A DNA stretch of 64,000 nucleotides from Agrobacterium albertimagni AOL15. Lineage in GTDB: Bacteria > Pseudomonadota > Alphaproteobacteria > Rhizobiales > Rhizobiaceae. The notes under the pieces are model-generated. The model did not search any database, was not told where the DNA came from, and was given only the letters and a program-made list of their open reading frames with translations. Position numbers and translations under genes: made by a program. This document shows, one piece after another, positions 1 through 64,000 of the stretch (position 1 is its first letter; the number at the start of each line of letters is the position of its first letter). The stretch is taken from the NCBI RefSeq assembly GCF_000300855.1, contig NZ_ALJF01000013.1:372001-436000 (forward strand), read 5' to 3'.

Positions 1-60
1 CAGTACTAGTGTTGAATTAGACTGTTTGTCGTCACCATTCGGAATAAGGCGGAGATTCTG

Positions 61-1491
61 TTGCCGAGTGCCAATTTTACCGGACTTAGCAAGCGTCAAA
101 TGGAAGTTCTGAGGCTGGCTCATGGAGGCCTTGGGACGAAAGATATTGGTGCTGCATTAGGTATAACTAACATAACCGTTGCAAGCCATCTGAACTCCGC
201 TCGAAAAAAAATAGGAGTTAGGTCTACTCGTGACGCCGCAGCAAAGTTTGCGGCTTTCGAAGCCGGTGAAAATGCCCATTTACAGAATACTGACATTTCT
301 AACGAAGATATTATCCATGTCCTATTGATGCGCATTGACGATTTCGAGTTATCTGTTCGTACGGCCAACGTCTTGATCGCTGACAACCGGGTATTTGTCG
401 GCGATTTAGTGCAGCTGACCGAGTTTGAGCTGCTTCGACTGCCAAATTTTGGTCGAAGAGCGCTCAACGAGATCAAGGAAATGCTAGCAAGTGTCGGGCT
501 GAGGCTCGGAATGGTTCTATCGAATTGGCCTCCTGACAACATCGAACAAGTTCGAGAGAAGCTCTCAATTGCCGCTAAGGTTAGAGGTATTCCTCAAGCG
601 AAACTAGGAACGACATTCAGGGCTGGTCAAGAGACGCTTGAGATCGCGGTGGATGGCAACGAGAGCGACGAGAGCGCTGCTTTGGAGTCGATCACGCAGC
701 AATTGCACCAAGAATCGAAACGCAAGTTGGAGGCGTTCAGCGAAGCAACAAAAACCCTTAGTAATCAGTATGGATGGTCGGACATCGATGCGTCTAATCG
801 ACGTTTCGTCAGTCTGCTGGACCGACCGACTGAAGATATACCGGCGGTTATAGGCTTGGTTTATAGCTCGGCTCTTGAGCTAGGATCGTACCTCGAGTTG
901 GACAATCAGTTACGATCAGGTGAAGTCAGCTACGCTGAAAGCCTAAGACCAGAGGTTCGCCGTCTACTTGAAGATGTTGTTAAAACCGTAGCGCCTTGGG
1001 TGCGGCGATTTCCGTCTGCTCGAGAAATCGACAACGAAACCGGCGAGTTTTTATCACAGATCACTTTGGTTGCGCATGCGCGTGAGGCCACAGAAACGGC
1101 GTTACGAAGCGCGCTGATCGCTGAAGACATAGCCGAGACTGTCCGTGCCCTCCTGGCATCAAGCGATCGCGCGGGCGCTGTTAGCTATAAGGCTTCTACG
1201 CGCGGTGTGCTTTCAGCACGTAATATGGTCATTGCGGCTGCAACGGCTGCGACGACTGTATGGCTGGGCGCTGTCGGCTCCGAATTGGCCCCTCAGTCCG
1301 TTCTTGCGCAACGTGCGGCAGGGTTTCTAGCTTCTGCAGAAGCGCCCATTGTTCAGCTTTTCAAAGATCTGCCTTCGGACATTCAGCTCGCAATCAACAT
1401 GTTGATCAAAGAGGTGAACCAAAAACCTTTCACAGTGCCGTCACCTCTGCCAGATGGACGCCGTCCGATTGCCAAAAAAAAACACGACTAA
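61..1491 (+). CDS. LuxR-type HTH fused to an RNA polymerase alpha C-terminal-domain-like module; large unknown C-terminal region
   Basis: The protein has 476 residues. The start is TTG at 61, preceded by the ribosome-binding site AAGGCGGAG at 46-54. Residues 7-62 read as a LuxR/GerE helix-turn-helix, with the [12 protein letters not shown] entry and the [11 protein letters not shown] recognition helix. Residues 93-158 align without gaps to my recollection of the E. coli RpoA C-terminal domain, about 40 of 66 identical. R100 matches R265, N103 matches N268, N129 and G131 match N294 and G296, and the sigma-contacting pair D259/E261 is present as D94/E96. K298 and S299 are replaced by R133 and A134. 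The domain ends in a conserved NWPP. Residues 170-476 are unassigned; 386-406 is hydrophobic and could be one membrane helix. Codon use is more AT-rich than in neighbouring genes, suggesting acquisition. A role in transcription is inferred from the two DNA-binding modules. The domain calls are firm; the function is unknown. Confidence 0.85.
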
Positions 1492-1826
1492 TTTCGGTAT
1501 CGATCATACCTTTGACAGAAGCCCGCAATCGCGTCTGTTGGCATAAAAGCCCTCCATCTGGGCTACTTCGGAGCTGTTGTCGAATTCGGTCAACCAAAGT
1601 GTACCGGCCATTTTCCTCTGTTTGGTTCTAAAGCAGTCAGGTTGATGACAGTCCGCCGCTGCCAAACGCCGCCGTCCACCACAGTCTAATCCAGTCACCC
1701 CCAACACCACGCAGCCTTGACAAATCAGGCGCACCATGCGCTTTTCCGCCCGATTTTCTATCGGCTGGCCGTGTGCCGAAATCTTATGCCCGCCAGCCGT
1801 CTACCAGTCCAGGAAAGCACTTGATC
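1492..1826. other. Intergenic region between the accessory gene and aspS
   Basis: About 335 bases with no convincing gene. Short open frames here lack ribosome-binding sites or familiar residues. I see no clear intrinsic terminator after the HTH-alphaCTD gene and no tRNA remnant. The last stretch carries the aspS ribosome-binding site at 1811-1817, and the aspS promoter must lie in it. The boundary between the AT-richer accessory DNA and core DNA probably falls here. Confidence 0.5.
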
Positions 1827-3617
1827 ATGCATCGTTACCGCAGCCACACCTGTGCCGCTCTTCGCAAGTCCGACGTCGGGCAGACCGTCCGCCTCTCGGG
1901 CTGGGTCCATCGCGTTCGTGACCATGGCGGCGTGCTCTTCATCGATCTGCGCGATCACTATGGCATCACCCAGGTCGTCGCCGATCCGGACAGCCCGGCC
2001 TTCAAGGCAGCTGAAACCGTGCGTGGCGAATGGGTCATCCGCATCGACGGCCTGGTCAAGGCCCGGACGGATGATACCGTCAACAAGAACATGCCGACCG
2101 GCGAGATCGAGCTTTACGCTCAGGAAATCGAGGTTCTCTCGGCCGCCAAGGAACTGCCGTTGCCGGTCTTCGGCGAACCCGACTATCCGGAAGACGTGCG
2201 CCTCAAGTACCGCTTCCTCGACCTGCGCCGCGAAACCCTGCACAAGAACATCGTCAAGCGCACCCAGATCATCTCGGCGATGCGTAACGGCATGGCCGCT
2301 GCCGGCTTTGCCGAATATTCGACCCCGATCCTGACGGCCTCGTCGCCGGAAGGCGCGCGCGACTTCCTCGTGCCGAGCCGTATCCACGAAGGCAAGTTCT
2401 TCGCGCTGCCGCAGGCGCCGCAGCAGTACAAGCAGCTGTTGATGGTCGCCGGTTTCGATCGCTATTTCCAGATCGCGCCCTGCTTCCGCGACGAAGACCC
2501 GCGCGCCGACCGTCTGCCGGGCGAATTCTACCAGCTCGACGTCGAGATGAGCTTCGTTACCCAGGAAGACATCTGGGCGACGATGGAGCCGATGATGACG
2601 GAAGTCTTCGAGCAGTTCGCCGAAGGCAAGCCGGTCACTAAGGAATGGCCGCGCATTCCCTACGATGTCGCGATCCGCAAATATGGCTCCGACAAGCCCG
2701 ACCTGCGCAACCCGATCGTGATGGAAGGCGTCACCGACCATTTCCGCGATTCCGGCTTCAAGGTCTTCGCCGGCATGATCGCGTCGAACCCGAAGGTCGA
2801 GATCTGGGCGATCCCGGCGAAGACCGGTGGTTCGCGTGCATTCTGCGACCGCATGAACGCCTGGGCGCAATCGACCGGCCAGCCGGGCCTCGGCTACATC
2901 TTCTGGAAGGAAGAGGACGGCAAGATTGCCGGTTCCGGCCCGCTCGCCAAGAACATCGGCGAAAAGCGTACCGAAGCGATCCGCACCCAGCTCGGTCTCG
3001 AAGCGGGCGATGCCTGCTTCTTCGTCGCTGGAGACCCGGCCAAGTTCTACAAGTTTGCCGGTGAAGCCCGCACCCGCGCCGGCGAGGAACTGAACCTCGT
3101 CGATCGCGACCGCTTCGAAATGTGCTGGATCGTCGACTTCCCGTTCTACGAATACAACGAAGACGAAAAGAAGATCGACTTCGCCCACAACCCCTTCTCG
3201 ATGCCGCAGGGTGGTCTGGAAGCGCTGGAAAGCCAGGATCCGCTCTCGCTCAAGGCCTATCAGTATGACGCCGTCTGCAACGGCTTCGAAATCGCCTCGG
3301 GCTCGATCCGTAACCAGTCGCCGGAACTGATGGTCAAGGCTTTCGAGAAGGTCGGCCTTTCGAAGGATGACGTCGAGGAACGCTTCGGCGGTATGTACCG
3401 TGCCTTCCAATACGGCGCCCCTCCGCATGGCGGCTGCGCCTTCGGCATCGACCGCGTGGTCATGCTGCTCGTCGGTGCGAAGAACCTGCGCGAAATCTCG
3501 CTCTTCCCGATGAACCAGCAGGCTCAGGACTTGCTGATGAACGCCCCGTCGCCGGCGACGCCCGCTCAGCTGCGCGATCTGTCGCTGCGCGTCGTTCCGC
3601 AGCCGAAGAAGGACTGA
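1827..3617 (+). CDS. aspS: Aspartyl-tRNA synthetase
   Basis: This cytoplasmic class II synthetase charges tRNA with aspartate using ATP. It has 596 residues, normal for the long bacterial type. The order is an N-terminal OB-fold anticodon domain (about 1-110), the catalytic core with motif 2 around FRDED at 220-224, a GAD insertion, and motif 3 with GIDRVVML near the C-terminus. An upstream in-frame start exists at 1773, but ATG 1827 has AGGAAAG nine bases upstream and begins MHRYRSHTC, as typical alphaproteobacterial proteins do. Whether it is discriminating, or also charges tRNA-Asn, cannot be told from this window. It is followed by a strong terminator and stands as its own unit. Confidence 0.97.
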
Positions 3618-3642
3618 TCCGCAATCGGGATCTGAAATGACG

Positions 3643-3673
3643 AAGGCCGGGAGAGATCCCGGCCTTTTATTTT
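3643..3673 (+). terminator. Intrinsic terminator of aspS
   Basis: A perfect ten-base-pair stem, 3643-3652 with 3657-3666, has a GAGA loop and is followed by TTTTATTTT. It lies 25 bases after the aspS stop and before the convergent gene ending at 3741. Confidence 0.9.
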
Positions 3674-3740
3674 GACTTGAAGACACGAAAAAGTCCGGCT
3701 GCTTTCGCGGGCCGAGCTCTTGTCTTGGACGCCGAAGCGA

Positions 3741-4937
3741 TCAGTCGTTGGCGGTGACCTTGAGGCCGATCAGGCCCGGAATGGTTTCCGGCGCGCCCAT
3801 GGCAGCGCCCATGATCATCGGGAAGGCGACCGGGTTGGCAGGCGCTGCAGCGATGGTGAGCGCCTTCGGGTCGTCGATATAGGTGTTCACCGCGGCCGAG
3901 ATTTCGTTCTGGATCGCGCCGAGCTTCGCCTGGGCAAGCAGGATCGGCAGCATGCCCTTCACCATCTGCGCCATCTGCGCGCCGTCGGTACCCTGGCTCT
4001 TGCCGGCATAATCGAGGCCGCGCTTGGTGATGCCCGCATCCTCGAAGCGGATCTGGGCGTCAACCAGCGACAGCTGCTGCACAAGGCCGAGCATGGCAAG
4101 GCCAGCCGCCTGCTGGGCCTGCTCGTTCTGCGGCTGTGCCTGCATCATGCGGGCCTGTTCCTGCATCTGCTTGACGAGGTCTAGCGTGTAGCCGGACATT
4201 GAGAAGGCGAGGGAGAGCTTGCCGACATTGGCGAAATCGATCGAGTAGTCCTCGATGTCGATCGTGCCGCTTTCGACCTCCCAGCTGCCGGACATGTTCA
4301 TGTTGCCGTCGAGCGTGGTCAGACCGAGCGCTTCGATCTGCGCCTTGGCCTGCGGGTCTTCGACGGTGCTGAGATCGGCCTTCACGCCGGTCACAGAGCC
4401 TTCGAAGGTGATCGTGCTCTCGTCGTCCGACAGGCCCATCGTGCCGACGGCTTCCGCCATCGAGAACACCGGCTTGCCGTCAACAGTGACTTCGACTGGG
4501 CCGCTATGGGCCTCTTCGTAGAACATCAGCGAATCAATGCCCTCGGCATTGGCGTCGCCCGGCACATAAACGCCGGCAAGATAGAGATCCTGAACCTTGA
4601 AGCTCGACTTTTCCTCGGTGACGTTCACCTCGGGGAATTCGACGCGTTCGATGAAATAGGCGCCGCCTTCCTCTTCGCTGACGCCTTCCAGCGTCAGCTG
4701 TTCAAGCGCAAGCGGCTTCTCGGCGGGCTGGCCGTCGACGCCGAACTTTACGCCCTTGAGCAGCACGTCGGATCCCGAGACTTCGATGGCGTCGGCTGTG
4801 ATCGTTGTGCCGCCCGTCGCGAAGGCAGCATTGATCTTCTTCAACAAATCCTGCCCGTCCAGCGCAAAGGCGGGACCCGTGAAGGCAGTGAGCGCAGCGC
4901 TCGCAAGCAGAATTCGGGTGGAGCGGTACAGGGTCAT
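3741..4937 (-). CDS. Secreted (periplasmic) protein of unknown function
   Basis: The protein has 398 residues. The N-terminus is a classical signal peptide: a basic start, a hydrophobic stretch, and a likely cleavage after AFA near residue 25. The mature part is acidic and rich in short beta-like segments of the form GSWEVESGTIDIEDYSI. Around residue 255 there is a Met/Gln-rich stretch (KQMQEQARMMQAQPQ), probably helical. No catalytic motif is visible. The start at 4937 has GAAGGA upstream. It is convergent with aspS and divergent from parC with a 206-base gap. I do not recognise a family; an envelope or lipid-binding role is only a guess from the secretion signal and repeat-like texture. Confidence 0.8.
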   Translation of the reverse strand: MTLYRSTRILLASAALTAFTGPAFALDGQDLLKKINAAFATGGTTITADAIEVSGSDVLLKGVKFGVDGQPAEKPLALEQLTLEGVSEEEGGAYFIERVEFPEVNVTEEKSSFKVQDLYLAGVYVPGDANAEGIDSLMFYEEAHSGPVEVTVDGKPVFSMAEAVGTMGLSDDESTITFEGSVTGVKADLSTVEDPQAKAQIEALGLTTLDGNMNMSGSWEVESGTIDIEDYSIDFANVGKLSLAFSMSGYTLDLVKQMQEQARMMQAQPQNEQAQQAAGLAMLGLVQQLSLVDAQIRFEDAGITKRGLDYAGKSQGTDGAQMAQMVKGMLPILLAQAKLGAIQNEISAAVNTYIDDPKALTIAAAPANPVAFPMIMGAAMGAPETIPGLIGLKVTAND

Positions 4938-5143
4938 GAGAAGGTCCTTCGTTCTGGTTCCGCGGGAGGTGCGGACAAAATTGGTCGGCGATATTTATAA
5001 GTGGGATTGAAAAAACGTCCACCGGTTTTCGCCATAGCCTGATGCACGCAGATTGCGGCGTGATGGCGGTCACATCGCCTTAATCCACAGGCAGAATCCC
5101 CGGATTCCTTGCCGTTGCGGGTCTTCTCCGCTAGGGGAAACCC

Positions 5144-7420
5144 ATGGGGACAAATCAGCTTCCGCCCGACGAGGGTGGCGATCACATTCTTCCAGTCGAC
5201 CTGAAGGCGGCGCTCGAAGAGCGTTATCTCGCGTATGCCTTGTCGACGATCATGCATCGCGCGCTGCCGGACGTCCGCGACGGGCTCAAACCGGTGCATC
5301 GCCGCATCATCCACGCGATGAGCGAGATGGGCATCCGCCCGAACTCGGCGTTCAAGAAATGCGCCCGTATCGTCGGCGACGTCATCGGTAAGTTCCACCC
5401 GCATGGCGACCAGTCGGTCTATGATGCGCTGGTGCGCCTCGCGCAGGACTTCTCCCAGCGCTATCCGGTGGTGGATGGGCAGGGCAACTTCGGCAATATC
5501 GACGGCGACAGTGCTGCTGCCTATCGTTACACCGAAGCCCGCATGACCGACGTCGCGGCCCTGCTGCTCGAAGGCATCGATCAGGATGCTGTCGATTTCC
5601 GCCCGACCTATAACGAGGAAGACGACGAACCGACGGTTCTGCCCGGTGCCTTCCCGAACCTGCTGGCCAACGGCGCTTCGGGCATCGCGGTCGGCATGGC
5701 GACCTCCATTCCGCCGCACAATGCGCACGAGCTCTGCGACGCGGCCCTCTATCTGATCAAGAACCCCGGCGCGCCCGTCGAGGAGCTGCTGGCAGATCCC
5801 TCCCATCCGGAACGCGGGGGCATTGAAGGTCCCGACTTCCCGACCGGTGGCGTCATCGTCGAGAGCCGCGCCTCGATGCTGGAAACCTATCGCACCGGCC
5901 GCGGCGGCTTCCGCGTTCGCGCCAAGTGGGAGACGGAAGATCTCGGCCGCGGCGGCTACCAGATCATCGTCACCCAGATCCCGTTCCAGGTGCAGAAGTC
6001 GCGCCTGATCGAAAAGATCGCCGAACTGCTGATCGCCCGCCGCCTGCCACTTCTGGAAGACGTGCGCGACGAAAGTGCCGAAGACGTGCGCCTCGTTCTC
6101 GTGCCGAAGAGCCGCACGGTCGATGCGACCCTACTGATGGAATCGCTGTTCAAGCTCACCGAGCTCGAAAGCCGCATTCCGCTCAACATGAACGTGCTTT
6201 CGCAGGGCAAGGTCCCGAAGGTCATGGCCCTCAACGAGGTGCTGACCGAATGGCTTGATCACCGCAAGGACGTGCTCGTCCGTCGTTCAAAGTTCCGCCT
6301 TGCAGCCATCGACCGGCGCCTGGAAATCCTCGGCGGCCTGCTGATCGCCTATCTCAACCTCGACGAAGTAATCCGGATCATCCGCGAGGAAGACGAGCCG
6401 AAGCCTGTCCTGATCGCCAAATGGGATCTGACCGACAACCAGGCCGAAGCCATCCTCAACATGCGGCTGCGCAATCTGCGCAAGCTCGAGGAATTCGAGA
6501 TCCGCAAGGAGCATGAGGCGCTTTCGGCCGAGAAAGCCGAGATCGAATCCCTGCTTGCCTCCGATGACAAGCAGTGGCAGACCGTCGCCTGGGAAATCGG
6601 CGAGGTGAAGAAAAAATACGCCAAGGCGACCGAGCTCGGCCGCCGCCGCACTGTCTTCTCTGACGCACCGAGCGCGGATGTCGAAGCGATCCAGCAGGCG
6701 ATGATCGAAAAGGAACCGATCACCGTCGTCATCTCCGAAAAGGGCTGGATCCGCGCGCTGAAGGGCCACATCTCCGACACCTCTGCGCTGACCTTCAAGG
6801 AAGGCGACGGGTTGAAGGTGGCCTTCCCTGCCCAGACGACGGACAAGATCCTGCTGGTGACCACGGGCGGCAAGGTCTACACGCTCGGCGGCGACAAGCT
6901 GCCCGGTGGCCGTGGCCACGGTGAGCCGCTGCGCATCATGGTCGACATGGAAAACGATCAGGACGTGCTGACCGCCTTCGTCCATGACGCAAGCCGCAAG
7001 CTGATCTTCGTCTCGACGGCCGGCAACGGCTTCATCGTGCCGCAAGGCGAGGTCGTCGCCAACACCCGCAAGGGCAAGCAGATCATGAATGTCGGCATGC
7101 CCGACGAGGCAAAGCTGGTGGTCCCCGTCAGCGGCGATCATCTGGCGGTCGTCGGCGAAAACCGCAAGCTGCTGGTCTTCCCGCTGACCCAGATCCCGGA
7201 AATGACCCGCGGCAAGGGCGTGCGCCTGCAGCGCTACAAGGATGGCGGCATCTCCGACGTCAAGTTCTTCGCGATGTCAGACGGTCTGACCTGGGCCGAC
7301 AGTGCCGGCCGCACCTTCACCAAGACGAAGGATGAACTGGTCGAATGGCAGGGCGATCGCGCCTCTGCCGGCCGCCTTGTCCCGAAGGGCTTCCCGCGCA
7401 GCGGTAAATTCTCGGGCTGA
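5144..7420 (+). CDS. parC: DNA topoisomerase IV subunit A
   Basis: ParC works with ParE to decatenate sister chromosomes by ATP-driven double-strand passage. It has 758 residues. The winged-helix breakage-reunion core starts around residue 40 and contains the catalytic tyrosine Y129 in RYTEARM. The coiled-coil tower lies around residues 400-480. The C-terminal part (from about 510) is a shorter beta-pinwheel than in GyrA and lacks a clear GyrA box, which favours ParC. In the quinolone-resistance region the E. coli Ser80 position is Gln90 ([10 protein letters not shown]) and Glu84 is Asp94. It ends in a terminator shared with a convergent gene. Confidence 0.95.
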
Positions 7421-7439
7421 TCTCGAGGTCCCGTTAGTC

Positions 7440-7467
7440 AAAGCCGGTCGCCTTGCGGCCGGCTTTT
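7440..7467. terminator. Terminator between convergent parC and the cNMP/CPBP gene
   Basis: AAGCCGG (7441-7447) pairs with CCGGCTT (7459-7465) and is followed by further T residues on the plus strand. It lies 20 bases after the parC stop and six bases before the stop of the convergent gene at 7473. The plus-strand T-run makes it chiefly a parC terminator; on the other strand the stem is followed by TTTGAC, so use in both directions is possible. Confidence 0.8.
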
Positions 7468-7472
7468 CTCTG

Positions 7473-8615
7473 TCAGCCGCGCTCCCAGATCGACCAGACA
7501 CCCATCAGCGTCGCGGCATTGCCCAGGATGAAGTGCGAGACGATCGGGCCGGCGAGGTTGCGGTACTTCAGGTGCAGCCAGCCCCAGACGATGCCGGAGA
7601 CGAGGGCGACGACGGCGAGCGACTGGGAATAATGCAGGTGCAGGGTGGAGAAGATCAGCGAGGTGATCACGATCGCCGACATCGGGCGGGTCTTGCCCGG
7701 CATCAGATCGGCGATCGCCGTCAGCAGCACCCCGCGGCAGATCCACTCCTGGAGTGGTGCGACGATGATGTAGGTATAGACGGTGATCGTGACCAGCTTC
7801 GGGTCGATGACCGGCGTTCCCTGAAGCTCCGGATAGAGCATGGTGCGGAAATAGGCCATGGCGGCCAGGGCGACGGCGCTGATGGCAAGTCCCATGCCGA
7901 CCGATTTCCAGAGATTCCCCATCCGGATGCCCATATCGTGCCGCGTCAGACCGCAGCGCACGGTCAGTCCCCAGATGACGAACGCGCCCCAGACTTCCAT
8001 CACGCGTGAGGTCCAGAACATCACCTGCGACTGATGGGTCACCTTGAGATTGGTCAGGATGAGGCTGTTCACCAGGGCATAGATGTTGATCATCAGAACC
8101 ATGGTGACGAAGAGGAAGGCGAGCGCGTGATAGCGCCGGTCGGCTTCCTCGAGCGCCACGAACTGTAGCCTGAGCTTGCCGTAACTCGCCGACAGCTGAG
8201 CATAGATCTTGCGGAAGAAGAGGGTGGCAAGTTCAGGCCGATCGCTGAGAAACTCGCGGTACTGCGCGCGGTCGATTGTCCAGCCACGCAGCGGTGTCAG
8301 CGTTCTGGCCGAAGCACTGCGCGGATCTCCGCTGATCAGCCCCAGTTCGCCGATCAGGGACCCTTCGCCGGCGATCGCGAGAACATTGCCGCTCTCCTCG
8401 TCATAGACCTCGATCTCGCCCTCGGCGATCAGGATGGCAAAGTGGCTATCGTCGCCTTTTCGGAACAGGATTGTGCCGGTGTCATGATGCACCGGGTCGA
8501 CATGGCTGTGGAAGGCGTCGAGGTAGCCGTCGCTCACCCTGATGGAGGTGTCTTTCAGAAGCTTCTCGGCAAAATCAGGCTGTCCGGCCAGTTGCGTCGC
8601 GTCGACCGTGCTCAT
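7473..8615 (-). CDS. Cyclic-nucleotide-binding domain fused to a CPBP-family intramembrane protease
   Basis: The protein has 380 residues. Residues about 25-145 form a CRP-like cyclic-nucleotide-binding domain. Its phosphate-binding cassette has GELGL at 89-93 and PRSASA at 98-103, so the Glu and Arg that hold cAMP or cGMP are present (E90, R99). Residues 163-375 carry several membrane helices and the CPBP/CAAX-protease layout: motif 1 is QEWICR (289-294), motif 2 is FSTLH (322-326), and motif 3 is HFILGN (361-366). Motif 1 is normally EExxxR, so the first catalytic Glu is Gln289 here. Either E290 suffices or the protease is impaired. Membrane location and control by a bound nucleotide are inferred from the fusion. 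It precedes no obvious partner; the next minus-strand gene upstream makes and breaks c-di-GMP. Confidence 0.88.
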   Translation of the reverse strand: MSTVDATQLAGQPDFAEKLLKDTSIRVSDGYLDAFHSHVDPVHHDTGTILFRKGDDSHFAILIAEGEIEVYDEESGNVLAIAGEGSLIGELGLISGDPRSASARTLTPLRGWTIDRAQYREFLSDRPELATLFFRKIYAQLSASYGKLRLQFVALEEADRRYHALAFLFVTMVLMINIYALVNSLILTNLKVTHQSQVMFWTSRVMEVWGAFVIWGLTVRCGLTRHDMGIRMGNLWKSVGMGLAISAVALAAMAYFRTMLYPELQGTPVIDPKLVTITVYTYIIVAPLQEWICRGVLLTAIADLMPGKTRPMSAIVITSLIFSTLHLHYSQSLAVVALVSGIVWGWLHLKYRNLAGPIVSHFILGNAATLMGVWSIWERG

Positions 8616-8717
8616 GCATGTATCCGTCCAGATTGGAATTCGGCCGGATACTACTGATTTCGCTCAGGAAACGCAGAGGTGCCGATCGTCCAATTCTGGG
8701 ATCAATCGGCGATCGCC

Positions 8718-10781
8718 TCAAAGACCGGAAACGCTCGCCAGACGCGGGAAGGACTTGATCTTGACTTCGTCGATCGGCACGGGGCGGCCGAGATAATAGC
8801 CCTGGCCGAGCTCGATGCCGAGTTCATGCATCAGTTCCACATGATCGGCCGTCTCCAGACCTTCGATCAGGATCTTCAGGCCGCGATTGCGGATGAGGCG
8901 AATGATGTCCTCGAGCATGGCGCGCCCAGCCGGACGGCGGGCGTCCTGCAGGAAGGAGCGGTCGATCTTGACGGTGTCGAAGGGGAACAGGCGCAGCCAG
9001 GAAAGGCCGGCAAAGCCCGTGCCGAAGTCGTCGAGCCAGATGCGGATCCCGAGCGCCTGCAGATCGGTGATGCAGCGGATGACATCCGACTGCCCTTCCA
9101 TGTCGATGCCTTCGGTGATCTCGAAGGCGAGCTGCGAACCGGAGACACCGGTCTCTTCGAGAATCGTCGAGACGGCCAGAGCAAAACCGCGGGACTTGAG
9201 CTGAATGGCCGAGACGTTGACGCTCGCCATCGGCGCAATGCCGGTCGCGAGCACCTCCGTGCAGGCCCGACGGATCGCCCAGAGGCCGAGATCGAGAATG
9301 GCGCCGGTGCGCTCGGCGACGGGGATGAACTGGGCCGGCGACAGCGGCGTGCCGTCGACCATCTTCATGCGCATCAGCGACTCGACCGCTTCGACGCGGC
9401 CGGTGCGCAGGTTCTGGATCGGCTGGTAGACCAGATGCACGAGGTCGTTCTTGACCGCCATCCGGAGCGTCGCCGCAATATTTTCATTGTCGTCGCTGGT
9501 CAGCGGATCGTTCGGGTTAAACAGTCGGATGCAGTTCCTGCCATTCGCCTTGGCCGAATAGAGCGCCCGGTCCGCCTCGTTGATGATGCGCTCAAGCTTG
9601 GGACCGCTCTGCGGACGTGTATAGGAGGCGCCGACACTCACGGTCACCACCGCCTGGCCATCGCGCCGCTGGTCATGGACGAGATGCAGACCCTCGACGG
9701 CGCTGCGAATGATCTCGCAGAGCGCCATGACCTGATCGCGGCCTGTGACGCGCGACAGCACGATGAATTCTTCGCCACCATAGCGGCCGACCGAAGCGTT
9801 GAGCGGCTTCAGCGTGTCGTTGAGCACGCTCGCGACCAGGATCAGGCAGCGGTCACCGGCCTGATGGCCGTAGAAATCGTTGTATTTCTTAAAGAAGTCG
9901 ACATCGACCAGGATCGCCGCAAAGGCCTTTCCTTCGCTCTGCCAGTCGTTCCAGTAGTCGCGAAGGCGCTTGTCGACAGCGCGGCGGTTCTCCATGCCGG
10001 TGAGGTAGTCGGTGTTGGAGAGACGCTCGAGAGCTTCCCCACGTTTTTCAGCCTCACTGTGCTGATGGGCCGCTTCCACCGCATTGAGAAAGACGTTGTA
10101 GCGCTCCTCGTTGAGCTTCCAGTTCACGTAGGACGTGAACAGGAAGCAGGATGCGTAGAACAGGATGACGACTACGGTCTGCTCCAGCGACAGCGCAGGC
10201 GCATGCAGCATGCTGTAGAGGAAAATAACGAGGATCGTTGCCGACGTCATGACCGACAGGCGGAAGACGAGATTGAAGAACAGGTTCGCACTCATCATGA
10301 AGATGGTGCCGAACAGCATGTAATACCGGAACGCGTCCTCAGCCGTGGTGTAGGTGGCAGGAATAAGCCAAGCGACATATCCGACGACGACAGTTGCAGC
10401 GCAACTGAGATCGACCCAATGGAGGCCGACCCGCCGCGCCACGCAGACCTCCATGACCGAGATGGCGAGGATCGCCGCGATCAGTCGTGCCGTGACAGTC
10501 TGGACTGCCACATCCGGCAACAGGAAGGCATCCGCTACGCCAAACAGAAGGTAGACGAGCGCGGCAAGCCACAGACCCTGGCGGGTCTGGCGCAACTGCG
10601 TGAAGCTGCGATGCGTCTGGTATAGCGCATTCAGGGCAGGGAGGGTGATGGTCTTAGCATCGATTGCAGGAGGGCTGTAATTCGAACCGTCGCTCCATGC
10701 GGAGTCCGCTGCAGACCCGCTATGCATGTGCGAGTTTGTGTCGCGATTTCCGCGCACTGGGTTCTTGATGACCCGATCCAT
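8718..10781 (-). CDS. Membrane-anchored GGDEF-EAL protein (c-di-GMP synthesis/turnover)
   Basis: The protein has 687 residues from ATG 10781, which has GGAG five bases upstream; an in-frame GTG at 10805 is a weaker start. The N-terminal 70-220 region holds about six hydrophobic segments. A GGDEF domain follows with an intact GGEEF signature at 335-339, so diguanylate cyclase activity is plausible. The EAL domain has ESL in place of EAL, but DDFGTG, the KID motif and GQGYYLGRP are present, so phosphodiesterase activity cannot be excluded. It probably sets local c-di-GMP at the inner membrane, which in rhizobia influences exopolysaccharide and motility. It is divergent from the methyltransferase at 10946 with a 164-base gap. 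Confidence 0.93.
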   Translation of the reverse strand: MDRVIKNPVRGNRDTNSHMHSGSAADSAWSDGSNYSPPAIDAKTITLPALNALYQTHRSFTQLRQTRQGLWLAALVYLLFGVADAFLLPDVAVQTVTARLIAAILAISVMEVCVARRVGLHWVDLSCAATVVVGYVAWLIPATYTTAEDAFRYYMLFGTIFMMSANLFFNLVFRLSVMTSATILVIFLYSMLHAPALSLEQTVVVILFYASCFLFTSYVNWKLNEERYNVFLNAVEAAHQHSEAEKRGEALERLSNTDYLTGMENRRAVDKRLRDYWNDWQSEGKAFAAILVDVDFFKKYNDFYGHQAGDRCLILVASVLNDTLKPLNASVGRYGGEEFIVLSRVTGRDQVMALCEIIRSAVEGLHLVHDQRRDGQAVVTVSVGASYTRPQSGPKLERIINEADRALYSAKANGRNCIRLFNPNDPLTSDDNENIAATLRMAVKNDLVHLVYQPIQNLRTGRVEAVESLMRMKMVDGTPLSPAQFIPVAERTGAILDLGLWAIRRACTEVLATGIAPMASVNVSAIQLKSRGFALAVSTILEETGVSGSQLAFEITEGIDMEGQSDVIRCITDLQALGIRIWLDDFGTGFAGLSWLRLFPFDTVKIDRSFLQDARRPAGRAMLEDIIRLIRNRGLKILIEGLETADHVELMHELGIELGQGYYLGRPVPIDEVKIKSFPRLASVSGL

Positions 10782-10945
10782 CACGACTCCATCGTCACCG
10801 CGCACGTCACGCGCTCGTCTACACTAGCTCGCCCACGTGTTAACTATGTTTTAAAGTCTGACTAAAATCGGAGTGCACTTATTGCCGTCCGCGATTATGG
10901 TTTACAAAGAATTAATGTGAGTTTTGACTAAATAAGGAGTGAAGT

Positions 10946-11989
10946 GTGAGTGATGTAAAGATTGCATTCGACGGCCAGAGCCTCATCACGCCGGACTCTA
11001 TTGCGGCGACGGTCTTTTCGACTTCGGTCGATGCCACAGATAAGGATCTTGCTCTGGCACGTGCCGAAATGGCACTTCACCTCCGTGTTGCGGAGCAGCA
11101 GTTCGAGCAGAAAACTGCCGTCGGCCAGATCATGCTTCGCCTGCTGACCGGCCTCCATGAGATCCGCAACCGATTTTCTCCGAAGGTCTGGGAGCAACTC
11201 ATCCCGGTGGCCCAGAACCATGCCATCGCCCGCCATTTCCATGAGGATCCATTCACCCGCTGGTCTTTCGAAAAGCCGCGCGGCTATTCGGGTGATGCTG
11301 GCCTGCTCGATTTCATCTATGGCCATCCGTCGGTCCAGCCGATGCTGGATGCGGCAAGCCCGATGGGCAAGGAAGTCCATGCCTTCACCAGCCAGTCGCC
11401 GGCATGCGTCGCTGTCCGGGAACGACGTGATCTGCTTGCCCAATTCGTCGACGACGTTGCATCTTCTCGCGGTGGCGAGGCTGAAATCCTGACCATCGCA
11501 GCTGGCCATCTGCGTGAAGGCAGCATGTCGCAGGCCCTGAAGGACAAGGCAATCAAGCGGTGGATTGCGCTCGATCAGGATCCGATGAGCGTCGGCGCCG
11601 TCGCCAGCGAATTTGCGGGAACCGCGGTCGAAGCCGTCAACGGCTCGGTACGCACCGTGCTGACCCGCGCGCAGACGCTCGGTACCTTCGACTTCGTCTA
11701 TGCGGCCGGTCTCTACGACTATCTCGCCGACGAAGTGGCGATCAAGCTCTCGCAGCGCTGCCTGCAGATGCTGAAGCCGAACGGCACTTTCCTGTTTGCG
11801 AACTTCTCGCAGGAAGTTCCCGATGACGGCTACATGGAAACCTTCATGAACTGGGCATTGTTGCTGCGTTCGGAAGAAGACATGTGGCGGATCATGCGCG
11901 CGACGACAGAAGGTCTCGACGTCGAATGCTCGCTCCGCTTCGGCCAGAACAAGAACATCGTCTACGGCATCATCCGTAAACTGTCCTGA
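10946..11989 (+). CDS. SAM-dependent methyltransferase of the long, EF/3-OH-PAME-synthesis-like type
   Basis: The protein has 347 residues. The start is GTG 10946, with AAGGAG six bases upstream. The first 150 residues are helical and include GYSGDAGLLDFIYGHP, a motif typical of a group often labelled 'extracellular factor 3-hydroxypalmitate methyl ester biosynthesis protein'. A Rossmann-like methyltransferase domain follows, from about 185: ILTIAAGHLREG is the SAM-binding glycine loop region, then ALDQDP, then LKPNGTFLFANF near 275-290. The substrate is unknown and the family label may mislead. It is divergently transcribed from the GGDEF-EAL gene, which could mean shared regulation. A hairpin follows the stop. 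Confidence 0.8.
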   Translation: MSDVKIAFDGQSLITPDSIAATVFSTSVDATDKDLALARAEMALHLRVAEQQFEQKTAVGQIMLRLLTGLHEIRNRFSPKVWEQLIPVAQNHAIARHFHEDPFTRWSFEKPRGYSGDAGLLDFIYGHPSVQPMLDAASPMGKEVHAFTSQSPACVAVRERRDLLAQFVDDVASSRGGEAEILTIAAGHLREGSMSQALKDKAIKRWIALDQDPMSVGAVASEFAGTAVEAVNGSVRTVLTRAQTLGTFDFVYAAGLYDYLADEVAIKLSQRCLQMLKPNGTFLFANFSQEVPDDGYMETFMNWALLLRSEEDMWRIMRATTEGLDVECSLRFGQNKNIVYGIIRKLS

Positions 11990-11996
11990 AATGAAA

Positions 11997-12030
11997 CAGC
12001 CCTTCGCAGCGTTTGATCTGCGAAGGGCTG
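11997..12030. terminator. Strong hairpin between convergent genes
   Basis: A perfect 13-base-pair stem, 11997-12009 with 12018-12030, and an eight-base loop lie just after the methyltransferase stop. There is no immediate T-run on either strand, so it may act as a weak terminator or as a transcript-end stabiliser between this gene and the convergent bpt. Confidence 0.65.
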
Positions 12031-12074
12031 GCCTGTCCTAAAATGGGACTTTTCTTCCGCGACTTTTTCTGGCT

Positions 12075-12836
12075 TCAGCCCTCGGATTCGAGGGGGAAAC
12101 GCGTCCAGCCCTGATGCATCAGGTGTTCCTGCGGCTGGAAGCGTGTCTTGTAGCCCATCTTCTTCGAGCCCTGCACCCAGTAGCCGAGATAGACATGCGG
12201 CAGGCCGAGCGCCTTCGCGCGGCGAATGTGGTCGAGCACCATCATCGTGCCGAGTGAGCGCTTTTCCATCTCCGGATTGTAGAACGAATAGACCATCGAC
12301 AGCCCGTCGCTCATCAGGTCAGACAGCGCAACGGCGATCAGTTCGCCGCGCGGCTGGGCCGAAATTCCGTCGCCGGGGACGCGCAGGCGGTATTCGATGA
12401 CCCGCGTCTGCACATGGCTGTCCTCGACCATGATCGCATAGTCGAGCGCCGACATGTCGGACATGCCACCGTTCTGATGCCGATGATCGAGATAGTGGCG
12501 GAAGAGAGAGAACTGCTCTGTTGAAGGCTGGGCCGGAAAAACGGTGGAGACGAGGTCCGCATTGGTGGCCTCAACGCGTCTGAAGCCGCGGCTCAGTTCG
12601 AACTCGTTGACCAGGACACGGACGGACACGCAGGCGCGGCAGGATTCGCAGGCCGGCCGATAGGCGATGTTCTGCGAGCGACGAAAGCCCCCTTGCGTCA
12701 GAAGATCGTTCATCTCGGTCGCCCGCTGCCCGACAAGGTGGGTGAAGACCTTCCGCTCCATCTCTCCCGAAAGATACGGGCACGGCGCAGGCGCCGTCAG
12801 ATAGAATTGCGGGGAGGGGCTGGTCTGCGTGTTCAT
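12075..12836 (-). CDS. bpt: Aspartate/glutamate leucyltransferase (arginyltransferase-like)
   Basis: It transfers leucine from Leu-tRNA to proteins with N-terminal Asp or Glu, marking them for ClpS/ClpAP degradation in the N-end-rule pathway. It has 253 residues, the usual length. The ATE/Bpt N-terminal domain carries the conserved cysteines C19 (PCPYL), C63, C66 and C69 (ACESCRAC). The C-terminal GNAT-like half includes [25 protein letters not shown] and [15 protein letters not shown]. It lies in a cytoplasmic housekeeping neighbourhood upstream of the RDD gene on the same strand, with a 120-base gap. Confidence 0.94.
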
Positions 12837-12958
12837 ATGCGGATGAAGAGAATCCTTTGGCGTGACCTGTCACAGGTAGGATGGCGCAAGAATGAAAAAG
12901 GTCAACACTCCGGCGAGACGCCGGAGTTCATTGTTCTGGAGAGACGTGCCAAGCGAGA

Positions 12959-13417
12959 TCAGTAAGTCCTGACTGCAGCCGTGCCGAGCAACAGGTCATG
13001 CACCAGACGCGAGCGTTCGATGAAAAGGCCGGCGAGAAGGACGAGCGGCGTCAGGACGGAGTTGAGGATCCAGAACAGCGCCAGATGCGCGATCGCTGTG
13101 ACGAAGTCGATCTTGCGGCCATCGAGGCGGACCATGGCAATGCCCATCATCCGCATGCCCGGCGTGGACTGGGACGGACCCGCCAGCGACATGCCGAAAT
13201 AGAGACCGGCCACCACGAAGAACAGGATCGGATAGAGAAGCCAGCCGAGGCCAAGCGTCAGGATGCCCAGGAAGAAGACCACCACGGCCGCCGGGATCCA
13301 GAGGAGGCCGATGAAGAGATAGTCGACGAGGAATGCAAAGACGCGCCGCGAGAGCACGCCGCTATAGGCGCGCCAGTCTTCGGGGGCCGCATAGGACGAG
13401 TTGCTATCGAGGCTCAT
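12959..13417 (-). CDS. RDD family membrane protein
   Basis: The protein has 152 residues with three to four hydrophobic segments (about 27-50, 52-76, 105-132). The RDD signature is visible as RRVFAFLVDYL near residues 24-34 and GMRMMGIAMV near 87-96. RDD proteins are inner-membrane proteins of mostly unknown function; some affect ion transport. It lies between hemB and bpt on the same strand and may be co-transcribed with either. ATG 13417 is preceded by AAAGGAG. Confidence 0.9.
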   Translation of the reverse strand: MSLDSNSSYAAPEDWRAYSGVLSRRVFAFLVDYLFIGLLWIPAAVVVFFLGILTLGLGWLLYPILFFVVAGLYFGMSLAGPSQSTPGMRMMGIAMVRLDGRKIDFVTAIAHLALFWILNSVLTPLVLLAGLFIERSRLVHDLLLGTAAVRTY

Positions 13418-13505
13418 ATCGGGCTCCTTTAAGGTTGTGTCTCAGATATGGGGAGCCCGATCCCGAATACAATAATCCGTGAAGGTCATCGGCGCAGGAT
13501 GAACC

Positions 13506-14522
13506 TCAGCCCCGTTTCGCCAGAAGGCGTGCAACCTCGGGCGCGAAATAGGTGAGGATACCGTCGCAACCCGCGCGCTTGAAGCAGAGCAAGGTTTCGA
13601 GCATGGCGCGCTCGCCGTCGATCCAGCCATTTGCCGCTGCGGCCTTGATCTGGCTGTATTCGCCGGAGACCTGATAGGCGAAGACCGGAAGGCCGAAGCT
13701 CTCCTTCAGGCGCCAGCAGATGTCGAGATAGGGAAGGCCAGGCTTGACCATCAGCATGTCGGCGCCTTCCTCGACGTCGAGCGCTGCATCGCGCACGGCC
13801 TCGGTGCCGTTGGCCGGATCAATGTAATAGGTCTTCTTGTCACCCTTCAGGAGGCCGCTGGTCGAGATCGCCTCGCGGTAAGGGCCGTAGTAGCAGGAGG
13901 CGAACTTGGTGGCGTAGGACATGATGCCGACGCTCTGATGACCGGCAGCATCCAGCCCCCGGCGGATCGCGCCGATACGTCCGTCCATCATGTCGGAGGG
14001 CGCGATGATGTCGGACCCGGCATCGGCCTGGGCGATAGCGGCGCGCACCAGCTGGTCGACCGTCTCATCATTGACGATCTCGCCATCCCGCAGAATGCCG
14101 TCATGGCCGTGGCTGGTGAAGGGATCGAGCGCCACATCGGTGATCACGCCGATATTGGGAACGGCCTTCTTGATCGCAGCGGTCACCTGATTGAGGAGAT
14201 TGTTGCTCTTCAACACTTCCGAGCCAGTTTGGTCGCGCAGCTCCATTTCCACATTTGGGAAGGTCGCCAGTGCCGGGATGCCGAGGTCGGCCGCTTCCCT
14301 GGCAGCCTCGACCGCCTTGTCGACGCTCATCCGGAAAACACCGGGCATCGCCGCAATCGGCTCCATGATGCCGGAGCCCGGCACGACGAAGATCGGCCAG
14401 ATCAGATCATCGACGGTCAACCGGTTTTCCAGAACCATGCGGCGCTGCCAGTCGGCCTTGCGCAGGCGGCGCATGCGCCGGTGGCCGGTGACGTCGTCTA
14501 CCTGATGTGTCTTGTCCGTCAT
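13506..14522 (-). CDS. hemB: Delta-aminolevulinic acid dehydratase (porphobilinogen synthase), Mg-type
   Basis: It condenses two 5-aminolevulinate molecules to porphobilinogen in heme, siroheme and cobalamin synthesis. It has 338 residues. The two active-site lysines are K206 (YATKFASC) and K260 (LMVKPGLP), the latter forming the Schiff base. The metal-site segment reads DVALDPFTSHGHDG (129-142): the catalytic-zinc cysteines of the E. coli/human type are Ala and Asp. This is the zinc-independent, Mg-dependent form known from Pseudomonas and Bradyrhizobium. It is divergent from the gene at 14708. Confidence 0.97.
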   Translation of the reverse strand: MTDKTHQVDDVTGHRRMRRLRKADWQRRMVLENRLTVDDLIWPIFVVPGSGIMEPIAAMPGVFRMSVDKAVEAAREAADLGIPALATFPNVEMELRDQTGSEVLKSNNLLNQVTAAIKKAVPNIGVITDVALDPFTSHGHDGILRDGEIVNDETVDQLVRAAIAQADAGSDIIAPSDMMDGRIGAIRRGLDAAGHQSVGIMSYATKFASCYYGPYREAISTSGLLKGDKKTYYIDPANGTEAVRDAALDVEEGADMLMVKPGLPYLDICWRLKESFGLPVFAYQVSGEYSQIKAAAANGWIDGERAMLETLLCFKRAGCDGILTYFAPEVARLLAKRG

Positions 14523-14707
14523 GATCGCGATCCTTGGTCTGTCTTCGGCTGCTGATTAGCACGCCGATGGAGGCTTGCAAAACGGAAGCCTGACGGCGGG
14601 TGATCTGTGTCTTATCGAGAAGGGATAGGCAGGGATGATGAGATCAGCAGGGGAGGGGGCGGCGGCCGTGCTGGCGGAGGGGTTGTCCCCAGCCTATCTT
14701 CCTATCC

Positions 14708-15145
14708 ATGGAAGCTGATTCGTCGCAGACACCCATCCGCAGTCTCACCGAGACCATCTTCGTGCTCTTCCTGCGCGTGGTGGCGCTGTCCTGCCTGTGG
14801 TTCGGCCTGCAGTACTGGGCGCTCCTCGTCGGCTACAGCCAGAACGGGCTTGGCCGCTTCGACCTCTTGTCCACACCCTGGCGTGTGGCGGCCACAGGGC
14901 TTGCGGTTGTGTTTCCGGTCGCCGCCCTCGGGCTTTGGGTCGCGGGCTCCTGGGGCCCGGTCATGTGGCTGCTCGCGGCAGGCGGCCAGATGCTGATGTT
15001 TACAGTCTGGCCGGAGATCTTCGGCCGCAACACGCTGGCCGTCACCATGCATTCCGCGGTCTTCGTCGTCTTCGTTCTTTTCCGCCTGGCGTTGTGGCTC
15101 GAAGGGAGACACAAGCAGGAGCGTATAACGGTTGATTTACCCTGA
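14708..15145 (+). CDS. Four-helix membrane protein of unknown function (possibly DUF6163)
   Basis: The protein has 145 residues and about four hydrophobic stretches (about 17-40, 60-80, 82-103, 108-130). There are no catalytic motifs. Its position just upstream of ldtR on the same strand, 132 bases away, is the main reason to suspect the DUF6163 family that rhizobial genomes carry beside ldtR; I am not sure of that label. ATG 14708 is the natural start but its ribosome-binding site is weak. Confidence 0.7.
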   Translation: MEADSSQTPIRSLTETIFVLFLRVVALSCLWFGLQYWALLVGYSQNGLGRFDLLSTPWRVAATGLAVVFPVAALGLWVAGSWGPVMWLLAAGGQMLMFTVWPEIFGRNTLAVTMHSAVFVVFVLFRLALWLEGRHKQERITVDLP

Positions 15146-15277
15146 TCGCAGGCTGGGCTTTAGTAAGCCTCTGTTAAGCCTGCGTTTTAAATAGAATTTT
15201 ATGCGCATTGGATACGGTCCTCACCAAGGCGGGAGAAAAAACCAACACCGCCAAACAAAACAGTGAGGCAGACCGAT

Positions 15278-15787
15278 ATGAACACCAAGCTCAAGCCGCA
15301 GCCGTCCACTCTCGACCCGCAGGAAGAAGCGATCCGTTCGCTCTACCTCGAATCTCTCCACCTCGTCGAGCGTCTTCACCGCCGCCTTCTCGACGTCATC
15401 AAGGACGAGTTCGACCGCAAGGGTCGCTCCGATATCAACGCCGTCCAGGCACTCCTGCTCTTCAACATCGGCAATTCGGAACTGACCGCCGGTGAACTGC
15501 GCTCGCGTGGTTACTACCTGGGCTCGAACGTCTCCTACAACGTCAAGAAGCTCGTCGATCTCGGCTTCATCAACCATCAGCGCTCGCGCGTCGACCGTCG
15601 CTCGGTCCGCATCAGCCTGACCGAAGCCGGCCAGGAAATCGCCGAGACCGTTGCCAAGCTCTATGAGCGCCACATCGGCTCGATCCAGAAGGTCGGCGGT
15701 ATCGGCACCGACGAGTTCACCCAGATGAACAAGCTTCTGCAGCGCCTCGACCGCTTCTGGAACGACTCGATCATGTACCGCCTCTGA
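15278..15787 (+). CDS. ldtR: MarR-family regulator LdtR
   Basis: The protein has 169 residues and a winged helix around 60-120 (LTAGELRSRGYYLGSNVSYNV, then the wing with HQRSRVDRRSVRISLT). It closely resembles LdtR, described in Candidatus Liberibacter asiaticus and Sinorhizobium as controlling the L,D-transpeptidase gene ldtP and osmotic-stress tolerance. That ldtP gene follows here at 16577, but a foreign-looking minus-strand gene now separates them. I prefer ATG 15278, with GAGG nine bases upstream, over the in-frame GTG 15263. Confidence 0.93.
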   Translation: MNTKLKPQPSTLDPQEEAIRSLYLESLHLVERLHRRLLDVIKDEFDRKGRSDINAVQALLLFNIGNSELTAGELRSRGYYLGSNVSYNVKKLVDLGFINHQRSRVDRRSVRISLTEAGQEIAETVAKLYERHIGSIQKVGGIGTDEFTQMNKLLQRLDRFWNDSIMYRL

Positions 15788-15863
15788 TCCACCGGAGGCT
15801 ACGCGACACCCACGCATTTCCTCCAGTCATGCGGTCGCATTGAGAAGGCGCTAGGTCGCGGGT

Positions 15864-16529
15864 TCAGCCTGCACCGTAGCGCCTTGTCTCGTTTTGCCTT
15901 CGTTCCAGGTTTCTCGACCGCAGTTCTGTAATGAGAAACGCTGTCGGCGCCACCGTGTAGCCGCGCTCGGCAAGAAACCGTTTTACCCGTTTTGTGTATT
16001 TGGGTTTTGGAGCCGTGTTGTATCGACCGGCGACCTCAGTCACCTCACGGCCGACAAGCAAAATGTTGGCTCTCGGTTCATTGAGCGAGTTGCGGAGGGA
16101 ATAGATGGTGTGAGGCCCGTCATAAAACATTCCGACGCAATTCCCCATCAAACCGCCCTCGCGCTGATAGTCGAATTTGGTCAGTAGCTCGACGATGCGC
16201 CACCCATCCTCAAAGCTGAATACCACCACACTGTCATCGACCTCTTCCATCAAAGCCCCCCGCAAATCACCGCTCACAGCTGAGGGAATCAGCGAACCCG
16301 GGCGCGAGCAAGCAGCCTGAACCATGTCTGGACGACGATCTTTGGGCGGGACTACCTGAGCCCGATAGCCCCGGATTCGGTCTACACACTCCCGTGACGC
16401 AACCCTTGGTGACACGAATTGGCCATATTGATATGGGACCGCCGAGACTAGGAACGGAGGTGCGTCGATAGCCTCCGATCGACCCCGAAATGGATGTCCC
16501 TGCCTCTCTGGCTGCGCTTTGTTAACCAT
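15864..16529 (-). CDS. PcfJ-like protein of unknown function, inserted between ldtR and ldtP
   Basis: The protein has 221 residues from ATG 16529. The C-terminal half carries a recognisable pattern: GGLMGNCVG (125-133), then IYSLRNSLNEP (142-152), then AGRYNTAP and KPKYTKRVKRF (167-185). This 'MGxCVG ... IYSLRD ... G..N..P..KY' pattern is common in phage and plasmid genes and resembles the PcfJ-like domain. The first 90 residues are not assigned. Base composition is less GC-rich than in ldtR and ldtP, and the gene faces the opposite way, so recent acquisition is likely. Its start is 48 bases from that of ldtP, so the two may share or interfere at their promoters. The function is unknown. Confidence 0.7.
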   Translation of the reverse strand: MVNKAQPERQGHPFRGRSEAIDAPPFLVSAVPYQYGQFVSPRVASRECVDRIRGYRAQVVPPKDRRPDMVQAACSRPGSLIPSAVSGDLRGALMEEVDDSVVVFSFEDGWRIVELLTKFDYQREGGLMGNCVGMFYDGPHTIYSLRNSLNEPRANILLVGREVTEVAGRYNTAPKPKYTKRVKRFLAERGYTVAPTAFLITELRSRNLERRQNETRRYGAG

Positions 16530-16576
16530 GGCGCGGTATGCGTTTGGGACAGGTTCAGGATGAAACGGTAGGAAAT

Positions 16577-17905
16577 ATGTCCAAGACGTCTGGAATTGTT
16601 GCTCTCTCGCGCCGCTCCCTGCTGCGTGGTGCCGCCGCTGCCGGTGCTGCGGCATTCACCGGACAGGCCATGGCGCAGGACACGGTCAATGACTTGATCA
16701 ATGCACCGCGTCGCGGCAACTGGGATGACCAGTTTGACGCCCAGGCATCGCGTTCTGTTGCTGCCGTCACGTCGAACACGCCGATGCTGAGCGCGAGCAA
16801 TCTCGTCAACATGCAGCAGGCGATTGGCCAGCACCAGATGATCGTCTCGAATGGCGGCTGGCCTACGATTAACGCACCGGCGGCGCTGCGCATCGGCGCT
16901 ACGGACCCCGCCGTGCAGAGCCTGCGCCAACGCCTGATGATCTCGGGCGACCTGTCGCGTGAAGCCGGTATGTCCAACTCCTACGATTCCTACGTCGAGG
17001 GCGCGGTCAAGCGCTTCCAGGCTCGTCACGGTCTGCCGGAGGACGGTGTCCTCGGCGAGTTCACCGTCAAGGCGCTGAATGTCGGCGCCGATGTCCGCCT
17101 GAACCAGCTCAATACCAATCTCGTTCGCCTGCAGTCGATGTCTGGCGATCTCGGCCGTCGTTACGTGACGGTCAATGTTCCCGGCGCCTCCGTCGAAGCC
17201 GTCGAGAATGATCGCGTCGCGCTGCGCAACACAGCCGTCGTCGGCCGTATCGACCGCCCGACCCACATGATCAACTCGAAGATCTATCAGGTCATTTTGA
17301 ACCCTTACTGGACGGCGCCTCGCTCGATCATCGAGAAGGACATCGTGCCGTTGATGCGCAAGGATCCGACCTATCTGACGCGCAACGCCATCCGCCTGTT
17401 CGATAACAGCGGCCGGGAAGTTGCGCCGGAAACGGTCGATTGGAATGCCGCCAAGGCGCCGAACCTGATGTTCCGTCAGGATCCCGGCAAGATCAACGCC
17501 ATGGCATCGACCAAGATCGACTTCCACAATCCGCACAACGAATACATGCACGACACGCCCCAGCAGGGCCTGTTCAACAAGCTCATGCGGTTTGAATCCT
17601 CGGGCTGCATCCGCGTGCAGAACGTGCGTGACCTCGTCACATGGCTGCTGCGCGACACGCCCGGCTGGTCACGCCAGGAGATCGAGCGCGTCATCACGAC
17701 CCGCCAGAACAACCCGATCAAACTGGCAGAAGAAGTGCCTGTTTACATCGTCTATATCAGCGCCTGGTCGACCCGTGACAACATCGTCCAGTTCCGTGAC
17801 GACATCTATCAGAAGGACGGCGATGCGCAGCTGGCGCTGCAGGCCAATATCGGCGTTGAACAGTTTGCGGGCTCCGTGGAAGAGGACTTCGTTCCGCTGC
17901 AATAA
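16577..17905 (+). CDS. ldtP: L,D-transpeptidase with peptidoglycan-binding domain (LdtP type)
   Basis: It is predicted to act in the periplasm, forming 3-3 peptidoglycan cross-links or attaching proteins. It has 442 residues. The N-terminus is a Tat-like signal (SRRSLLRG at 11-18, then a hydrophobic Ala-rich stretch ending AMA-Q). A peptidoglycan-binding repeat lies around 111-170. The YkuD domain runs from about 195 to 375, with His325 and the catalytic SSGCIRV at 341-347 (Cys344). I chose ATG 16577 with AGGA just upstream, because the alternative ATG 16538 puts 13 unlikely residues before the signal. LdtR upstream is the probable regulator. A strong terminator follows. Confidence 0.93.
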   Translation: MSKTSGIVALSRRSLLRGAAAAGAAAFTGQAMAQDTVNDLINAPRRGNWDDQFDAQASRSVAAVTSNTPMLSASNLVNMQQAIGQHQMIVSNGGWPTINAPAALRIGATDPAVQSLRQRLMISGDLSREAGMSNSYDSYVEGAVKRFQARHGLPEDGVLGEFTVKALNVGADVRLNQLNTNLVRLQSMSGDLGRRYVTVNVPGASVEAVENDRVALRNTAVVGRIDRPTHMINSKIYQVILNPYWTAPRSIIEKDIVPLMRKDPTYLTRNAIRLFDNSGREVAPETVDWNAAKAPNLMFRQDPGKINAMASTKIDFHNPHNEYMHDTPQQGLFNKLMRFESSGCIRVQNVRDLVTWLLRDTPGWSRQEIERVITTRQNNPIKLAEEVPVYIVYISAWSTRDNIVQFRDDIYQKDGDAQLALQANIGVEQFAGSVEEDFVPLQ

Positions 17906-17932
17906 GGGCCTCTGCCGCACGCGAAAGATCCC

Positions 17933-17963
17933 AAGCCGCGCCTCGTGCGCGGCTTTTCTTTTT
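17933..17963 (+). terminator. Intrinsic terminator of ldtP
   Basis: AAGCCGCG (17933-17940) pairs with CGCGGCTT (17948-17955), followed by TTCTTTTTT. It lies 27 bases past the ldtP stop. Confidence 0.9.
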
Positions 17964-18087
17964 TCGGGGCTGCGGCCATTCGCCCCCGCGCGTCAATTGA
18001 TCTGCAAATGTCGCTCTCCGTATTGCTCTCGTGACTGCGGAAGTTTAAGACCCCACAGCATCAAACGCTTTTGAGGAGCCAGCGATC

Positions 18088-19377
18088 ATGTCGAACAACG
18101 ATGCCTTCTTTTCTCGTTCTCTCGCCGATACCGACCCGGAAATTTTCGGTGCGATCGAGAAGGAACTCGGTCGTCAACGTCACGAGATCGAGCTGATCGC
18201 CTCTGAGAACATCGTCTCTCGTGCCGTGCTCGAAGCCCAGGGCTCGATCATGACGAACAAGTATGCGGAAGGCTATCCGGGCAAGCGCTACTACGGCGGC
18301 TGCCAGTTCGTCGATATCGCGGAAGAACTCGCGATCGATCGCGCCAAGAAGCTCTTCGGTGTCAACTTCGCCAACGTTCAGCCGAACTCCGGTAGCCAGA
18401 TGAACCAGGCCGTGTTCCTGGCGCTCCTGCAGCCGGGCGATACCTTCATGGGCCTCGACCTGAACTCGGGCGGTCACCTGACCCACGGTTCGCCGGTCAA
18501 CATGTCCGGCAAGTGGTTCAATGTCGTCTCCTACGGTGTGCGTGAAGACGACCACCAGCTCGATATGGAAGACGTTGCAAAGAAGGCCGAGCAGCACAAG
18601 CCGAAGTTGATCATCGCCGGCGGCACTGCCTATTCCCGCACCTGGGACTGGAAGCGTTTCCGCGAGATCGCAGACTCGGTCGGCGCCTATCTCATGGTCG
18701 ACATGGCCCACATCGCCGGTCTCGTTGCCGGTGGCCAGCATCCGTCGCCGTTCCCGCATTGCCATGTTGCGACCTCCACGACCCACAAGTCGCTCCGCGG
18801 TCCGCGCGGCGGCATGATCCTGACGAACGACGAAGATCTGGCGAAGAAGTTCAACTCGGCCGTCTTCCCGGGTCTCCAGGGCGGCCCGCTGATGCATGTC
18901 ATCGCCGCAAAGGCCGTTGCCTTCGGTGAAGCGCTGAAGCCGGAATTCAAGGATTACGCCGCTCAGGTCGTGAAGAACGCCAAGGTTCTGGCCGACACGC
19001 TCATCAAGCACAATCTCGACATCGTCTCCGGCGGCACCGACAACCACCTGATGCTGGTCGATCTTCGCAAGAAGAACGCTACTGGCAAGCGGGCGGAAGC
19101 CGGCCTCGGCCGCGCTTACATCACCTGCAACAAGAACGGCATTCCCTTCGACCCGGAAAAGCCCTTCGTCACCTCGGGTATCCGTCTCGGCACACCGGCC
19201 GGTACGACCCGCGGCTTCAAGGAGGCGGAATTCACGGAAATCGGCAACCTGATCGTCGAAGTTCTCGATGGCCTGAAGGTCGCCAACTCGGATGAAGGCA
19301 ATGCCGCCGTCGAAGGTGCCGTTCGCGAGAAGGTCGTGGCTCTCACCGACCGATTCCCGATGTACCCCTACATGTAA
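18088..19377 (+). CDS. glyA: Serine hydroxymethyltransferase
   Basis: This PLP enzyme interconverts serine and glycine and loads one-carbon units on tetrahydrofolate. It has 429 residues, the usual size. The PLP-binding lysine is K234 in [13 protein letters not shown], and the N-terminal [15 protein letters not shown] signature is intact at 57-71. GAGG precedes ATG 18088. It is followed after 12 bases by nrdR and then ribD, a gene order found in many alphaproteobacteria and consistent with one transcript. Confidence 0.98.
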
Positions 19378-19389
19378 GGCATTAGGCTG

Positions 19390-19866
19390 ATGCGCTGCCC
19401 CTTCTGCGGATCGGATGAAACCCAGGTCAAGGACTCGCGACCGGCGGAGGATAACACCTCCATCCGCCGGCGGCGTATCTGTCCGGATTGCGGGGGGCGC
19501 TTCACCACCTTCGAACGGGTGCAGCTGCGCGAGCTGATGGTCTTGAAGAAGACCGGCCGCAAGGCACCTTTCGCGCGCGACAAGCTGGTGCGGTCCTTCC
19601 AGATCGCACTGCGCAAGCGCCCTGTTGATGCGGACCGCATTGAGCGCGCCGTCTCGGGCATTGTGCGCCGCCTTGAAAGCTCTGGGGAGACCGAGATCTC
19701 CTCGGAAGAAATCGGTCTGCAGGTGCTCGAAGCCCTGAAGACCCTCGATGACGTGGCCTTCGTGCGCTACGCCTCGGTCTATCGCGACTTCAGTCACGCC
19801 GAGGATTTCGAGAACGTCATTGCCGAGATCAACGCCAAGATCTCCAGAGACAGCACGGCGGATTGA
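19390..19866 (+). CDS. nrdR: Transcriptional repressor NrdR
   Basis: NrdR represses ribonucleotide reductase operons according to ATP/dATP levels. It has 158 residues. The N-terminal zinc ribbon has C3 and C6 (CPFC) and C31 and C34 (CPDC). An ATP-cone domain follows from about 49 to 139. It sits 12 bases after glyA and four bases before the ribD start, so co-translation is likely. Confidence 0.97.
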
Positions 19867-19870
19867 CGAC

Positions 19871-20959
19871 GTGTCCATTACCGCCCGCGACGAACGGCAT
19901 ATGCGGGAGGCAATCGAGCTCTCTCTGAAGCATGTCGGTCGCACCGGCCCCAATCCTTCCGTCGGATGCGTGATCGTCAAGGATGGCGAGGTCGTCGGTC
20001 GTGGTGTCACCGCGCTCGGTGGACGCCCCCATGCAGAACCACAGGCACTCGCCGAAGCCGGCGAGAAGGCGAGGGGGGCGACCGCCTATGTCACGCTCGA
20101 ACCCTGCTCGCATCATGGCAAGACGCCACCTTGTGCCAATGCCATCGTCGCCGCCGGCATTGCCCGCGTCGTGGTCGCGGTGGCTGATCCCGATCCGCGT
20201 GTCTCCGGCCGGGGTCTGAAGATCCTTGCGGATGCCGATATAGAAGTGACCATCGGCATCCTGCAGAAGGAGGCGCGTCGGGCCATGGCGGGTTATCTCA
20301 CCCGGCAGACGAAGGGACGTCCGCAAGTAATTCTGAAACTTGCCGTTTCTTCTGATGGGATGCTGGGGCGCGTTGGCGCAGGCCAGGTGGCGATCACGGG
20401 TGCCGAGGCACGCGAAGCCGTGCATCGTCTGCGGGCGCAGAGCGATGCGATCCTGGTCGGCATCGGCACTGCACTCGCCGATGATCCCGAACTGACGGTC
20501 CGCTTGGCGGGTCTCGAAAGCGCTTCCCCGTTGAGGATCGTGCTCGATCGCAAGGCGGAGATGCCGGTGACATCCAAGCTTGCCAAGACGGCAAAAGACG
20601 TCCCGGTTCTCGTCGCCGTAGCACCTGGCGCGGTCGGCAATCGTGCAGAGCTGGCCAGCATGGGCGTCGAAGTGCTGGAGGTCCCCGGGGTAGAGGAGTT
20701 GCTCGGCGCGCTCGCGCAGCGGGGTGTGTCGTCACTGATGGTGGAAGGTGGCGCGCGTGTCGCGACCGACATGCTGGCGCGCGGAATAGTCGACCGGATC
20801 GAACTCTACGACTCTCCGGTAACCATCGGGGAAGGCGGTATTCCTTCGCCGATTTCAGCCGGCCGCCTGCCTGCGGGTTTCGTCAAGATCGACGAAAGAC
20901 AGGTCGGGAGCGACCGGCTGCAGATCTTCGAGAGACTGCCTGCGTCTGCCTGGGTTTAA
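19871..20959 (+). CDS. ribD: Bifunctional riboflavin biosynthesis deaminase/reductase
   Basis: It catalyses the second and third riboflavin steps: deamination of the pyrimidine and NADPH-dependent reduction of the ribosyl side chain. It has 362 residues. The deaminase zinc site is HAE near residue 55 and PCSHHGKTPPC near 82-92. The reductase domain starts near residue 150 (RPQVILKLAVSSDG) and contains AILVGIGTALADDPELTVR. I chose GTG 19871, since upstream in-frame sequence overlaps nrdR and ATG 19902 would trim the domain start. Its stop overlaps by four bases the stop of a tiny minus-strand gene. Confidence 0.95.
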   Translation: MSITARDERHMREAIELSLKHVGRTGPNPSVGCVIVKDGEVVGRGVTALGGRPHAEPQALAEAGEKARGATAYVTLEPCSHHGKTPPCANAIVAAGIARVVVAVADPDPRVSGRGLKILADADIEVTIGILQKEARRAMAGYLTRQTKGRPQVILKLAVSSDGMLGRVGAGQVAITGAEAREAVHRLRAQSDAILVGIGTALADDPELTVRLAGLESASPLRIVLDRKAEMPVTSKLAKTAKDVPVLVAVAPGAVGNRAELASMGVEVLEVPGVEELLGALAQRGVSSLMVEGGARVATDMLARGIVDRIELYDSPVTIGEGGIPSPISAGRLPAGFVKIDERQVGSDRLQIFERLPASAWV

Positions 20960-21033
20960 CGGAAGAACAGCAGGAAAAGAATGATAAGGGGGATCGGTAC
21001 GCCGATCAGCCAGAGAAGAATGCCGCGACCCAT
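20956..21033 (-). CDS. 25-residue membrane protein, hydrophobic
   Basis: Reading the minus strand from ATG 21031-21033 gives MGRGILLWLIG then VPIPLIILFLLFFR and a stop. GGAGG lies six bases upstream of the start. Almost the whole peptide is one membrane helix with a Pro kink (PIP) and charged ends. I recall peptides of very similar sequence from other alphaproteobacteria, but that is memory rather than a search result. Its stop overlaps the ribD stop by four bases tail to tail. The function is unknown. Such short genes are usually missed by annotation. Confidence 0.72.
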   Translation of the reverse strand: MGRGILLWLIGVPIPLIILFLLFFR

Positions 21034-21128
21034 GGGGTGCCTCCGTCTTTCGTGTTGTGAGGCAACCTCCTCCGGGCGCCTTTCATGAGCGGAAACACGT
21101 GGGCACCATCAAAGGTTCCATCATACCC

Positions 21129-21156
21129 GAAAAGCCCCGTGTCCGAGGACACGGGG
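21129..21156 (-). terminator. Terminator of the secreted-protein gene at 21192
   Basis: CCCCGTGTCC (21135-21144) and GGACACGGGG (21147-21156) form a strong inverted repeat. On the minus strand it is followed by CTTTTCGG. It lies downstream of the gene ending at 21192 and upstream of the 25-residue gene. Confidence 0.75.
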
Positions 21157-21191
21157 GTCAAGGTGGGGCATGGAGGGGAGGCAGAGGGTAA

Positions 21192-21554
21192 TCAGCGGAC
21201 GTAGAAGGTCATGCCGCCATCGGCGGCCTGCTCGGCACCGACGATATTGGTGAGCTCGACCTTCTCGCCTTCGAGCTTCTGGGCGAGAGAGCGGTTGGCG
21301 ATAACAGCCGCCTGCAGCTGTCGCGCTTCCGGCGATGTGGGAGAGACCCCGGAGAAGCGTTCATGCGCCGTGTCATGGGTTTTCAACGAGTCGAGGCGGA
21401 TGACGTTGAAGTCCTTGGGCGACATGGTCTGAATGGTGGTCTCGATGCTGCTATCGGGCATACCGGCGGCAGAAGGCATGGCGGCATAGCTCTCGGCGCC
21501 GAAGGCGATGGCCGACAATGCGGAGGCACTCAGAACGGTTGCAAAGCGATTCAT
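21192..21554 (-). CDS. Small secreted protein of unknown function
   Basis: The protein has 120 residues, with a signal peptide that likely ends after SYA at 22-24. The mature region contains SPKDFNVIRLDSLKTHD and ends in GGMTFYVR, with no Cys residues and no known motif. AGGAACAG lies just upstream of the start at 21554. A terminator-like hairpin follows. It is a conserved-looking periplasmic protein, but I cannot assign a family. Confidence 0.72.
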   Translation of the reverse strand: MNRFATVLSASALSAIAFGAESYAAMPSAAGMPDSSIETTIQTMSPKDFNVIRLDSLKTHDTAHERFSGVSPTSPEARQLQAAVIANRSLAQKLEGEKVELTNIVGAEQAADGGMTFYVR

Positions 21555-21882
21555 GGTCCTGTTCCTTTCGAGGATGTTCGCGATGGCGGGGGATTCCGTC
21601 GCTCGCTTGCAGGACTGAAGGTGGTGTCGGTTTGTGGCGAAATCCTGGCTCTAAGCCCCTGAATTCCATTAAACATTTGTCACGCTGGCTGCCCGATTTC
21701 CGCCTGCATTAGCGAGAGTGGAACAATCCGTCCCGGGCGAAGATCGGCCTGACGCAATAAGCCTTGCCAGGAGCGCAGGTCCGGCCATCAGCAAAAACAC
21801 TTGCCTTCCGGGAAACGGCGTGGTTTGACCGCGTTTCTGTTCGGCCAGGGGCCGCAATCACATTCAAGATCGGATCAGACCC
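21555..21882. other. Intergenic region before ribH
   Basis: About 330 bases. On the minus side it holds the promoter of the secreted-protein gene; on the plus side, that of ribH-nusB. I looked for an FMN riboswitch ahead of ribH and do not see its conserved core. I see no riboflavin synthase (ribE) gene here, though some relatives carry one in the ribD-ribH interval. No gene or clear repeat is evident. Confidence 0.5.
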
Positions 21883-22341
21883 ATGGGAAACAAGACGGCA
21901 TCGCCGCATTTGCTGATCGTCGAGGCACGCTTCTATGACGACATGTCGGACGCTCTCCTGGATGGCGCCAAGCACGCCTTGACCGAAGCCGGCGCAACCT
22001 TCGACGTCATCACCGTGCCGGGTGCCCTGGAGATCCCGCCGGCGATCGCCATGGCGCTGGATGCCATGGACGACGAGGGGACGCAGTATGACGGCTTTGT
22101 CGCGCTCGGCATGGTCATCCGCGGCGAGACCTATCATTTCGACATTGTCGCCAACGAATCCTCGCGTGCGCTGATGGATCTCGCTGTCTCGGAATCGCTG
22201 CCGATCGGCAACGGCATCATGACCGTCGAGAACGAAGAGCAGGCCTGGGCGCGCGTCAAGCGCAGCGGAAAGGACAAGGGCGGCTTTGCTGCGCGCGCGG
22301 CGCTGTCCATGATCGAACTGAAGAAGAAGCTGGGTGGCTGA
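21883..22341 (+). CDS. ribH: 6,7-dimethyl-8-ribityllumazine synthase
   Basis: It joins the RibD-pathway pyrimidine with 3,4-dihydroxy-2-butanone 4-phosphate to make lumazine, the penultimate riboflavin step. It has 152 residues, the normal size. [10 protein letters not shown] (46-55) and the [10 protein letters not shown] segment (about 78-87) with the catalytic-region histidine are conserved. It is followed immediately by nusB; the start codons GTG/ATG of nusB abut the ribH stop, so translational coupling is likely. Confidence 0.96.
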
Positions 22342-22344
22342 GTG

Positions 22345-22824
22345 ATGACGGGCGAAGGCAAGCATCCGGTAAAGCCGGCAAACCAGCGCGGCGCCGCCCG
22401 CCTCGCGGCCGTACAGGCGCTCTACCAGATGGATATCGCCGGCTCCGGCGTGCTTGAGGTCGTGGCGGAATACGAGGCGCACCGTCTGGGCCAGGAAGTC
22501 GACGGCGAGACCTATCTGAAGGCGGACGCTTCGTGGTTCCGCTCGATCGTTGCGGGCGTCGTTCGCGACCAGACGAAGATCGACCCGTTGATCCGTGGCG
22601 CCCTGCAGGACGACTGGTCTTTGTCGCGCATGGATAGCACCGTGCGCGCCATTCTGCGTTCCGGCACCTTCGAATTGATCGAGCGCAAGGATGTACCCAT
22701 CGCGGTCATCGTAACGGAATATGTCGAGATCGCTCAGGCCTTCTTTACTGAAGACGAGCCGAAGCTGGTCAACGCCGTTCTCGACCGGATTGCAAAGCAG
22801 GTTCGCGCTCCAGCGCAAAAGTAG
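22345..22824 (+). CDS. nusB: Transcription antitermination factor NusB
   Basis: NusB forms the rRNA antitermination complex with NusE (S10) on boxA. It has 159 residues. The all-helical fold is recognisable from [16 protein letters not shown] near the start, DQTKIDPLI in the middle, and [15 protein letters not shown]...[12 protein letters not shown] toward the end. I chose ATG 22345 over GTG 22342. The ribH-nusB order is typical. The MFS gene starts ten bases after its stop. Confidence 0.95.
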
Positions 22825-22834
22825 GAACAGACGG

Positions 22835-24061
22835 ATGAGCATCGCGACTGAGGCAGGGCTGGACGGACAACTTTCGACAGCCAAGCGTAACGTCGGGTTG
22901 CTCGCCGTAGCGCAGGCAATCCTCGGCTCCGCACCGCCGCTCGCCTTTGCCGTCGGTGGTCTCGCTGGTTTCCAGATGCTGGGTGCTGACAAGTCGCTGT
23001 CGACCGCTCCGCTGACGGGCTTCAACATCGGCGTGGCCGTCGGCGCGATCGTGGTGGCCGCGGCCTCCCGCGTTCTTGGCCGCCGTGAAAGCTTCATGGT
23101 CGGCGCGCTGATGGGCGCGCTCGGAAGCGCACTGGCCGCCTTCGCGCTCATCCAGTCGAACTTCTGGCTCTTCGCCTTCTCTCTGCTGCTCATGGGCATA
23201 TCCGGGGGCTTCACCCAGAAGATCCGCTTCGCGGCCGCCGACGCATCGCCGAGCTTCTACAAGGGCAAGGCGATTTCGTGGATCCTTGCTGCGGGGATCA
23301 TCTCTGCCATTGCCGGACCGCAGATCGCCATCTGGTTTAAGGATGCGCTCGCGCCTGTGACCTTCGCCGGTGCCTTCCTCGGCTTGGTCCCGCTGCTGCT
23401 CTGCGCAATCGGTGTCCTGTTCTTCTTGAAGCTGCCGAGCATTGCCGACAAGAAAGCGGAAGCCTCAGGCCCCACGCGACCGCTGCGCGAGATCGTCATG
23501 ACGCAGCGCTTCATGACCGGCATGATCTGCGGCATCAGTTCCTATGCCCTTATGACCTTCATGATGACCGGTGCTCCGCTGGCGATGGTCGTCGGCTGCG
23601 GCTTCTCGTCGGACCTCGCGACGCTCGGCATACAATGGCACGTCATTGCGATGTTCGCGCCGAGCTTCTTCACCGGCATGTTGATCACCCGCTTCGGCGC
23701 TGAGAAGGTGGTTGCAGGCGGCCTGCTGATCCTCATGGCCTGCGCTGTTGTCGCCCATATGGGCATTGCGCTCTGGAACTTCTGGGGGGCGCTCGTACTC
23801 CTGGGCATCGGCTGGAACTTCGGCTTCATCGGCGCCACCGCCATCGTCGCCTCGAGCTATCGTCCGGCCGAAGCCGACAAGGTGCAGGGTTTCCACGACA
23901 TCATTCTCTTCTCGACGGTAGCACTTTCGTCTTTCTCCTCGGGCAAGGTCTTCACCGCCTTCGGTTGGTCCGTGATGAATCTGGTCATCTGGCCGATCAC
24001 GATCACCTGCCTCCTGCTGGTCGTTCTCCAGCTTCGCGCGGCGGCCCGCAAAGCCGCCTGA
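22835..24061 (+). CDS. MFS transporter
   Basis: The protein has 408 residues and about twelve hydrophobic helices. The loop between helices 2 and 3 contains ASRVLGRRESFMVG, an MFS-like cytoplasmic motif. The substrate is not evident. AGGA precedes ATG 22835 by eight bases. It follows nusB by ten bases and is probably co-transcribed with ribH-nusB. No terminator is obvious before hppA. Confidence 0.9.
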   Translation: MSIATEAGLDGQLSTAKRNVGLLAVAQAILGSAPPLAFAVGGLAGFQMLGADKSLSTAPLTGFNIGVAVGAIVVAAASRVLGRRESFMVGALMGALGSALAAFALIQSNFWLFAFSLLLMGISGGFTQKIRFAAADASPSFYKGKAISWILAAGIISAIAGPQIAIWFKDALAPVTFAGAFLGLVPLLLCAIGVLFFLKLPSIADKKAEASGPTRPLREIVMTQRFMTGMICGISSYALMTFMMTGAPLAMVVGCGFSSDLATLGIQWHVIAMFAPSFFTGMLITRFGAEKVVAGGLLILMACAVVAHMGIALWNFWGALVLLGIGWNFGFIGATAIVASSYRPAEADKVQGFHDIILFSTVALSSFSSGKVFTAFGWSVMNLVIWPITITCLLLVVLQLRAAARKAA

Positions 24062-24171
24062 GTTCCCACCCCACTGGAAAATATGCGTACTTGACGTCGC
24101 TAAAAGCGCGACGCAATCTCGCCACGCGTTGACGAGGTCTCAGAGGAGGGGGCCTGAGTCTGCGAGTCACG

Positions 24172-24195
24172 GCCCGCGATGAGTGAGGCGCGGGC
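24172..24195 (+). promoter_or_regulatory. Leader hairpin upstream of hppA
   Basis: GCCCGCG (24172-24178) pairs with CGCGGGC (24189-24195) across a ten-base loop. It ends five bases before the ribosome-binding site GGGAGGG at 24201-24207. It could modulate translation of hppA or protect the mRNA 5' end; neither is shown. Confidence 0.4.
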
Positions 24196-24215
24196 AATAC
24201 GGGAGGGTATTGCGA

Positions 24216-26354
24216 ATGACGGTTCTTCTAGGCGTAATTTTATGCGGGTTGCTGTCTGTGGTCTACGCGGTCTGGGCGACGCGCTCGGTTCTGGCCGCTG
24301 ACCAGGGCAATGCCCGAATGCAGGAAATTGCAGGCTATATTCGCGAGGGTGCTCAGGCTTACCTCACTCGGCAATACCTGACCATCGCGATCGTCGGCGC
24401 CGTCGTATTCGTCGCTACCTGGCTTCTTCTGTCCGGAACGGCTGCCATCGGCTTTCTGATCGGCGCCGTCTTGTCCGGCGCTGCCGGCTTCATCGGCATG
24501 CATGTCTCGGTCCGCGCCAATGTGCGCACCGCTCAGGCCGCCTCGCATAGTCTGGCGGCCGGTCTCGACATCGCTTTCAAGTCCGGCGCCATCACCGGCA
24601 TGCTGGTCGCGGGCCTCGCTTTGCTGGGCGTTTCCATCTACTTCTATATCCTGACCGCAATCCTCGGTCATGAAAGCGGCTCACGTGCCGTTATCGATGC
24701 GCTCGTCGCGCTCGGCTTCGGCGCCTCGCTAATTTCGATCTTCGCCCGTCTGGGCGGCGGTATCTTCACCAAGGGCGCCGACGTCGGTGGGGACCTCGTC
24801 GGCAAGGTGGAAGCCGGCATTCCCGAAGACGATCCACGCAACCCGGCGACCATCGCTGACAATGTCGGTGATAATGTCGGCGACTGCGCCGGCATGGCCG
24901 CCGACCTGTTCGAGACCTATGCGGTCTCGGTAGTTGCCACCATGGTTCTGGCTGCGATCTTCTTTGCCGGTTCGGCCGTGCTCGATATTGCGATGATCTA
25001 TCCGCTCGCCATCTGCGGCGCCTGCATCATCACCTCGATCATCGGCACCTTCTTCGTCAAGCTCGGCACCAGCGGCTCGATCATGGGCGCTCTTTACAAG
25101 GGTCTGATCGTCACCGGCCTCCTGTCGGTGGCTGGCCTCGCGATCGCAACCTCTCTGACCATCGGTTGGGGTTCGATCGGCACCGTCGCAGGCACCGACA
25201 TCACCGGGATGAACCTGTTCATCTGCGGCATTCTCGGCCTCGTGGTGACCGCGCTGATCGTCGTGATCACCGAATACTACACGGGCACCAACAAGCGTCC
25301 GGTGAACTCGATCGCTCAGGCCTCGGTCACCGGTCATGGCACCAACGTCATCCAGGGCCTCGCGGTCTCGCTGGAATCCACCGCACTTCCCGCCATCGTC
25401 ATCGTCGGCGGTATCATCGCGACCTTCCAGCTCGCCGGACTTTTCGGCACAGCGATCGCTGTCACCACCATGCTCGGCCTCGCCGGCATGATCGTCGCGC
25501 TTGATGCCTTCGGCCCGGTGACCGACAATGCCGGCGGCATCGCCGAAATGTCCCATCTGCCGCCTGAGGTGCGCAAGTCGACCGACGCGCTCGATGCCGT
25601 CGGCAACACCACCAAGGCCGTCACCAAGGGCTATGCCATCGGCTCGGCCGGCCTCGGCGCTCTGGTCCTTTTCGCGGCCTATTCCAACGACCTGGCTTAC
25701 TTTGCCGCAAACAGCGCCCAGTATCCTTATTTCGCGGACATGGGGTCGATCTCCTTTGATCTCTCCAACCCCTATGTCGTTGCCGGCCTCATCTTCGGCG
25801 GTCTGATCCCCTACCTCTTCGGTGGCATCGCCATGACCGCCGTCGGTCGTGCGGCCGGCTCGATCGTCGAGGAAGTCCGCCAACAGTTCCGCGACAAGCC
25901 GGGTATCATGCAGGGGACCGAAAAGCCGGACTATGGCCGGGCGGTCGACATCCTGACCCGCGCGGCGATCAAGGAAATGATCATTCCCTCGCTGCTGCCG
26001 GTTCTGGCACCTCTCGTCGTCTATTTTGGCGTGCTCCTGATCTCCGGCTCCAAGGCGTCCGCCTTTGCTGCCCTCGGCGCCTCGCTGCTCGGCGTCATCG
26101 TCAACGGCCTCTTCGTCGCCATCTCCATGACCTCCGGCGGTGGCGCCTGGGACAATGCCAAGAAAAGCTTCGAAGACGGCTTCATCGACAAGGATGGCGT
26201 GAAGCACCTGAAGGGCTCGGACGCCCACAAGGCCTCTGTCACCGGTGATACGGTCGGTGATCCCTACAAGGATACCGCAGGCCCTGCCGTCAATCCGGCG
26301 ATCAAGATCACCAACATCGTCGCGCTGCTGCTGCTCGCCGTGCTCGCAGGCTGA
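24216..26354 (+). CDS. hppA: Membrane-bound H+-translocating pyrophosphatase, K+-insensitive type
   Basis: It hydrolyses pyrophosphate and pumps protons out of the cytoplasm. It has 712 residues and about 16 hydrophobic helices. The pyrophosphate site is intact: [11 protein letters not shown] (189-199), [12 protein letters not shown] (215-226), and later [12 protein letters not shown] (430-441). The helix motif [10 protein letters not shown] (463-472) has Lys467 and Thr470, the marks of K+-independent enzymes; K+-dependent ones have Ala there. I chose ATG 24216 with GGGAGGG eight bases upstream instead of 24183. A perfect terminator follows. Confidence 0.97.
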
Positions 26355-26370
26355 GGCGACGAGGTGAAAC

Positions 26371-26406
26371 AAAAAGACCGCGGAAGGCAACTTCCGCGGT
26401 CTTTTT
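26371..26406. terminator. Bidirectional terminator between hppA and bamE
   Basis: A perfect 16-base-pair stem (26371-26386 with 26391-26406) around GCAA has A5 on one side and T5 on the other, so it can end transcription of hppA on the plus strand and of bamE on the minus strand. Confidence 0.93.
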
Positions 26407-26450
26407 CATGTCTCGATGGGCGAGGAGGGGAGCCCCCTCGGCGGATGGCC

Positions 26451-26939
26451 TTAGTTGCCACCCAGAATGTTGCGGACGCTGTTGGCTGCGCCACCACCAC
26501 CGGCCAGCAGCTGCTGCAGGAAGGTGAGATCGCGACCGCCGGTCGGCGTCGTGCGGGAAATCGTGTCGAACACTTTGCCGTCCTGCAGGGTGTAGTTCGC
26601 GCGCTGCGCGACGACGCCATCCTTGTCGAAGTAGATCGCGAGGATCTGCTGGTCGACGAGTTGCTGCTTCATGAAGGCCACCGGGCGGGTACGCTTCTGG
26701 GAGATGTAGTAGAAGACCTCGCCGTCGAAGGTAGCCGTGGTCGACGGCGTGCCGAGCGAAAGAAGGACCTGTTCGCGGCTGGAGCCGACCGGCACCAGAT
26801 CGAGTGCGGCCTGGTCAACGACGTAACCGTTGTGGAAGACCTCTGATGTCTGGCAGGCGGAGAGGCCGATGGTGACGGCAAGAGCAAGTGCGGTCGTGCT
26901 CAGGAGCTTCCTGTCCGACTTGAAAATCCTGATATCCAC
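26451..26939 (-). CDS. bamE: Outer membrane assembly lipoprotein BamE/SmpA family
   Basis: The protein has 162 residues. The signal peptide ends in a lipobox LSAC with Cys29 as the lipidated residue. The SmpA/OmlA fold follows: VPVGSSREQVLLSLGTPS, FYYISQ, and AIYFDKDGVV. It probably belongs to the BAM complex that inserts beta-barrel proteins in the outer membrane. It is divergent from the bc1-chaperone gene with about 256 bases between them. Confidence 0.92.
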   Translation of the reverse strand: MDIRIFKSDRKLLSTTALALAVTIGLSACQTSEVFHNGYVVDQAALDLVPVGSSREQVLLSLGTPSTTATFDGEVFYYISQKRTRPVAFMKQQLVDQQILAIYFDKDGVVAQRANYTLQDGKVFDTISRTTPTGGRDLTFLQQLLAGGGGAANSVRNILGGN

Positions 26940-27195
26940 TCAAACGTCTCCCATGACTGTCGATGGCACCTTTCGGTGCCGGATCGCTTCTGCGCATAGC
27001 ATTGTGGCCTTTCCGGGGAAAGCCGCCGCAAAGCCTGCGCCGCCGATTTGCCGGTCAATCTGCCGCGAGATGCGGCATCCGTGCCGGATATCGGCATTGC
27101 AATTCACGCCTGCTTCGGTAAACCAGCTTTCGCAATCATGCAACACGACCACGTCCGGGCTCACCACTTCGGTCGGCTCTTTTTGGTGGAATTGG

Positions 27196-27735
27196 ATGGT
27201 ATTCGGCTTCTTTCGGCAGAAAAGAAACAATCAAGTGATCGTCGAGCGCCAGTATGGGGCGCTGACGGCGGCTGCGCGCACGCCTGCCTTCTATCTCGAC
27301 ATGAATGTTCCGGACACCGTGATCGGCCGGTTCGAGATGTTGACGATCATGCTGATTCTCTATTTTCGCCGCACGGCAAAATCTCCGCGCAGCGGCCAGG
27401 AGATCGCGCAGAACATCATCGACGCCTTCTTCGAGGATGTCGATCACTCCATCCGCGAACTTGGTGTCGGCGATCCCGGCGTGCCGAAGCGCATGAAGAA
27501 ACTCGCCGGCATGTATTACGGGCGACTGGAATCCTATGCCGCGGCCCTGGACAAAAACGATCGCGAGGCGCTCGCGGCCGCGCTGAAGCGCAACATTCAT
27601 CCCGAAGAAGGCGAGGCTGCACCCTCCATGCAGGCGCTGGCCGACTGGATGTTTGCAGCCGAGCAGGCGCTGGCGGCGCTGGATGAGAACGAAATCGAGA
27701 CGGGCATGGCCCGCTTGGCCGTCCCGGAAAACTGA
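27196..27735 (+). CDS. Ubiquinol-cytochrome c chaperone family protein
   Basis: The protein has 179 residues, starting at ATG 27196 with GGTGGA five bases upstream. It matches the CBP3/UQCC1-like chaperone family used in cytochrome bc1 assembly: RQYGALTAAARTPAFY near the start, then FEMLTIMLILYFRR, then IAQNIIDAFFEDVDHSIRELGVGD. It precedes YceD and plsX on the same strand, as in many alphaproteobacteria. Confidence 0.9.
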   Translation: MVFGFFRQKRNNQVIVERQYGALTAAARTPAFYLDMNVPDTVIGRFEMLTIMLILYFRRTAKSPRSGQEIAQNIIDAFFEDVDHSIRELGVGDPGVPKRMKKLAGMYYGRLESYAAALDKNDREALAAALKRNIHPEEGEAAPSMQALADWMFAAEQALAALDENEIETGMARLAVPEN

Positions 27736-27795
27736 GCAGCGGCAAGCGCCAGAAGCGCAGAGGTCGCGCCGGACGGTAGAACAAGGATTGATGAC

Positions 27796-28356
27796 ATGAC
27801 AGGCAGCAATGCAAGGGACCCTCGCGAGTTCACCTACCTGGTGAAGGTCGCCCATATTTCCGCCAACCCGGTGCAGGTCCATGTGGAGGCCGACGAGCGC
27901 GAGCGTCAGGGTCTTGCAGAGTTGTGGAACGTCGAGGCGGTCAATCGTCTCTCTGCCGACCTGCAGATCGCCCGCTGGAAAAAGGACGGTGTACGCATCA
28001 AGGGTCATGTTGCGGGAGAACTAGTGCAGGCCTGCGTCGTGACCCTGGAACCGGTGGTCTCCACGATCGACCAGGAAATCGACCAGATCTTCGTGCCAGA
28101 GGGCTCGAAACTCGCGCGCATCGTGCTCGATGGAGCGGGCGAAATGGTGCTCGATCCAGAAGGTCCCGATCTTCCGGAGACCTTCACAGGCGACACCATC
28201 GATGCGGGCGCATTGGTGGCTGAATTTGCCGCTCTCGACATCGATCCCTATCCGAAAAAGGAAGGCGTCGCCTTCTCCGGACACATCGAAAGCAAGGTCG
28301 AAGAAGTCAAGAAGCCGTCGCCCTTTGCGGTCCTGAAAGACTGGAAAAAGGATTGA
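27796..28356 (+). CDS. YceD/DUF177 family protein
   Basis: The protein has 186 residues. YceD proteins are linked to 23S rRNA and ribosome maturation and are usually encoded before rpmF and plsX. Here plsX follows but rpmF is absent from the interval. VQACVVTLEPV (about 75-85) and the conserved ALDIDPYPKKEGV end are visible. It lies 60 bases after the chaperone gene. Co-transcription with plsX is possible over a 101-base gap. Confidence 0.9.
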   Translation: MTGSNARDPREFTYLVKVAHISANPVQVHVEADERERQGLAELWNVEAVNRLSADLQIARWKKDGVRIKGHVAGELVQACVVTLEPVVSTIDQEIDQIFVPEGSKLARIVLDGAGEMVLDPEGPDLPETFTGDTIDAGALVAEFAALDIDPYPKKEGVAFSGHIESKVEEVKKPSPFAVLKDWKKD

Positions 28357-28457
28357 TCATCCCCCATCTGCACCTGCGGGTGGGTTGTGTGCCGAATGAA
28401 AAGCGCTATTTTGGCCGAAAATATCGCTTGCCAGCGATGAAGAAGGGTCAGGTCTAA

Positions 28458-29504
28458 GTGATCAGAATTTCTGTCGACGTCATGGGTGGAGACTTCGGTC
28501 CCGAGGTCGTCATCCCCGGAGCCGCGAAGGCACTCGAGCGTCATCCCGATGTCACCTTCCTTCTCTTCGGCCAGCAGGAGCGCTGCCTGCCGATCCTGGC
28601 GCAGTTTCCGAAGCTGAAGGAAAAATCGACCTTCCATCACTGCGAAGTCTCCGTCACCATGGACGAAAAGCCGAGCCAGGCGCTTCGCCGTGGCCGCTAC
28701 GTCTCCAGCATGTGGCGCTCGATCGAGGCCGTGAAGTCCGGCCAGGCCGATGTCGCCGTGTCGGCCGGCAATACCGGCGCATTGATGGCCATGGCGAAGT
28801 TCTGCCTGCGCACCATGGCGACCATCGAGCGCCCGGCGATTGCCGCGATCTGGCCGACGCTCTCTGGCGAAAGCATCGTGCTCGACGTCGGTGCCGGCAT
28901 CGGTGCAGACGCCCAGCAACTGCTCGACTTCGCCGTCATGGGCGGCGCCATGGCGCGCGCGCTGTTCGAAATCGAGAAGCCCATGGTCGGTCTTCTCAAT
29001 GTCGGCGTGGAAGAGATCAAGGGCCAGGAAGAGGTCAAGGAAGCCGGACGTCTCATTCGTGAGGCCGGCCTCGACACGATCGATTATTACGGCTTTGTCG
29101 AAGGTGATGATCTGGGCAAGGGTACGGTGGATGTCGTCGTCACCGAAGGCTTCACCGGCAATATCGCGTTGAAGACCGCCGAAGGCACGGCCAAGCAGAT
29201 CGCCGAATATCTGCGCTCGGCCATGTCGCGCACCTGGATGGCCAAGCTCGGTTACATCCTGGCAAAGGGCGCCTTTGATCGACTGCGCGAGAAGATGGAC
29301 CCGCGCAAGGTCAACGGCGGCGTCTTCCTCGGCTTGAACGGCATCGTCATCAAGAGCCATGGCGGCACCGATGCCGAAGGCTTTGCGGCAGCACTCGATG
29401 TGGGCTATGACATGGCCCGAAACGGTCTCACCCAGAAGATCGAAAACGACTTGAAAAAATATCACGCGCGGCACCCGTCTCCGGCCGGCCCCGAAGCGGC
29501 GTGA
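28458..29504 (+). CDS. plsX: Phosphate acyltransferase PlsX
   Basis: It makes acyl-phosphate from acyl-ACP for phospholipid synthesis, with PlsY. It has 348 residues, starting at GTG 28458. DVMGGDFGP (7-15) and [13 protein letters not shown] are conserved, and the C-terminal [15 protein letters not shown] signature is present. It acts peripherally at the inner membrane. fabH begins 16 bases later, so the two form a lipid operon. Confidence 0.97.
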
Positions 29505-29520
29505 AAGGTAGGAAACTCCA

Positions 29521-30492
29521 ATGATCCGTTCTGTAGTTCGCGGTTTCGGAGCATCGCTCCCGAAACGGGTTATGACCAATGGCGACCTCGAAAGCCTGGT
29601 TGAAACCTCCGACGAGTGGATTGTTCAGCGTACCGGCATCAAGCAGCGCTACATCGCCAGCGAGGGCGAGACGACGGCATCGCTCGGCGCCGCCGCCGCC
29701 CAAGAAGCGCTCGATCGCGCTGGTCTGACAGTCGCCGACATCGATCTGATCATTTGTGCCACCTCCACGCCCGACAACACCTTCCCCGCGACGGCCGTCA
29801 ACATCCAGAACCGTCTCGGCATGCATCACGGCTTCGCCTTCGATGTCCAGGCCGTCTGTTCGGGCTTCGTCTATGCCATGGCAACCGCTGATCTCTATAT
29901 CCGCGGCGGCATGGCCAAGCGCGTGCTGGTCATCGGCGCCGAGACCTTCTCGCGCATCCTCGACTGGACCGACCGCACGACCTGCGTTCTCTTCGGCGAT
30001 GGTGCCGGCGCACTGGTGCTCGAGGCGGCGGAAGGCGAGGGAGCGGTTACGGATCGCGGCATTCTGACGTCGAATCTCCGTTCCGACGGCGTCCATCGCG
30101 AAAAGCTCTATGTGGACGGCGGACCATCGACCACAGGCACGGTCGGCCACCTGCGCATGGAAGGCCGCGAAGTCTTCAAACATGCCGTCGGCATGATCAC
30201 CGACGTCATCGAGGGGGCCTTCACCGCGACTGGCACGACGGCTGACGACATCGACTGGCTGGTGCCGCATCAGGCCAACAAGCGCATCATCGACGCCTCG
30301 GCCAAGAAGCTCGGCATCCCCGACGAGAAGGTCGTGATCACCGTCGACAAGCATGGAAATACGTCCGCGGCATCCATTCCGCTGGCACTTGCGACGGCGG
30401 CCGGCGACGGCCGGATCAAGCAGGGCGATCTGGTGATGCTCGAGGCGATGGGCGGCGGCTTCACCTGGGGCGCCGTGCTGGTGCGCTGGTAG
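29521..30492 (+). CDS. fabH: Beta-ketoacyl-ACP synthase III
   Basis: It starts fatty-acid chains by condensing acetyl-CoA with malonyl-ACP. It has 323 residues. The catalytic triad is Cys113 (QAVCSGF), His250 (VPHQANKR) and Asn280 (KHGNTSAAS). GKGV-like spacing and length are normal for FabH. It is co-transcribed with plsX. The gap to ihfA contains a candidate promoter, so ihfA can be expressed separately. Confidence 0.97.
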
Positions 30493-30528
30493 CATTTGAA
30501 ACCCTAAAAATTGCGCATCGACAAGCAC

Positions 30529-30557
30529 TTGACCGTTGCGGCCAAGGGCAATAGTCT
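30529..30557 (+). promoter_or_regulatory. Candidate sigma70-type promoter of ihfA
   Basis: TTGACC (30529-30534) and TAGTCT (30552-30557) are separated by 17 bases and lie 43 bases before the ihfA start. The -35 is strong and the -10 weak. No transcription data are available. Confidence 0.45.
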
Positions 30558-30600
30558 CTGCCCAATTCAACAAGATCATTGATTTAGGCGGGCGAGAACA

Positions 30601-30939
30601 ATGGCCGGAAAGACAGTGACGCGTGCGGATTTGGCAGAATCAGTCTTTCGCAAGGTCGGTCTTTCCCGGACGGAATCCGCCGAGCTCGTGGAAACCGTGA
30701 TCGACGAGATTTGCAACGCCATTGTGCGCGGTGAATCCGTGAAGCTCTCCTCGTTTGCAACCTTCCAGGTGCGCAGCAAGAACGAGCGCATCGGCCGCAA
30801 TCCGAAGACCGGCGAGGAAGTGCCGATCTCTCCGCGTCGTGTCATGACCTTCAAGGCGTCGAATGTGCTGAAGCAGCGCATCTTGCGGGCTCATATCGCC
30901 CGCAAGGCGAAGCAGAAGCCGGCCAATCCTGCGGCCTGA
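30601..30939 (+). CDS. ihfA: Integration host factor alpha subunit
   Basis: It is one half of the DNA-bending IHF heterodimer. It has 112 residues, a little longer than E. coli IhfA because of a basic C-terminal tail. The DNA-binding arm is visible in [21 protein letters not shown]. The fabH-ihfA-merR order is common in alphaproteobacteria. It is followed by the MerR gene after about 120 bases. Confidence 0.95.
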
Positions 30940-31058
30940 GAAAGACCAAAATCGGTGGAGCATCTCGCCGCCGATCATCGAGCGCTTGAAAACCAGCCCT
31001 CACCCCGTTGAAATGTGATCCGAGTCGCGCGTCCGCGCGATCGTCGAGGAGCGCTGTG

Positions 31059-31598
31059 ATGCAGTTGGACAAGAGCCCGGATGCTTTCCGCACGATCAGT
31101 GAAGTGGCTGACGATCTCGACCTGCCGCAACACGTCCTGCGCTTTTGGGAAACCCGTTTCCCGCAGATCAAGCCGCTGAAGCGCGGCGGCGGACGACGTT
31201 ACTATCGTCCTGATGACGTCGAACTGCTGAAGGGTATCCGCCATCTGCTCTACGATCAGGGGTATACGATCAAGGGCGTGCAGAAGCTTCTGAAGACCAA
31301 TGGCAACAAGTTCGTCATGGCGGTCGCGACCGGCGATGTCGCCACCATGGAAGCGCTTGTTGCTGCCAATGCCTCTAAGAGCGACGAGCCGAAGGTCAAT
31401 GTCGACGAGGACCAGGTCGTCGGCCGACCCAAGGTGCGCACCAGTGGTCGCTTCTTCGGCTTCGGTGGCAACGCCGGTGACGACGCACCGGAAATCTCGG
31501 TCGGCAAGGGCTCCATTGGCAAGGAAGACCGCGCGCTCTTGCAGGAGGCGCTGTTCGACCTGCTTGAATGCAAGCGCCTGCTTGATCAGGTCAGGTGA
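31059..31598 (+). CDS. MerR-family transcriptional regulator
   Basis: The protein has 179 residues from ATG 31059, with CGAGGAG just upstream; the in-frame ATG 31008 lacks this. The winged helix spans residues about 10-80: [21 protein letters not shown], then the wing with [12 protein letters not shown]. No metal-binding Cys follow, so a metal-sensor role is unlikely. Its place after ihfA is conserved but its target is unknown. Confidence 0.9.
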
Positions 31599-31677
31599 CG
31601 ACGCTCGGTTCCCTTGTGCGGAACACCACTTGACCTTGAGGCGTTGAAGGACCGACACGCAACCCGCGCGAGGCTCC

Positions 31678-32088
31678 ATGAAACGGCTTTTCATCACACT
31701 CCCAGTTCTCTCCCTGCTTGCCGCCCCGGTGCTGGCACAGCAGGCGGCTCCGTCGTCTGACGCCGCCGAACCCAGACCGACCACCGTCCAGGATGCCTGC
31801 ATCTTCGTGGCGAAAAACATGCTGATGGTCAAAGATCTGAAGGTCGGCGTTGTCCAGGCCTTCCCAGAGCTCGATCCGCCGGGCGCAAGGCTTACCTATT
31901 CCACCCGCATGGACAGCGAACCCCAGGACATCTCCGACGAGATCGAATGCCAGTTCGAACCGGGTGCCGAACCGTTGCAGGTGACCCGCTTCTGCATGGA
32001 CCGCACCTGCTACGCCGCAAACAGCGAAGAGCCCGAAGAGCGCCGCCGCTTCGAAGAGGTGAGGGCGCTGATGCAGCGCCTGGATTGA
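31678..32088 (+). CDS. Small secreted protein of unknown function
   Basis: The protein has 136 residues with a signal peptide that likely ends at VLA-QQ (20-21). The mature part has three to four cysteines, including FCMDRTCYAANSEEPEERRRF near the C-terminus, suggesting a disulphide. It ends with a helical tail. I do not recognise the family. It sits between merR and tRNA-Pro. Confidence 0.72.
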   Translation: MKRLFITLPVLSLLAAPVLAQQAAPSSDAAEPRPTTVQDACIFVAKNMLMVKDLKVGVVQAFPELDPPGARLTYSTRMDSEPQDISDEIECQFEPGAEPLQVTRFCMDRTCYAANSEEPEERRRFEEVRALMQRLD

Positions 32089-32171
32089 TCACCCTCGCAT
32101 TTTTTCATCCGCCCTGGAGTTTCCCCTTGCGCAGAAATGGCTGACTGTCTAAAGGGAACTTGCTGTCGAGC

Positions 32172-32187
32172 GGGTCACGCGTGACCC
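32172..32187. repeat. 16-base perfect palindrome upstream of tRNA-Pro
   Basis: GGGTCACGCGTGACCC reads the same on both strands and ends 22 bases before the mature tRNA 5' end. It falls where the 5' leader of the transcript or its promoter would be. It could be a protein-binding operator or an RNA stem. Confidence 0.6.
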
Positions 32188-32209
32188 AACATGCACGACT
32201 GGCAGATGA

Positions 32210-32286
<77 letters not shown>

Positions 32287-32334
32287 TTTTATGCTCAGGG
32301 ATCAATCACTTGATTTCAACGCATGGTTAGAGAG

Positions 32335-32364
32335 ACCGGGTACCGCAAGGTGCCCGGTTTTTTC
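32335..32364 (+). terminator. Intrinsic terminator after tRNA-Pro
   Basis: ACCGGGTACC (32335-32344) pairs with GGTGCCCGGT (32349-32358), with one G-U pair and a GCAA loop, followed by TTTTTT. It lies about 50 bases past the tRNA CCA. Confidence 0.9.
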
Positions 32365-32491
32365 GTGCTCCCTGTCAGGCCGCAGTTGATTTGGCATACA
32401 GACAAGAGACTCGGCTTCTTTTGGATTCTGTCCTATGTTTGCTGCAATGCAGCATTATATGGGGTGGAGGTTCGAAAGGGGCCGAAATCCG

Positions 32492-33514
32492 ATGCGCTTC
32501 AAGTTCTCCATGTCTCCGCTCTCCGCGCTGCTCCGTAGCCAGAAACGTCTGCAGCGCAGGCTGGAGAAGGCGATGCCCAAGCTCAGGGTGTCGGAGCCGC
32601 CGAAAGTTTCTAAGCCCCGTGCGCCGCGTTCCGGCCTTGTGCAGGTGCATGCCTTTGGCAGCAATCCCGGACGACTGCGAATGTTTGAATATGTGCCCTC
32701 CACCCGCCGGGACCCAGCCACGCTCGTGGTGGTCCTGCATGGCTGTCTGCAGACTGCAAAACAGTATGATCGTGGCAGCGGCTGGAGCCGCATGGCGCGG
32801 GACAAGGGGTTCGTTCTGCTCTATCCGGAGCAAACCAAGGAAAACAATCACAACCTCTGCTTCAACTGGTTTCGCCCGAGCATGGTGGCGCGTGACCGCG
32901 GTGAGCTGATGTCGATCCGCCAGATGATCGAGCATGCGATGGAACGCCATGGGATCGCCGAGGACAGAGTGTTTATCCAGGGCCTGTCGGCCGGCGGTGC
33001 CATGGCCAATGCGCTCCTGGTCACCTATCCGCATCTCTTCGCTGCAGGCCAAGTGGTGGGTGGGCTTGCATTCGGCGCTGCGCGTGACGCCATGTCGGCT
33101 CTTTCAGTGATGAAGTCCGGTCCTCGCCGCCAACGGCGGGAATGGGGCGATCTTGCGCGGAGTGCGGCAGCAGACGCGTCCAGCCAAAAGCCGGCCGTCG
33201 CGATCTGGCAGGGCAGGGCAGATCGGGTGGTGTCGCCGGGCAATGCCGAAGCGCTGCTCGCCCAATGGCTCGATCTCCACGGGCTCGACGAACTAGCCGG
33301 TGAGAGTGAGGCACGGCTCGAGGGTTCGATGATCGTCTGGAAGGATGCCAAAGGCAGAAGGCTGGTCGAGTATCGCCTGCTCGATGCCTTGGACCATGGC
33401 CTGCCCGTCATCACGCGACGTGCTGGCTCTGAGCGCCAGGCGTACATGCTTGAGGGCGCCATCGGCGCCCCCCAGCAGTTCTATGAAACATTCATCCGGC
33501 CACGCCGAACGTGA
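32492..33514 (+). CDS. PHB depolymerase-family esterase
   Basis: The protein has 340 residues from ATG 32492. That start is uncertain; in-frame ATGs at 32435 and 32462 also exist without good ribosome-binding sites. It is an alpha/beta hydrolase of the poly(3-hydroxybutyrate) depolymerase/LpqC type: oxyanion-hole LHGC (82-85), nucleophile elbow GLSAGG with Ser166, then GRADRVVSPGNA and LDHGLP likely carrying the acid and His. No clear signal peptide is seen, so it may be intracellular. The true substrate could be a polyester or another ester. Confidence 0.82.
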   Translation: MRFKFSMSPLSALLRSQKRLQRRLEKAMPKLRVSEPPKVSKPRAPRSGLVQVHAFGSNPGRLRMFEYVPSTRRDPATLVVVLHGCLQTAKQYDRGSGWSRMARDKGFVLLYPEQTKENNHNLCFNWFRPSMVARDRGELMSIRQMIEHAMERHGIAEDRVFIQGLSAGGAMANALLVTYPHLFAAGQVVGGLAFGAARDAMSALSVMKSGPRRQRREWGDLARSAAADASSQKPAVAIWQGRADRVVSPGNAEALLAQWLDLHGLDELAGESEARLEGSMIVWKDAKGRRLVEYRLLDALDHGLPVITRRAGSERQAYMLEGAIGAPQQFYETFIRPRRT

Positions 33515-33532
33515 GCTGTCTGAAGCGATGGC

Positions 33533-33682
33533 TCAGTTTTCCTCGATCGAGACGCCGCTCTCGCCGATCCGGAGTTCCACGCCATCCGGCTTCTGCTCTT
33601 CCTGGTAGACATAGATACCGAGGCCGATGACGGCGACCACGAGGGCGCCGATGATGAGGTAAAGGCCATTGTTCCGGCTCAT
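33533..33682 (-). CDS. 49-residue single-helix membrane protein
   Basis: The minus strand encodes 49 residues starting MSRNNGLYLIIGALVVAVIG. One transmembrane helix is followed by a charged soluble tail ending GESGVSIEEN. AGGAG lies six bases upstream of the start at 33682. It is convergent with the esterase gene. I recall very similar short proteins in Rhizobiales, but no function is known to me. Confidence 0.7.
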   Translation of the reverse strand: MSRNNGLYLIIGALVVAVIGLGIYVYQEEQKPDGVELRIGESGVSIEEN

Positions 33683-33759
33683 GAAATTCTCCTGTCTGAT
33701 GATTTCGGACAGGGAAAGCCTGGGCGCCGGTTATTGTTCCATCGCCATATTGGAAAAAC

Positions 33760-34053
33760 TCAATCGTCGTTGGCGGCGGTCAGTTCCTCGGGACGCATGC
33801 CGTCGTCACCGCCGCGCGCGGCAAGACGAAGTCCTTCTGCACCCTGGCCGCCTTCGCCCGCCTCCAGAAAGACGACACCCATTTCCGTGAGCGCAGTCTT
33901 CAGCGCCGTGTAATGCTGAGGTGTGGCGTCATAGCCATTCCCGGCTTCGATCTGCAGGATCAGGAGCGCGGGCACGCCGCTTTCCTGGGACAATCGGTCG
34001 ATGGTGACGTCGAGCATGGCGCGCGCGGCGCGTATCTGAGCAGGTGTGATCAT
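33760..34053 (-). CDS. Small HTH (XRE-like) regulator
   Basis: The protein has 97 residues. The N-terminus reads MITPAQIRAARAMLDVTIDRLSQESGV, an XRE-like helix-turn-helix in which the usual Gln/Glu recognition features are weakened. The rest is low-complexity, Gly- and Glu-rich. It may be a short regulator related to the many rhizobial 'MITPAQLRAAR' proteins. DNA binding is inferred. Confidence 0.65.
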   Translation of the reverse strand: MITPAQIRAARAMLDVTIDRLSQESGVPALLILQIEAGNGYDATPQHYTALKTALTEMGVVFLEAGEGGQGAEGLRLAARGGDDGMRPEELTAANDD

Positions 34054-34116
34054 AAGTAAAGTATGGGGTGCGCCGGCAAGAATTCAATGCAGCGGCCTCA
34101 ATCGGCACTATCTGCG

Positions 34117-35349
34117 TCAGTTCCGCAAGGCCCGCTGATGACGCCATTCGGCAGCTCCGCAGCCCCAGACGATGCCGAGCACCAGATAGAAATGCCGCCA
34201 GTGGTCTGTATCGATAACGTTGCCGATCAGGATATGGCCGACAAGGACAATCCAGGCGACCATGAGATAGGGTTGCCATGGTCGCTCGCGCAGCAAGTAG
34301 CGGAAGCCCATCGACACGGTCCAGATCATCAGGGTCACGTAAGACACGAAGCCGATCCAGCCATAGGCCATCAGGGATTTCAGCCAGATATTGTGTTCGT
34401 CCTCCGGGAAGATCCGACCGAACATCATCGGCCCGATCCCGAGTGGCCTCTCCATCGCCAGTTCAAAACCCAGACGGTGGCGGGCAAACCGCCCCAGGTG
34501 ACCGCCGTCATATTCCTGCACCAGCTGGGTTCGTGTCTCGAACAGCGCTCGCACCTTCTCGAACTGCAAAGCGACGGAGAGCGCCAAGACCATGGAGATT
34601 ACGGCGGCAAGCGACAGGACCAGGATCTTCAGGCGAAAGGCGTTGGTCCGCTCCTTGAGGAGCATGACGAAGACGAGGGCGACCGTGCAGAAGAGAAACA
34701 GTCCCCAGGCGGCGCGCGAGAAGGAGAGAAACACAGCAAAGGCAAGGATCAGGATGCCGACAATCCGCAGCGGTGATTCCAGCAGCCGGCCTTTCAGCAT
34801 GCCATGCATGAGGTAGAGGGTCGGCGCGACGAGGAACGGGCCGAAGACGTTGGGATCCTGGAAGGCCCCCATGGCGCGGTCATAGCGGGTGAACATCTCC
34901 GCCCCGGGAAAGGCGTGGAAGTAGCCGAGGATCCCGAGCATGCCCGTGATGATGGCCGCAGCCACCCAGGCCTGGAAGATCAATTTCAACCTTTGCGGCC
35001 TGTCCTCGATGACGGCTGCATAGAACACAGCAGTCAGCGCCAGGAAGATCGACACCGCAACATAGAGAACCTGCTCCGTCAGGATATTCCGCAGCATGGT
35101 GAGCGCCAGCAATCCGCCGACATTGAAGACGAGCAGAAGGGCGAGCAGGGGGGCCACGACCCGCGAAATCTTCAGGCCGAAGAGGAACCAGAGAGCGACC
35201 TGGCCGACCATGAGAAGTTCGTAAGGAGCGGGTTCGGATATGACGAAACCGGACAGGAAGACGCCGAGTGCCATGATCCAGGAGATCATCAGCTGAACGG
35301 CCGCCGCCTGTGGGTTGAAGGGCCTGGCTTGATTGACGACGGCACTCAA
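34117..35349 (-). CDS. O-antigen ligase/Wzy-type polysaccharide polymerase
   Basis: The protein has 410 residues with about ten to twelve hydrophobic helices. A characteristic periplasmic-loop region includes SFSRAAWG and GHLGRFARHRLGFE, then LGIGPMMFG. It belongs to the Wzy/WaaL superfamily and is probably the polymerase of the adjoining exopolysaccharide cluster. The start is TTG 35349, whose first bases overlap the stop of the upstream sugar-transferase gene (TTGA), so translation is probably coupled. A ligase role is possible but less likely next to Wza and Wzc. Confidence 0.85.
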   Translation of the reverse strand: MSAVVNQARPFNPQAAAVQLMISWIMALGVFLSGFVISEPAPYELLMVGQVALWFLFGLKISRVVAPLLALLLVFNVGGLLALTMLRNILTEQVLYVAVSIFLALTAVFYAAVIEDRPQRLKLIFQAWVAAAIITGMLGILGYFHAFPGAEMFTRYDRAMGAFQDPNVFGPFLVAPTLYLMHGMLKGRLLESPLRIVGILILAFAVFLSFSRAAWGLFLFCTVALVFVMLLKERTNAFRLKILVLSLAAVISMVLALSVALQFEKVRALFETRTQLVQEYDGGHLGRFARHRLGFELAMERPLGIGPMMFGRIFPEDEHNIWLKSLMAYGWIGFVSYVTLMIWTVSMGFRYLLRERPWQPYLMVAWIVLVGHILIGNVIDTDHWRHFYLVLGIVWGCGAAEWRHQRALRN

Positions 35350-36902
35350 TAGGCGTTCTCGGTATTGAGCAGCCTGAGAGGTGTCAGGAACAGGATCTTC
35401 AGATCGAACCAGAGAGACCAGTTCTCGATGTAATAGAGGTCATAGGCCGTGCGGAACTTGATCTTATCGTCGGTGTCGATTTCGCCGCGCCAGCCGTTGA
35501 TCTGTGCCCAGCCCGTGACTCCGGGCTTGACCCGGTGGCGGGCGAAGTAACCCTCGACGATCTCGCCGAAGGTCTTGTCGCGGGTCTGGCCGAGGACGGC
35601 ATGGGGACGCGGGCCGACCAGCGAAAGGTCGCCGCGCAGCACGTTGAAGATCTGCGGCAACTCGTCGATCGATGTCTTGCGGATGAACCGGCCGACCGGC
35701 GTCACGCGCGGATCGTTCTTCGTGACCGCATTCTTCGCCGAGGGGTCGCTCATCTCCGTATACATCGACCGGAATTTCAAAACGTTGATCACCTCGTTGT
35801 TGAAGCCATGCCGCTTCTGCACGAAGAGAACCGGTCCCTTGGATGTCGTCTTGACGGCAATCGCCGTGGCAATGAACACCGGCCACAACAGGATGAGGGC
35901 GAGAACGCTGAAGAAAATGTCGAAGGCGCGCTTGGCAACCGAATCCCAGTCGCGGATCGGCTTGTCGAGAATATCGAGAAGCGGGACCGCACCGACATGC
36001 GAATAGGCGCGCGGACGGAAGCGCAGATTGTTGGAATGGGCGGCCAGGCGGATATCGACCGGCAAGACCCAAAGCATCTTCAATAGCTGCATGATGCGGG
36101 CTTCAGCGCTAAGCGGCAGCGAGATGATCAGCATGTCGATATGCGCGAGGCGCGCGAATTCGACGAGCTCGGCAACGGTCCCGAGCTTCGGGTAACCGGC
36201 GACCACGTCCGGAGATCGGGCGGCGCCGCGGTCGTCGAAAATGCCGCAGATGCGGATGTCGTTTTCCGGCTGCTGTTCCAGGGCCCGGATCAGGTCCTTG
36301 GCAGGTTTGCCGCCGCCGACGATCACGGCGCGGCGCTCCATCACGCCGTTGCGCCCCCAACGACGAATGCCGAATCCGATCAGATTGCGCTCGATCAGGA
36401 GATACAACGCACCGAGCACGAACCATGCGGCCAGTATGCTGCGGTAATTGGGGTCATAGTCGATGAACAGAAAGTTTGTCAGAGCAACGAGACCAAGGGA
36501 CGCCATCCAGCTTCCGAGCACCCGAGCCATGGAGCCCATCGGCGAGCGCAGGATCGAGACGTGGTAGCAATCACTGGCCTGCATGAAGAGCAATGCGAGC
36601 AGCGAGCCGACAAAGGCACTGACGCTGGTGTCGAGGAAATGAGCGCCCGGATCGACGGCGACGAAGAAGTTCGCGGCGAGCGCAATCCCGAACAGGCTGA
36701 CGAATTCCAGAAACCGAAGCTGGCCAATCACGATCGACGGCGAATAGTTGGCAACGGCATATTGGGAGGCGATCTGGCGTGCCAGTGCGCTGATTTCGGC
36801 CTTGCGCTCCCCTTCCACCTTGTGCAGGGGATCGTCGCCGGTCGTCTGACCGCGACGCAATGCGTCAAGATCGAATGCCTCGGGTTTGTCGACCTTGTTC
36901 AT
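35346..36902 (-). CDS. Polyprenyl-phosphate hexose-1-phosphate transferase (WcaJ/WbaP/ExoY-like)
   Basis: It adds the first sugar phosphate to the lipid carrier, starting each repeat unit. It has 518 residues. The N-terminal part has several membrane helices and a CoA_binding_3/Rossmann-like region (about 185-300). The C-terminal bacterial sugar transferase domain has KRAFDIFFSVLALILLWP, KFRSMYTE, SIDELPQIFNVLRGDLSLVGPRP in pieces, and PGVTGWAQINGWRG. The ATG at 36902 is preferred over the GTG 15 bases earlier. It is the initiating enzyme of the 34-42 kb cluster. Confidence 0.92.
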   Translation of the reverse strand: MNKVDKPEAFDLDALRRGQTTGDDPLHKVEGERKAEISALARQIASQYAVANYSPSIVIGQLRFLEFVSLFGIALAANFFVAVDPGAHFLDTSVSAFVGSLLALLFMQASDCYHVSILRSPMGSMARVLGSWMASLGLVALTNFLFIDYDPNYRSILAAWFVLGALYLLIERNLIGFGIRRWGRNGVMERRAVIVGGGKPAKDLIRALEQQPENDIRICGIFDDRGAARSPDVVAGYPKLGTVAELVEFARLAHIDMLIISLPLSAEARIMQLLKMLWVLPVDIRLAAHSNNLRFRPRAYSHVGAVPLLDILDKPIRDWDSVAKRAFDIFFSVLALILLWPVFIATAIAVKTTSKGPVLFVQKRHGFNNEVINVLKFRSMYTEMSDPSAKNAVTKNDPRVTPVGRFIRKTSIDELPQIFNVLRGDLSLVGPRPHAVLGQTRDKTFGEIVEGYFARHRVKPGVTGWAQINGWRGEIDTDDKIKFRTAYDLYYIENWSLWFDLKILFLTPLRLLNTENAY

Positions 36903-37011
36903 CTCTGGATCTCGCACGTGTGTGCGGGAAGACTACGGCGAAGGTCCTAAGAAACGCTTTAGGATCCCCTCAGAAATGGCGTGATCTGTGCCGTATCAGT
37001 GCAAGCCGCGG

Positions 37012-38154
37012 TCAAATCCGTGCGAGTTGCGCCCGATAAAGCGCTTCGATGTCTCTCGCCATCACGGTTGCCGAAAAGCGGGAGCGGAAGCTCTGAGGGC
37101 TCGGCATGCTTCGTCTCGACCAGTCCGGATCGGTCAGTGCCCTGGCCATAACGACACCGAAGAGATCGGCGCGGCCGGCCTCGATGAGGGCCTCGCTGTC
37201 AGGGCCGAGAATCTCGGGGATGCCGCCGACCCGCGAAGCGATGATGGTCTTTTCGGCGGCCAGCGCCTCCAGAACGATATAAGGCATGGCCTCGGCGCGC
37301 GAGGGAACGACGATGATGTCGGAGAGCGCAAAGGCCTCGGCGATGGGCATGGCGGGTCTGAAGCCGATCCGGCGGCTGAGGCCCTTCTGTTCCACCATTT
37401 GGCGATAGCGCTCGAGGTCGGGGCCGTCCCCGACAATGACGCCGCTCAACGGTCGACCGACCAGTCGCTCTGCTTCGGCGAAGGCATTGATAAAGACATC
37501 AGGCCCCTTGAGGTCGCGCAGCATCCCGATATAGGCGAAATCCACGCCCTCGGCTTCGACCGGGATACGCCCGAAGTCTCGTTCGCTGATGCCGTTATAG
37601 ACCCTAGTCGCCTGGCAGTGCGGCTTGCCGATCTTCGTCTCATAGGTCAGGCGCTCGTAGTCGCAGACGAAGGAGATCGATTCCGTCATCCGCTCCAGAA
37701 TCCGTTCTGCCATGAAGACGGCCTGTCCCGACGGCTTTGCGCGCGAGAAATGCAGACTGCCGCCGTGGGGTGAATAGAGGCGGGCGACGCGATACCTTCG
37801 AACCCGCAGCAGTGAGCCGATCATCCGCGCGATCACACCGCCCTTGGCGCCATGACCATGCAGAACATCCGGCTGCAATTCCTTGATGAGTTTATAAGCT
37901 TCGGCGAGTGCCGCCATGTCCTTCAAGCTGACGGAACGTCGGATCGGGAAGCGTGTGACGCCGAGCGAAAGATGCGGCATGATCTGCTCGAAGAGGCGGT
38001 CCTCATGGGCGCCGCCCGTCGAGCTGTCGCAGAGGATGCCGACTTCATGTCCGGCCGCGCTGTGCAGCTCCGCGAGGTCACGGACGTGGCGGAAGATCCC
38101 GCCGATCGGCGACCGAAAGCAATGCACGATGCGCAGGGACTGGGCTTCGGCCAT
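37012..38154 (-). CDS. GT4-family glycosyltransferase
   Basis: The protein has 380 residues. The fold is GT-B: the N-terminal Rossmann part includes PIGGIFRHVRDL, and the C-terminal part shows YIGMLRDLKGPDVFINAFAEA, VGDGPD and VPSRAEAMPYIVLEALAAEK, with the E-x7-E region. The donor and acceptor sugars are unknown. It starts three bases after the stop of the Wza gene, so the two are probably translated together. It is the only obvious glycosyltransferase of the cluster apart from the initiating enzyme. Confidence 0.92.
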   Translation of the reverse strand: MAEAQSLRIVHCFRSPIGGIFRHVRDLAELHSAAGHEVGILCDSSTGGAHEDRLFEQIMPHLSLGVTRFPIRRSVSLKDMAALAEAYKLIKELQPDVLHGHGAKGGVIARMIGSLLRVRRYRVARLYSPHGGSLHFSRAKPSGQAVFMAERILERMTESISFVCDYERLTYETKIGKPHCQATRVYNGISERDFGRIPVEAEGVDFAYIGMLRDLKGPDVFINAFAEAERLVGRPLSGVIVGDGPDLERYRQMVEQKGLSRRIGFRPAMPIAEAFALSDIIVVPSRAEAMPYIVLEALAAEKTIIASRVGGIPEILGPDSEALIEAGRADLFGVVMARALTDPDWSRRSMPSPQSFRSRFSATVMARDIEALYRAQLARI

Positions 38155-38157
38155 CGA

Positions 38158-38751
38158 TTAGAACAGCCGTTCGCGCACGTAGACGGTATCTCCGGCAAGG
38201 ATCGGGTCGGTGATCGGCACGCGACCGGTGATGATCTGACCGTTGATCTTGCGGGTCACGTCGACATCTCGCTGATTGGCCCGGCTGTTGAAGCCGCCGG
38301 AGACAGCGATGGCGTTCAAGATCGTCATGCCCGGCACATAGGCATATTGGCCCGGCTGCCCCACCTGACCCATGACGAAGATGGACCTGTAGCGATCGAC
38401 TTCGATCGAGACGTCAGGGTCCCGCAGGTATCCCTGTTTGAGCTTCTGGGCGATCGCGCCTTCAAGCTGGGTGAGGGTCGCACCGCGGGCGGCAACCTGA
38501 CCGACGAGCGGGAAGGCGATGTAGCCTGCCTGGTCAACGGTATAGGTATTGGTGAGGCTCGATTGTTCGAAGACGGTGACGCGCAGACGGTCGCCGCTGT
38601 CGAGCCGATAGGGCTGGATGGTGGCTTCGTGAAAGACCTTCGGAGCGGGGCTATAGCTCGCGCAGCCCGACACGCCGATCGACAGGACCACGCTTGCGAT
38701 CAGAACCATCGCCTGTTTGCCGACCATCGCCATGCGCTGCTGCGCTCCCAC
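38158..38751 (-). CDS. Wza-like outer-membrane polysaccharide export lipoprotein
   Basis: The protein has 197 residues. The signal peptide ends in SGC with Cys30 as lipid anchor. The body matches the polysaccharide export (Poly_export/SLBB) family: YRLDSGDRLRVTVFEQ near 48-63, DQAGYIAFPLVGQVAARG, then a SLBB segment GQVGQPGQYAYVPGMTILNAIAVSGG. It is short, lacking the long C-terminus of Wza, as is common in rhizobial ExoF-like exporters. It is divergent from the Wzc gene with a 164-base shared regulatory gap. Confidence 0.93.
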   Translation of the reverse strand: MGAQQRMAMVGKQAMVLIASVVLSIGVSGCASYSPAPKVFHEATIQPYRLDSGDRLRVTVFEQSSLTNTYTVDQAGYIAFPLVGQVAARGATLTQLEGAIAQKLKQGYLRDPDVSIEVDRYRSIFVMGQVGQPGQYAYVPGMTILNAIAVSGGFNSRANQRDVDVTRKINGQIITGRVPITDPILAGDTVYVRERLF

Positions 38752-38915
38752 TGAACCACATTCGTTAGTCTGTTATCGAATGATTAGGGTTAATGCCGGG
38801 TAAACGACCGGGGGTAGCTTGGCTCATCCAGCCGCCAAAACTGGGAGCATCACGGTTAACCCTTGAGTTACCATGATCCTTTACTTTCGCGGGCAAGAAG
38901 TTCCGGGAGTCTGTG

Positions 38916-41108
38916 ATGCCGAGTGTGGACCGCGATCAACATGATGTCGATATCGACCTAGCCCAGCTCTTTCGCGCCGTTTGGCAGCGGAAGGAGAGGA
39001 TTTTGGGCGCGACCGCTCTTGTCGGAGTTCTGGCCTTTGTCGGGGCCAATTCGATCTCACCCACCTACAAGAGCGATGCCAAACTTCTGATCGAGCCGCG
39101 CCAGGCGACTTTCTCTGCATCCGGAGCCAACTCCTCGACCGTCGAGCCCATGCCCGACGAACTGAACGTCGCAAGCCAGGTGCAATTGCTGCAGTCCGTC
39201 GATCTGATCAAGCAGGTGGCGCGCGAGCTTAAACTCAACGAGCGCACCGAATTCGATCCGGACTCCAGCCCGTCCGTCATCACCGATTTCCTCGTGCTCT
39301 TCGGCCTGAAGAGCAATCCGCTGGAGCTGCCGCCCGAGGAGCGCGTCATCAACGCCTTCAAGGAAAAGCTCGCCGTCTACCAGGTCGACAAGTCGCGGGT
39401 GATCGGGATCGAGTTCACATCGCAGGATCCGAAGCTCGCGGCAGCTGTCCCGAACACCATGATGGAAGTTTATCGCTCGTTGCAGAGCGGTGCCAAGCTC
39501 GACAGCAATTCCGACGCCGTCCGCTGGCTGGAGACAGAGATCGCCAACCTGCGCGAGAAAGTTCGCGAGGCCGAGCAGAAGGTCGCTGAATATCGCTCCT
39601 CGGCGGGCCTGATGTCGCTCGGCTCCGATCAGAGCTCGTTCAGCAGCAAGCAGCTTTCCGATATCTCGACAGAACTCGCCCGTGTCCGTGGCGAACGGGC
39701 AAATGCGGAAGCGACCGCCGAGAACCTGCGCGCCAGCATTAAAGCTGGAAAGTCGACCGAGACGCTGGATGCGGTTGCCCGTTCGGAATCGATCCAGCGC
39801 CTGAAGGCGACGGAATCACAGCTGCGCGCCCAGATTTCCGATCTCTCCACGCGCCTCCTCGACGGTCATCCGCAGATGAAGGCGCTGCGGGCGCAGCTCG
39901 CCGGTATTCGAGAGCAAGTTCAGGCCGAGTCGCTGAAGGTCGCGGCTGGCCTGGAAAATGAAGCAGCCGTTGCCCGGGAACGCGAGACGCAGTTGCTCGC
40001 CCAGTTGAACACGTTGAAGGCAGACACGGCCCGTGCCGGCGAGGACGAAGTCGGCTTGAAGTCGCTGGAACGTGAGGCGACAGCCCAGCGTCAGCTGCTC
40101 GAAACCTATCTGGCGCGCTACCGCGAGGCGTCCTCACGCCTCGACAAGGATTCGAGCCCTGCCGATGCGCGCGTCATCTCCACCGCGATCGAGCCGCAGC
40201 AGCCGAACTTCCCAAAGGTCCTGCCGATCACGATCGTTGCCACGCTCTCGACCATGATCCTCGCGGCTGTTGCCGTGATGTTGGCTGAACTGTTCAGCGG
40301 GCGGGCATTGCGTCCGACAGGGGCCGTGGTCCCCGCTCTCGCCCGCCGGGAGGAAGAGGCGCTGCCCCGCCAGGAAGCCGCGTCTGATCCGGGCGAGCCT
40401 GAACGCTCGGCCGATACGCCTGCGAGCCTGCTGAACGTTGCCCCGGATGCCGATCTGGTCGAGGAGATGGAGCAGGTGGTCACCGCCGAGATTCCGGTTG
40501 GGGAGATAGCCGAGGAGCATGACGAATTCTCGATCACGTCTGTCGCCAACTTTCTCGTCGAGCAGGAGACGCGGATCGCCTTTGCAATCTCGCCGTCCGG
40601 CGACGATGGCTCGCTCGGCACGGTCGCTCTCGCCCGCGAACTGGCCGATCGCGGCAAGCGCATGGTACTCGTCGATATGACGGGATCGGCCTACCCGACG
40701 CGTCTGATGGCGTCGTGGCGCGACCTTCCGGGGATCACCGATCTGTTGACCGGCGAAGCTGCCTTTGCCGATTGCATCCATCCGGATCGTTCCTCAACGG
40801 CCGATATCGTCCCGCAGGGCAATGCGGATATCCGCCAGGCCATGCGTGGTGCCAACCGTCTTTCGATGATCGTTGACGCGCTTGCCGACGTCTACGATCT
40901 GGTTCTGGTCGAATGCGGCCCTGCCAATGCCGAAAGCGTTGCGCGTCTCAGCCGCAATGGCCGCCACGAGATCATCCTTTCGGCCCCGGATCCCAAGCCA
41001 AACGAACTTGCCGAGATAATGGTCACCTTCGAAGATGTCGGCTACGCCGACCTCGTCCTGCTCTCGGTGAAGACGCCGCCGACCCGTCACGCGAGAGACG
41101 CAGCCTGA
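38916..41108 (+). CDS. Wzc/GumC-like exopolysaccharide co-polymerase with degenerate kinase domain
   Basis: The protein has 730 residues from ATG 38916 (CGGGAG six bases upstream). It has the PCP architecture: one membrane helix near 33-50, a long periplasmic coiled-coil region (about 150-420), a second helix near 434-458, and a cytoplasmic domain. The last part resembles a BY-kinase, with VLVDMTG near 584 as the Walker A' segment, but the P-loop position reads SPSGDDGSLGT (about 560) and lacks the Gly-Lys-Ser/Thr. There is no Tyr-rich tail. ATP-dependent tyrosine kinase activity is therefore unlikely; chain-length control remains plausible. Confidence 0.92.
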   Translation: MPSVDRDQHDVDIDLAQLFRAVWQRKERILGATALVGVLAFVGANSISPTYKSDAKLLIEPRQATFSASGANSSTVEPMPDELNVASQVQLLQSVDLIKQVARELKLNERTEFDPDSSPSVITDFLVLFGLKSNPLELPPEERVINAFKEKLAVYQVDKSRVIGIEFTSQDPKLAAAVPNTMMEVYRSLQSGAKLDSNSDAVRWLETEIANLREKVREAEQKVAEYRSSAGLMSLGSDQSSFSSKQLSDISTELARVRGERANAEATAENLRASIKAGKSTETLDAVARSESIQRLKATESQLRAQISDLSTRLLDGHPQMKALRAQLAGIREQVQAESLKVAAGLENEAAVARERETQLLAQLNTLKADTARAGEDEVGLKSLEREATAQRQLLETYLARYREASSRLDKDSSPADARVISTAIEPQQPNFPKVLPITIVATLSTMILAAVAVMLAELFSGRALRPTGAVVPALARREEEALPRQEAASDPGEPERSADTPASLLNVAPDADLVEEMEQVVTAEIPVGEIAEEHDEFSITSVANFLVEQETRIAFAISPSGDDGSLGTVALARELADRGKRMVLVDMTGSAYPTRLMASWRDLPGITDLLTGEAAFADCIHPDRSSTADIVPQGNADIRQAMRGANRLSMIVDALADVYDLVLVECGPANAESVARLSRNGRHEIILSAPDPKPNELAEIMVTFEDVGYADLVLLSVKTPPTRHARDAA

Positions 41109-41135
41109 TATCGACAGTTTCCGGATGGGGAACGA

Positions 41136-42398
41136 TCAGTCTTCCGACTTCGCCGCCGGGGAAGCCGTGCTCTGCGCCCTGAGCCTCTGGATCAGCGTGT
41201 AGAGATGTGGATTGCCCTTGATGAAGGACTTCGTCCGGGTCAGGCTGCGATGGGTCATGGCCGCGAGGCGACCGGCGGGGCGCAGAGGCAGCAAGACGTC
41301 GTGATGCACCGTCTCCACTGAGCACCAGCGGCGCTTGTAGTCCTGGTCGCCGATGCCGAAGTCGAACAGGGTGGCACCGTTCAAGGCGCTGCGCTCGATC
41401 ACCAGCCAGAACAGGAGTTCGCCAGGACTTGCCTCCGCCATGAGACTGTCGTCGATCGAGCCGAACTGGCAGATGACGTGGTCGCCCTTGCGGGAAAGGC
41501 CAGTGATGGCGGCGATCTTGCCGTCATGCTCGCCCTTCAGGCTGATCGCATGCAGTTCGAGGGGCACGTCGCTTCCGCCGCGATCGAATTCGAGAAGCAT
41601 GCGAAAGAAGGCCTGTGTCTCCGCGGGCTGGAAGACATTCGGCAACCCGCCTGCGGCGAAGCGGGCGGCTTTCTGCTGGAAGAAGCGCTCGAGCAGGGCT
41701 TGCTGATCGGCAAGCCTGGCCGGGCGGATATGGTCGAAGCCGCCCGCCGCTTCCAGCTTGCGGACCTGTGCGCGATATTTCTTTCGCCGGCTCTTGGCAT
41801 TCAGCGGCGCAATCGTTTCTTCCATGGTCGCACGCAGCGGCAGCTGGAAGGATGCGTTCTGATTGCGGATATGCGACAGAACAGAGAGGGGATGCCGTTC
41901 GCCGCGCCAGTCGAAGGGGATGTTCGTCAGACTGAGCAGGTCGGCATGATCGCGCAGTGCTTCGACCAGCACTGTTTCCAGGGTGGGGCCGGGAAGGGCC
42001 TGTGCGGCCGTCCGGAATGCGGCGCTGAACAAGCCACTGTTGAAGTTGGTGAAGGCGGATCCGATGAAGCGGGCATTGCGCACGAGGTAGTGCCGTTCGA
42101 TTTCGAGCGGCAAGAGAAAGGCGATCTCGTCGTTCAGGCGTCCTTCGACGATGGCAAGCGGATGACCATGGGTCTCGACCCAGGCGCGGCACCAGTCATA
42201 GCCTTGATGAAGAGAGTTCCACGGATCGGACTCGAGCTGCCGCCAGGCCCGTTCGACGGGCGCCATGCGCGGGTGAACCCTCAGCGAGAGCCGCCCGACC
42301 GGGGTGTCGACAGCTGCGCGATCGTGTTCGGCGGCGACGCCGCCATCTGGCAGATCTTCGGCAAATGCCATTGCATCATGGCGTATCTGGGCCCGCAT
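41136..42398 (-). CDS. CelD/BcsL-type GNAT acyltransferase
   Basis: The protein has 420 residues from ATG 42398. It matches the CelD family of GNAT-like proteins found in polysaccharide loci: the N-terminal region WNSLHQGYDWCRAWVETHG, the middle LNAKSRRKKYRAQVRKLEAAGG, then a GNAT-like fold with ELLFWLVIERS and FDFGIGDQDYKRRW. It probably acylates a sugar or precursor of the nearby polysaccharide. It is convergent with the Wzc gene, ending 28 bases from its stop. Confidence 0.85.
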   Translation of the reverse strand: MRAQIRHDAMAFAEDLPDGGVAAEHDRAAVDTPVGRLSLRVHPRMAPVERAWRQLESDPWNSLHQGYDWCRAWVETHGHPLAIVEGRLNDEIAFLLPLEIERHYLVRNARFIGSAFTNFNSGLFSAAFRTAAQALPGPTLETVLVEALRDHADLLSLTNIPFDWRGERHPLSVLSHIRNQNASFQLPLRATMEETIAPLNAKSRRKKYRAQVRKLEAAGGFDHIRPARLADQQALLERFFQQKAARFAAGGLPNVFQPAETQAFFRMLLEFDRGGSDVPLELHAISLKGEHDGKIAAITGLSRKGDHVICQFGSIDDSLMAEASPGELLFWLVIERSALNGATLFDFGIGDQDYKRRWCSVETVHHDVLLPLRPAGRLAAMTHRSLTRTKSFIKGNPHLYTLIQRLRAQSTASPAAKSED

Positions 42399-42514
42399 GT
42401 ACCCTATCCCGTCCCGTTTCACTGACGCGCCGGAGCTTAAGGCGGACACTGCGAACAAACGGTTATCGGCTTCGGATATGGATCGCCCGACACCGTGCGA
42501 GGGTAAAGGCGGAG

Positions 42515-42742
42515 TTAATCCGCGTCCTTCTTCTTGAAGGGGCCAGCCATCCACTTGATCACCAGCATGGCGGGGATGACCCAGAGCAGTCCGGTCAACA
42601 GGAAGTAAAGCAGATGGGCCCACCACGGAGCCGTGGCGAGCGTCGCTGTTGCGATCGTCGTGGCAAGCAGCGCATAGATCGACACGATCAGGATGATCAG
42701 GATCGTACCGACAAAGGATCTCAGTTTCGGGCGCCGTGTCAT
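42515..42742 (-). CDS. DUF2842 membrane protein
   Basis: The protein has 75 residues and two helices (about 11-35 and 42-63) with a positively charged C-terminus GPFKKKDAD. Size and pattern match DUF2842, a small alphaproteobacterial inner-membrane family often beside cytochrome oxidase assembly genes. It is divergent from ctaA. The function is unknown. Confidence 0.82.
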   Translation of the reverse strand: MTRRPKLRSFVGTILIILIVSIYALLATTIATATLATAPWWAHLLYFLLTGLLWVIPAMLVIKWMAGPFKKKDAD

Positions 42743-42858
42743 GCCTTCTTCCTATTCGAAGTCGCCGTCTTCAGCGACGCGACCGCTTGCCGCAAACCGG
42801 CGGGCTTGTTTTGCACGCCTGACTGATGCAAATCAACGGGCGAAAAGAGGATTGACGA

Positions 42859-43962
42859 ATGACAGCTGTACTGACCGGAACCGAGTTGCAGGTGCGCAAG
42901 GATATCGCCCGAGTGGACGCCGATCGTAAGACGATCCGCATCTGGCTTGGCGTGGTGATCTTCACGCTCTTCTGTCTCGTGCTGGTGGGCGGCGCCACGC
43001 GCCTTACCGACTCAGGGCTTTCGATCACGCAGTGGAAGCCGATCCATGGTGTCATTCCGCCTCTCTCCACCCAGGAATGGGAAGAGGAGCTCGAACTCTA
43101 TCGCCAGATCCCGCAATATCAGCAGATCAACAAGGGCATGAGCCTCGACGAGTTCAAGTTCATCTTCTGGTGGGAATGGGCGCATCGCTTGCTGGCCCGC
43201 ATGATCGGCGTGATCTTTGCCCTGCCGCTCGCCTATTTCTGGATCCGCGGCAAGGTCGAGCCCAGCCTTCGCGCGCCGCTTGTCGGTCTCCTGGCGCTTG
43301 GCGGTCTCCAGGGCTTCATTGGCTGGTGGATGGTTTCCTCGGGCCTGAGCGAGCGGACTGACGTCAGCCAGTATCGTCTGGCCGTGCATCTGATGATGGC
43401 CTGTTTCATCTTCGCCAGCTGCGTCTGGATCTATCGCAGCCTCTGCCCACACACGGACGATGCGGCGCCGACTGAGAGGAGCCGTCTCTTCGCGGGCGTT
43501 CTGCTGATCATGACCTTCGTCCAGATCTATCTCGGCGCGCTCGTCGCGGGTCTCGATGCCGGTTTCACCTACAACACCTGGCCACTGATGGACGGTGCCT
43601 GGGTGCCCGACGGGCTCTTCCTTCAGGCGCCGGCCTGGATCAACATTTTCGAGAACCCGAAGACGGTGCAGTATATTCACCGCATCGGCGCCTATGTGCT
43701 CTGGGCTGCCGCGCTGCTGCACATGATCCAGTGCCTTCGCGGGGACGCAGCGACCACCCATGCCCGCCGCAGCGTGGTGCTGTTCGTCCTCATCAGCCTC
43801 CAGGCGGTGATCGGCATCGTCACGCTCGTGACGCAGGTTCCACTGCATGCCGGCGTCGCGCACCAGGGCATGGCGCTGGTGGTGCTCGCCTTTGCGGTCG
43901 CCCATCTGCGCGCCTTCTATGGCGAACGCCCGAAGCCGGTGCTGGTCGAAATCCGCGACTGA
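42859..43962 (+). CDS. ctaA: Heme A synthase (COX15/CtaA)
   Basis: It oxidises heme O to heme A for aa3-type oxidases in the inner membrane. It has 367 residues with eight helices. The four conserved heme-ligand regions are visible: [36 protein letters not shown] and [14 protein letters not shown]. It belongs to the alphaproteobacterial/mitochondrial type without the Cys pair of Bacillus. AAAGAGG precedes the start. Confidence 0.96.
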
Positions 43963-43968
43963 GCCGGA

Positions 43969-44811
43969 CTAGCCGAAGCGATAGGCGGAGTAGGGTTTTC
44001 CGAGGAATTCTCCCCGGAAGACCTGCCGTCCAGCATCGGAGCCTGCCGCACCCGATGCCACGAAGAGCGGCACAAGGTGGTCGTGGTCTGGCACATGGCA
44101 GGCCAGCGCATCCGGATTCTGGTCCCAGGTCGAAAGCACCTTCGCCCGCGTCTCGCTGTCCGGATCGGCGACCGCCTCGCTCAGCCAATCGTCGAAGCGG
44201 ATCGCCTGCTGCACATGGTTCGGTTCGGCCTGCCGGAACATCCGCATATTGTGATAGCTCATGCCGGATGCGATGATCAGCACATCCTCGTCACGCAGCG
44301 GCGCAAGCGCCTTGCCGATCGCCACATGGCTGTCGACATCGAGCGTGTTCTTGAGCGAGATCATGGTGATCGGCACGTCCGCATCCGGATAGACCAGCAT
44401 GAAGGGAATGAAGACGCCGTGGTCGAAGCCGCGTGTGTCATCCTGTGCGCTTTCGATACCCGCATCCGCAAGCAATGCTCTGGCGCGGGCCGCAAGCTCG
44501 GGCGAACCGGGAGCAGGGTAGGAGAGCTCATAGGTATGCGGCGGAAAATTGTAATAGTCGAAGAGCATGCCAGGCTTTAGAGCCGTGCTCACCGTCGGCA
44601 CCGGTTCCTTCTCCCAATGGCCGGAGACGACGAGCACGGCTTTCGGCCGCCGCCCGATTTCCGCATCGAGGCCCTGCAGAAAGGCGCGCAGATCGTCCCA
44701 CGGCGCCTTGCCCTCCGCATCCCCCGGGAATTCCATGAATGGCCAGGGCCCACCGCCATGGGGGATGAAATAGACGGGAAAACGATAACCGTGTGTTGCT
44801 TCGTTGTTCAT
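43969..44811 (-). CDS. Class III extradiol (LigB/DODA-type) dioxygenase
   Basis: The protein has 280 residues from ATG 44811, with GAGG five bases upstream. The metal-binding residues of the family are seen in PHGGGPWPF (His near 17), VSGHWEKEP and FDHGVFIPFMLVYPDADVP. YgiD and plant DOPA dioxygenase are relatives; the true substrate is unknown. It is on the same strand as the kinase gene at 44871, 59 bases away, and convergent with ctaA. Confidence 0.88.
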   Translation of the reverse strand: MNNEATHGYRFPVYFIPHGGGPWPFMEFPGDAEGKAPWDDLRAFLQGLDAEIGRRPKAVLVVSGHWEKEPVPTVSTALKPGMLFDYYNFPPHTYELSYPAPGSPELAARARALLADAGIESAQDDTRGFDHGVFIPFMLVYPDADVPITMISLKNTLDVDSHVAIGKALAPLRDEDVLIIASGMSYHNMRMFRQAEPNHVQQAIRFDDWLSEAVADPDSETRAKVLSTWDQNPDALACHVPDHDHLVPLFVASGAAGSDAGRQVFRGEFLGKPYSAYRFG

Positions 44812-44870
44812 GGCGACCTCGCTGGATTGCCCCGTCTTATCAAAGCGGGCCAAGGCTGGCGATCCGTCAG

Positions 44871-45740
44871 TCAGTCGACAAATTGTTCGACAAGCAGCGA
44901 TTTTGCAATCCGGGCGAAGGCCAGGCGCTCCGTCAGTCTGGTATCGCCTGGCAGCGCATATCCGTCTTCCAGCATCCAGGCGGCAGAGAGCATGGCATGA
45001 ATAGCCCCATAGCTCAGGACCTTCTGAGGCCTGCAGCCGAAATGGGAGGAGAAGGTCTCCGCAAGACGTATTATCCGTGCCGGATCCAGGATGAGCGTCT
45101 TGTAGCCCAGGGGATTTCCGAAGAGATTGGCGACGTCATAGACGGGGTCGCCATAAAGCCCTTGCGGATCGATCGCCCGCCACTCCCCGGACGCATCCTG
45201 GACGATGTTCTCGTGATGAAAGTCACCATGCAGCGGTCTTTGGTCTTGTTGCGCGCTGAGCAACCCGCGTGCGGTATCCGCGGCCCAGCCGGGGAGCCCC
45301 TCGAGATCTGAAGACCTTGCCGTTTCAGCAAGACAAAACAGGGAGCTGAAATGTCGCTCAAGAGGCACGAGCGCCGCAGGAGCCGTTCTGTCGCTTGGAG
45401 CATGCAGCTTATTGAGGACACGAAGCGCGATATCCGTTGCTTCGGTGTCGCCACGTAGATCCAGATGCTGCCGCAGTGTCTGCGTGCCGCCGTCTTCCAG
45501 CAGGCATGAGACGCCGATACGGTCGATGAGACGCACCGCACCCAGACCCTGCCGCCACTCGAGAAAGTCCAGGCCCGGCAGTTCGCCGAGCCCGGCCGGC
45601 TTGAGGCTCTTCACGATGTTCGTCGAGCAAAGACGGCGAACCCGGAAAACCAGACTCGACGGCGTGTCAGCGATCAGTTCCGCCGAATCGATGCTCCAGG
45701 CTTCAATCGTCGCTGCGGGGAGCGCAAACGCTGCGGACAA
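44871..45740 (-). CDS. APH(6)/hydroxyurea-phosphotransferase-like kinase
   Basis: The protein has 289 residues. The eukaryotic-like kinase fold is clear: VFRVRR followed by K44, the catalytic loop HGDFHHENIV (171-180, Asp173), and the metal motif IDPQGLYGDPVYDVAN (190-205, Asp191). It matches the StrB/hydroxyurea phosphotransferase family. On a chromosome next to argC it is more likely a housekeeping or intrinsic small-molecule kinase than acquired drug resistance. It starts four bases after the argC stop, so the two are co-transcribed. Confidence 0.9.
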   Translation of the reverse strand: MSAAFALPAATIEAWSIDSAELIADTPSSLVFRVRRLCSTNIVKSLKPAGLGELPGLDFLEWRQGLGAVRLIDRIGVSCLLEDGGTQTLRQHLDLRGDTEATDIALRVLNKLHAPSDRTAPAALVPLERHFSSLFCLAETARSSDLEGLPGWAADTARGLLSAQQDQRPLHGDFHHENIVQDASGEWRAIDPQGLYGDPVYDVANLFGNPLGYKTLILDPARIIRLAETFSSHFGCRPQKVLSYGAIHAMLSAAWMLEDGYALPGDTRLTERLAFARIAKSLLVEQFVD

Positions 45741-45744
45741 TGGC

Positions 45745-46677
45745 TTACGCCGACAGCATCAGGTCCATGTTCTGCACGGCAGCCCCCGAGGCGCCCTTGC
45801 CGAGATTGTCGAGCAGCGCCACCAGATTGACATGCGCACCACCGGGCGTGCCGAAGACGAAGAGCTTCATCGTGTCTTTTCCGACCAGTTCTTCTGCATC
45901 GACGCGCGGCAGTTTGGCACTGTCCGTCAGCGGAACCACACTGACGATATCCTGGCCCGCATAGTGGGCGACGAGTGCCGCATGGATGCTCTCGACCGTC
46001 GTGCCCTCAGCGAGATTGTCGAGGAAGAGCGGCACCTGGACGCTCATGCCCTGGGGGAAGCGTCCGACCGAAGGCGCAAAGAGCGGCGCGCGGTCGAGAA
46101 GGCCATGCGTCTGCATCTCCGGCACATGCTTGTGCTTCAGAGTGAGCCCATAGAGGAAGTTGTTTGCCGCGAGATGCTCGGGATGACCAACATCCTCCAT
46201 CTGCGCGATCATCTGCTTGCCGCCGCCGGTATAGCCCGAGACGGCATTGACCGAGACCGGATAGCCGTCCGGCAGGATGCCGGCAGCGCGCAGCGGACGG
46301 ATGAGCCCGATCGCACCGGTCGGATAGCAGCCCGGATTCGAGACGTAGCGCGCAGCCTGGATCTTTGCCTTCTGCGCCTTGTCCATTTCGGCAAAGCCAT
46401 AGGCCCAGTCCGGATGCACACGAAACGCCGTGGAGGCATCGAGCAAGCGGACATTGTTGTTCGCTGCTGTCATCTCATAGGCCTGCTTCGACGCATCGTC
46501 GGGTAGGCAGAGGATGGCGATGTCGGCGCTGTTGAGCATGTCCTCGCGCATCTTCTCGTTCCGCCGCTCGGCTTCCGGGATCGACAAGAGCTCCAGATCG
46601 CGGCGGTCGGCCAGGCGCGTGCGGATCTGCAGACCCGTTGTGCCATGTTCGCCGTCGATGAAGATCTTCGCTGCCAT
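45745..46677 (-). CDS. argC: N-acetyl-gamma-glutamyl-phosphate reductase (short type)
   Basis: It reduces N-acetylglutamyl-phosphate to the semialdehyde in arginine synthesis. It has 310 residues, the shorter ArgC type. [14 protein letters not shown] at the start is the NADPH loop, and the catalytic cysteine is C117 in SNPGCYPTG. It lies 68 bases downstream of speB and directly upstream of the kinase gene on the same strand. Confidence 0.95.
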
Positions 46678-46745
46678 TTGTCTAGTCCTGTCAGAGGTTT
46701 GGATGAAAATGCGGAATCTGATTGTGAGTGTGTTGAATCAATGTG

Positions 46746-47699
46746 TCAGGCGCGTGTCGCAAGCTTCTCCGCGCGCTGGCCCAGCATATACATCGCAACC
46801 GTCGCACCGGCAATTGCGGTGATATCGGCATGGTCATAGGCGGGCGCCACCTCGACCACATCAGAACCGCGGATGTCGAGGGGGCCAAGTTTGCGCAGGA
46901 CCGAGAGCATTTTGGCCGAGGAGGGGCCGCCCGCGACCGGTGTCCCCGTGCCCGGAGCATAGGCCGGGTCGAGGCAGTCGATGTCGAAGGTCATGTAGGT
47001 CGGAACGGAGCCGACATGCGAGAGGATCGCGTCGGCGATGGGCTGCGCGCCCATATCCTCGACCTCGTAGCCCGGGATGATCCGGATGCCGAAATCTTCG
47101 GGCGCTTCTGTGCGGATACCGATCTGGATCGACTTCGTCGGATCGATCACGCCTTCGCGCACCGCACGGCAGACGAAGGAGCCGTGGTCGATCCGTTGTC
47201 CGTCATCGTCCCAGGTGTCCTGATGCGCGTCGAAATGCACGAGCGCCAGCGGCCCGTGCTTCGCGGCATGGGCTTTCAGCAGGGGCCAGGTGACGAAATG
47301 GTCGCCGCCAAGCCCGAGCAGATAGGCGCCGGAGGCGATGATCTCGGCCGCCTGTTGTTCGATGAGGGCAGGAGTCTTCTGATGGTTGCCGTAATCGAGC
47401 AGCACGTCACCATAGTCGATGACCGCCATCTGCTCGAAGAGATCCCGGGCGAAGGGATATTGCGGGTCGTTGTCGAAGATGGCGGATGCGCGCCGGATCG
47501 CCTGTGGCCCGAAACGCGCGCCGGGGCGGTTGGAGACGGCGGCATCGAAGGGAATGCCGAGCACGACGGCGTCGACATCGGTCAGGTCCTTCGAATACTT
47601 CCGCCGCATGAAGGAGAGCGCGCCCGCATAGGTCGGATCGGTCGCAGCACTGCGCAGGGTCTTCGCCGTGAAGGAATTATCGATCGATTTGCTGGCCAT
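46746..47699 (-). CDS. speB: Agmatinase (ureohydrolase family)
   Basis: It hydrolyses agmatine to putrescine and urea. It has 317 residues from ATG 47699, with GGAG upstream. The binuclear Mn ligands are intact: GGDHF (His134), DAHQD (Asp157, His159, Asp161) and DIDCLDP (Asp239, Asp241). Other ureohydrolases such as guanidinobutyrase cannot be excluded from motifs alone. It is separated from rpsI by a terminator and linked to argC by a 68-base gap. Confidence 0.9.
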   Translation of the reverse strand: MASKSIDNSFTAKTLRSAATDPTYAGALSFMRRKYSKDLTDVDAVVLGIPFDAAVSNRPGARFGPQAIRRASAIFDNDPQYPFARDLFEQMAVIDYGDVLLDYGNHQKTPALIEQQAAEIIASGAYLLGLGGDHFVTWPLLKAHAAKHGPLALVHFDAHQDTWDDDGQRIDHGSFVCRAVREGVIDPTKSIQIGIRTEAPEDFGIRIIPGYEVEDMGAQPIADAILSHVGSVPTYMTFDIDCLDPAYAPGTGTPVAGGPSSAKMLSVLRKLGPLDIRGSDVVEVAPAYDHADITAIAGATVAMYMLGQRAEKLATRA

Positions 47700-47792
47700 G
47701 CTGCTGCTCCGGATTTTCAATTTGATCAAATTATAAGGTCGCCCGTGGCGGTCAAGCCCATCAAAATCGAGCATTGGATGCTGGCTACAAAC

Positions 47793-47821
47793 GAAAAAAG
47801 GCGGAGCCGAAGCCCCGCCTT
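47793..47821 (-). terminator. Terminator of rplM-rpsI
   Basis: On the minus strand AAGGCGG (47821-47815) pairs with CCGCCTT (47804-47798), followed by further T residues. It lies 27 bases past the rpsI stop. Confidence 0.85.
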
Positions 47822-47847
47822 GATTTCCGTTTCCGGTAATCCAGCGA

Positions 47848-48312
47848 TTAACGCTTGGAGAACTGGAACGAACGACGGGCCTTCGCCTTGCCGTACTTCT
47901 TACGCTCGACAACGCGGCTGTCGCGGGTCAGGAAGCCACCCTTCTTCAGGACCGGACGCAGGCCCGGTTCGAAGTAGGTGAGGGCCTTCGAGAGACCGTG
48001 ACGAACGGCACCGGCCTGGCCGGAGAGACCGCCGCCGTGAACGGTTGCGATGATGTCGAACTGGCCGTCACGGGCAACTGCGACGATCGGCTGCTGCAGG
48101 ATCATCTGCAGGACCGGGCGTGCGAAGTAGGTGGAGAACTCGCGGCCGTTGATGGTGATCTTGCCGGAGCCCGGCTTGACCCATACGCGGGCAACGGCGT
48201 TCTTACGCTTGCCGGTGGCGTAGGAGCGACCCAGCGAGTCGACCTTGCGGACGTGAGCCGGAGCTGCGTCCTGTGCCGGGGCAAGGTCCTTCAGGGAAGA
48301 AAGATCGGCCAT
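47848..48312 (-). CDS. rpsI: Ribosomal protein uS9 (S9)
   Basis: A 30S subunit protein whose C-terminal tail reaches the decoding centre. It has 154 residues, with a 25-residue N-terminal extension typical of Rhizobiales. [18 protein letters not shown] and the C-terminal [17 protein letters not shown] end are conserved. It is the second gene of the rplM-rpsI operon, two bases after rplM. Confidence 0.98.
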
Positions 48313-48314
48313 AC

Positions 48315-48779
48315 TTAGGCGCTCCTTGTGTTCTTGGCGTTCAGCTTGGCAACGTCGAGAACGACGGGCTGCTGAGCTTCATGCGGGTGGTTCGTGCCAG
48401 GATAGACGCGCAGGTTCTTCATCTGGCGACGACCGAGCGGACCACGCGGGATCATGCGCTCGACGGCCTTTTCGAGAACGCGCTCCGGGAAGCGGCCTTC
48501 GATGATCTGGCGAGCCGTACGCTCCTTGATGCCGCCCGGATAACCGGTGTGCCAGTAGTACTTCTTGTCGGCATACTTCTTGCCGGTGAAGACGACCTTT
48601 TCGGCATTGATGACGATGACGTTGTCGCCGTCGTCAACATGGGGGGTGTAGGTGGCCTTGTGCTTGCCACGCAGGTGCATGGCGATGATGGTGGCGAGGC
48701 GGCCGACAACGAGCCCTTCGGCGTCGATGAGGATCCACTTCTTCTCCACCTCTGCAGGCTTCTGAACGAAGGTAGACAT
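48315..48779 (-). CDS. rplM: Ribosomal protein uL13 (L13)
   Basis: A 50S subunit protein of 154 residues. [21 protein letters not shown] and [16 protein letters not shown] are characteristic. It opens the rplM-rpsI operon. Upstream on the same strand are a good promoter and a terminator-like hairpin, described separately, suggesting regulated expression. In E. coli L13 is reported to take part in feedback on this operon; here this is inference. Confidence 0.98.
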
Positions 48780-48865
48780 TGAGGTCTCTTTCAGTGTGAT
48801 CCTGCGTTTCCCGAGTGAGGGAGCGGCAGGCGTTTCTTGTTGCTTGTTTCGCGCCGTTTCGACGC

Positions 48866-48893
48866 AAAAAAGAAAGCGGTCCCGAAGGGCCGC
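48866..48893 (-). promoter_or_regulatory. Terminator-like hairpin in the rplM leader (possible attenuator)
   Basis: Minus-strand GCGGCCC TTCG GGACCGC (48893-48876) forms a stem with one C-A mismatch and a C(UUCG)G tetraloop, followed by TTTCTTTTTT. No gene on this strand lies upstream within 400 bases, so it is not ending another gene. It sits about 6-7 bases downstream of the expected transcription start and about 86 bases before rplM. An additional weak stem (CCTGC...GCAGG) lies nearer to rplM. Confidence 0.65.
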
Positions 48894-48905
48894 ATTCCGA
48901 GGAGG

Positions 48906-48934
48906 GGTATAGAGGGAGAGCCGTTGGAGGTCAA
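48906..48934 (-). promoter_or_regulatory. Candidate sigma70-type promoter of rplM-rpsI
   Basis: Minus-strand TTGACC (48934-48929) and TATACC (48911-48906) are separated by exactly 17 bases, a near-consensus promoter. Transcription would start near 48899. The remaining gap to 49209, on the plus side, holds the promoter of the VOC gene and nothing else I recognise. Confidence 0.65.
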
Positions 48935-49209
48935 GATCGCAGCGCGAGTAGGGCGCAGGAGAAATGTAAGGAAAAACAATGGCTTGGGTTTGTGGTAATA
49001 TTTTACCCCACGCAAGAGCCTTCCGGCCGCAGTTTGTGTGGTCGAGGCAACCCATTAGGTCGGGCCGAATTCTGCATTCCAGAGAGCCGTGCGAATGGAA
49101 CGGACGTGTCAGAATTATTCATCGCAACCCATGATTTTGCTAATATGCGCATGAACATAATGAAAACATAAACCGAACGTAACGGCGGAGGTCGTCAACG
49201 GAGAACGCC

Positions 49210-49641
49210 ATGTCGCTCGAACGCCGAATTTCGCTCATCACGCTCGGCGTTGCCGACGTCGCTCGCAGCACCGAATTCTATGCGAGGCTGGGTTGGACAA
49301 AATCCTCCGCATCCAACGACCAGGTGACTTTCATCCAGCTGAAGGGCACGGCCCTCGGGCTGTTTTCGCGTGCCAGCCTGGCGGAAGATGCGCATGTCGC
49401 CGACACGCCGCAAGGCTTTTCCGGCATTACCCTCGCCTACAACGTCTCAAGCGAGATCGGCGTCGATGCCGTGGTGAAATTTGCCGTGTCCTGCGGGGCA
49501 AGTCTGGTCAAGTCGCCGGAAAAGGTCTTCTGGGGTGGCTACTCCGGCTATGTGGCCGATCCCGATGGTCATTTGTGGGAGATCGCCTTCAATCCCTTCT
49601 TCCCGCAGGACGAACACGGCCATGTCGTTTTGCCGGAATGA
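49210..49641 (+). CDS. VOC-superfamily (glyoxalase-like) protein
   Basis: The protein has 143 residues with two beta-alpha-beta-beta-beta modules: ITLGVADVARSTEFYARLGW at the start and GYVADPDGHLWEIAFNP near the end. Metal-ligand positions of true glyoxalase I are not all evident, so it may be a dioxygenase or resistance-like member. GGAGAACGCC precedes the start. Confidence 0.88.
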   Translation: MSLERRISLITLGVADVARSTEFYARLGWTKSSASNDQVTFIQLKGTALGLFSRASLAEDAHVADTPQGFSGITLAYNVSSEIGVDAVVKFAVSCGASLVKSPEKVFWGGYSGYVADPDGHLWEIAFNPFFPQDEHGHVVLPE

Positions 49642-49755
49642 TCTCCGGCATTTGACCGATATCGGTACCCGCTCGTTAAGCGGTCCGCGCTAAGCTGTTG
49701 TCGGGACAAGATGGACGGGTAAACCAAAGGCCTTCACGGGCCGGGAGGAACGTCC

Positions 49756-50220
49756 ATGAACCATGACACCTACCTCAACAGCTATCTCGCCGATATCCTT
49801 GCGACGGCCAAGAACGTGGCCGTCGTCGGCGCCTCGCCTGATGACAAGCGCCCCAGTCACTGGATCTCCGGCTTTCTGCTCGGAAAGGGCTATCACGTCT
49901 TCCCCGTCAATCCGCTGCACCGCGGAGAAACCATCCTTGGGCAGCAGGTCTACGGATCGTTGGCGGAGATCCCGGAACCGGTTCACCTTGTGGATGTCTT
50001 CCGCCGCACGGAATGCCTGTCTGAGATCGTCGACGAGGTTCTGGCAATGTCGCCGCGGCCCTTCGCGATCTGGTGTCAGTTGGGCATCCGGGACGATGCA
50101 GCGGCCGAAAAGGCAGAAGCGGCAGGCATCCGGATGGTCATGAACCGCGCGCTGGTTTCCGAATATCCGCTGGTCTATGAGCGGCTGCATCCGGGCTCGG
50201 CGCAAGGTCATGCGGCCTGA
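49756..50220 (+). CDS. CoA-binding domain protein, copy 1
   Basis: The protein has 154 residues and a Rossmann fold of the CoA_binding_2 (YccU-like) family: VAVVGASPDDKRPSHWISGFLLGKGYHVFPVNP with GxSxxxxR spacing, then HLVDVFRRTE and CQLGIRDDAAAEKAEAAGI. It is a paralogue of the gene at 50694. Both probably bind CoA or a related thiol nucleotide. GGGAGGAACG precedes the ATG. Confidence 0.87.
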   Translation: MNHDTYLNSYLADILATAKNVAVVGASPDDKRPSHWISGFLLGKGYHVFPVNPLHRGETILGQQVYGSLAEIPEPVHLVDVFRRTECLSEIVDEVLAMSPRPFAIWCQLGIRDDAAAEKAEAAGIRMVMNRALVSEYPLVYERLHPGSAQGHAA

Positions 50221-50235
50221 TGCAAGCCTGGCAAG

Positions 50236-50580
50236 TCAGAAGCGGATGATCGGTTTGCCGAATCCGAAACGACGCGTCTCCGGATCGTAGTCCTGGCAGT
50301 TGAGCACCGGGCAGCGGGCCGTGTCGCGCGTCGGTACATAGGCACGCTCTGCATACTCATGCGGATCGCACATGGCGTTCCGGGTGACATAGCGGTCGTA
50401 AAGCGTCATGCCCTGCACGCGCGTCGACGGATAGCGCAGAATGACCGCGCCCTCGTTCAGGACGCGTTGGCGCACCTGGTCACAGGTCAGCGTGGTGGAA
50501 TTGTAGCGCGAAATTGCAAGCGCCGGCTGAGCCAGCAGCAGGGCTGCGATGGTCGTGATGGCAAGCTGTTTCGGGCGCAT
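50236..50580 (-). CDS. Small Cys-containing secreted protein
   Basis: The protein has 114 residues with a signal peptide ending at ALA near residue 22. The mature part has four Cys (LTCDQV, NAMCDPHEY, ARCPVLNCQDY) likely paired in disulphides. It lies between the two CoA-binding paralogues on the opposite strand. I do not recognise the family beyond a resemblance to rhizobial hypothetical proteins. Confidence 0.72.
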   Translation of the reverse strand: MRPKQLAITTIAALLLAQPALAISRYNSTTLTCDQVRQRVLNEGAVILRYPSTRVQGMTLYDRYVTRNAMCDPHEYAERAYVPTRDTARCPVLNCQDYDPETRRFGFGKPIIRF

Positions 50581-50693
50581 GGTGGTCCTCCTTCAGACGG
50601 CAGATCAACGTGTGGCCGGGCAGGGCGGTTCCGCCTTGTTGTCGACGGCGGGCACACCATTTAATCCTGATCGAGCAAGATGAGGAGACTTAG

Positions 50694-51125
50694 ATGGCCG
50701 ATCACGATCACTACAGCGCAGAGGACCTGCGGGACATACTCGGAAGCGTCCGAACGATCGCGTTGCTCGGCGCGTCTCCGAAGCCGGATCGCCCGAGTTT
50801 CGGCGTCATGCGTTTCCTTTTGTCGAAGGGCTACACGGTCTATCCGGTCAATCCAGGTCAGGCCGGCAAGGAAATTCTCGGTCAGACCGTTTATGCGAGC
50901 ATGGCCGATATCCCAGAACCGATCGACATGGTCGATGTCTTCAGGGCACCAGAATACCTGGGCGAGGTCGTCGCTGAAGCGCTTGCCTTGCCGAACCGTC
51001 CCAAAGTCATCTGGGGTCAGCTTACGGTGCGCGACGACGAAGCGGTGAAGCCAGCCGAAGCGGCCGGCATCCGGGTGGTGATGGATCGTTGCCCGGCGAT
51101 CGAGATCCCGCGGCTCGGGCTTTGA
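50694..51125 (+). CDS. CoA-binding domain protein, copy 2
   Basis: The protein has 143 residues, of the same family as the gene at 49756: TIALLGASPKPDRPSFGVMRFLLSKGYTVYPVNP, then MVDVFRAPEYLGEVV and WGQLTVRDDEAVKPAEAAGI. Both copies share 'VNP' after the second strand and 'DVFR' before the third. They probably arose by duplication and diverged. GGAG precedes the start. It ends five bases before a convergent Cys-motif gene. Confidence 0.87.
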   Translation: MADHDHYSAEDLRDILGSVRTIALLGASPKPDRPSFGVMRFLLSKGYTVYPVNPGQAGKEILGQTVYASMADIPEPIDMVDVFRAPEYLGEVVAEALALPNRPKVIWGQLTVRDDEAVKPAEAAGIRVVMDRCPAIEIPRLGL

Positions 51126-51129
51126 AGGC

Positions 51130-51561
51130 TCAGGCCTCGATGAGCAGATCGGGATTGGCTCTCAAGGCATTCAGCGTATCCGCATTGGCGCAGTATTCGA
51201 CGAATGTCCGATCGGCCTTGCCCTGCTGCAGATGATTGCGGCAGGTTTCCTTCGACAAGCACTGGGCGCAGGTGATCTGCATGTCGCGGAAGACGCGGCG
51301 CATGCGATATTCGACCTCGGCTGGATCAATATTCAGCGCCCGCATTATGGCCGGCATCTCGTCGGCGGCATGCGGGCCGGCCTTGACCAGAGCCAGCAAC
51401 TGATGCGCGCTGATCCCGCAATCCTCTGCGAGTGCCTCGACTTCGGCATCGGAAAGACCGGCGAGCATGTCGCTCTCGGTGGCATGTTCGAACCCCTGGG
51501 CGAACCAGGAGAGGATGTGCTGCACGGTATGGCGGACCGGATCGGCGATCGTCAGTGTCAT
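51130..51561 (-). CDS. Small protein with C-terminal four-Cys motif (possibly DUF6455)
   Basis: The protein has 143 residues from ATG 51561, with GGAG upstream. The helical N-terminus is followed by SDAEVEALAEDCGIS and the C-terminal motif C98-x2-C101-x5-C107-x16-C124, likely a metal or FeS site. Placement in DUF6455 is from memory and uncertain. It is convergent with the second CoA-binding gene and divergent from metY (171 bases). Confidence 0.75.
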   Translation of the reverse strand: MTLTIADPVRHTVQHILSWFAQGFEHATESDMLAGLSDAEVEALAEDCGISAHQLLALVKAGPHAADEMPAIMRALNIDPAEVEYRMRRVFRDMQITCAQCLSKETCRNHLQQGKADRTFVEYCANADTLNALRANPDLLIEA

Positions 51562-51732
51562 GGGGGCTCTCCTTCGACTGGAAAGCAGCATGCCAGCATG
51601 GCACTTGGCCGCATTGACCTCGATCAAGCAGGAATTTCCTCAAGCGGGCGCTTTCTTTGGAATAATCCGGGGCTGACATCGGTCGGCGACTGATTATGAT
51701 CCGGCCCGACGTCATCAAGGGAGGACCAGACA

Positions 51733-53019
51733 ATGTCGGAGAAGAATCCGGGTTTCGCAACGCTCGCCATTCATGCCGGTGCCCAGCCGGACCCAACCAC
51801 CGGCGCGCGCATCACGCCGATCTACCAGACCACGGCCTACGTCTTCAACGATAGCGACCATGCCGCAAATCTCTTTGCTCTCAAGGAGTTCGGCAATATC
51901 TACACCCGCATCATGAACCCCACCCAGGGTGTTCTGGAAGAGCGGATCGCAGCCCTCGAAGGCGGCACGGCAGCGCTTGCAGTTGCCTCCGGTCACGCTG
52001 CCCAGCTCCTCATTTTCCACTCGCTGATGCAGCCAGGTGACAACTTCGTCGCGGCGAAGAAGCTTTATGGCGGCTCGATCAACCAGTTCGGCCATGCCTT
52101 CAAGAATTTCGGCTGGCAGGTCCGCTGGGCAGATCCCGCCGATCCGGAGAGCTTCGCAGCCCAGATCGATGACAAGACCAAGGCCGTCTACATCGAGAGC
52201 CTGGCAAATCCCGGCGGCACCTTCGTCGACATCGCAGCCATTGCCGAAGTCGCCCATCGCCACGGCCTGCCGCTGATCGTCGACAACACCATGGCGAGCC
52301 CCTACCTCATTCGCCCGCTCGAACACGGCGCCGACATCATCGTGCATTCCGTCACCAAGTTCCTCGGCGGTCACGGCAATTCGATGGGCGGCGTGATCGT
52401 CGATGGCGGCACCTTCGACTGGTCGGCCAAGCCGGGCAAGTATCCGATGCTGTCGGAGCCGCGCCCGGAATATAACGGCGCCGTGTTGCATCAGGCCTTC
52501 GGCAACTTCGCCTTCGCCATCGCCTGCCGCGTCCTCGGCCTGCGTGACCTCGGGCCCGCGATTGCGCCTATGAACGCTTTCCTGTTGCTGACCGGCATCG
52601 AAACCCTGCCCCTTCGCATGCAGCGCCACTGCGACAACGCCATGAAGGTTGCCACCTGGCTGAAGAGCCATCCCAAGGTCGCCTGGGTCAACTATGCTGG
52701 CCTGCCTGACGATCCCAATAATGCGCTCCAGAAGCGCTACTCGCCGAAGGGCGCCGGGTCGGTCTTCACCTTCGGCATCAAGGGCGGGCTTGAAGCCGGC
52801 AAAGCGCTGGTCGGCGGGTTGAAGCTCTTCTCGCACCTGGCGAACATCGGCGACACCCGCTCGCTGATCATCCACCCGGCCTCGACGACCCATGCGCAGC
52901 TTTCCGAGGAACAGCAGATCGCAGCCGGTGCCGGGCCTGACGTCGTGCGTCTGTCCATCGGTATCGAAGACGCCGACGACATCATCGCCGATCTCGATCA
53001 GGCGCTGGCTTCCGCCTGA
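51733..53019 (+). CDS. metY: O-acetylhomoserine sulfhydrylase (Cys/Met-metabolism PLP enzyme)
   Basis: It makes homocysteine from O-acetylhomoserine and sulfide. It has 428 residues, the MetY length. The PLP lysine is K209 in HSVTKFLGGHGN; the N-terminal YTRIMNPTQGVLEERIAALEGG signature is intact at 57-78. Cystathionine gamma-synthase would be shorter. GGGAGGA lies upstream of the start. A cupin gene follows after 54 bases. Confidence 0.93.
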   Translation: MSEKNPGFATLAIHAGAQPDPTTGARITPIYQTTAYVFNDSDHAANLFALKEFGNIYTRIMNPTQGVLEERIAALEGGTAALAVASGHAAQLLIFHSLMQPGDNFVAAKKLYGGSINQFGHAFKNFGWQVRWADPADPESFAAQIDDKTKAVYIESLANPGGTFVDIAAIAEVAHRHGLPLIVDNTMASPYLIRPLEHGADIIVHSVTKFLGGHGNSMGGVIVDGGTFDWSAKPGKYPMLSEPRPEYNGAVLHQAFGNFAFAIACRVLGLRDLGPAIAPMNAFLLLTGIETLPLRMQRHCDNAMKVATWLKSHPKVAWVNYAGLPDDPNNALQKRYSPKGAGSVFTFGIKGGLEAGKALVGGLKLFSHLANIGDTRSLIIHPASTTHAQLSEEQQIAAGAGPDVVRLSIGIEDADDIIADLDQALASA

Positions 53020-53073
53020 TCGACCTTCCAGCGGCGGTGCAAAGCACCGCCGCTCGTTTACCTGGAGAGCATG

Positions 53074-53418
53074 ATGAGCCTGTCCCTGCCATTCGATCCT
53101 TCGACCGTCACGCCGGAAGAGGGCGCGCCTGCGCCGGATCGCCTGATTTCCGGCGACCCGCGCTTCACCACTTGGAATATCGAGGAAGCAGACGGCGGCA
53201 TCTATGCCGGCATCTGGCAATCGACGCCGGGCAAGTGGCGAATCTCCTATGATGAATGGGAGTATTTCCACATTCTCGAAGGCCACTCAGTCGTCACCGA
53301 GCATGGCGGCGAACCGATCCAGCTGAAGGCTGGCGACCGCCTGATCCTCAGACCCGGCTTCAAGGGAACCTGGGAAGTCCTTGAAACGACTCGCAAGGAT
53401 TACGTGATCAGGCTCTAG
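53074..53418 (+). CDS. Cupin-domain protein (Cupin_3/DUF861-like)
   Basis: The protein has 114 residues. GIYAGIWQSTPGKWRISYDEWEYF, then HILEGHSVVTEHGGEPIQLKAGDRLILRPGFKGTWEV in pieces, give the cupin barrel. Metal-ligand His and Glu are in part replaced, so a non-catalytic sensor role is possible. It follows metY by 54 bases. GAGAGC precedes the ATG (an ATG three bases earlier is equally possible). Confidence 0.87.
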   Translation: MSLSLPFDPSTVTPEEGAPAPDRLISGDPRFTTWNIEEADGGIYAGIWQSTPGKWRISYDEWEYFHILEGHSVVTEHGGEPIQLKAGDRLILRPGFKGTWEVLETTRKDYVIRL

Positions 53419-53519
53419 GGGGATGGCAGTTCCTGGCGTCATATGTGCCGAAGATCACTGACGGCCGAGCAACTGACGCGCTAGGAGGCCCCGTCATCGA
53501 TCAGCGCCGGGTCCCCAGA

Positions 53520-53756
53520 ATGAACATGTTACGCTTCGCCCTCATCTTCATCATCGGCCTGTCCGTTGTCGTCGGTGGCCGCTGGTATGTCTATGTCAGC
53601 AATACCAGCAGCCCTTATGACGAAGTCGGAATCGAGATCAACAGCCGCCTTCCGCATGTTCTCCGCAAATGGGGATGCGATCGGTTGGAGCAGTCCTTCC
53701 CGAACAGTGTCCCGCCCTATGGTTGTGGCGCCCCGGATAGCCGAAGCTGGATCTGA
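53520..53756 (+). CDS. Small membrane-anchored protein, unknown
   Basis: The protein has 78 residues. One N-terminal helix (about 5-25) is followed by a soluble tail with two Cys (WGCDRLEQ and PPYGCGAP), possibly a disulphide. The start is ambiguous between ATG 53520 and 53526. The ribosome-binding site is weak. No family is recognised. Confidence 0.55.
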   Translation: MNMLRFALIFIIGLSVVVGGRWYVYVSNTSSPYDEVGIEINSRLPHVLRKWGCDRLEQSFPNSVPPYGCGAPDSRSWI

Positions 53757-53779
53757 CCGGCTGCGCGCCGGCGAGGTCA

Positions 53780-54436
53780 TCAGCCCGTTTTCAGACGGGC
53801 CGCTGCGGCCTCGTGTTCTGCGGCCATGGCCACATCCTCGGCGGATACCTTCTGGATGCTCGCCCGGCTGTTGATCCGTTCCATGTAGGCCTTAAAGGCA
53901 GGGCGGGCTTCGACGAGGCCGAACATCGTCGTCCAGTTCAGTGCGATGCCCCACAAAAGATCGGCCGCGGTGAAGCGCTCACCGAGCAGGTAAGGACCTG
54001 TTTTCAGCGTGTCCTCCAGCATGTCGATCAGAGACTCATAGCTGGCATAGGGCGTCTCGTTCATCGAGCCCGGCTCGCGCTGCATGAAGCGATCGACGAC
54101 CGCCGGTTCGAAGCAACTGCCATAGATGAAGAGCCAGCGAAGATAGGCACCGCGATCCGGATCCGAGAGGGCAGGGGCGAGACCCGTTTCGGGGAAGAGA
54201 TCGGCCATATAGAGATAAATCGCGCCCTGTTCGGTGACGAGTGTGTCGCCGACGCGCACCGCCGGCACCTTGCCGAGCGGATTGATGGCAAGGTAGGCCG
54301 GCTGGCGCTGCTCGCCTGCCTTCATGTTGAGCCCATGCAATTCGTAGGGCACCTTCAGTTCTTCCAGCAGCACACGCGCACCGGTGGCGCGGGTCTGCGG
54401 CGAGTAGAAGAGGGTGATTGGCAGGTCTCTGGTCAT
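53780..54436 (-). CDS. Glutathione S-transferase
   Basis: The protein has 218 residues. The thioredoxin-like N-terminus (about 1-80) has the active-site region FYSPQTRATGARV with Ser12, then NPLGKVPAVRVGDTLVTEQGAI carrying the cis-Pro and the Glu-Gln glutathione contact. The all-helical C-terminal domain follows. It is divergent from the WYL regulator at 54556 with a 119-base gap, so that regulator may control it. Confidence 0.93.
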   Translation of the reverse strand: MTRDLPITLFYSPQTRATGARVLLEELKVPYELHGLNMKAGEQRQPAYLAINPLGKVPAVRVGDTLVTEQGAIYLYMADLFPETGLAPALSDPDRGAYLRWLFIYGSCFEPAVVDRFMQREPGSMNETPYASYESLIDMLEDTLKTGPYLLGERFTAADLLWGIALNWTTMFGLVEARPAFKAYMERINSRASIQKVSAEDVAMAAEHEAAAARLKTG

Positions 54437-54555
54437 CGGAAGTCTCCCTTTTGAGATGAACTGCGCCGAGAGGCGATGGCAGGAGACTGCGCCACCCTAC
54501 CTGTCAGATTGTGTCAGGTTTGTTTAGAATAATCGCCGGAGCGAGGATTTTCCCC

Positions 54556-55539
54556 ATGCGAGCAAGCCGGCTGATCAACATCCTCACCACCCTTCAGGCG
54601 AAGGGATTGGTGACCGCCGAGGCGCTGGCCGCGGAAAATGCCGTGTCCGTCCGCACCATTTACCGGGATATCGACGCGCTCTCGCTGTCTGGCATCCCCG
54701 TCTACAGCGAGCGGGGCTCGGATGGCGGCTATCGGCTACTGGATGGCTATCGCGTGCGGCTGAATGGCCTGACGCCAGCGGAGGCCGAGGCCATGTTCCT
54801 GTCCGGCATTCCCGGTGCTGCCGCCGATCTCGGTCTCGGTTCGCTGATGGCCGGCGCCCAGAAGAAGCTGACAGCCGCGCTACCGGAAGATCTGCGCGAA
54901 AACGCCCGGCGCATGCAGCAGAAGTTCCACCTCGATGCGCCGGCCTGGCTCGCCGAGGGTGAACAGCCCGTCTATTTGCAGGCGATCGCCGATGCTGTCT
55001 GGAATTCCAAGCGCATCCGCATGCGCTACCGCTCCTGGAAGGCGGAAAAGAACCGAGTTGCCGAACCGCTCGGTATCGTCATGAAGGGCGGAGCCTGGTA
55101 TCTCGCCGCTCGCGTCGACGGCACCGTCCGCACCTATCGCACTTCCCGTGTCCTCGACCTGATCGTCACCGAAGAGCGCTTCGACTGGCCGAGGGATTTC
55201 GACCTCGCAGCCTATTGGACCGAAAACACGCAACGTCTCGAACTGGAGCTCTACCCCAACTGGGCAACCATCCGGCTCTCGCCCTGGGGACTGAAGGAAA
55301 TCGAGCACATGGCGCCGCCCTATGTGCGCGCCAATCTCGAATTCATCGGAGAGCCGGACGAGGAGGGCTGGCAGACGGTCCGCCTGCCGGTCGCCCATGA
55401 GCGCATGGCCGTGTCCGAAATGCTGAAGCTCGCAACGGAGGTCGAGGTCATCGACCCGCCGGAGCTCAAGCATGCCATGCGGCGGGCCGTTGAAACCCTG
55501 GTGGCCCGCTACGCCGAGCCGGCTGCCCTCACCAGGTGA
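54556..55539 (+). CDS. HTH-WYL-domain transcriptional regulator (YafY type)
   Basis: The protein has 327 residues from ATG 54556, with GCGAGGA upstream. The N-terminal winged helix is clear (RLINILTTLQAKG, then SVRTIYRDIDALSLSGIPVYSERG). A WYL domain lies around 130-230 (IRMRYRSWKAEKNRVAEPLGIVMKGGAWYLAAR). WYL proteins bind nucleic-acid or small ligands and control stress or defence genes. Its 3' end overlaps that of the convergent P450 gene by eleven bases. Confidence 0.92.
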   Translation: MRASRLINILTTLQAKGLVTAEALAAENAVSVRTIYRDIDALSLSGIPVYSERGSDGGYRLLDGYRVRLNGLTPAEAEAMFLSGIPGAAADLGLGSLMAGAQKKLTAALPEDLRENARRMQQKFHLDAPAWLAEGEQPVYLQAIADAVWNSKRIRMRYRSWKAEKNRVAEPLGIVMKGGAWYLAARVDGTVRTYRTSRVLDLIVTEERFDWPRDFDLAAYWTENTQRLELELYPNWATIRLSPWGLKEIEHMAPPYVRANLEFIGEPDEEGWQTVRLPVAHERMAVSEMLKLATEVEVIDPPELKHAMRRAVETLVARYAEPAALTR

Positions 55540-56773
55540 GATCCAGCCGTTCCAGTCCGTGGAAGTGATAGACGTCCTTGACCGTGGGCGTCGCTGCGAT
55601 CTTCAGCCCCGGCAGCCGTCTGAAGAGCAGCGGCAGCACGATGTTGAGTTCGAGACGCGCGAGCGGCGCACCGATGCAGAAATGAATGCCGGCGCCGAAG
55701 GAGAGGTTGGCCCCTTCATCCCGCGAGGGCTTGAAGGCGAGCGGTTCCGGGAACTTCTGCGGATCGAGATTGGCCGCAGCCAGAATCAGGCTCACCTTGT
55801 CGCCGCGCTTGAAAGACACGCCGTCGATTTCGCAGGGCTCCAGGCACCAGCGCTGGAAGATATGTACCGGCGCGCAGATTCGGAGCGTCTCCTCGACGGT
55901 CCGTTCGGTCGTCTTCTCATCGGAAAACAGCGTCGAGGGATCGATGCCGCTGTCGAGGATCACGCGAACCGAATTGCCGATCTGATGCACGGTCGCCTCG
56001 TGGCCTGCATTCAAGAGCACGATGGTCGTCGAGATCAGTTCGTCCTCGGTGAGGAACTGGCCCTTGTGCTCGGTGTGGATCATGCGGCTCAGGAGATCGT
56101 CGCGCGGATTGGCGCGGCGTTCGGCAATCACCGTCCGCACATAGTCCGCGAATTCCTTTGCCGAGCGATCCGCGGCCTCTTCGTCGGCCCGGGTCCGCTT
56201 GAACAAATACATGCCGACATAGTCGTGGCTCCATTTGAGGAGCTGCGGGCCCATCTCTTCCGGGATGCCGATCATCCGCGCGATCATGGTGACAGGGATG
56301 ATGTCGGCAAAGGTCGACAGAAGCTCTGTCTTTCCATCCGTCTCGAAGCCGTCGATCAACCGGTTCGCAAGCTCTTCGATCTCGGGCGTCATCTTCTCGA
56401 CATGGCGCGAAACGAAGGCGCGATTGACCAGCGTGCGAAGCCGCGTGTGTTCCGGCGGTTCGATCTCGAGCAGCGAATGCTCTTCGGCCTTGTCGAAGTG
56501 GCGGGTGTGCTCGGCCGGTTCCGGCATGCCGAGTTCCTCACGCGTCGCGATATGCAGGATTTGCCGGCCGAAGCGCCGATCGCGCAGAAGCGCGTTCACA
56601 TGATCATAGCCGGTGAAGAACCATTGCTTCTGTTCCTCCCAGTAGAAGGTCGGACAGCTGGCGTGCAGGGCCGCATAGGTCCTGTTCGGATCACTGTAGA
56701 AGGCGGGGTCGCGAGCATCGAGGGAGACCCGGCGGGTGGCGGGGTCGATGGAAAGGAAGGATGTCTGTGTCAT
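55529..56773 (-). CDS. Cytochrome P450
   Basis: The protein has 414 residues, soluble bacterial type. The heme-thiolate loop FGAGIHFCIGAPLARLE has Cys366. The ExxR is E295-T-L-R298, and the I-helix has AGHEAT with Thr261. Length is normal. The substrate is unknown, and no ferredoxin or reductase gene is close by. It is convergent with the WYL regulator. Confidence 0.95.
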   Translation of the reverse strand: MTQTSFLSIDPATRRVSLDARDPAFYSDPNRTYAALHASCPTFYWEEQKQWFFTGYDHVNALLRDRRFGRQILHIATREELGMPEPAEHTRHFDKAEEHSLLEIEPPEHTRLRTLVNRAFVSRHVEKMTPEIEELANRLIDGFETDGKTELLSTFADIIPVTMIARMIGIPEEMGPQLLKWSHDYVGMYLFKRTRADEEAADRSAKEFADYVRTVIAERRANPRDDLLSRMIHTEHKGQFLTEDELISTTIVLLNAGHEATVHQIGNSVRVILDSGIDPSTLFSDEKTTERTVEETLRICAPVHIFQRWCLEPCEIDGVSFKRGDKVSLILAAANLDPQKFPEPLAFKPSRDEGANLSFGAGIHFCIGAPLARLELNIVLPLLFRRLPGLKIAATPTVKDVYHFHGLERLDLTW

Positions 56774-56823
56774 GCGTTCTGTTTATCCTTTGCATTCCCG
56801 CACGCAAGGGGAGGCGGGTGCGC

Positions 56824-58080
56824 TCAGTCGTCCAGCTTGTGGGCAACGGCGGAGATGCGTTTCAGAATGGCCACCTGGCGATCCGCCTGGCGGTCGACCT
56901 CCTCTTGCGGGCTGTCCTCGCGGGTCGGAGGTACGGTCACCGTCCGGTCGCCCGAACGCAGCGAGGTCCGGTTTCGCCCTTGCGCCTTTGCCGTGTAGAG
57001 CGCGATATCGGCTTCCGACAGGAGTTGCTCGAGATCGGCCCTGTGTCGCGGGCTGACCGAGATGCCGACACTCGTCGTCACCGAGATCATCTCCTCGCCT
57101 GTTGAAATGGTGCGGTCCACGAGCGCGAGGCGCACTGTCTCGGCGAACAGCGCTGCATCCCTCGGCTCGGATATCGCCAGCACGGCTGCGAACTCCTCCC
57201 CGCCGGTGCGGGCAAAGACCGCCCGTTGCGGCAGAAGCGAGCGGCAGACATCGGCGAATTCCTGCAGGACCCGGTCGCCGATCGAATGCCCGTGCCGGTC
57301 GTTGATCTGCTTGAAGTGGTCGAGGTCGAAGATCAGCACCCCGAGTGCGTCCAGCGGCGAACTCTCGACCAGTCCCTGATAGGCCTCGGCAAAACCGCGT
57401 CGGTTGAGCGCCCCGGTCAGCGGATCGGTCCTGACAAGCGTCTGCAACTGCTCCTGCGAGCGATCCATGGTGATCTTGGCGAGAATGATGACCGAGGTAA
57501 TGAAGCCGATCACGGCAATGGTGCCCATCCACACGCCGAAGATATTGTCGGCAAAGCTCGCCGGGCGCTGGAAGAGGACAAAAATGCCATAGGCCAATCC
57601 GGCGCAGGCCTGGCTGCCCCAGGTCACGGTCAGGAAGGTGCGGTACCGACCGGTGCTGAAGCGCGCACGCGCCGCGATCATCGCAAGCATGGCAAAGCCG
57701 ATCGACGCGCCGACATGATAGAGCGAGACCCGCAGGGCGAATTCATCGCGGATGACCGGAACGAGGATGCCAACGAGCCACACCAGCGGCGGCAACCAGA
57801 CCAGGCGAGGGGCGGGGCGGTGGTCGAGCGCTGCAAGTCCCTTCGCCCAAAGGCTGAAGCCCAGAAGCGAGACGGCGTTTGCCACCTGGATCGAAAGGGC
57901 GTCGGGGATCTGATCGCGTAGCCCGACAAGGCCGAGCCCGCTTGCATGCAGCAGAAACCCGAGGCCGAACCAGAGGAAATGTTTCTGCTCGCGGCCATGC
58001 AGCCAGATGGCCAGAAGCAGAATCGCAAGCGTGTTAGCCTGGATGACCCACAGCAAAAACGCGGTCTTCACGTCGATCAC
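56824..58080 (-). CDS. Membrane diguanylate cyclase (7TM-like sensor + GGDEF)
   Basis: The protein has 418 residues from GTG 58080, with CAGGAA upstream. About seven hydrophobic segments fill residues 5-205. The GGDEF domain begins near residue 215 and has an intact GGEEF at 293-297. No RxxD inhibitory site is obvious before it. It probably makes c-di-GMP at the inner membrane in response to an unknown signal. Confidence 0.93.
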   Translation of the reverse strand: MIDVKTAFLLWVIQANTLAILLLAIWLHGREQKHFLWFGLGFLLHASGLGLVGLRDQIPDALSIQVANAVSLLGFSLWAKGLAALDHRPAPRLVWLPPLVWLVGILVPVIRDEFALRVSLYHVGASIGFAMLAMIAARARFSTGRYRTFLTVTWGSQACAGLAYGIFVLFQRPASFADNIFGVWMGTIAVIGFITSVIILAKITMDRSQEQLQTLVRTDPLTGALNRRGFAEAYQGLVESSPLDALGVLIFDLDHFKQINDRHGHSIGDRVLQEFADVCRSLLPQRAVFARTGGEEFAAVLAISEPRDAALFAETVRLALVDRTISTGEEMISVTTSVGISVSPRHRADLEQLLSEADIALYTAKAQGRNRTSLRSGDRTVTVPPTREDSPQEEVDRQADRQVAILKRISAVAHKLDD

Positions 58081-58341
58081 GAAACAATTCCTGAAATGAG
58101 TTCGGCAAACAATCGCCCAAGAATGGCGCAAGCCGGTTAAACAGTCACTATGAAAACCCGCAGGATCTAAGGGTCGCTCCCGGCGCGACCGGTTGCGAGA
58201 CTTACCGAAATTTCACCATGTTAGCTATTTCTTGTGCATCGATGCGACATGGTCGGTCTCCAGCGGGACGTCGTCTTCCGGAAACGCAGGTTCTCCAGCG
58301 CGGAGCGCGTCTCGACCATTAAGGATATCCCGTCCTCGTGT

Positions 58342-58371
58342 CTTGAATGTCGGGGTGCGGACACTCTATGT
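58342..58371 (+). promoter_or_regulatory. Candidate heat-shock (sigma32-like) promoter of clpP
   Basis: CTTGAA (58342-58347) and CTATGT (58366-58371) are spaced by 18 bases, which resembles alphaproteobacterial RpoH promoters, and lie 68 bases before clpP. The 358-base gap between the GGDEF gene and clpP shows nothing else I can name. Confidence 0.3.
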
Positions 58372-58438
58372 AGGGATTGACAAAGATTACGTGATTCCCG
58401 CCACGGCATGTGCCGGGGAGAGGCTGAAAAGGACCGAC

Positions 58439-59074
58439 ATGAGAAATCCCGTTGATACCGCTCTCGCTCTGGTGCCGATGGTCGTCGAACAGACCAATCG
58501 TGGCGAGCGCTCCTACGACATCTTCTCGCGCCTGCTGAAGGAACGGATCATCTTCCTGACGGGCCCGGTCGAAGACACGATGGCGTCGCTCGTCTGCGCC
58601 CAGCTTCTCTTCCTCGAGGCCGAGAACCCGAAGAAGGAAATCGCCATCTACATCAATTCTCCGGGTGGCGTCGTCACTTCGGGCATGGCGATCTACGACA
58701 CGATGCAGTTCATCCGTCCGGCCGTGTCGACGCTCTGCATCGGTCAGGCCGCTTCGATGGGCTCGCTGCTTCTCGCTGCCGGCGAAAAGGGCATGCGCTT
58801 CGCAACGCCGAACTCGCGGATCATGGTTCACCAGCCTTCCGGCGGCTTCCAGGGCCAGGCCTCGGACATCGAGCGCCATGCTCGTGACATCATTAAGATG
58901 AAGCGTCGCCTGAACGAGGTCTATGTCAAGCATACGGGCCGCACCTATGACGAAGTGGAAAACACGCTCGATCGCGACCACTTCATGGAATCGAGCGAAG
59001 CCAAGGAATGGGGTCTGATCGATCGCATCCTGACCTCGCGCGCCGAAATGGAAGGCGTGGCATCGTCGGCCTGA
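58439..59074 (+). CDS. clpP: ATP-dependent Clp protease proteolytic subunit
   Basis: ClpP forms the double-ring barrel that degrades unfolded substrates fed by ClpX/ClpA. It has 211 residues from ATG 58439, preceded by AAGGA. The catalytic triad is Ser106, His131 and Asp180. The longer in-frame upstream stretch lacks a start signal and is non-coding. It is followed by clpX after 286 bases. Confidence 0.97.
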
Positions 59075-59360
59075 CCCTCGTTGCGCATGCCGGTATCGGG
59101 TCGATGCCGGCAGACGTGATGGCAACCGGGGTTTAAAGTCGGCGCAAAAGCGCTAATAGTAGGATTAAGGCTATGTTGAATCTTTGTGACATAGTCTGCC
59201 GAGACTGAGAGTTTTCGTTGCCGCCGCTCCGACAGGGTCGGGTCGGCTAGTAGCTCCGGATCGGAAGAGGTTTCCACCAAAGGCGGCGGTGGAAGCCGGA
59301 CAGTGTGAGTGACCGCCCTGCCGTGACTGCGGTGGCGCGGCGTGCTGGAAGGATAAAGAC

Positions 59361-60638
59361 ATGAGCAAAGTCAGCGGAAGCAACGGCGGTGACTCCAAGA
59401 ATACCCTTTATTGTTCCTTCTGCGGCAAGAGCCAGCACGAGGTCCGCAAGCTGATTGCCGGACCGACGGTGTTCATCTGCGATGAATGCGTCGAACTCTG
59501 CATGGACATCATCCGCGAAGAGAACAAGTCTTCGATGGTCAAGTCCCGCGACGGTGTTCCCACACCGCAGGACATCATCAAGATCCTCGACGAATACGTG
59601 ATTGGTCAGAAGCAGGCGAAGAAGATCCTGTCGGTGGCCGTGCACAACCACTACAAGCGCCTGTCGCACGCCTCCAAGGGCGGCGATGTTGAGCTGGCGA
59701 AGTCGAATATCATGCTCGTCGGCCCGACCGGTTGCGGCAAGACCTATCTTGCCCAGACGCTCGCCCGCATCATCGACGTTCCCTTCACCATGGCGGACGC
59801 CACGACCCTGACCGAAGCCGGTTATGTCGGTGAAGACGTCGAAAACATCATCCTGAAGCTGCTCCAGGCTGCCGACTACAACGTCGAGCGCGCCCAGCGC
59901 GGCATCGTCTACATCGACGAAGTCGACAAGATCTCCCGCAAGTCGGACAATCCTTCGATCACCCGCGACGTGTCGGGCGAAGGCGTCCAGCAGGCTCTGC
60001 TGAAGATCATGGAAGGCACGGTCGCTTCGGTTCCGCCGCAGGGTGGCCGCAAGCATCCGCAGCAGGAATTCCTGCAGGTCGACACGACGAACATCCTGTT
60101 CATCTGCGGCGGCGCCTTTGCCGGCCTCGACAAGATCATCTCGGCCCGTGGCGAGAAGACCTCGATCGGTTTCGGCGCGACGGTCAAGGCGGAAGACGAT
60201 CGCCGCGTTGGCGAAGTCCTGCGTGAGCTGGAGCCGGAAGATCTGGTCAAGTTCGGCCTCATCCCGGAATTCATCGGTCGTCTGCCGGTCCTGGCGACGC
60301 TCGAGGATCTCGATGAGGATGCCCTGATCCAGATCCTGTCCGAGCCGAAGAACGCGCTCGTCAAGCAGTACCAGCGCCTGTTCGAGATGGAAGATGTCGA
60401 ACTGACCTTCCACGAGGACGCGCTTCGCGAGATCGCCCGCAAGGCAATCACCCGCAAGACAGGTGCTCGTGGTCTGCGCTCGATCATGGAAAAGATCCTG
60501 CTCGACACGATGTTCGAACTGCCGGAACTGGAAGGCGTCCGCGAAGTCGTCATCTCCGACGACGTCGTCAACGGCAATTCCCGGCCGCTCTACATTTATG
60601 CCGATCGCCAGGAAGAGAAGGCCAACGCCTCCGCCTGA
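59361..60638 (+). CDS. clpX: ATP-dependent Clp protease ATPase subunit ClpX
   Basis: ClpX unfolds substrates and feeds ClpP. It has 425 residues. The N-terminal zinc-binding domain has C18, C21, C40 and C43. The Walker [13 protein letters not shown] and the Walker B region [10 protein letters not shown] are intact, and so is the [19 protein letters not shown] segment. AAGGA precedes the ATG. A terminator follows. Confidence 0.98.
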
Positions 60639-60663
60639 CCGGCTCGGATCGATTGCTGCGAAG

Positions 60664-60687
60664 AGCCCGCCCTTGTGGCGGGCTTTT
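60664..60687 (+). terminator. Intrinsic terminator of clpX
   Basis: AGCCCGCC (60664-60671) pairs with GGCGGGCT (60677-60684), followed by TTTT. It begins 26 bases past the clpX stop. Confidence 0.9.
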
Positions 60688-61098
60688 CCGTTTCAGGCGA
60701 TCTTTTTTGGTGCTGCCTGTGGTTATCTCCGGAGCCCTTGTCCATTTACCGTATTCAGCTGTTGTCAGGCCCGTCGATTGGGCTAGAACAGAGGCGAGTG
60801 AACGCTCGAGTGCTGCGTCGCCGTTACCGCGTATCCGCGTCCCCCGATCATCCATGCGACGACCGGCTGCCCCTCGGGCGACGAAGTGACGCGCATGGTT
60901 CGCATCAGGTCCGCAATCTACTGTCAAAGCGGGCAGGGTGTGTCATGCTGATGTCACAGATTCGGTGCGGGCACAGGCGGCAGGCTTGAATTGGCGGGAG
61001 CGCCACTCCACTTGTTGGAGGATCGAAAAATATGCCTGATGCCTCTTTTGGGTCGGCATGGAGTCCCGGTTTCCCCGGGACGTTTGAAAGGAAGTGAA
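60688..61098. other. Intergenic region between clpX and lon, with a lon leader hairpin
   Basis: About 410 bases without a convincing gene. Just before lon, GTCCCGG (61063-61069) pairs with CCGGGAC (61075-61081), six bases ahead of the ribosome-binding site AAAGGAAG at 61087-61094. This hairpin could affect lon translation. Further up, TGGCGGGAGCGCCA forms another small inverted repeat. No clear -35/-10 pair stands out. Confidence 0.5.
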
Positions 61099-63516
61099 AT
61101 GACGAATACGTCAGCTGCAAACGAGGTAAACACCTATCCGGTGCTTCCTCTGCGCGACATCGTGGTGTTTCCTCACATGATCGTTCCGCTGTTCGTCGGT
61201 CGTGAGAAGTCCATTCGCGCTCTGGAAGAGGTGATGGGTTCCGACAAGCAGATCATGCTGGCCACGCAGATCAATGCGAGTGATGACGATCCGGCCCCGG
61301 ATGCCATCTACGAAGTCGGCACCGTCGCCAATGTCCTCCAGCTCCTGAAGCTGCCCGACGGCACCGTGAAGGTGCTGATCGAAGGCCGTGCGCGCGCCAA
61401 GGTCGAAAGCTATACCGGCCGCGAAGACTACTACGAAGCCAAGGCCAGCATTCTGGCCGAGCCGGCGGAAGATGCCGTCGAGATCGAGGCTCTGTCGCGC
61501 TCCGTGGTTTCCGAGTTTGAAAACTACGTCAAGCTGAACAAGAAGATCTCGCCCGAGGTTGTCGGCGCCGCAAGCCAGATCGAGGATTACTCGAAGCTGG
61601 CAGATACGGTCGCGTCGCACCTCTCCATCAAGATCACCGAAAAGCAGGAAATGCTGGAAACGGTGAGCGTGAAGACGCGCCTCGAAAAGGCGCTCGGCTT
61701 CATGGAAGGCGAGATTTCGGTTCTCCAGGTCGAGAAGCGTATCCGTTCGCGCGTCAAACGCCAGATGGAGAAGACCCAGCGCGAGTATTATCTTAACGAA
61801 CAGATGAAGGCGATCCAGAAGGAACTCGGCGACGGCGAAGACGGCCGTGACGAGATGGCCGAACTGGAAGAGCGCATCGCCAAGACCAAGCTTTCCAAGG
61901 AAGCCAAGGAAAAGGCCGATGCGGAGCTGAAGAAGCTGCGCCACATGAGCCCGATGTCGGCAGAAGCCACCGTCGTGCGCAACTATCTCGACTGGCTGCT
62001 CGGTCTGCCCTGGGGCAAGAAGTCCAAGGTCAAGATCGACCTGAACGCGGCGGAGAAGGTTCTCGACGAGGATCATTTCGGCCTCGACAAGGTCAAGGAG
62101 CGCATCGTCGAATATCTCGCCGTCCAGGCACGCGCGACGAAGCTGAAAGGCCCGATCCTCTGCCTCGTCGGCCCTCCGGGCGTCGGCAAGACTTCGCTTG
62201 CCAAGTCGATCGCAAAGGCGACCGGCCGCGAATACGTGCGCATGGCACTCGGTGGTGTGCGTGACGAAGCGGAAATCCGCGGTCACCGCCGCACCTATAT
62301 CGGCTCCATGCCTGGCAAGATCGTCCAGTCGATGAAGAAGGCCAAGAAGTCCAACCCGCTCTTCCTGCTCGACGAGATCGACAAGATGGGCATGGATTTC
62401 CGCGGCGATCCGTCTTCGGCTCTGCTTGAGGTGCTCGATCCCGAACAGAACTCGACCTTCATGGACCACTATCTCGAAGTGGAATATGATCTGTCGAACG
62501 TCATGTTCGTGACGACCGCCAACACGCTGAACATCCCGGGTCCGCTGATGGACCGCATGGAGATCATCCGGATCGCCGGCTATACCGAGGATGAGAAGCT
62601 TGAAATCGCCAAGCGGCACCTGCTGCCGAAGGCGATCAAGGAACATGCCCTGCGTCCGGAGGAGTTCTCCGTGGCAGACTCGGCGATCCTGGCGATCATT
62701 CAGCAGTATACCCGCGAAGCCGGTGTGCGCTCCTTTGAACGCGAACTGATGAAGCTCGCCCGCAAGGCCGTGACCGAAATCATCAAGGGCAAGGTGACCT
62801 CGGTCGCCGTGACCGGTGAGAACATCAACGAATACCTGGGCGTCCCGCGCTTCCGCCACGGCGAAGCCGAGGGCGAGGACCAGGTCGGCGTTGTCACGGG
62901 ATTGGCCTGGACGGAAGTCGGTGGCGAACTGCTGACCATCGAAGGCGTGATGATGCCCGGCAAGGGCCGCATGACCGTCACGGGCAACCTGAAGGAAGTG
63001 ATGAAGGAATCGATTTCGGCCGCGGCGTCCTACGTCCGCAGCAGAGCCGTCGATTTCGGCGTCGAGCCGCCGCGCTTCGACAAGTCCGACATCCACGTCC
63101 ACGTTCCCGAGGGCGCTACCCCGAAGGACGGTCCGTCTGCCGGTATCGCCATGGCAACCGCCATCGTCTCCATCATGACCGGCATTCCGGTCTCGAAGGA
63201 TATCGCGATGACGGGCGAAGTGACCCTGCGTGGTCGCGTCCTGCCGATCGGTGGCCTGAAGGAAAAGCTGCTCGCAGCACTTCGCGGCGGCATCAAGAAG
63301 GTGCTCATTCCGGAAGAGAACGCCAAGGATCTGGCCGACATTCCGGACAACGTGAAGAACAACATGGAGATCGTTCCGGTGTCCCGCATGGGCGAGGTCA
63401 TCAGACATGCTCTGGTGCGCGTGCCGGAGCCGATCGAGTGGGATGGAACCGTTGAAACGCCGGCCATCGGCGTCGTCGATGGGGCCGATGAAACCGGTGC
63501 AACCATCGCTCACTGA
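61099..63516 (+). CDS. lon: Lon ATP-dependent protease
   Basis: Lon degrades misfolded and regulatory proteins in the cytoplasm. It has 805 residues, class LonA. The N-terminal LON domain starts at YPVLPLRDIVVFP, then coiled coil, then the AAA+ module with Walker A GPPGVGKTSLAKS and Walker B FLLDEIDKMG. The protease dyad is Ser680 (PKDGPSAG) and Lys723 (GGLKEK). ATG 61099 has AAAGGAAG upstream; the in-frame 60991 start is unlikely. In rhizobia Lon loss alters exopolysaccharide, which is known from work on Sinorhizobium. Confidence 0.98.
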   Translation: MTNTSAANEVNTYPVLPLRDIVVFPHMIVPLFVGREKSIRALEEVMGSDKQIMLATQINASDDDPAPDAIYEVGTVANVLQLLKLPDGTVKVLIEGRARAKVESYTGREDYYEAKASILAEPAEDAVEIEALSRSVVSEFENYVKLNKKISPEVVGAASQIEDYSKLADTVASHLSIKITEKQEMLETVSVKTRLEKALGFMEGEISVLQVEKRIRSRVKRQMEKTQREYYLNEQMKAIQKELGDGEDGRDEMAELEERIAKTKLSKEAKEKADAELKKLRHMSPMSAEATVVRNYLDWLLGLPWGKKSKVKIDLNAAEKVLDEDHFGLDKVKERIVEYLAVQARATKLKGPILCLVGPPGVGKTSLAKSIAKATGREYVRMALGGVRDEAEIRGHRRTYIGSMPGKIVQSMKKAKKSNPLFLLDEIDKMGMDFRGDPSSALLEVLDPEQNSTFMDHYLEVEYDLSNVMFVTTANTLNIPGPLMDRMEIIRIAGYTEDEKLEIAKRHLLPKAIKEHALRPEEFSVADSAILAIIQQYTREAGVRSFERELMKLARKAVTEIIKGKVTSVAVTGENINEYLGVPRFRHGEAEGEDQVGVVTGLAWTEVGGELLTIEGVMMPGKGRMTVTGNLKEVMKESISAAASYVRSRAVDFGVEPPRFDKSDIHVHVPEGATPKDGPSAGIAMATAIVSIMTGIPVSKDIAMTGEVTLRGRVLPIGGLKEKLLAALRGGIKKVLIPEENAKDLADIPDNVKNNMEIVPVSRMGEVIRHALVRVPEPIEWDGTVETPAIGVVDGADETGATIAH

Positions 63517-63559
63517 GGCAATTCTGCCATAAGTGAGCCACAAAGCTCCAAAACCGACA

Positions 63560-63588
63560 AAAAGGCTGGCATTTTTGCCAGCCTTTTT
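63560..63588 (+). terminator. Intrinsic terminator of lon
   Basis: AAAAGGCTGGCA (63560-63571) pairs perfectly with TGCCAGCCTTTT (63576-63587), with a TTTT loop and further T residues after it. It lies 44 bases past the lon stop. Confidence 0.93.
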
Positions 63589-63722
63589 TGTGAAAAGCCG
63601 CTTAAAAGGCTTGTTTTCCGGGGCTTTCGGGTGCTTTTGAGTTGCGAAGGGCAGAAGCTTTCGTATTCTCCGCCCGACTTAATCTTTTGAGTCGTTTCAT
63701 ACCAATCAGAAAGGGTGGAAAC

Positions 63723-63998
63723 ATGAACAAGAACGAACTCGTATCCGCGGTCGCCGAGAAGGCTGGCCTCACCAAGGCTGACGCTGCCTCTGCCGTTGAT
63801 GCCGTTTTTGAAACGGTCCAGGCTGAACTGAAGAACGGCGGCGACATTCGTCTCGCTGGCTTCGGCGCCTTCACCGTCGCCCGTCGCGAAGCCTCCAAGG
63901 GCCGCAACCCGTCCACCGGCGCTGAAGTCGATATCCCGGCTCGCAACGTACCGAAGTTCACGGCCGGCAAGGGCCTGAAGGACGCTGTCAACAGCTGA
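63723..63998 (+). CDS. hupB: HU-like DNA-binding protein
   Basis: A nucleoid protein of 91 residues that bends and wraps DNA. MNKNELVSAVAEKAGL at the start and the DNA-binding arm with EASKGRNPSTGAEVDIPA are typical of rhizobial HU. The ATG at 63723 follows AAAGGGTGG; an earlier in-frame start at 63642 lies in the leader. It is complete, ending two bases from the window edge. The order lon-hupB is widely conserved in proteobacteria. Confidence 0.96.
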   Translation: MNKNELVSAVAEKAGLTKADAASAVDAVFETVQAELKNGGDIRLAGFGAFTVARREASKGRNPSTGAEVDIPARNVPKFTAGKGLKDAVNS

Positions 63999-64000
63999 TC

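Follow-up and report, generated by a model that had tools for sequence, protein, structure and literature searches.

What might a protein do that joins, in a single reading frame, a DNA-binding helix-turn-helix (HTH), a copy of the C-terminal domain of the RNA polymerase alpha subunit (alphaCTD) and an undescribed C-terminal module? The gene that raises this question lies at 61..1491 on the forward strand of the window, the whole stretch of 64,000 nucleotides from Agrobacterium albertimagni AOL15 that was analyzed. It is one open reading frame of 476 residues with a TTG start, ahead of which a Shine-Dalgarno-like AAGGCGGAG (46..54, forward strand) was identified by eye. An earlier note on this DNA had described a single protein with a LuxR-type HTH and an alphaCTD-like domain; both domains are present, but the C-terminal 314 residues were missing from that description.

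The HTH occupies residues 9-60 (85..240, forward strand), where the Pfam GerE model (PF00196) matches with 48.7 bits against a cut-off of 23.5 (E 5.8e-13), in agreement with the GerE-type HTH previously placed at residues 7-62. Sigma region 4 was considered as an identity for this domain and rejected, with Sigma70_r4_2 reaching 22.8 bits (cut-off 25.7) and another model 16.2 bits (cut-off 24.1). In LuxR-type regulators the HTH is C-terminal and follows a sensor or receiver domain. The window protein shares with the GerE/LuxR/NarL-type regulators an HTH that scores above the cut-off, but here it is N-terminal and followed by the alphaCTD, and Pfam found no sensor, receiver or autoinducer domain.

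The alphaCTD spans residues 85-162 (313..546, forward strand), with a Pfam RNA_pol_A_CTD (PF03118) match over residues 85-143 at 56.1 bits (cut-off 23.8, E 3e-15). An HMM search for the two domains had been proposed as a check on the earlier reading; RNA_pol_A_CTD and GerE each stand above their curated Pfam cut-offs, far beyond chance, and the outcome named as fatal to that reading, the lack of a significant alphaCTD hit, was not seen. Among PDB sequences the protein matches an RpoA chain best (97.5 bits, E 7.3e-27), and all three alignments shown to RpoA chains in the PDB are free of gaps. The Escherichia coli chain 10ma_G aligns through its residues 249-326 with 84-161 of the window protein, at equal lengths and an offset of 165, which bears out the gap-free homology earlier claimed for residues 93-158. 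The stretch is 56% identical to the RpoA of the same genome (G000:C23), and no Pfam match to the alpha N-terminal domains was found in the window protein up to E 10. Judged from these alignments, the domain is a capture from RpoA, and from the gap-free homology to solved RpoA chains it is expected to adopt the tandem helix-hairpin-helix fold. It thus resembles the RpoA C-terminal domain over 84-161, and differs in lacking the alpha N-terminal domain and in its fusion with an HTH and with an unrelated module.

How much of the working surface of alphaCTD has been retained bears on what the copy could do. In the numbering of 10ma_G, R100, N103, N129 and G131 of the window protein are the equivalents of R265, N268, N294 and G296, and D94 and E96 those of D259 and E261. 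The earlier list of these six retained residues was therefore correct throughout but selective. We take the DNA-contact set of alphaCTD to be R265, N268, C269, N294, G296, K298, S299 and E302. On this set the window protein keeps five of eight positions (R265, N268, N294, G296 and E302) and carries V104, R133 and A134 in place of C269, K298 and S299. L006 from Pararhizobium sp. YC-54, the sole full-length relative found, keeps six (R265, N294, G296, K298, S299 and E302), its residues at 268 and 269 being T and A. The two proteins together keep four of the eight, and neither has the full set. N268, C269, K298 and S299 are invariant in our comparison set of 31 RpoA alphaCTDs (two rows identical, and one, L104, very divergent). 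Both fusion proteins retain R265. The window protein also retains D259 and E261; at 259 the residue of L006 is E, which most of the 31 RpoAs share. The earlier note had proposed that the protein might recruit or divert sigma or RNA polymerase, or act as an UP-element decoy; that no more than part of the DNA-contact face survives weakens the second of these in its simple form.

The main rival to the reading that we favor below is a regulator that places alphaCTD at promoters through its HTH. In this account the GerE HTH would sit on an operator, the tethered alphaCTD would contact sigma70 region 4, UP-like DNA or other activators, the protein thereby serving as one more, promoter-specific alphaCTD, and the module would sense a signal. 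Two adjoining domains of DNA-binding type and the retained equivalents of D259 and E261 speak for such a role; the N-terminal position of the HTH without a recognized sensor domain, and the changes at C269, K298 and S299 in the window protein and at N268 and C269 in L006, speak against it. A second protein also bears on the matter. A search of 289 genomes of the class with PF03118 gave two matches in 13 genomes, our own included, and among the other 12 were two alphaproteobacterial loci, L110 and L111, that encode the same protein. In L110 (1375-3162, forward strand) a 596-residue open frame combines an N-terminal alphaCTD (35.9 bits) with Sigma70_r4 (27.4 bits; Pfam on L110). It is like the window protein in uniting alphaCTD and an HTH-type promoter-binding domain outside RpoA, which favors the regulator, and unlike it in the reversed order, the weaker alphaCTD and a different C-terminal part. 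The combination of HTH and alphaCTD had been put forward as undescribed. That view stands for the GerE-alphaCTD pairing but has to accommodate the union of alphaCTD with Sigma70_r4 in L110: among the matches listed in the literature (titles and abstract openings, with most subscription journals outside the scope), we found no description of a GerE-alphaCTD protein, of the module or of a bacterial integrated decoy based on RNA polymerase. All told, we regard a regulatory role as a real contender, if a somewhat unlikely one. As a separate observation on RpoA-like genes, the 16.6 kb plasmid pBS5-3-2 of Yoonia sp. BS5-3 carries a full-length RpoA-like protein of 389 residues with a C-terminal extension (L014:8245-9414, forward strand), which is absent from the feature table shown.

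The window protein and L006 descend from one capture event. The 31 RpoA rows agree throughout at 28 positions, of which 22 are retained in the window protein and 21 in L006 (counted by hand), and both fusion proteins share R110, F112 and L127, found in 0 of 31 RpoAs. In a tree of 32 rows (30 RpoAs and the two fusion proteins) they pair with support of 100/98; both are long-branched, and the support covers that pairing. Given these shared non-RpoA states and the pairing in the tree, the two alphaCTDs are best read as one capture followed by divergence. That divergence is uneven along the protein. Identity between the two is 34/66 in the HTH, 2/18 in the linker, 48/78 in the alphaCTD, 21/28 over residues 163-190 and 220/286 over residues 191-476, so that the module is the best conserved part. 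Protein-changing differences per site fall from 0.325 in the HTH to 0.225 in the alphaCTD and 0.139 in the module (163-476), with silent sites between the two genes saturated; the N-terminal part has thus diverged faster than the module.

These figures bear on a further account, in which gene fusion left the alphaCTD as a passive by-product: the protein would act by way of its module, or be in decay, and its N-terminus would have no specific job. Such an account draws on the existence of only two alphaCTD members, on the lesser conservation of their N-termini and on the state of L006. There, the contig start, about 120 bases leading up to the gene (L006:1-125), matches a repeated element found in 149 plasmid records, and no usual start codon occurs where one is expected; with an insertion-sequence-like end adjoining and that codon missing, the L006 copy may be disrupted. 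We consider a passive by-product improbable, as the alphaCTD of two divergent genomes has kept an open frame free of gaps, with 48/78 residues identical, shows few protein-changing differences relative to silent ones (which are saturated), and retains its hydrophobic core and R265.

The conserved C-terminal module covers residues 163-476 (314 residues; 547..1488, forward strand), as delimited by conservation with L006 and more distant relatives. It has no match in Pfam, NCBIfam (among the best 25 of 29 matches), PADLOC or PHROGs, the listed matches all falling within the first 170 residues, and no credible match among PDB sequences (best E 0.41). The most hydrophobic segment coincides with the equivalent of residues 389-407 (1225..1281, forward strand) in 10 of 13 members scanned, where summed insertion values of 2.1 to 4.9 are marginal; it may represent a helix in the membrane or one in the protein core. 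Relatives were counted at E <= 0.001 in search sets that overlap and that include the query or centre genome, several of the searches scoring 5 to 10 candidates per genome. Matches occurred in 5/297 genomes of the family, 6/397 of the order (one weak) and 1/385 of the class, the last being our own genome, and in 3/219, 2/15 (one weak), 1/4 and 1/2 genomes of the families of other carriers. Beyond these, 1/72,556 plasmid records matched, from Methylobacterium currus, as did the phage contig L030. One of the five family matches, L011 (E 7.6e-4), lay inside an ABC-transporter-like frame and was dropped as chance. Thirteen members are clear: the window protein, L006, L008, L009, L010, L012, L015, L016, L017, L018, L030, L032 and L033. 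Two more, L019 (E 7.1e-4) and L035 (E 8.0e-4), were retained as doubtful, L035 because it shares an N-terminal domain with clear members. In viral contigs we found no confirmed relative of the whole protein or of the HTH plus alphaCTD, in scans that find close relatives, and phage records gave matches inside the alphaCTD only (6 records).

What precedes the module varies. The GerE-alphaCTD N-terminus is present in the window protein (by Pfam) and L006 (by alignment). A domain of the 'DLEAWL...REVA...ARAALR' type, often with an Ala-rich stretch behind it, is common by eye to L010, L015, L016, L032, L033 and the doubtful L035, and Pfam returned nothing credible for L010, L015 and L016. The N-terminus of L008 is lost at a contig end, and that of L009 has no domain recognized by Pfam. 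L012, L017 and L018 begin with a short stretch that by eye resembles an HTH, which might be counted in favor of the regulator, but Pfam finds no HTH in any of the three. Leucine-rich repeats are C-terminal in L017, L018 and L030 and stand at the start of L019 (Pfam). In the phage contig, the gene at L030:7563-9365 (forward strand) begins with an IF2_assoc domain (41 bits, cut-off 24), followed by the module and the terminal leucine-rich repeats; ORFs that by eye resemble phage structural genes run on the other strand. Its IF-2-like piece has no match among PDB sequences at E 0.1, and against phage records the protein matched 14 Listeria records, through the leucine-rich repeat part only. The regulator leaves this IF-2 fragment unexplained. 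L012, L017, L018, L030, L010, L015, L016, L032 and L033 are thus akin to the window protein in their C-terminal module, and differ from it in having neither alphaCTD nor GerE HTH by Pfam, a judgment made from the sequence for L032 and L033. Together, the alignments show what appears to be an undescribed, modular family in which a conserved module is shared and N-termini are exchanged. Two members of independent origin carry pieces of core gene-expression proteins, one the alphaCTD and the other a fragment of IF-2.

The gene sits at a site that changes its contents. The left end of the window (1..1697, no strand) is the right-hand part of a variable segment, as defined by blastn of the window locus (L004) against eight congeners; the segment, which starts about 270 bases to the left of window position 1, lies between a tetR-like gene upstream (by eye) and aspS, the aspartyl-tRNA synthetase gene (1773..3617, forward strand; Pfam tRNA-synt_2, tRNA_anti-codon and GAD). 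When tetR was searched in 40 relatives, eight congeners had it at 88-97% identity, and all eight were compared. In every one both flanks are conserved and the intervening DNA has no blastn match to the window insert, with the exception of a tetR 3'-end repeat in G237 and G1060 that does match it. The interval holds a C5 DNA methylase in G1062, a DUF4209/DUF7380 protein identified by PADLOC as PDC-S39 in G237, and MazF/PemK-like genes in G237 and G1060, the latter genes and the remaining cargo being read by eye. No direct or inverted repeats of 8-12 bases were found between the insert ends, and no tRNAs in six loci. Compared in this way, the interval behaves as a cargo-swapping site in the genus. 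A match covering both HTH and alphaCTD was found in 0 of 59 congeners among the matches listed, each best score being RpoA or the HTH alone. The GC content of the gene is 0.51, against 0.61 for the window, and its GC3 is 0.49, against 0.60-0.84 in the other ORFs listed. The low GC, the lack of a match to the fusion in 59 congeners and the swapped cargo in 8/8 congeners place it at an accessory location, and it is most likely a horizontally acquired, single-gene accessory. Scanning the insert for promoters and terminators gave no sigma70-type or promoter-like site and one terminator-like site, on the opposite strand near aspS; there was no match to Rfam.

The toxin-like genes at this site in G237 and G1060, and the close likeness of the domain to RpoA, might suggest a poison of transcription, in which the alphaCTD copy, being free, would draw off sigma, activators or partners of NusA type and so directly slow the transcription of host or phage, with the module doing no more than multimerize or anchor it. 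Set against this are the relatives that keep the module without any alphaCTD, the partly changed DNA and activator faces, and the lack of an antitoxin-like partner adjoining the window gene; we hold such squelching to be very unlikely.

The company that the module keeps was examined in 14 neighborhoods (L004, the window; L006; L012; L030; and L075-L084, with L083 and L084 belonging to doubtful members). Recognized defense genes lie in four of them: PDC-M11A twice and PDC-M11B near L006 (PADLOC), DarT and DarG upstream of L012 with one small opposite-strand gene in between, a CBASS-type cyclase and SduA of Shedu in L081, and BstA in L079. None was found in the other ten within the ORFs scanned, and none was recognized beside the window copy. 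For L075-L084 the scan covered 71 of the 110 ORFs that reach 120 residues, the other 39 being module genes, the separately scanned cyclase and frames that look spurious by eye; in L006 and L012 it took in part of the ORFs, and it excluded those of L030 and those upstream in L004. Further PADLOC model matches in L075-L084 were to IetS (one ORF), MzaA (two), mad2 (one), DndA (one), SspA (one) and reverse-transcriptase and DnaG-type models (two each). Eight ORFs were tried in order to place the matches, two of them positive (BstA and SduA), and the IetS, MzaA and mad2 matches have no assigned ORF. The DndA, SspA and DnaG-type matches were set aside as housekeeping look-alikes. As a control, the 57 other ORFs of the window, one region of one genome and no matched baseline, matched only WYL (two models), BrxL and DolB. 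The defense linkage of the module family is suggestive. The window protein itself has no credible model in PADLOC-DB 2.0.0, with only overlaps of its HTH with CARF3 models (best E 0.0022), and a described defense system was ruled out for the whole protein for want of a confident family match. L077 and the doubtful L084 lie near ORFs that look like dnaG and rpoD by eye, L084 directly behind the rpoD-like one.

The reading that we tentatively prefer is that of an accessory, probably anti-phage protein of mobile-element conflict, with the alphaCTD as a bait or targeting piece. The module would be the output part of the protein, and the captured housekeeping piece would notice interference with host transcription: a phage enzyme acting on, or binding, the alphaCTD copy would activate the module, while the HTH would tether the protein to DNA or autoregulate it. 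Several observations argue for this. A piece of RpoA was captured in one event common to two divergent proteins; the module recurs behind other N-termini, including IF2_assoc, and with leucine-rich repeats in L017, L018, L019 and L030; the N-terminal part diverges faster than the module; and the accessory location is joined by the defense genes in 4/14 neighborhoods. Phages also attack alphaCTD elsewhere, and R265 is kept in both fusion proteins. T4 Alt and ModA are described as ADP-ribosylating R265 of alpha (PMC2988021), and Rac of phage LUZ19 as leading to a cleavage that releases alphaCTD (PMC7552054). Against the bait stands the count of two alphaCTD members and one IF-2 member, so that the captured host pieces amount to two events, and the other N-termini, such as the Ala-rich domain, are not recognizable as host pieces. 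The lack of a recognized defense gene beside the window copy, and in ten of 14 neighborhoods within what was scanned, also weighs against an anti-phage role, as does the lack of a confident PADLOC match. Rather doubtful, in our estimate, is the proposal that the whole forms an undescribed, NTPase-free family of bacterial immune sensors in which captured gene-expression fragments (alphaCTD and the N-terminal region of IF-2) serve as integrated decoys before a common module.

In plants, integrated-decoy NLR receptors include, as part of the receptor itself, a domain that resembles a host target. The window protein is comparable in having a host-target-like domain fused to a receptor-like protein, and some module relatives have leucine-rich repeats; it differs in being bacterial and in having no NTPase, and by this analogy an immune role is a proposal. 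Bacterial NLR-like (STAND/NACHT) proteins have a central NTPase; no Pfam match to an NTPase was found in the window protein or in ten relatives scanned. What defines an integrated decoy, a built-in copy of a host protein attacked by parasites, has its counterpart here in the RpoA-derived alphaCTD, phage attack on which is described in other hosts (PMC2988021, PMC7552054). Among bacterial systems the proposed principle of watching a host protein or process is shared with bNACHT25, for which guarding of a host process involving DnaJ has been proposed; bNACHT25 is described as having a NACHT NTPase and guarding a separate host protein, whereas the window protein has the copy of the host piece built in (PMC12169576).

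Whatever its role, the module defines a conserved family of proteins that none of the four libraries searched (Pfam, NCBIfam, PADLOC and PHROGs) matches. If the protein is a regulator only, it would provide a natural alphaCTD on a DNA-binding protein, with which the capabilities of a tethered alphaCTD could be tested. Should it prove to be a bait, bacteria, like plants, would fuse attacked housekeeping pieces to a shared module as immune sensors, and from each such piece one could read off a process under phage attack in these bacteria.
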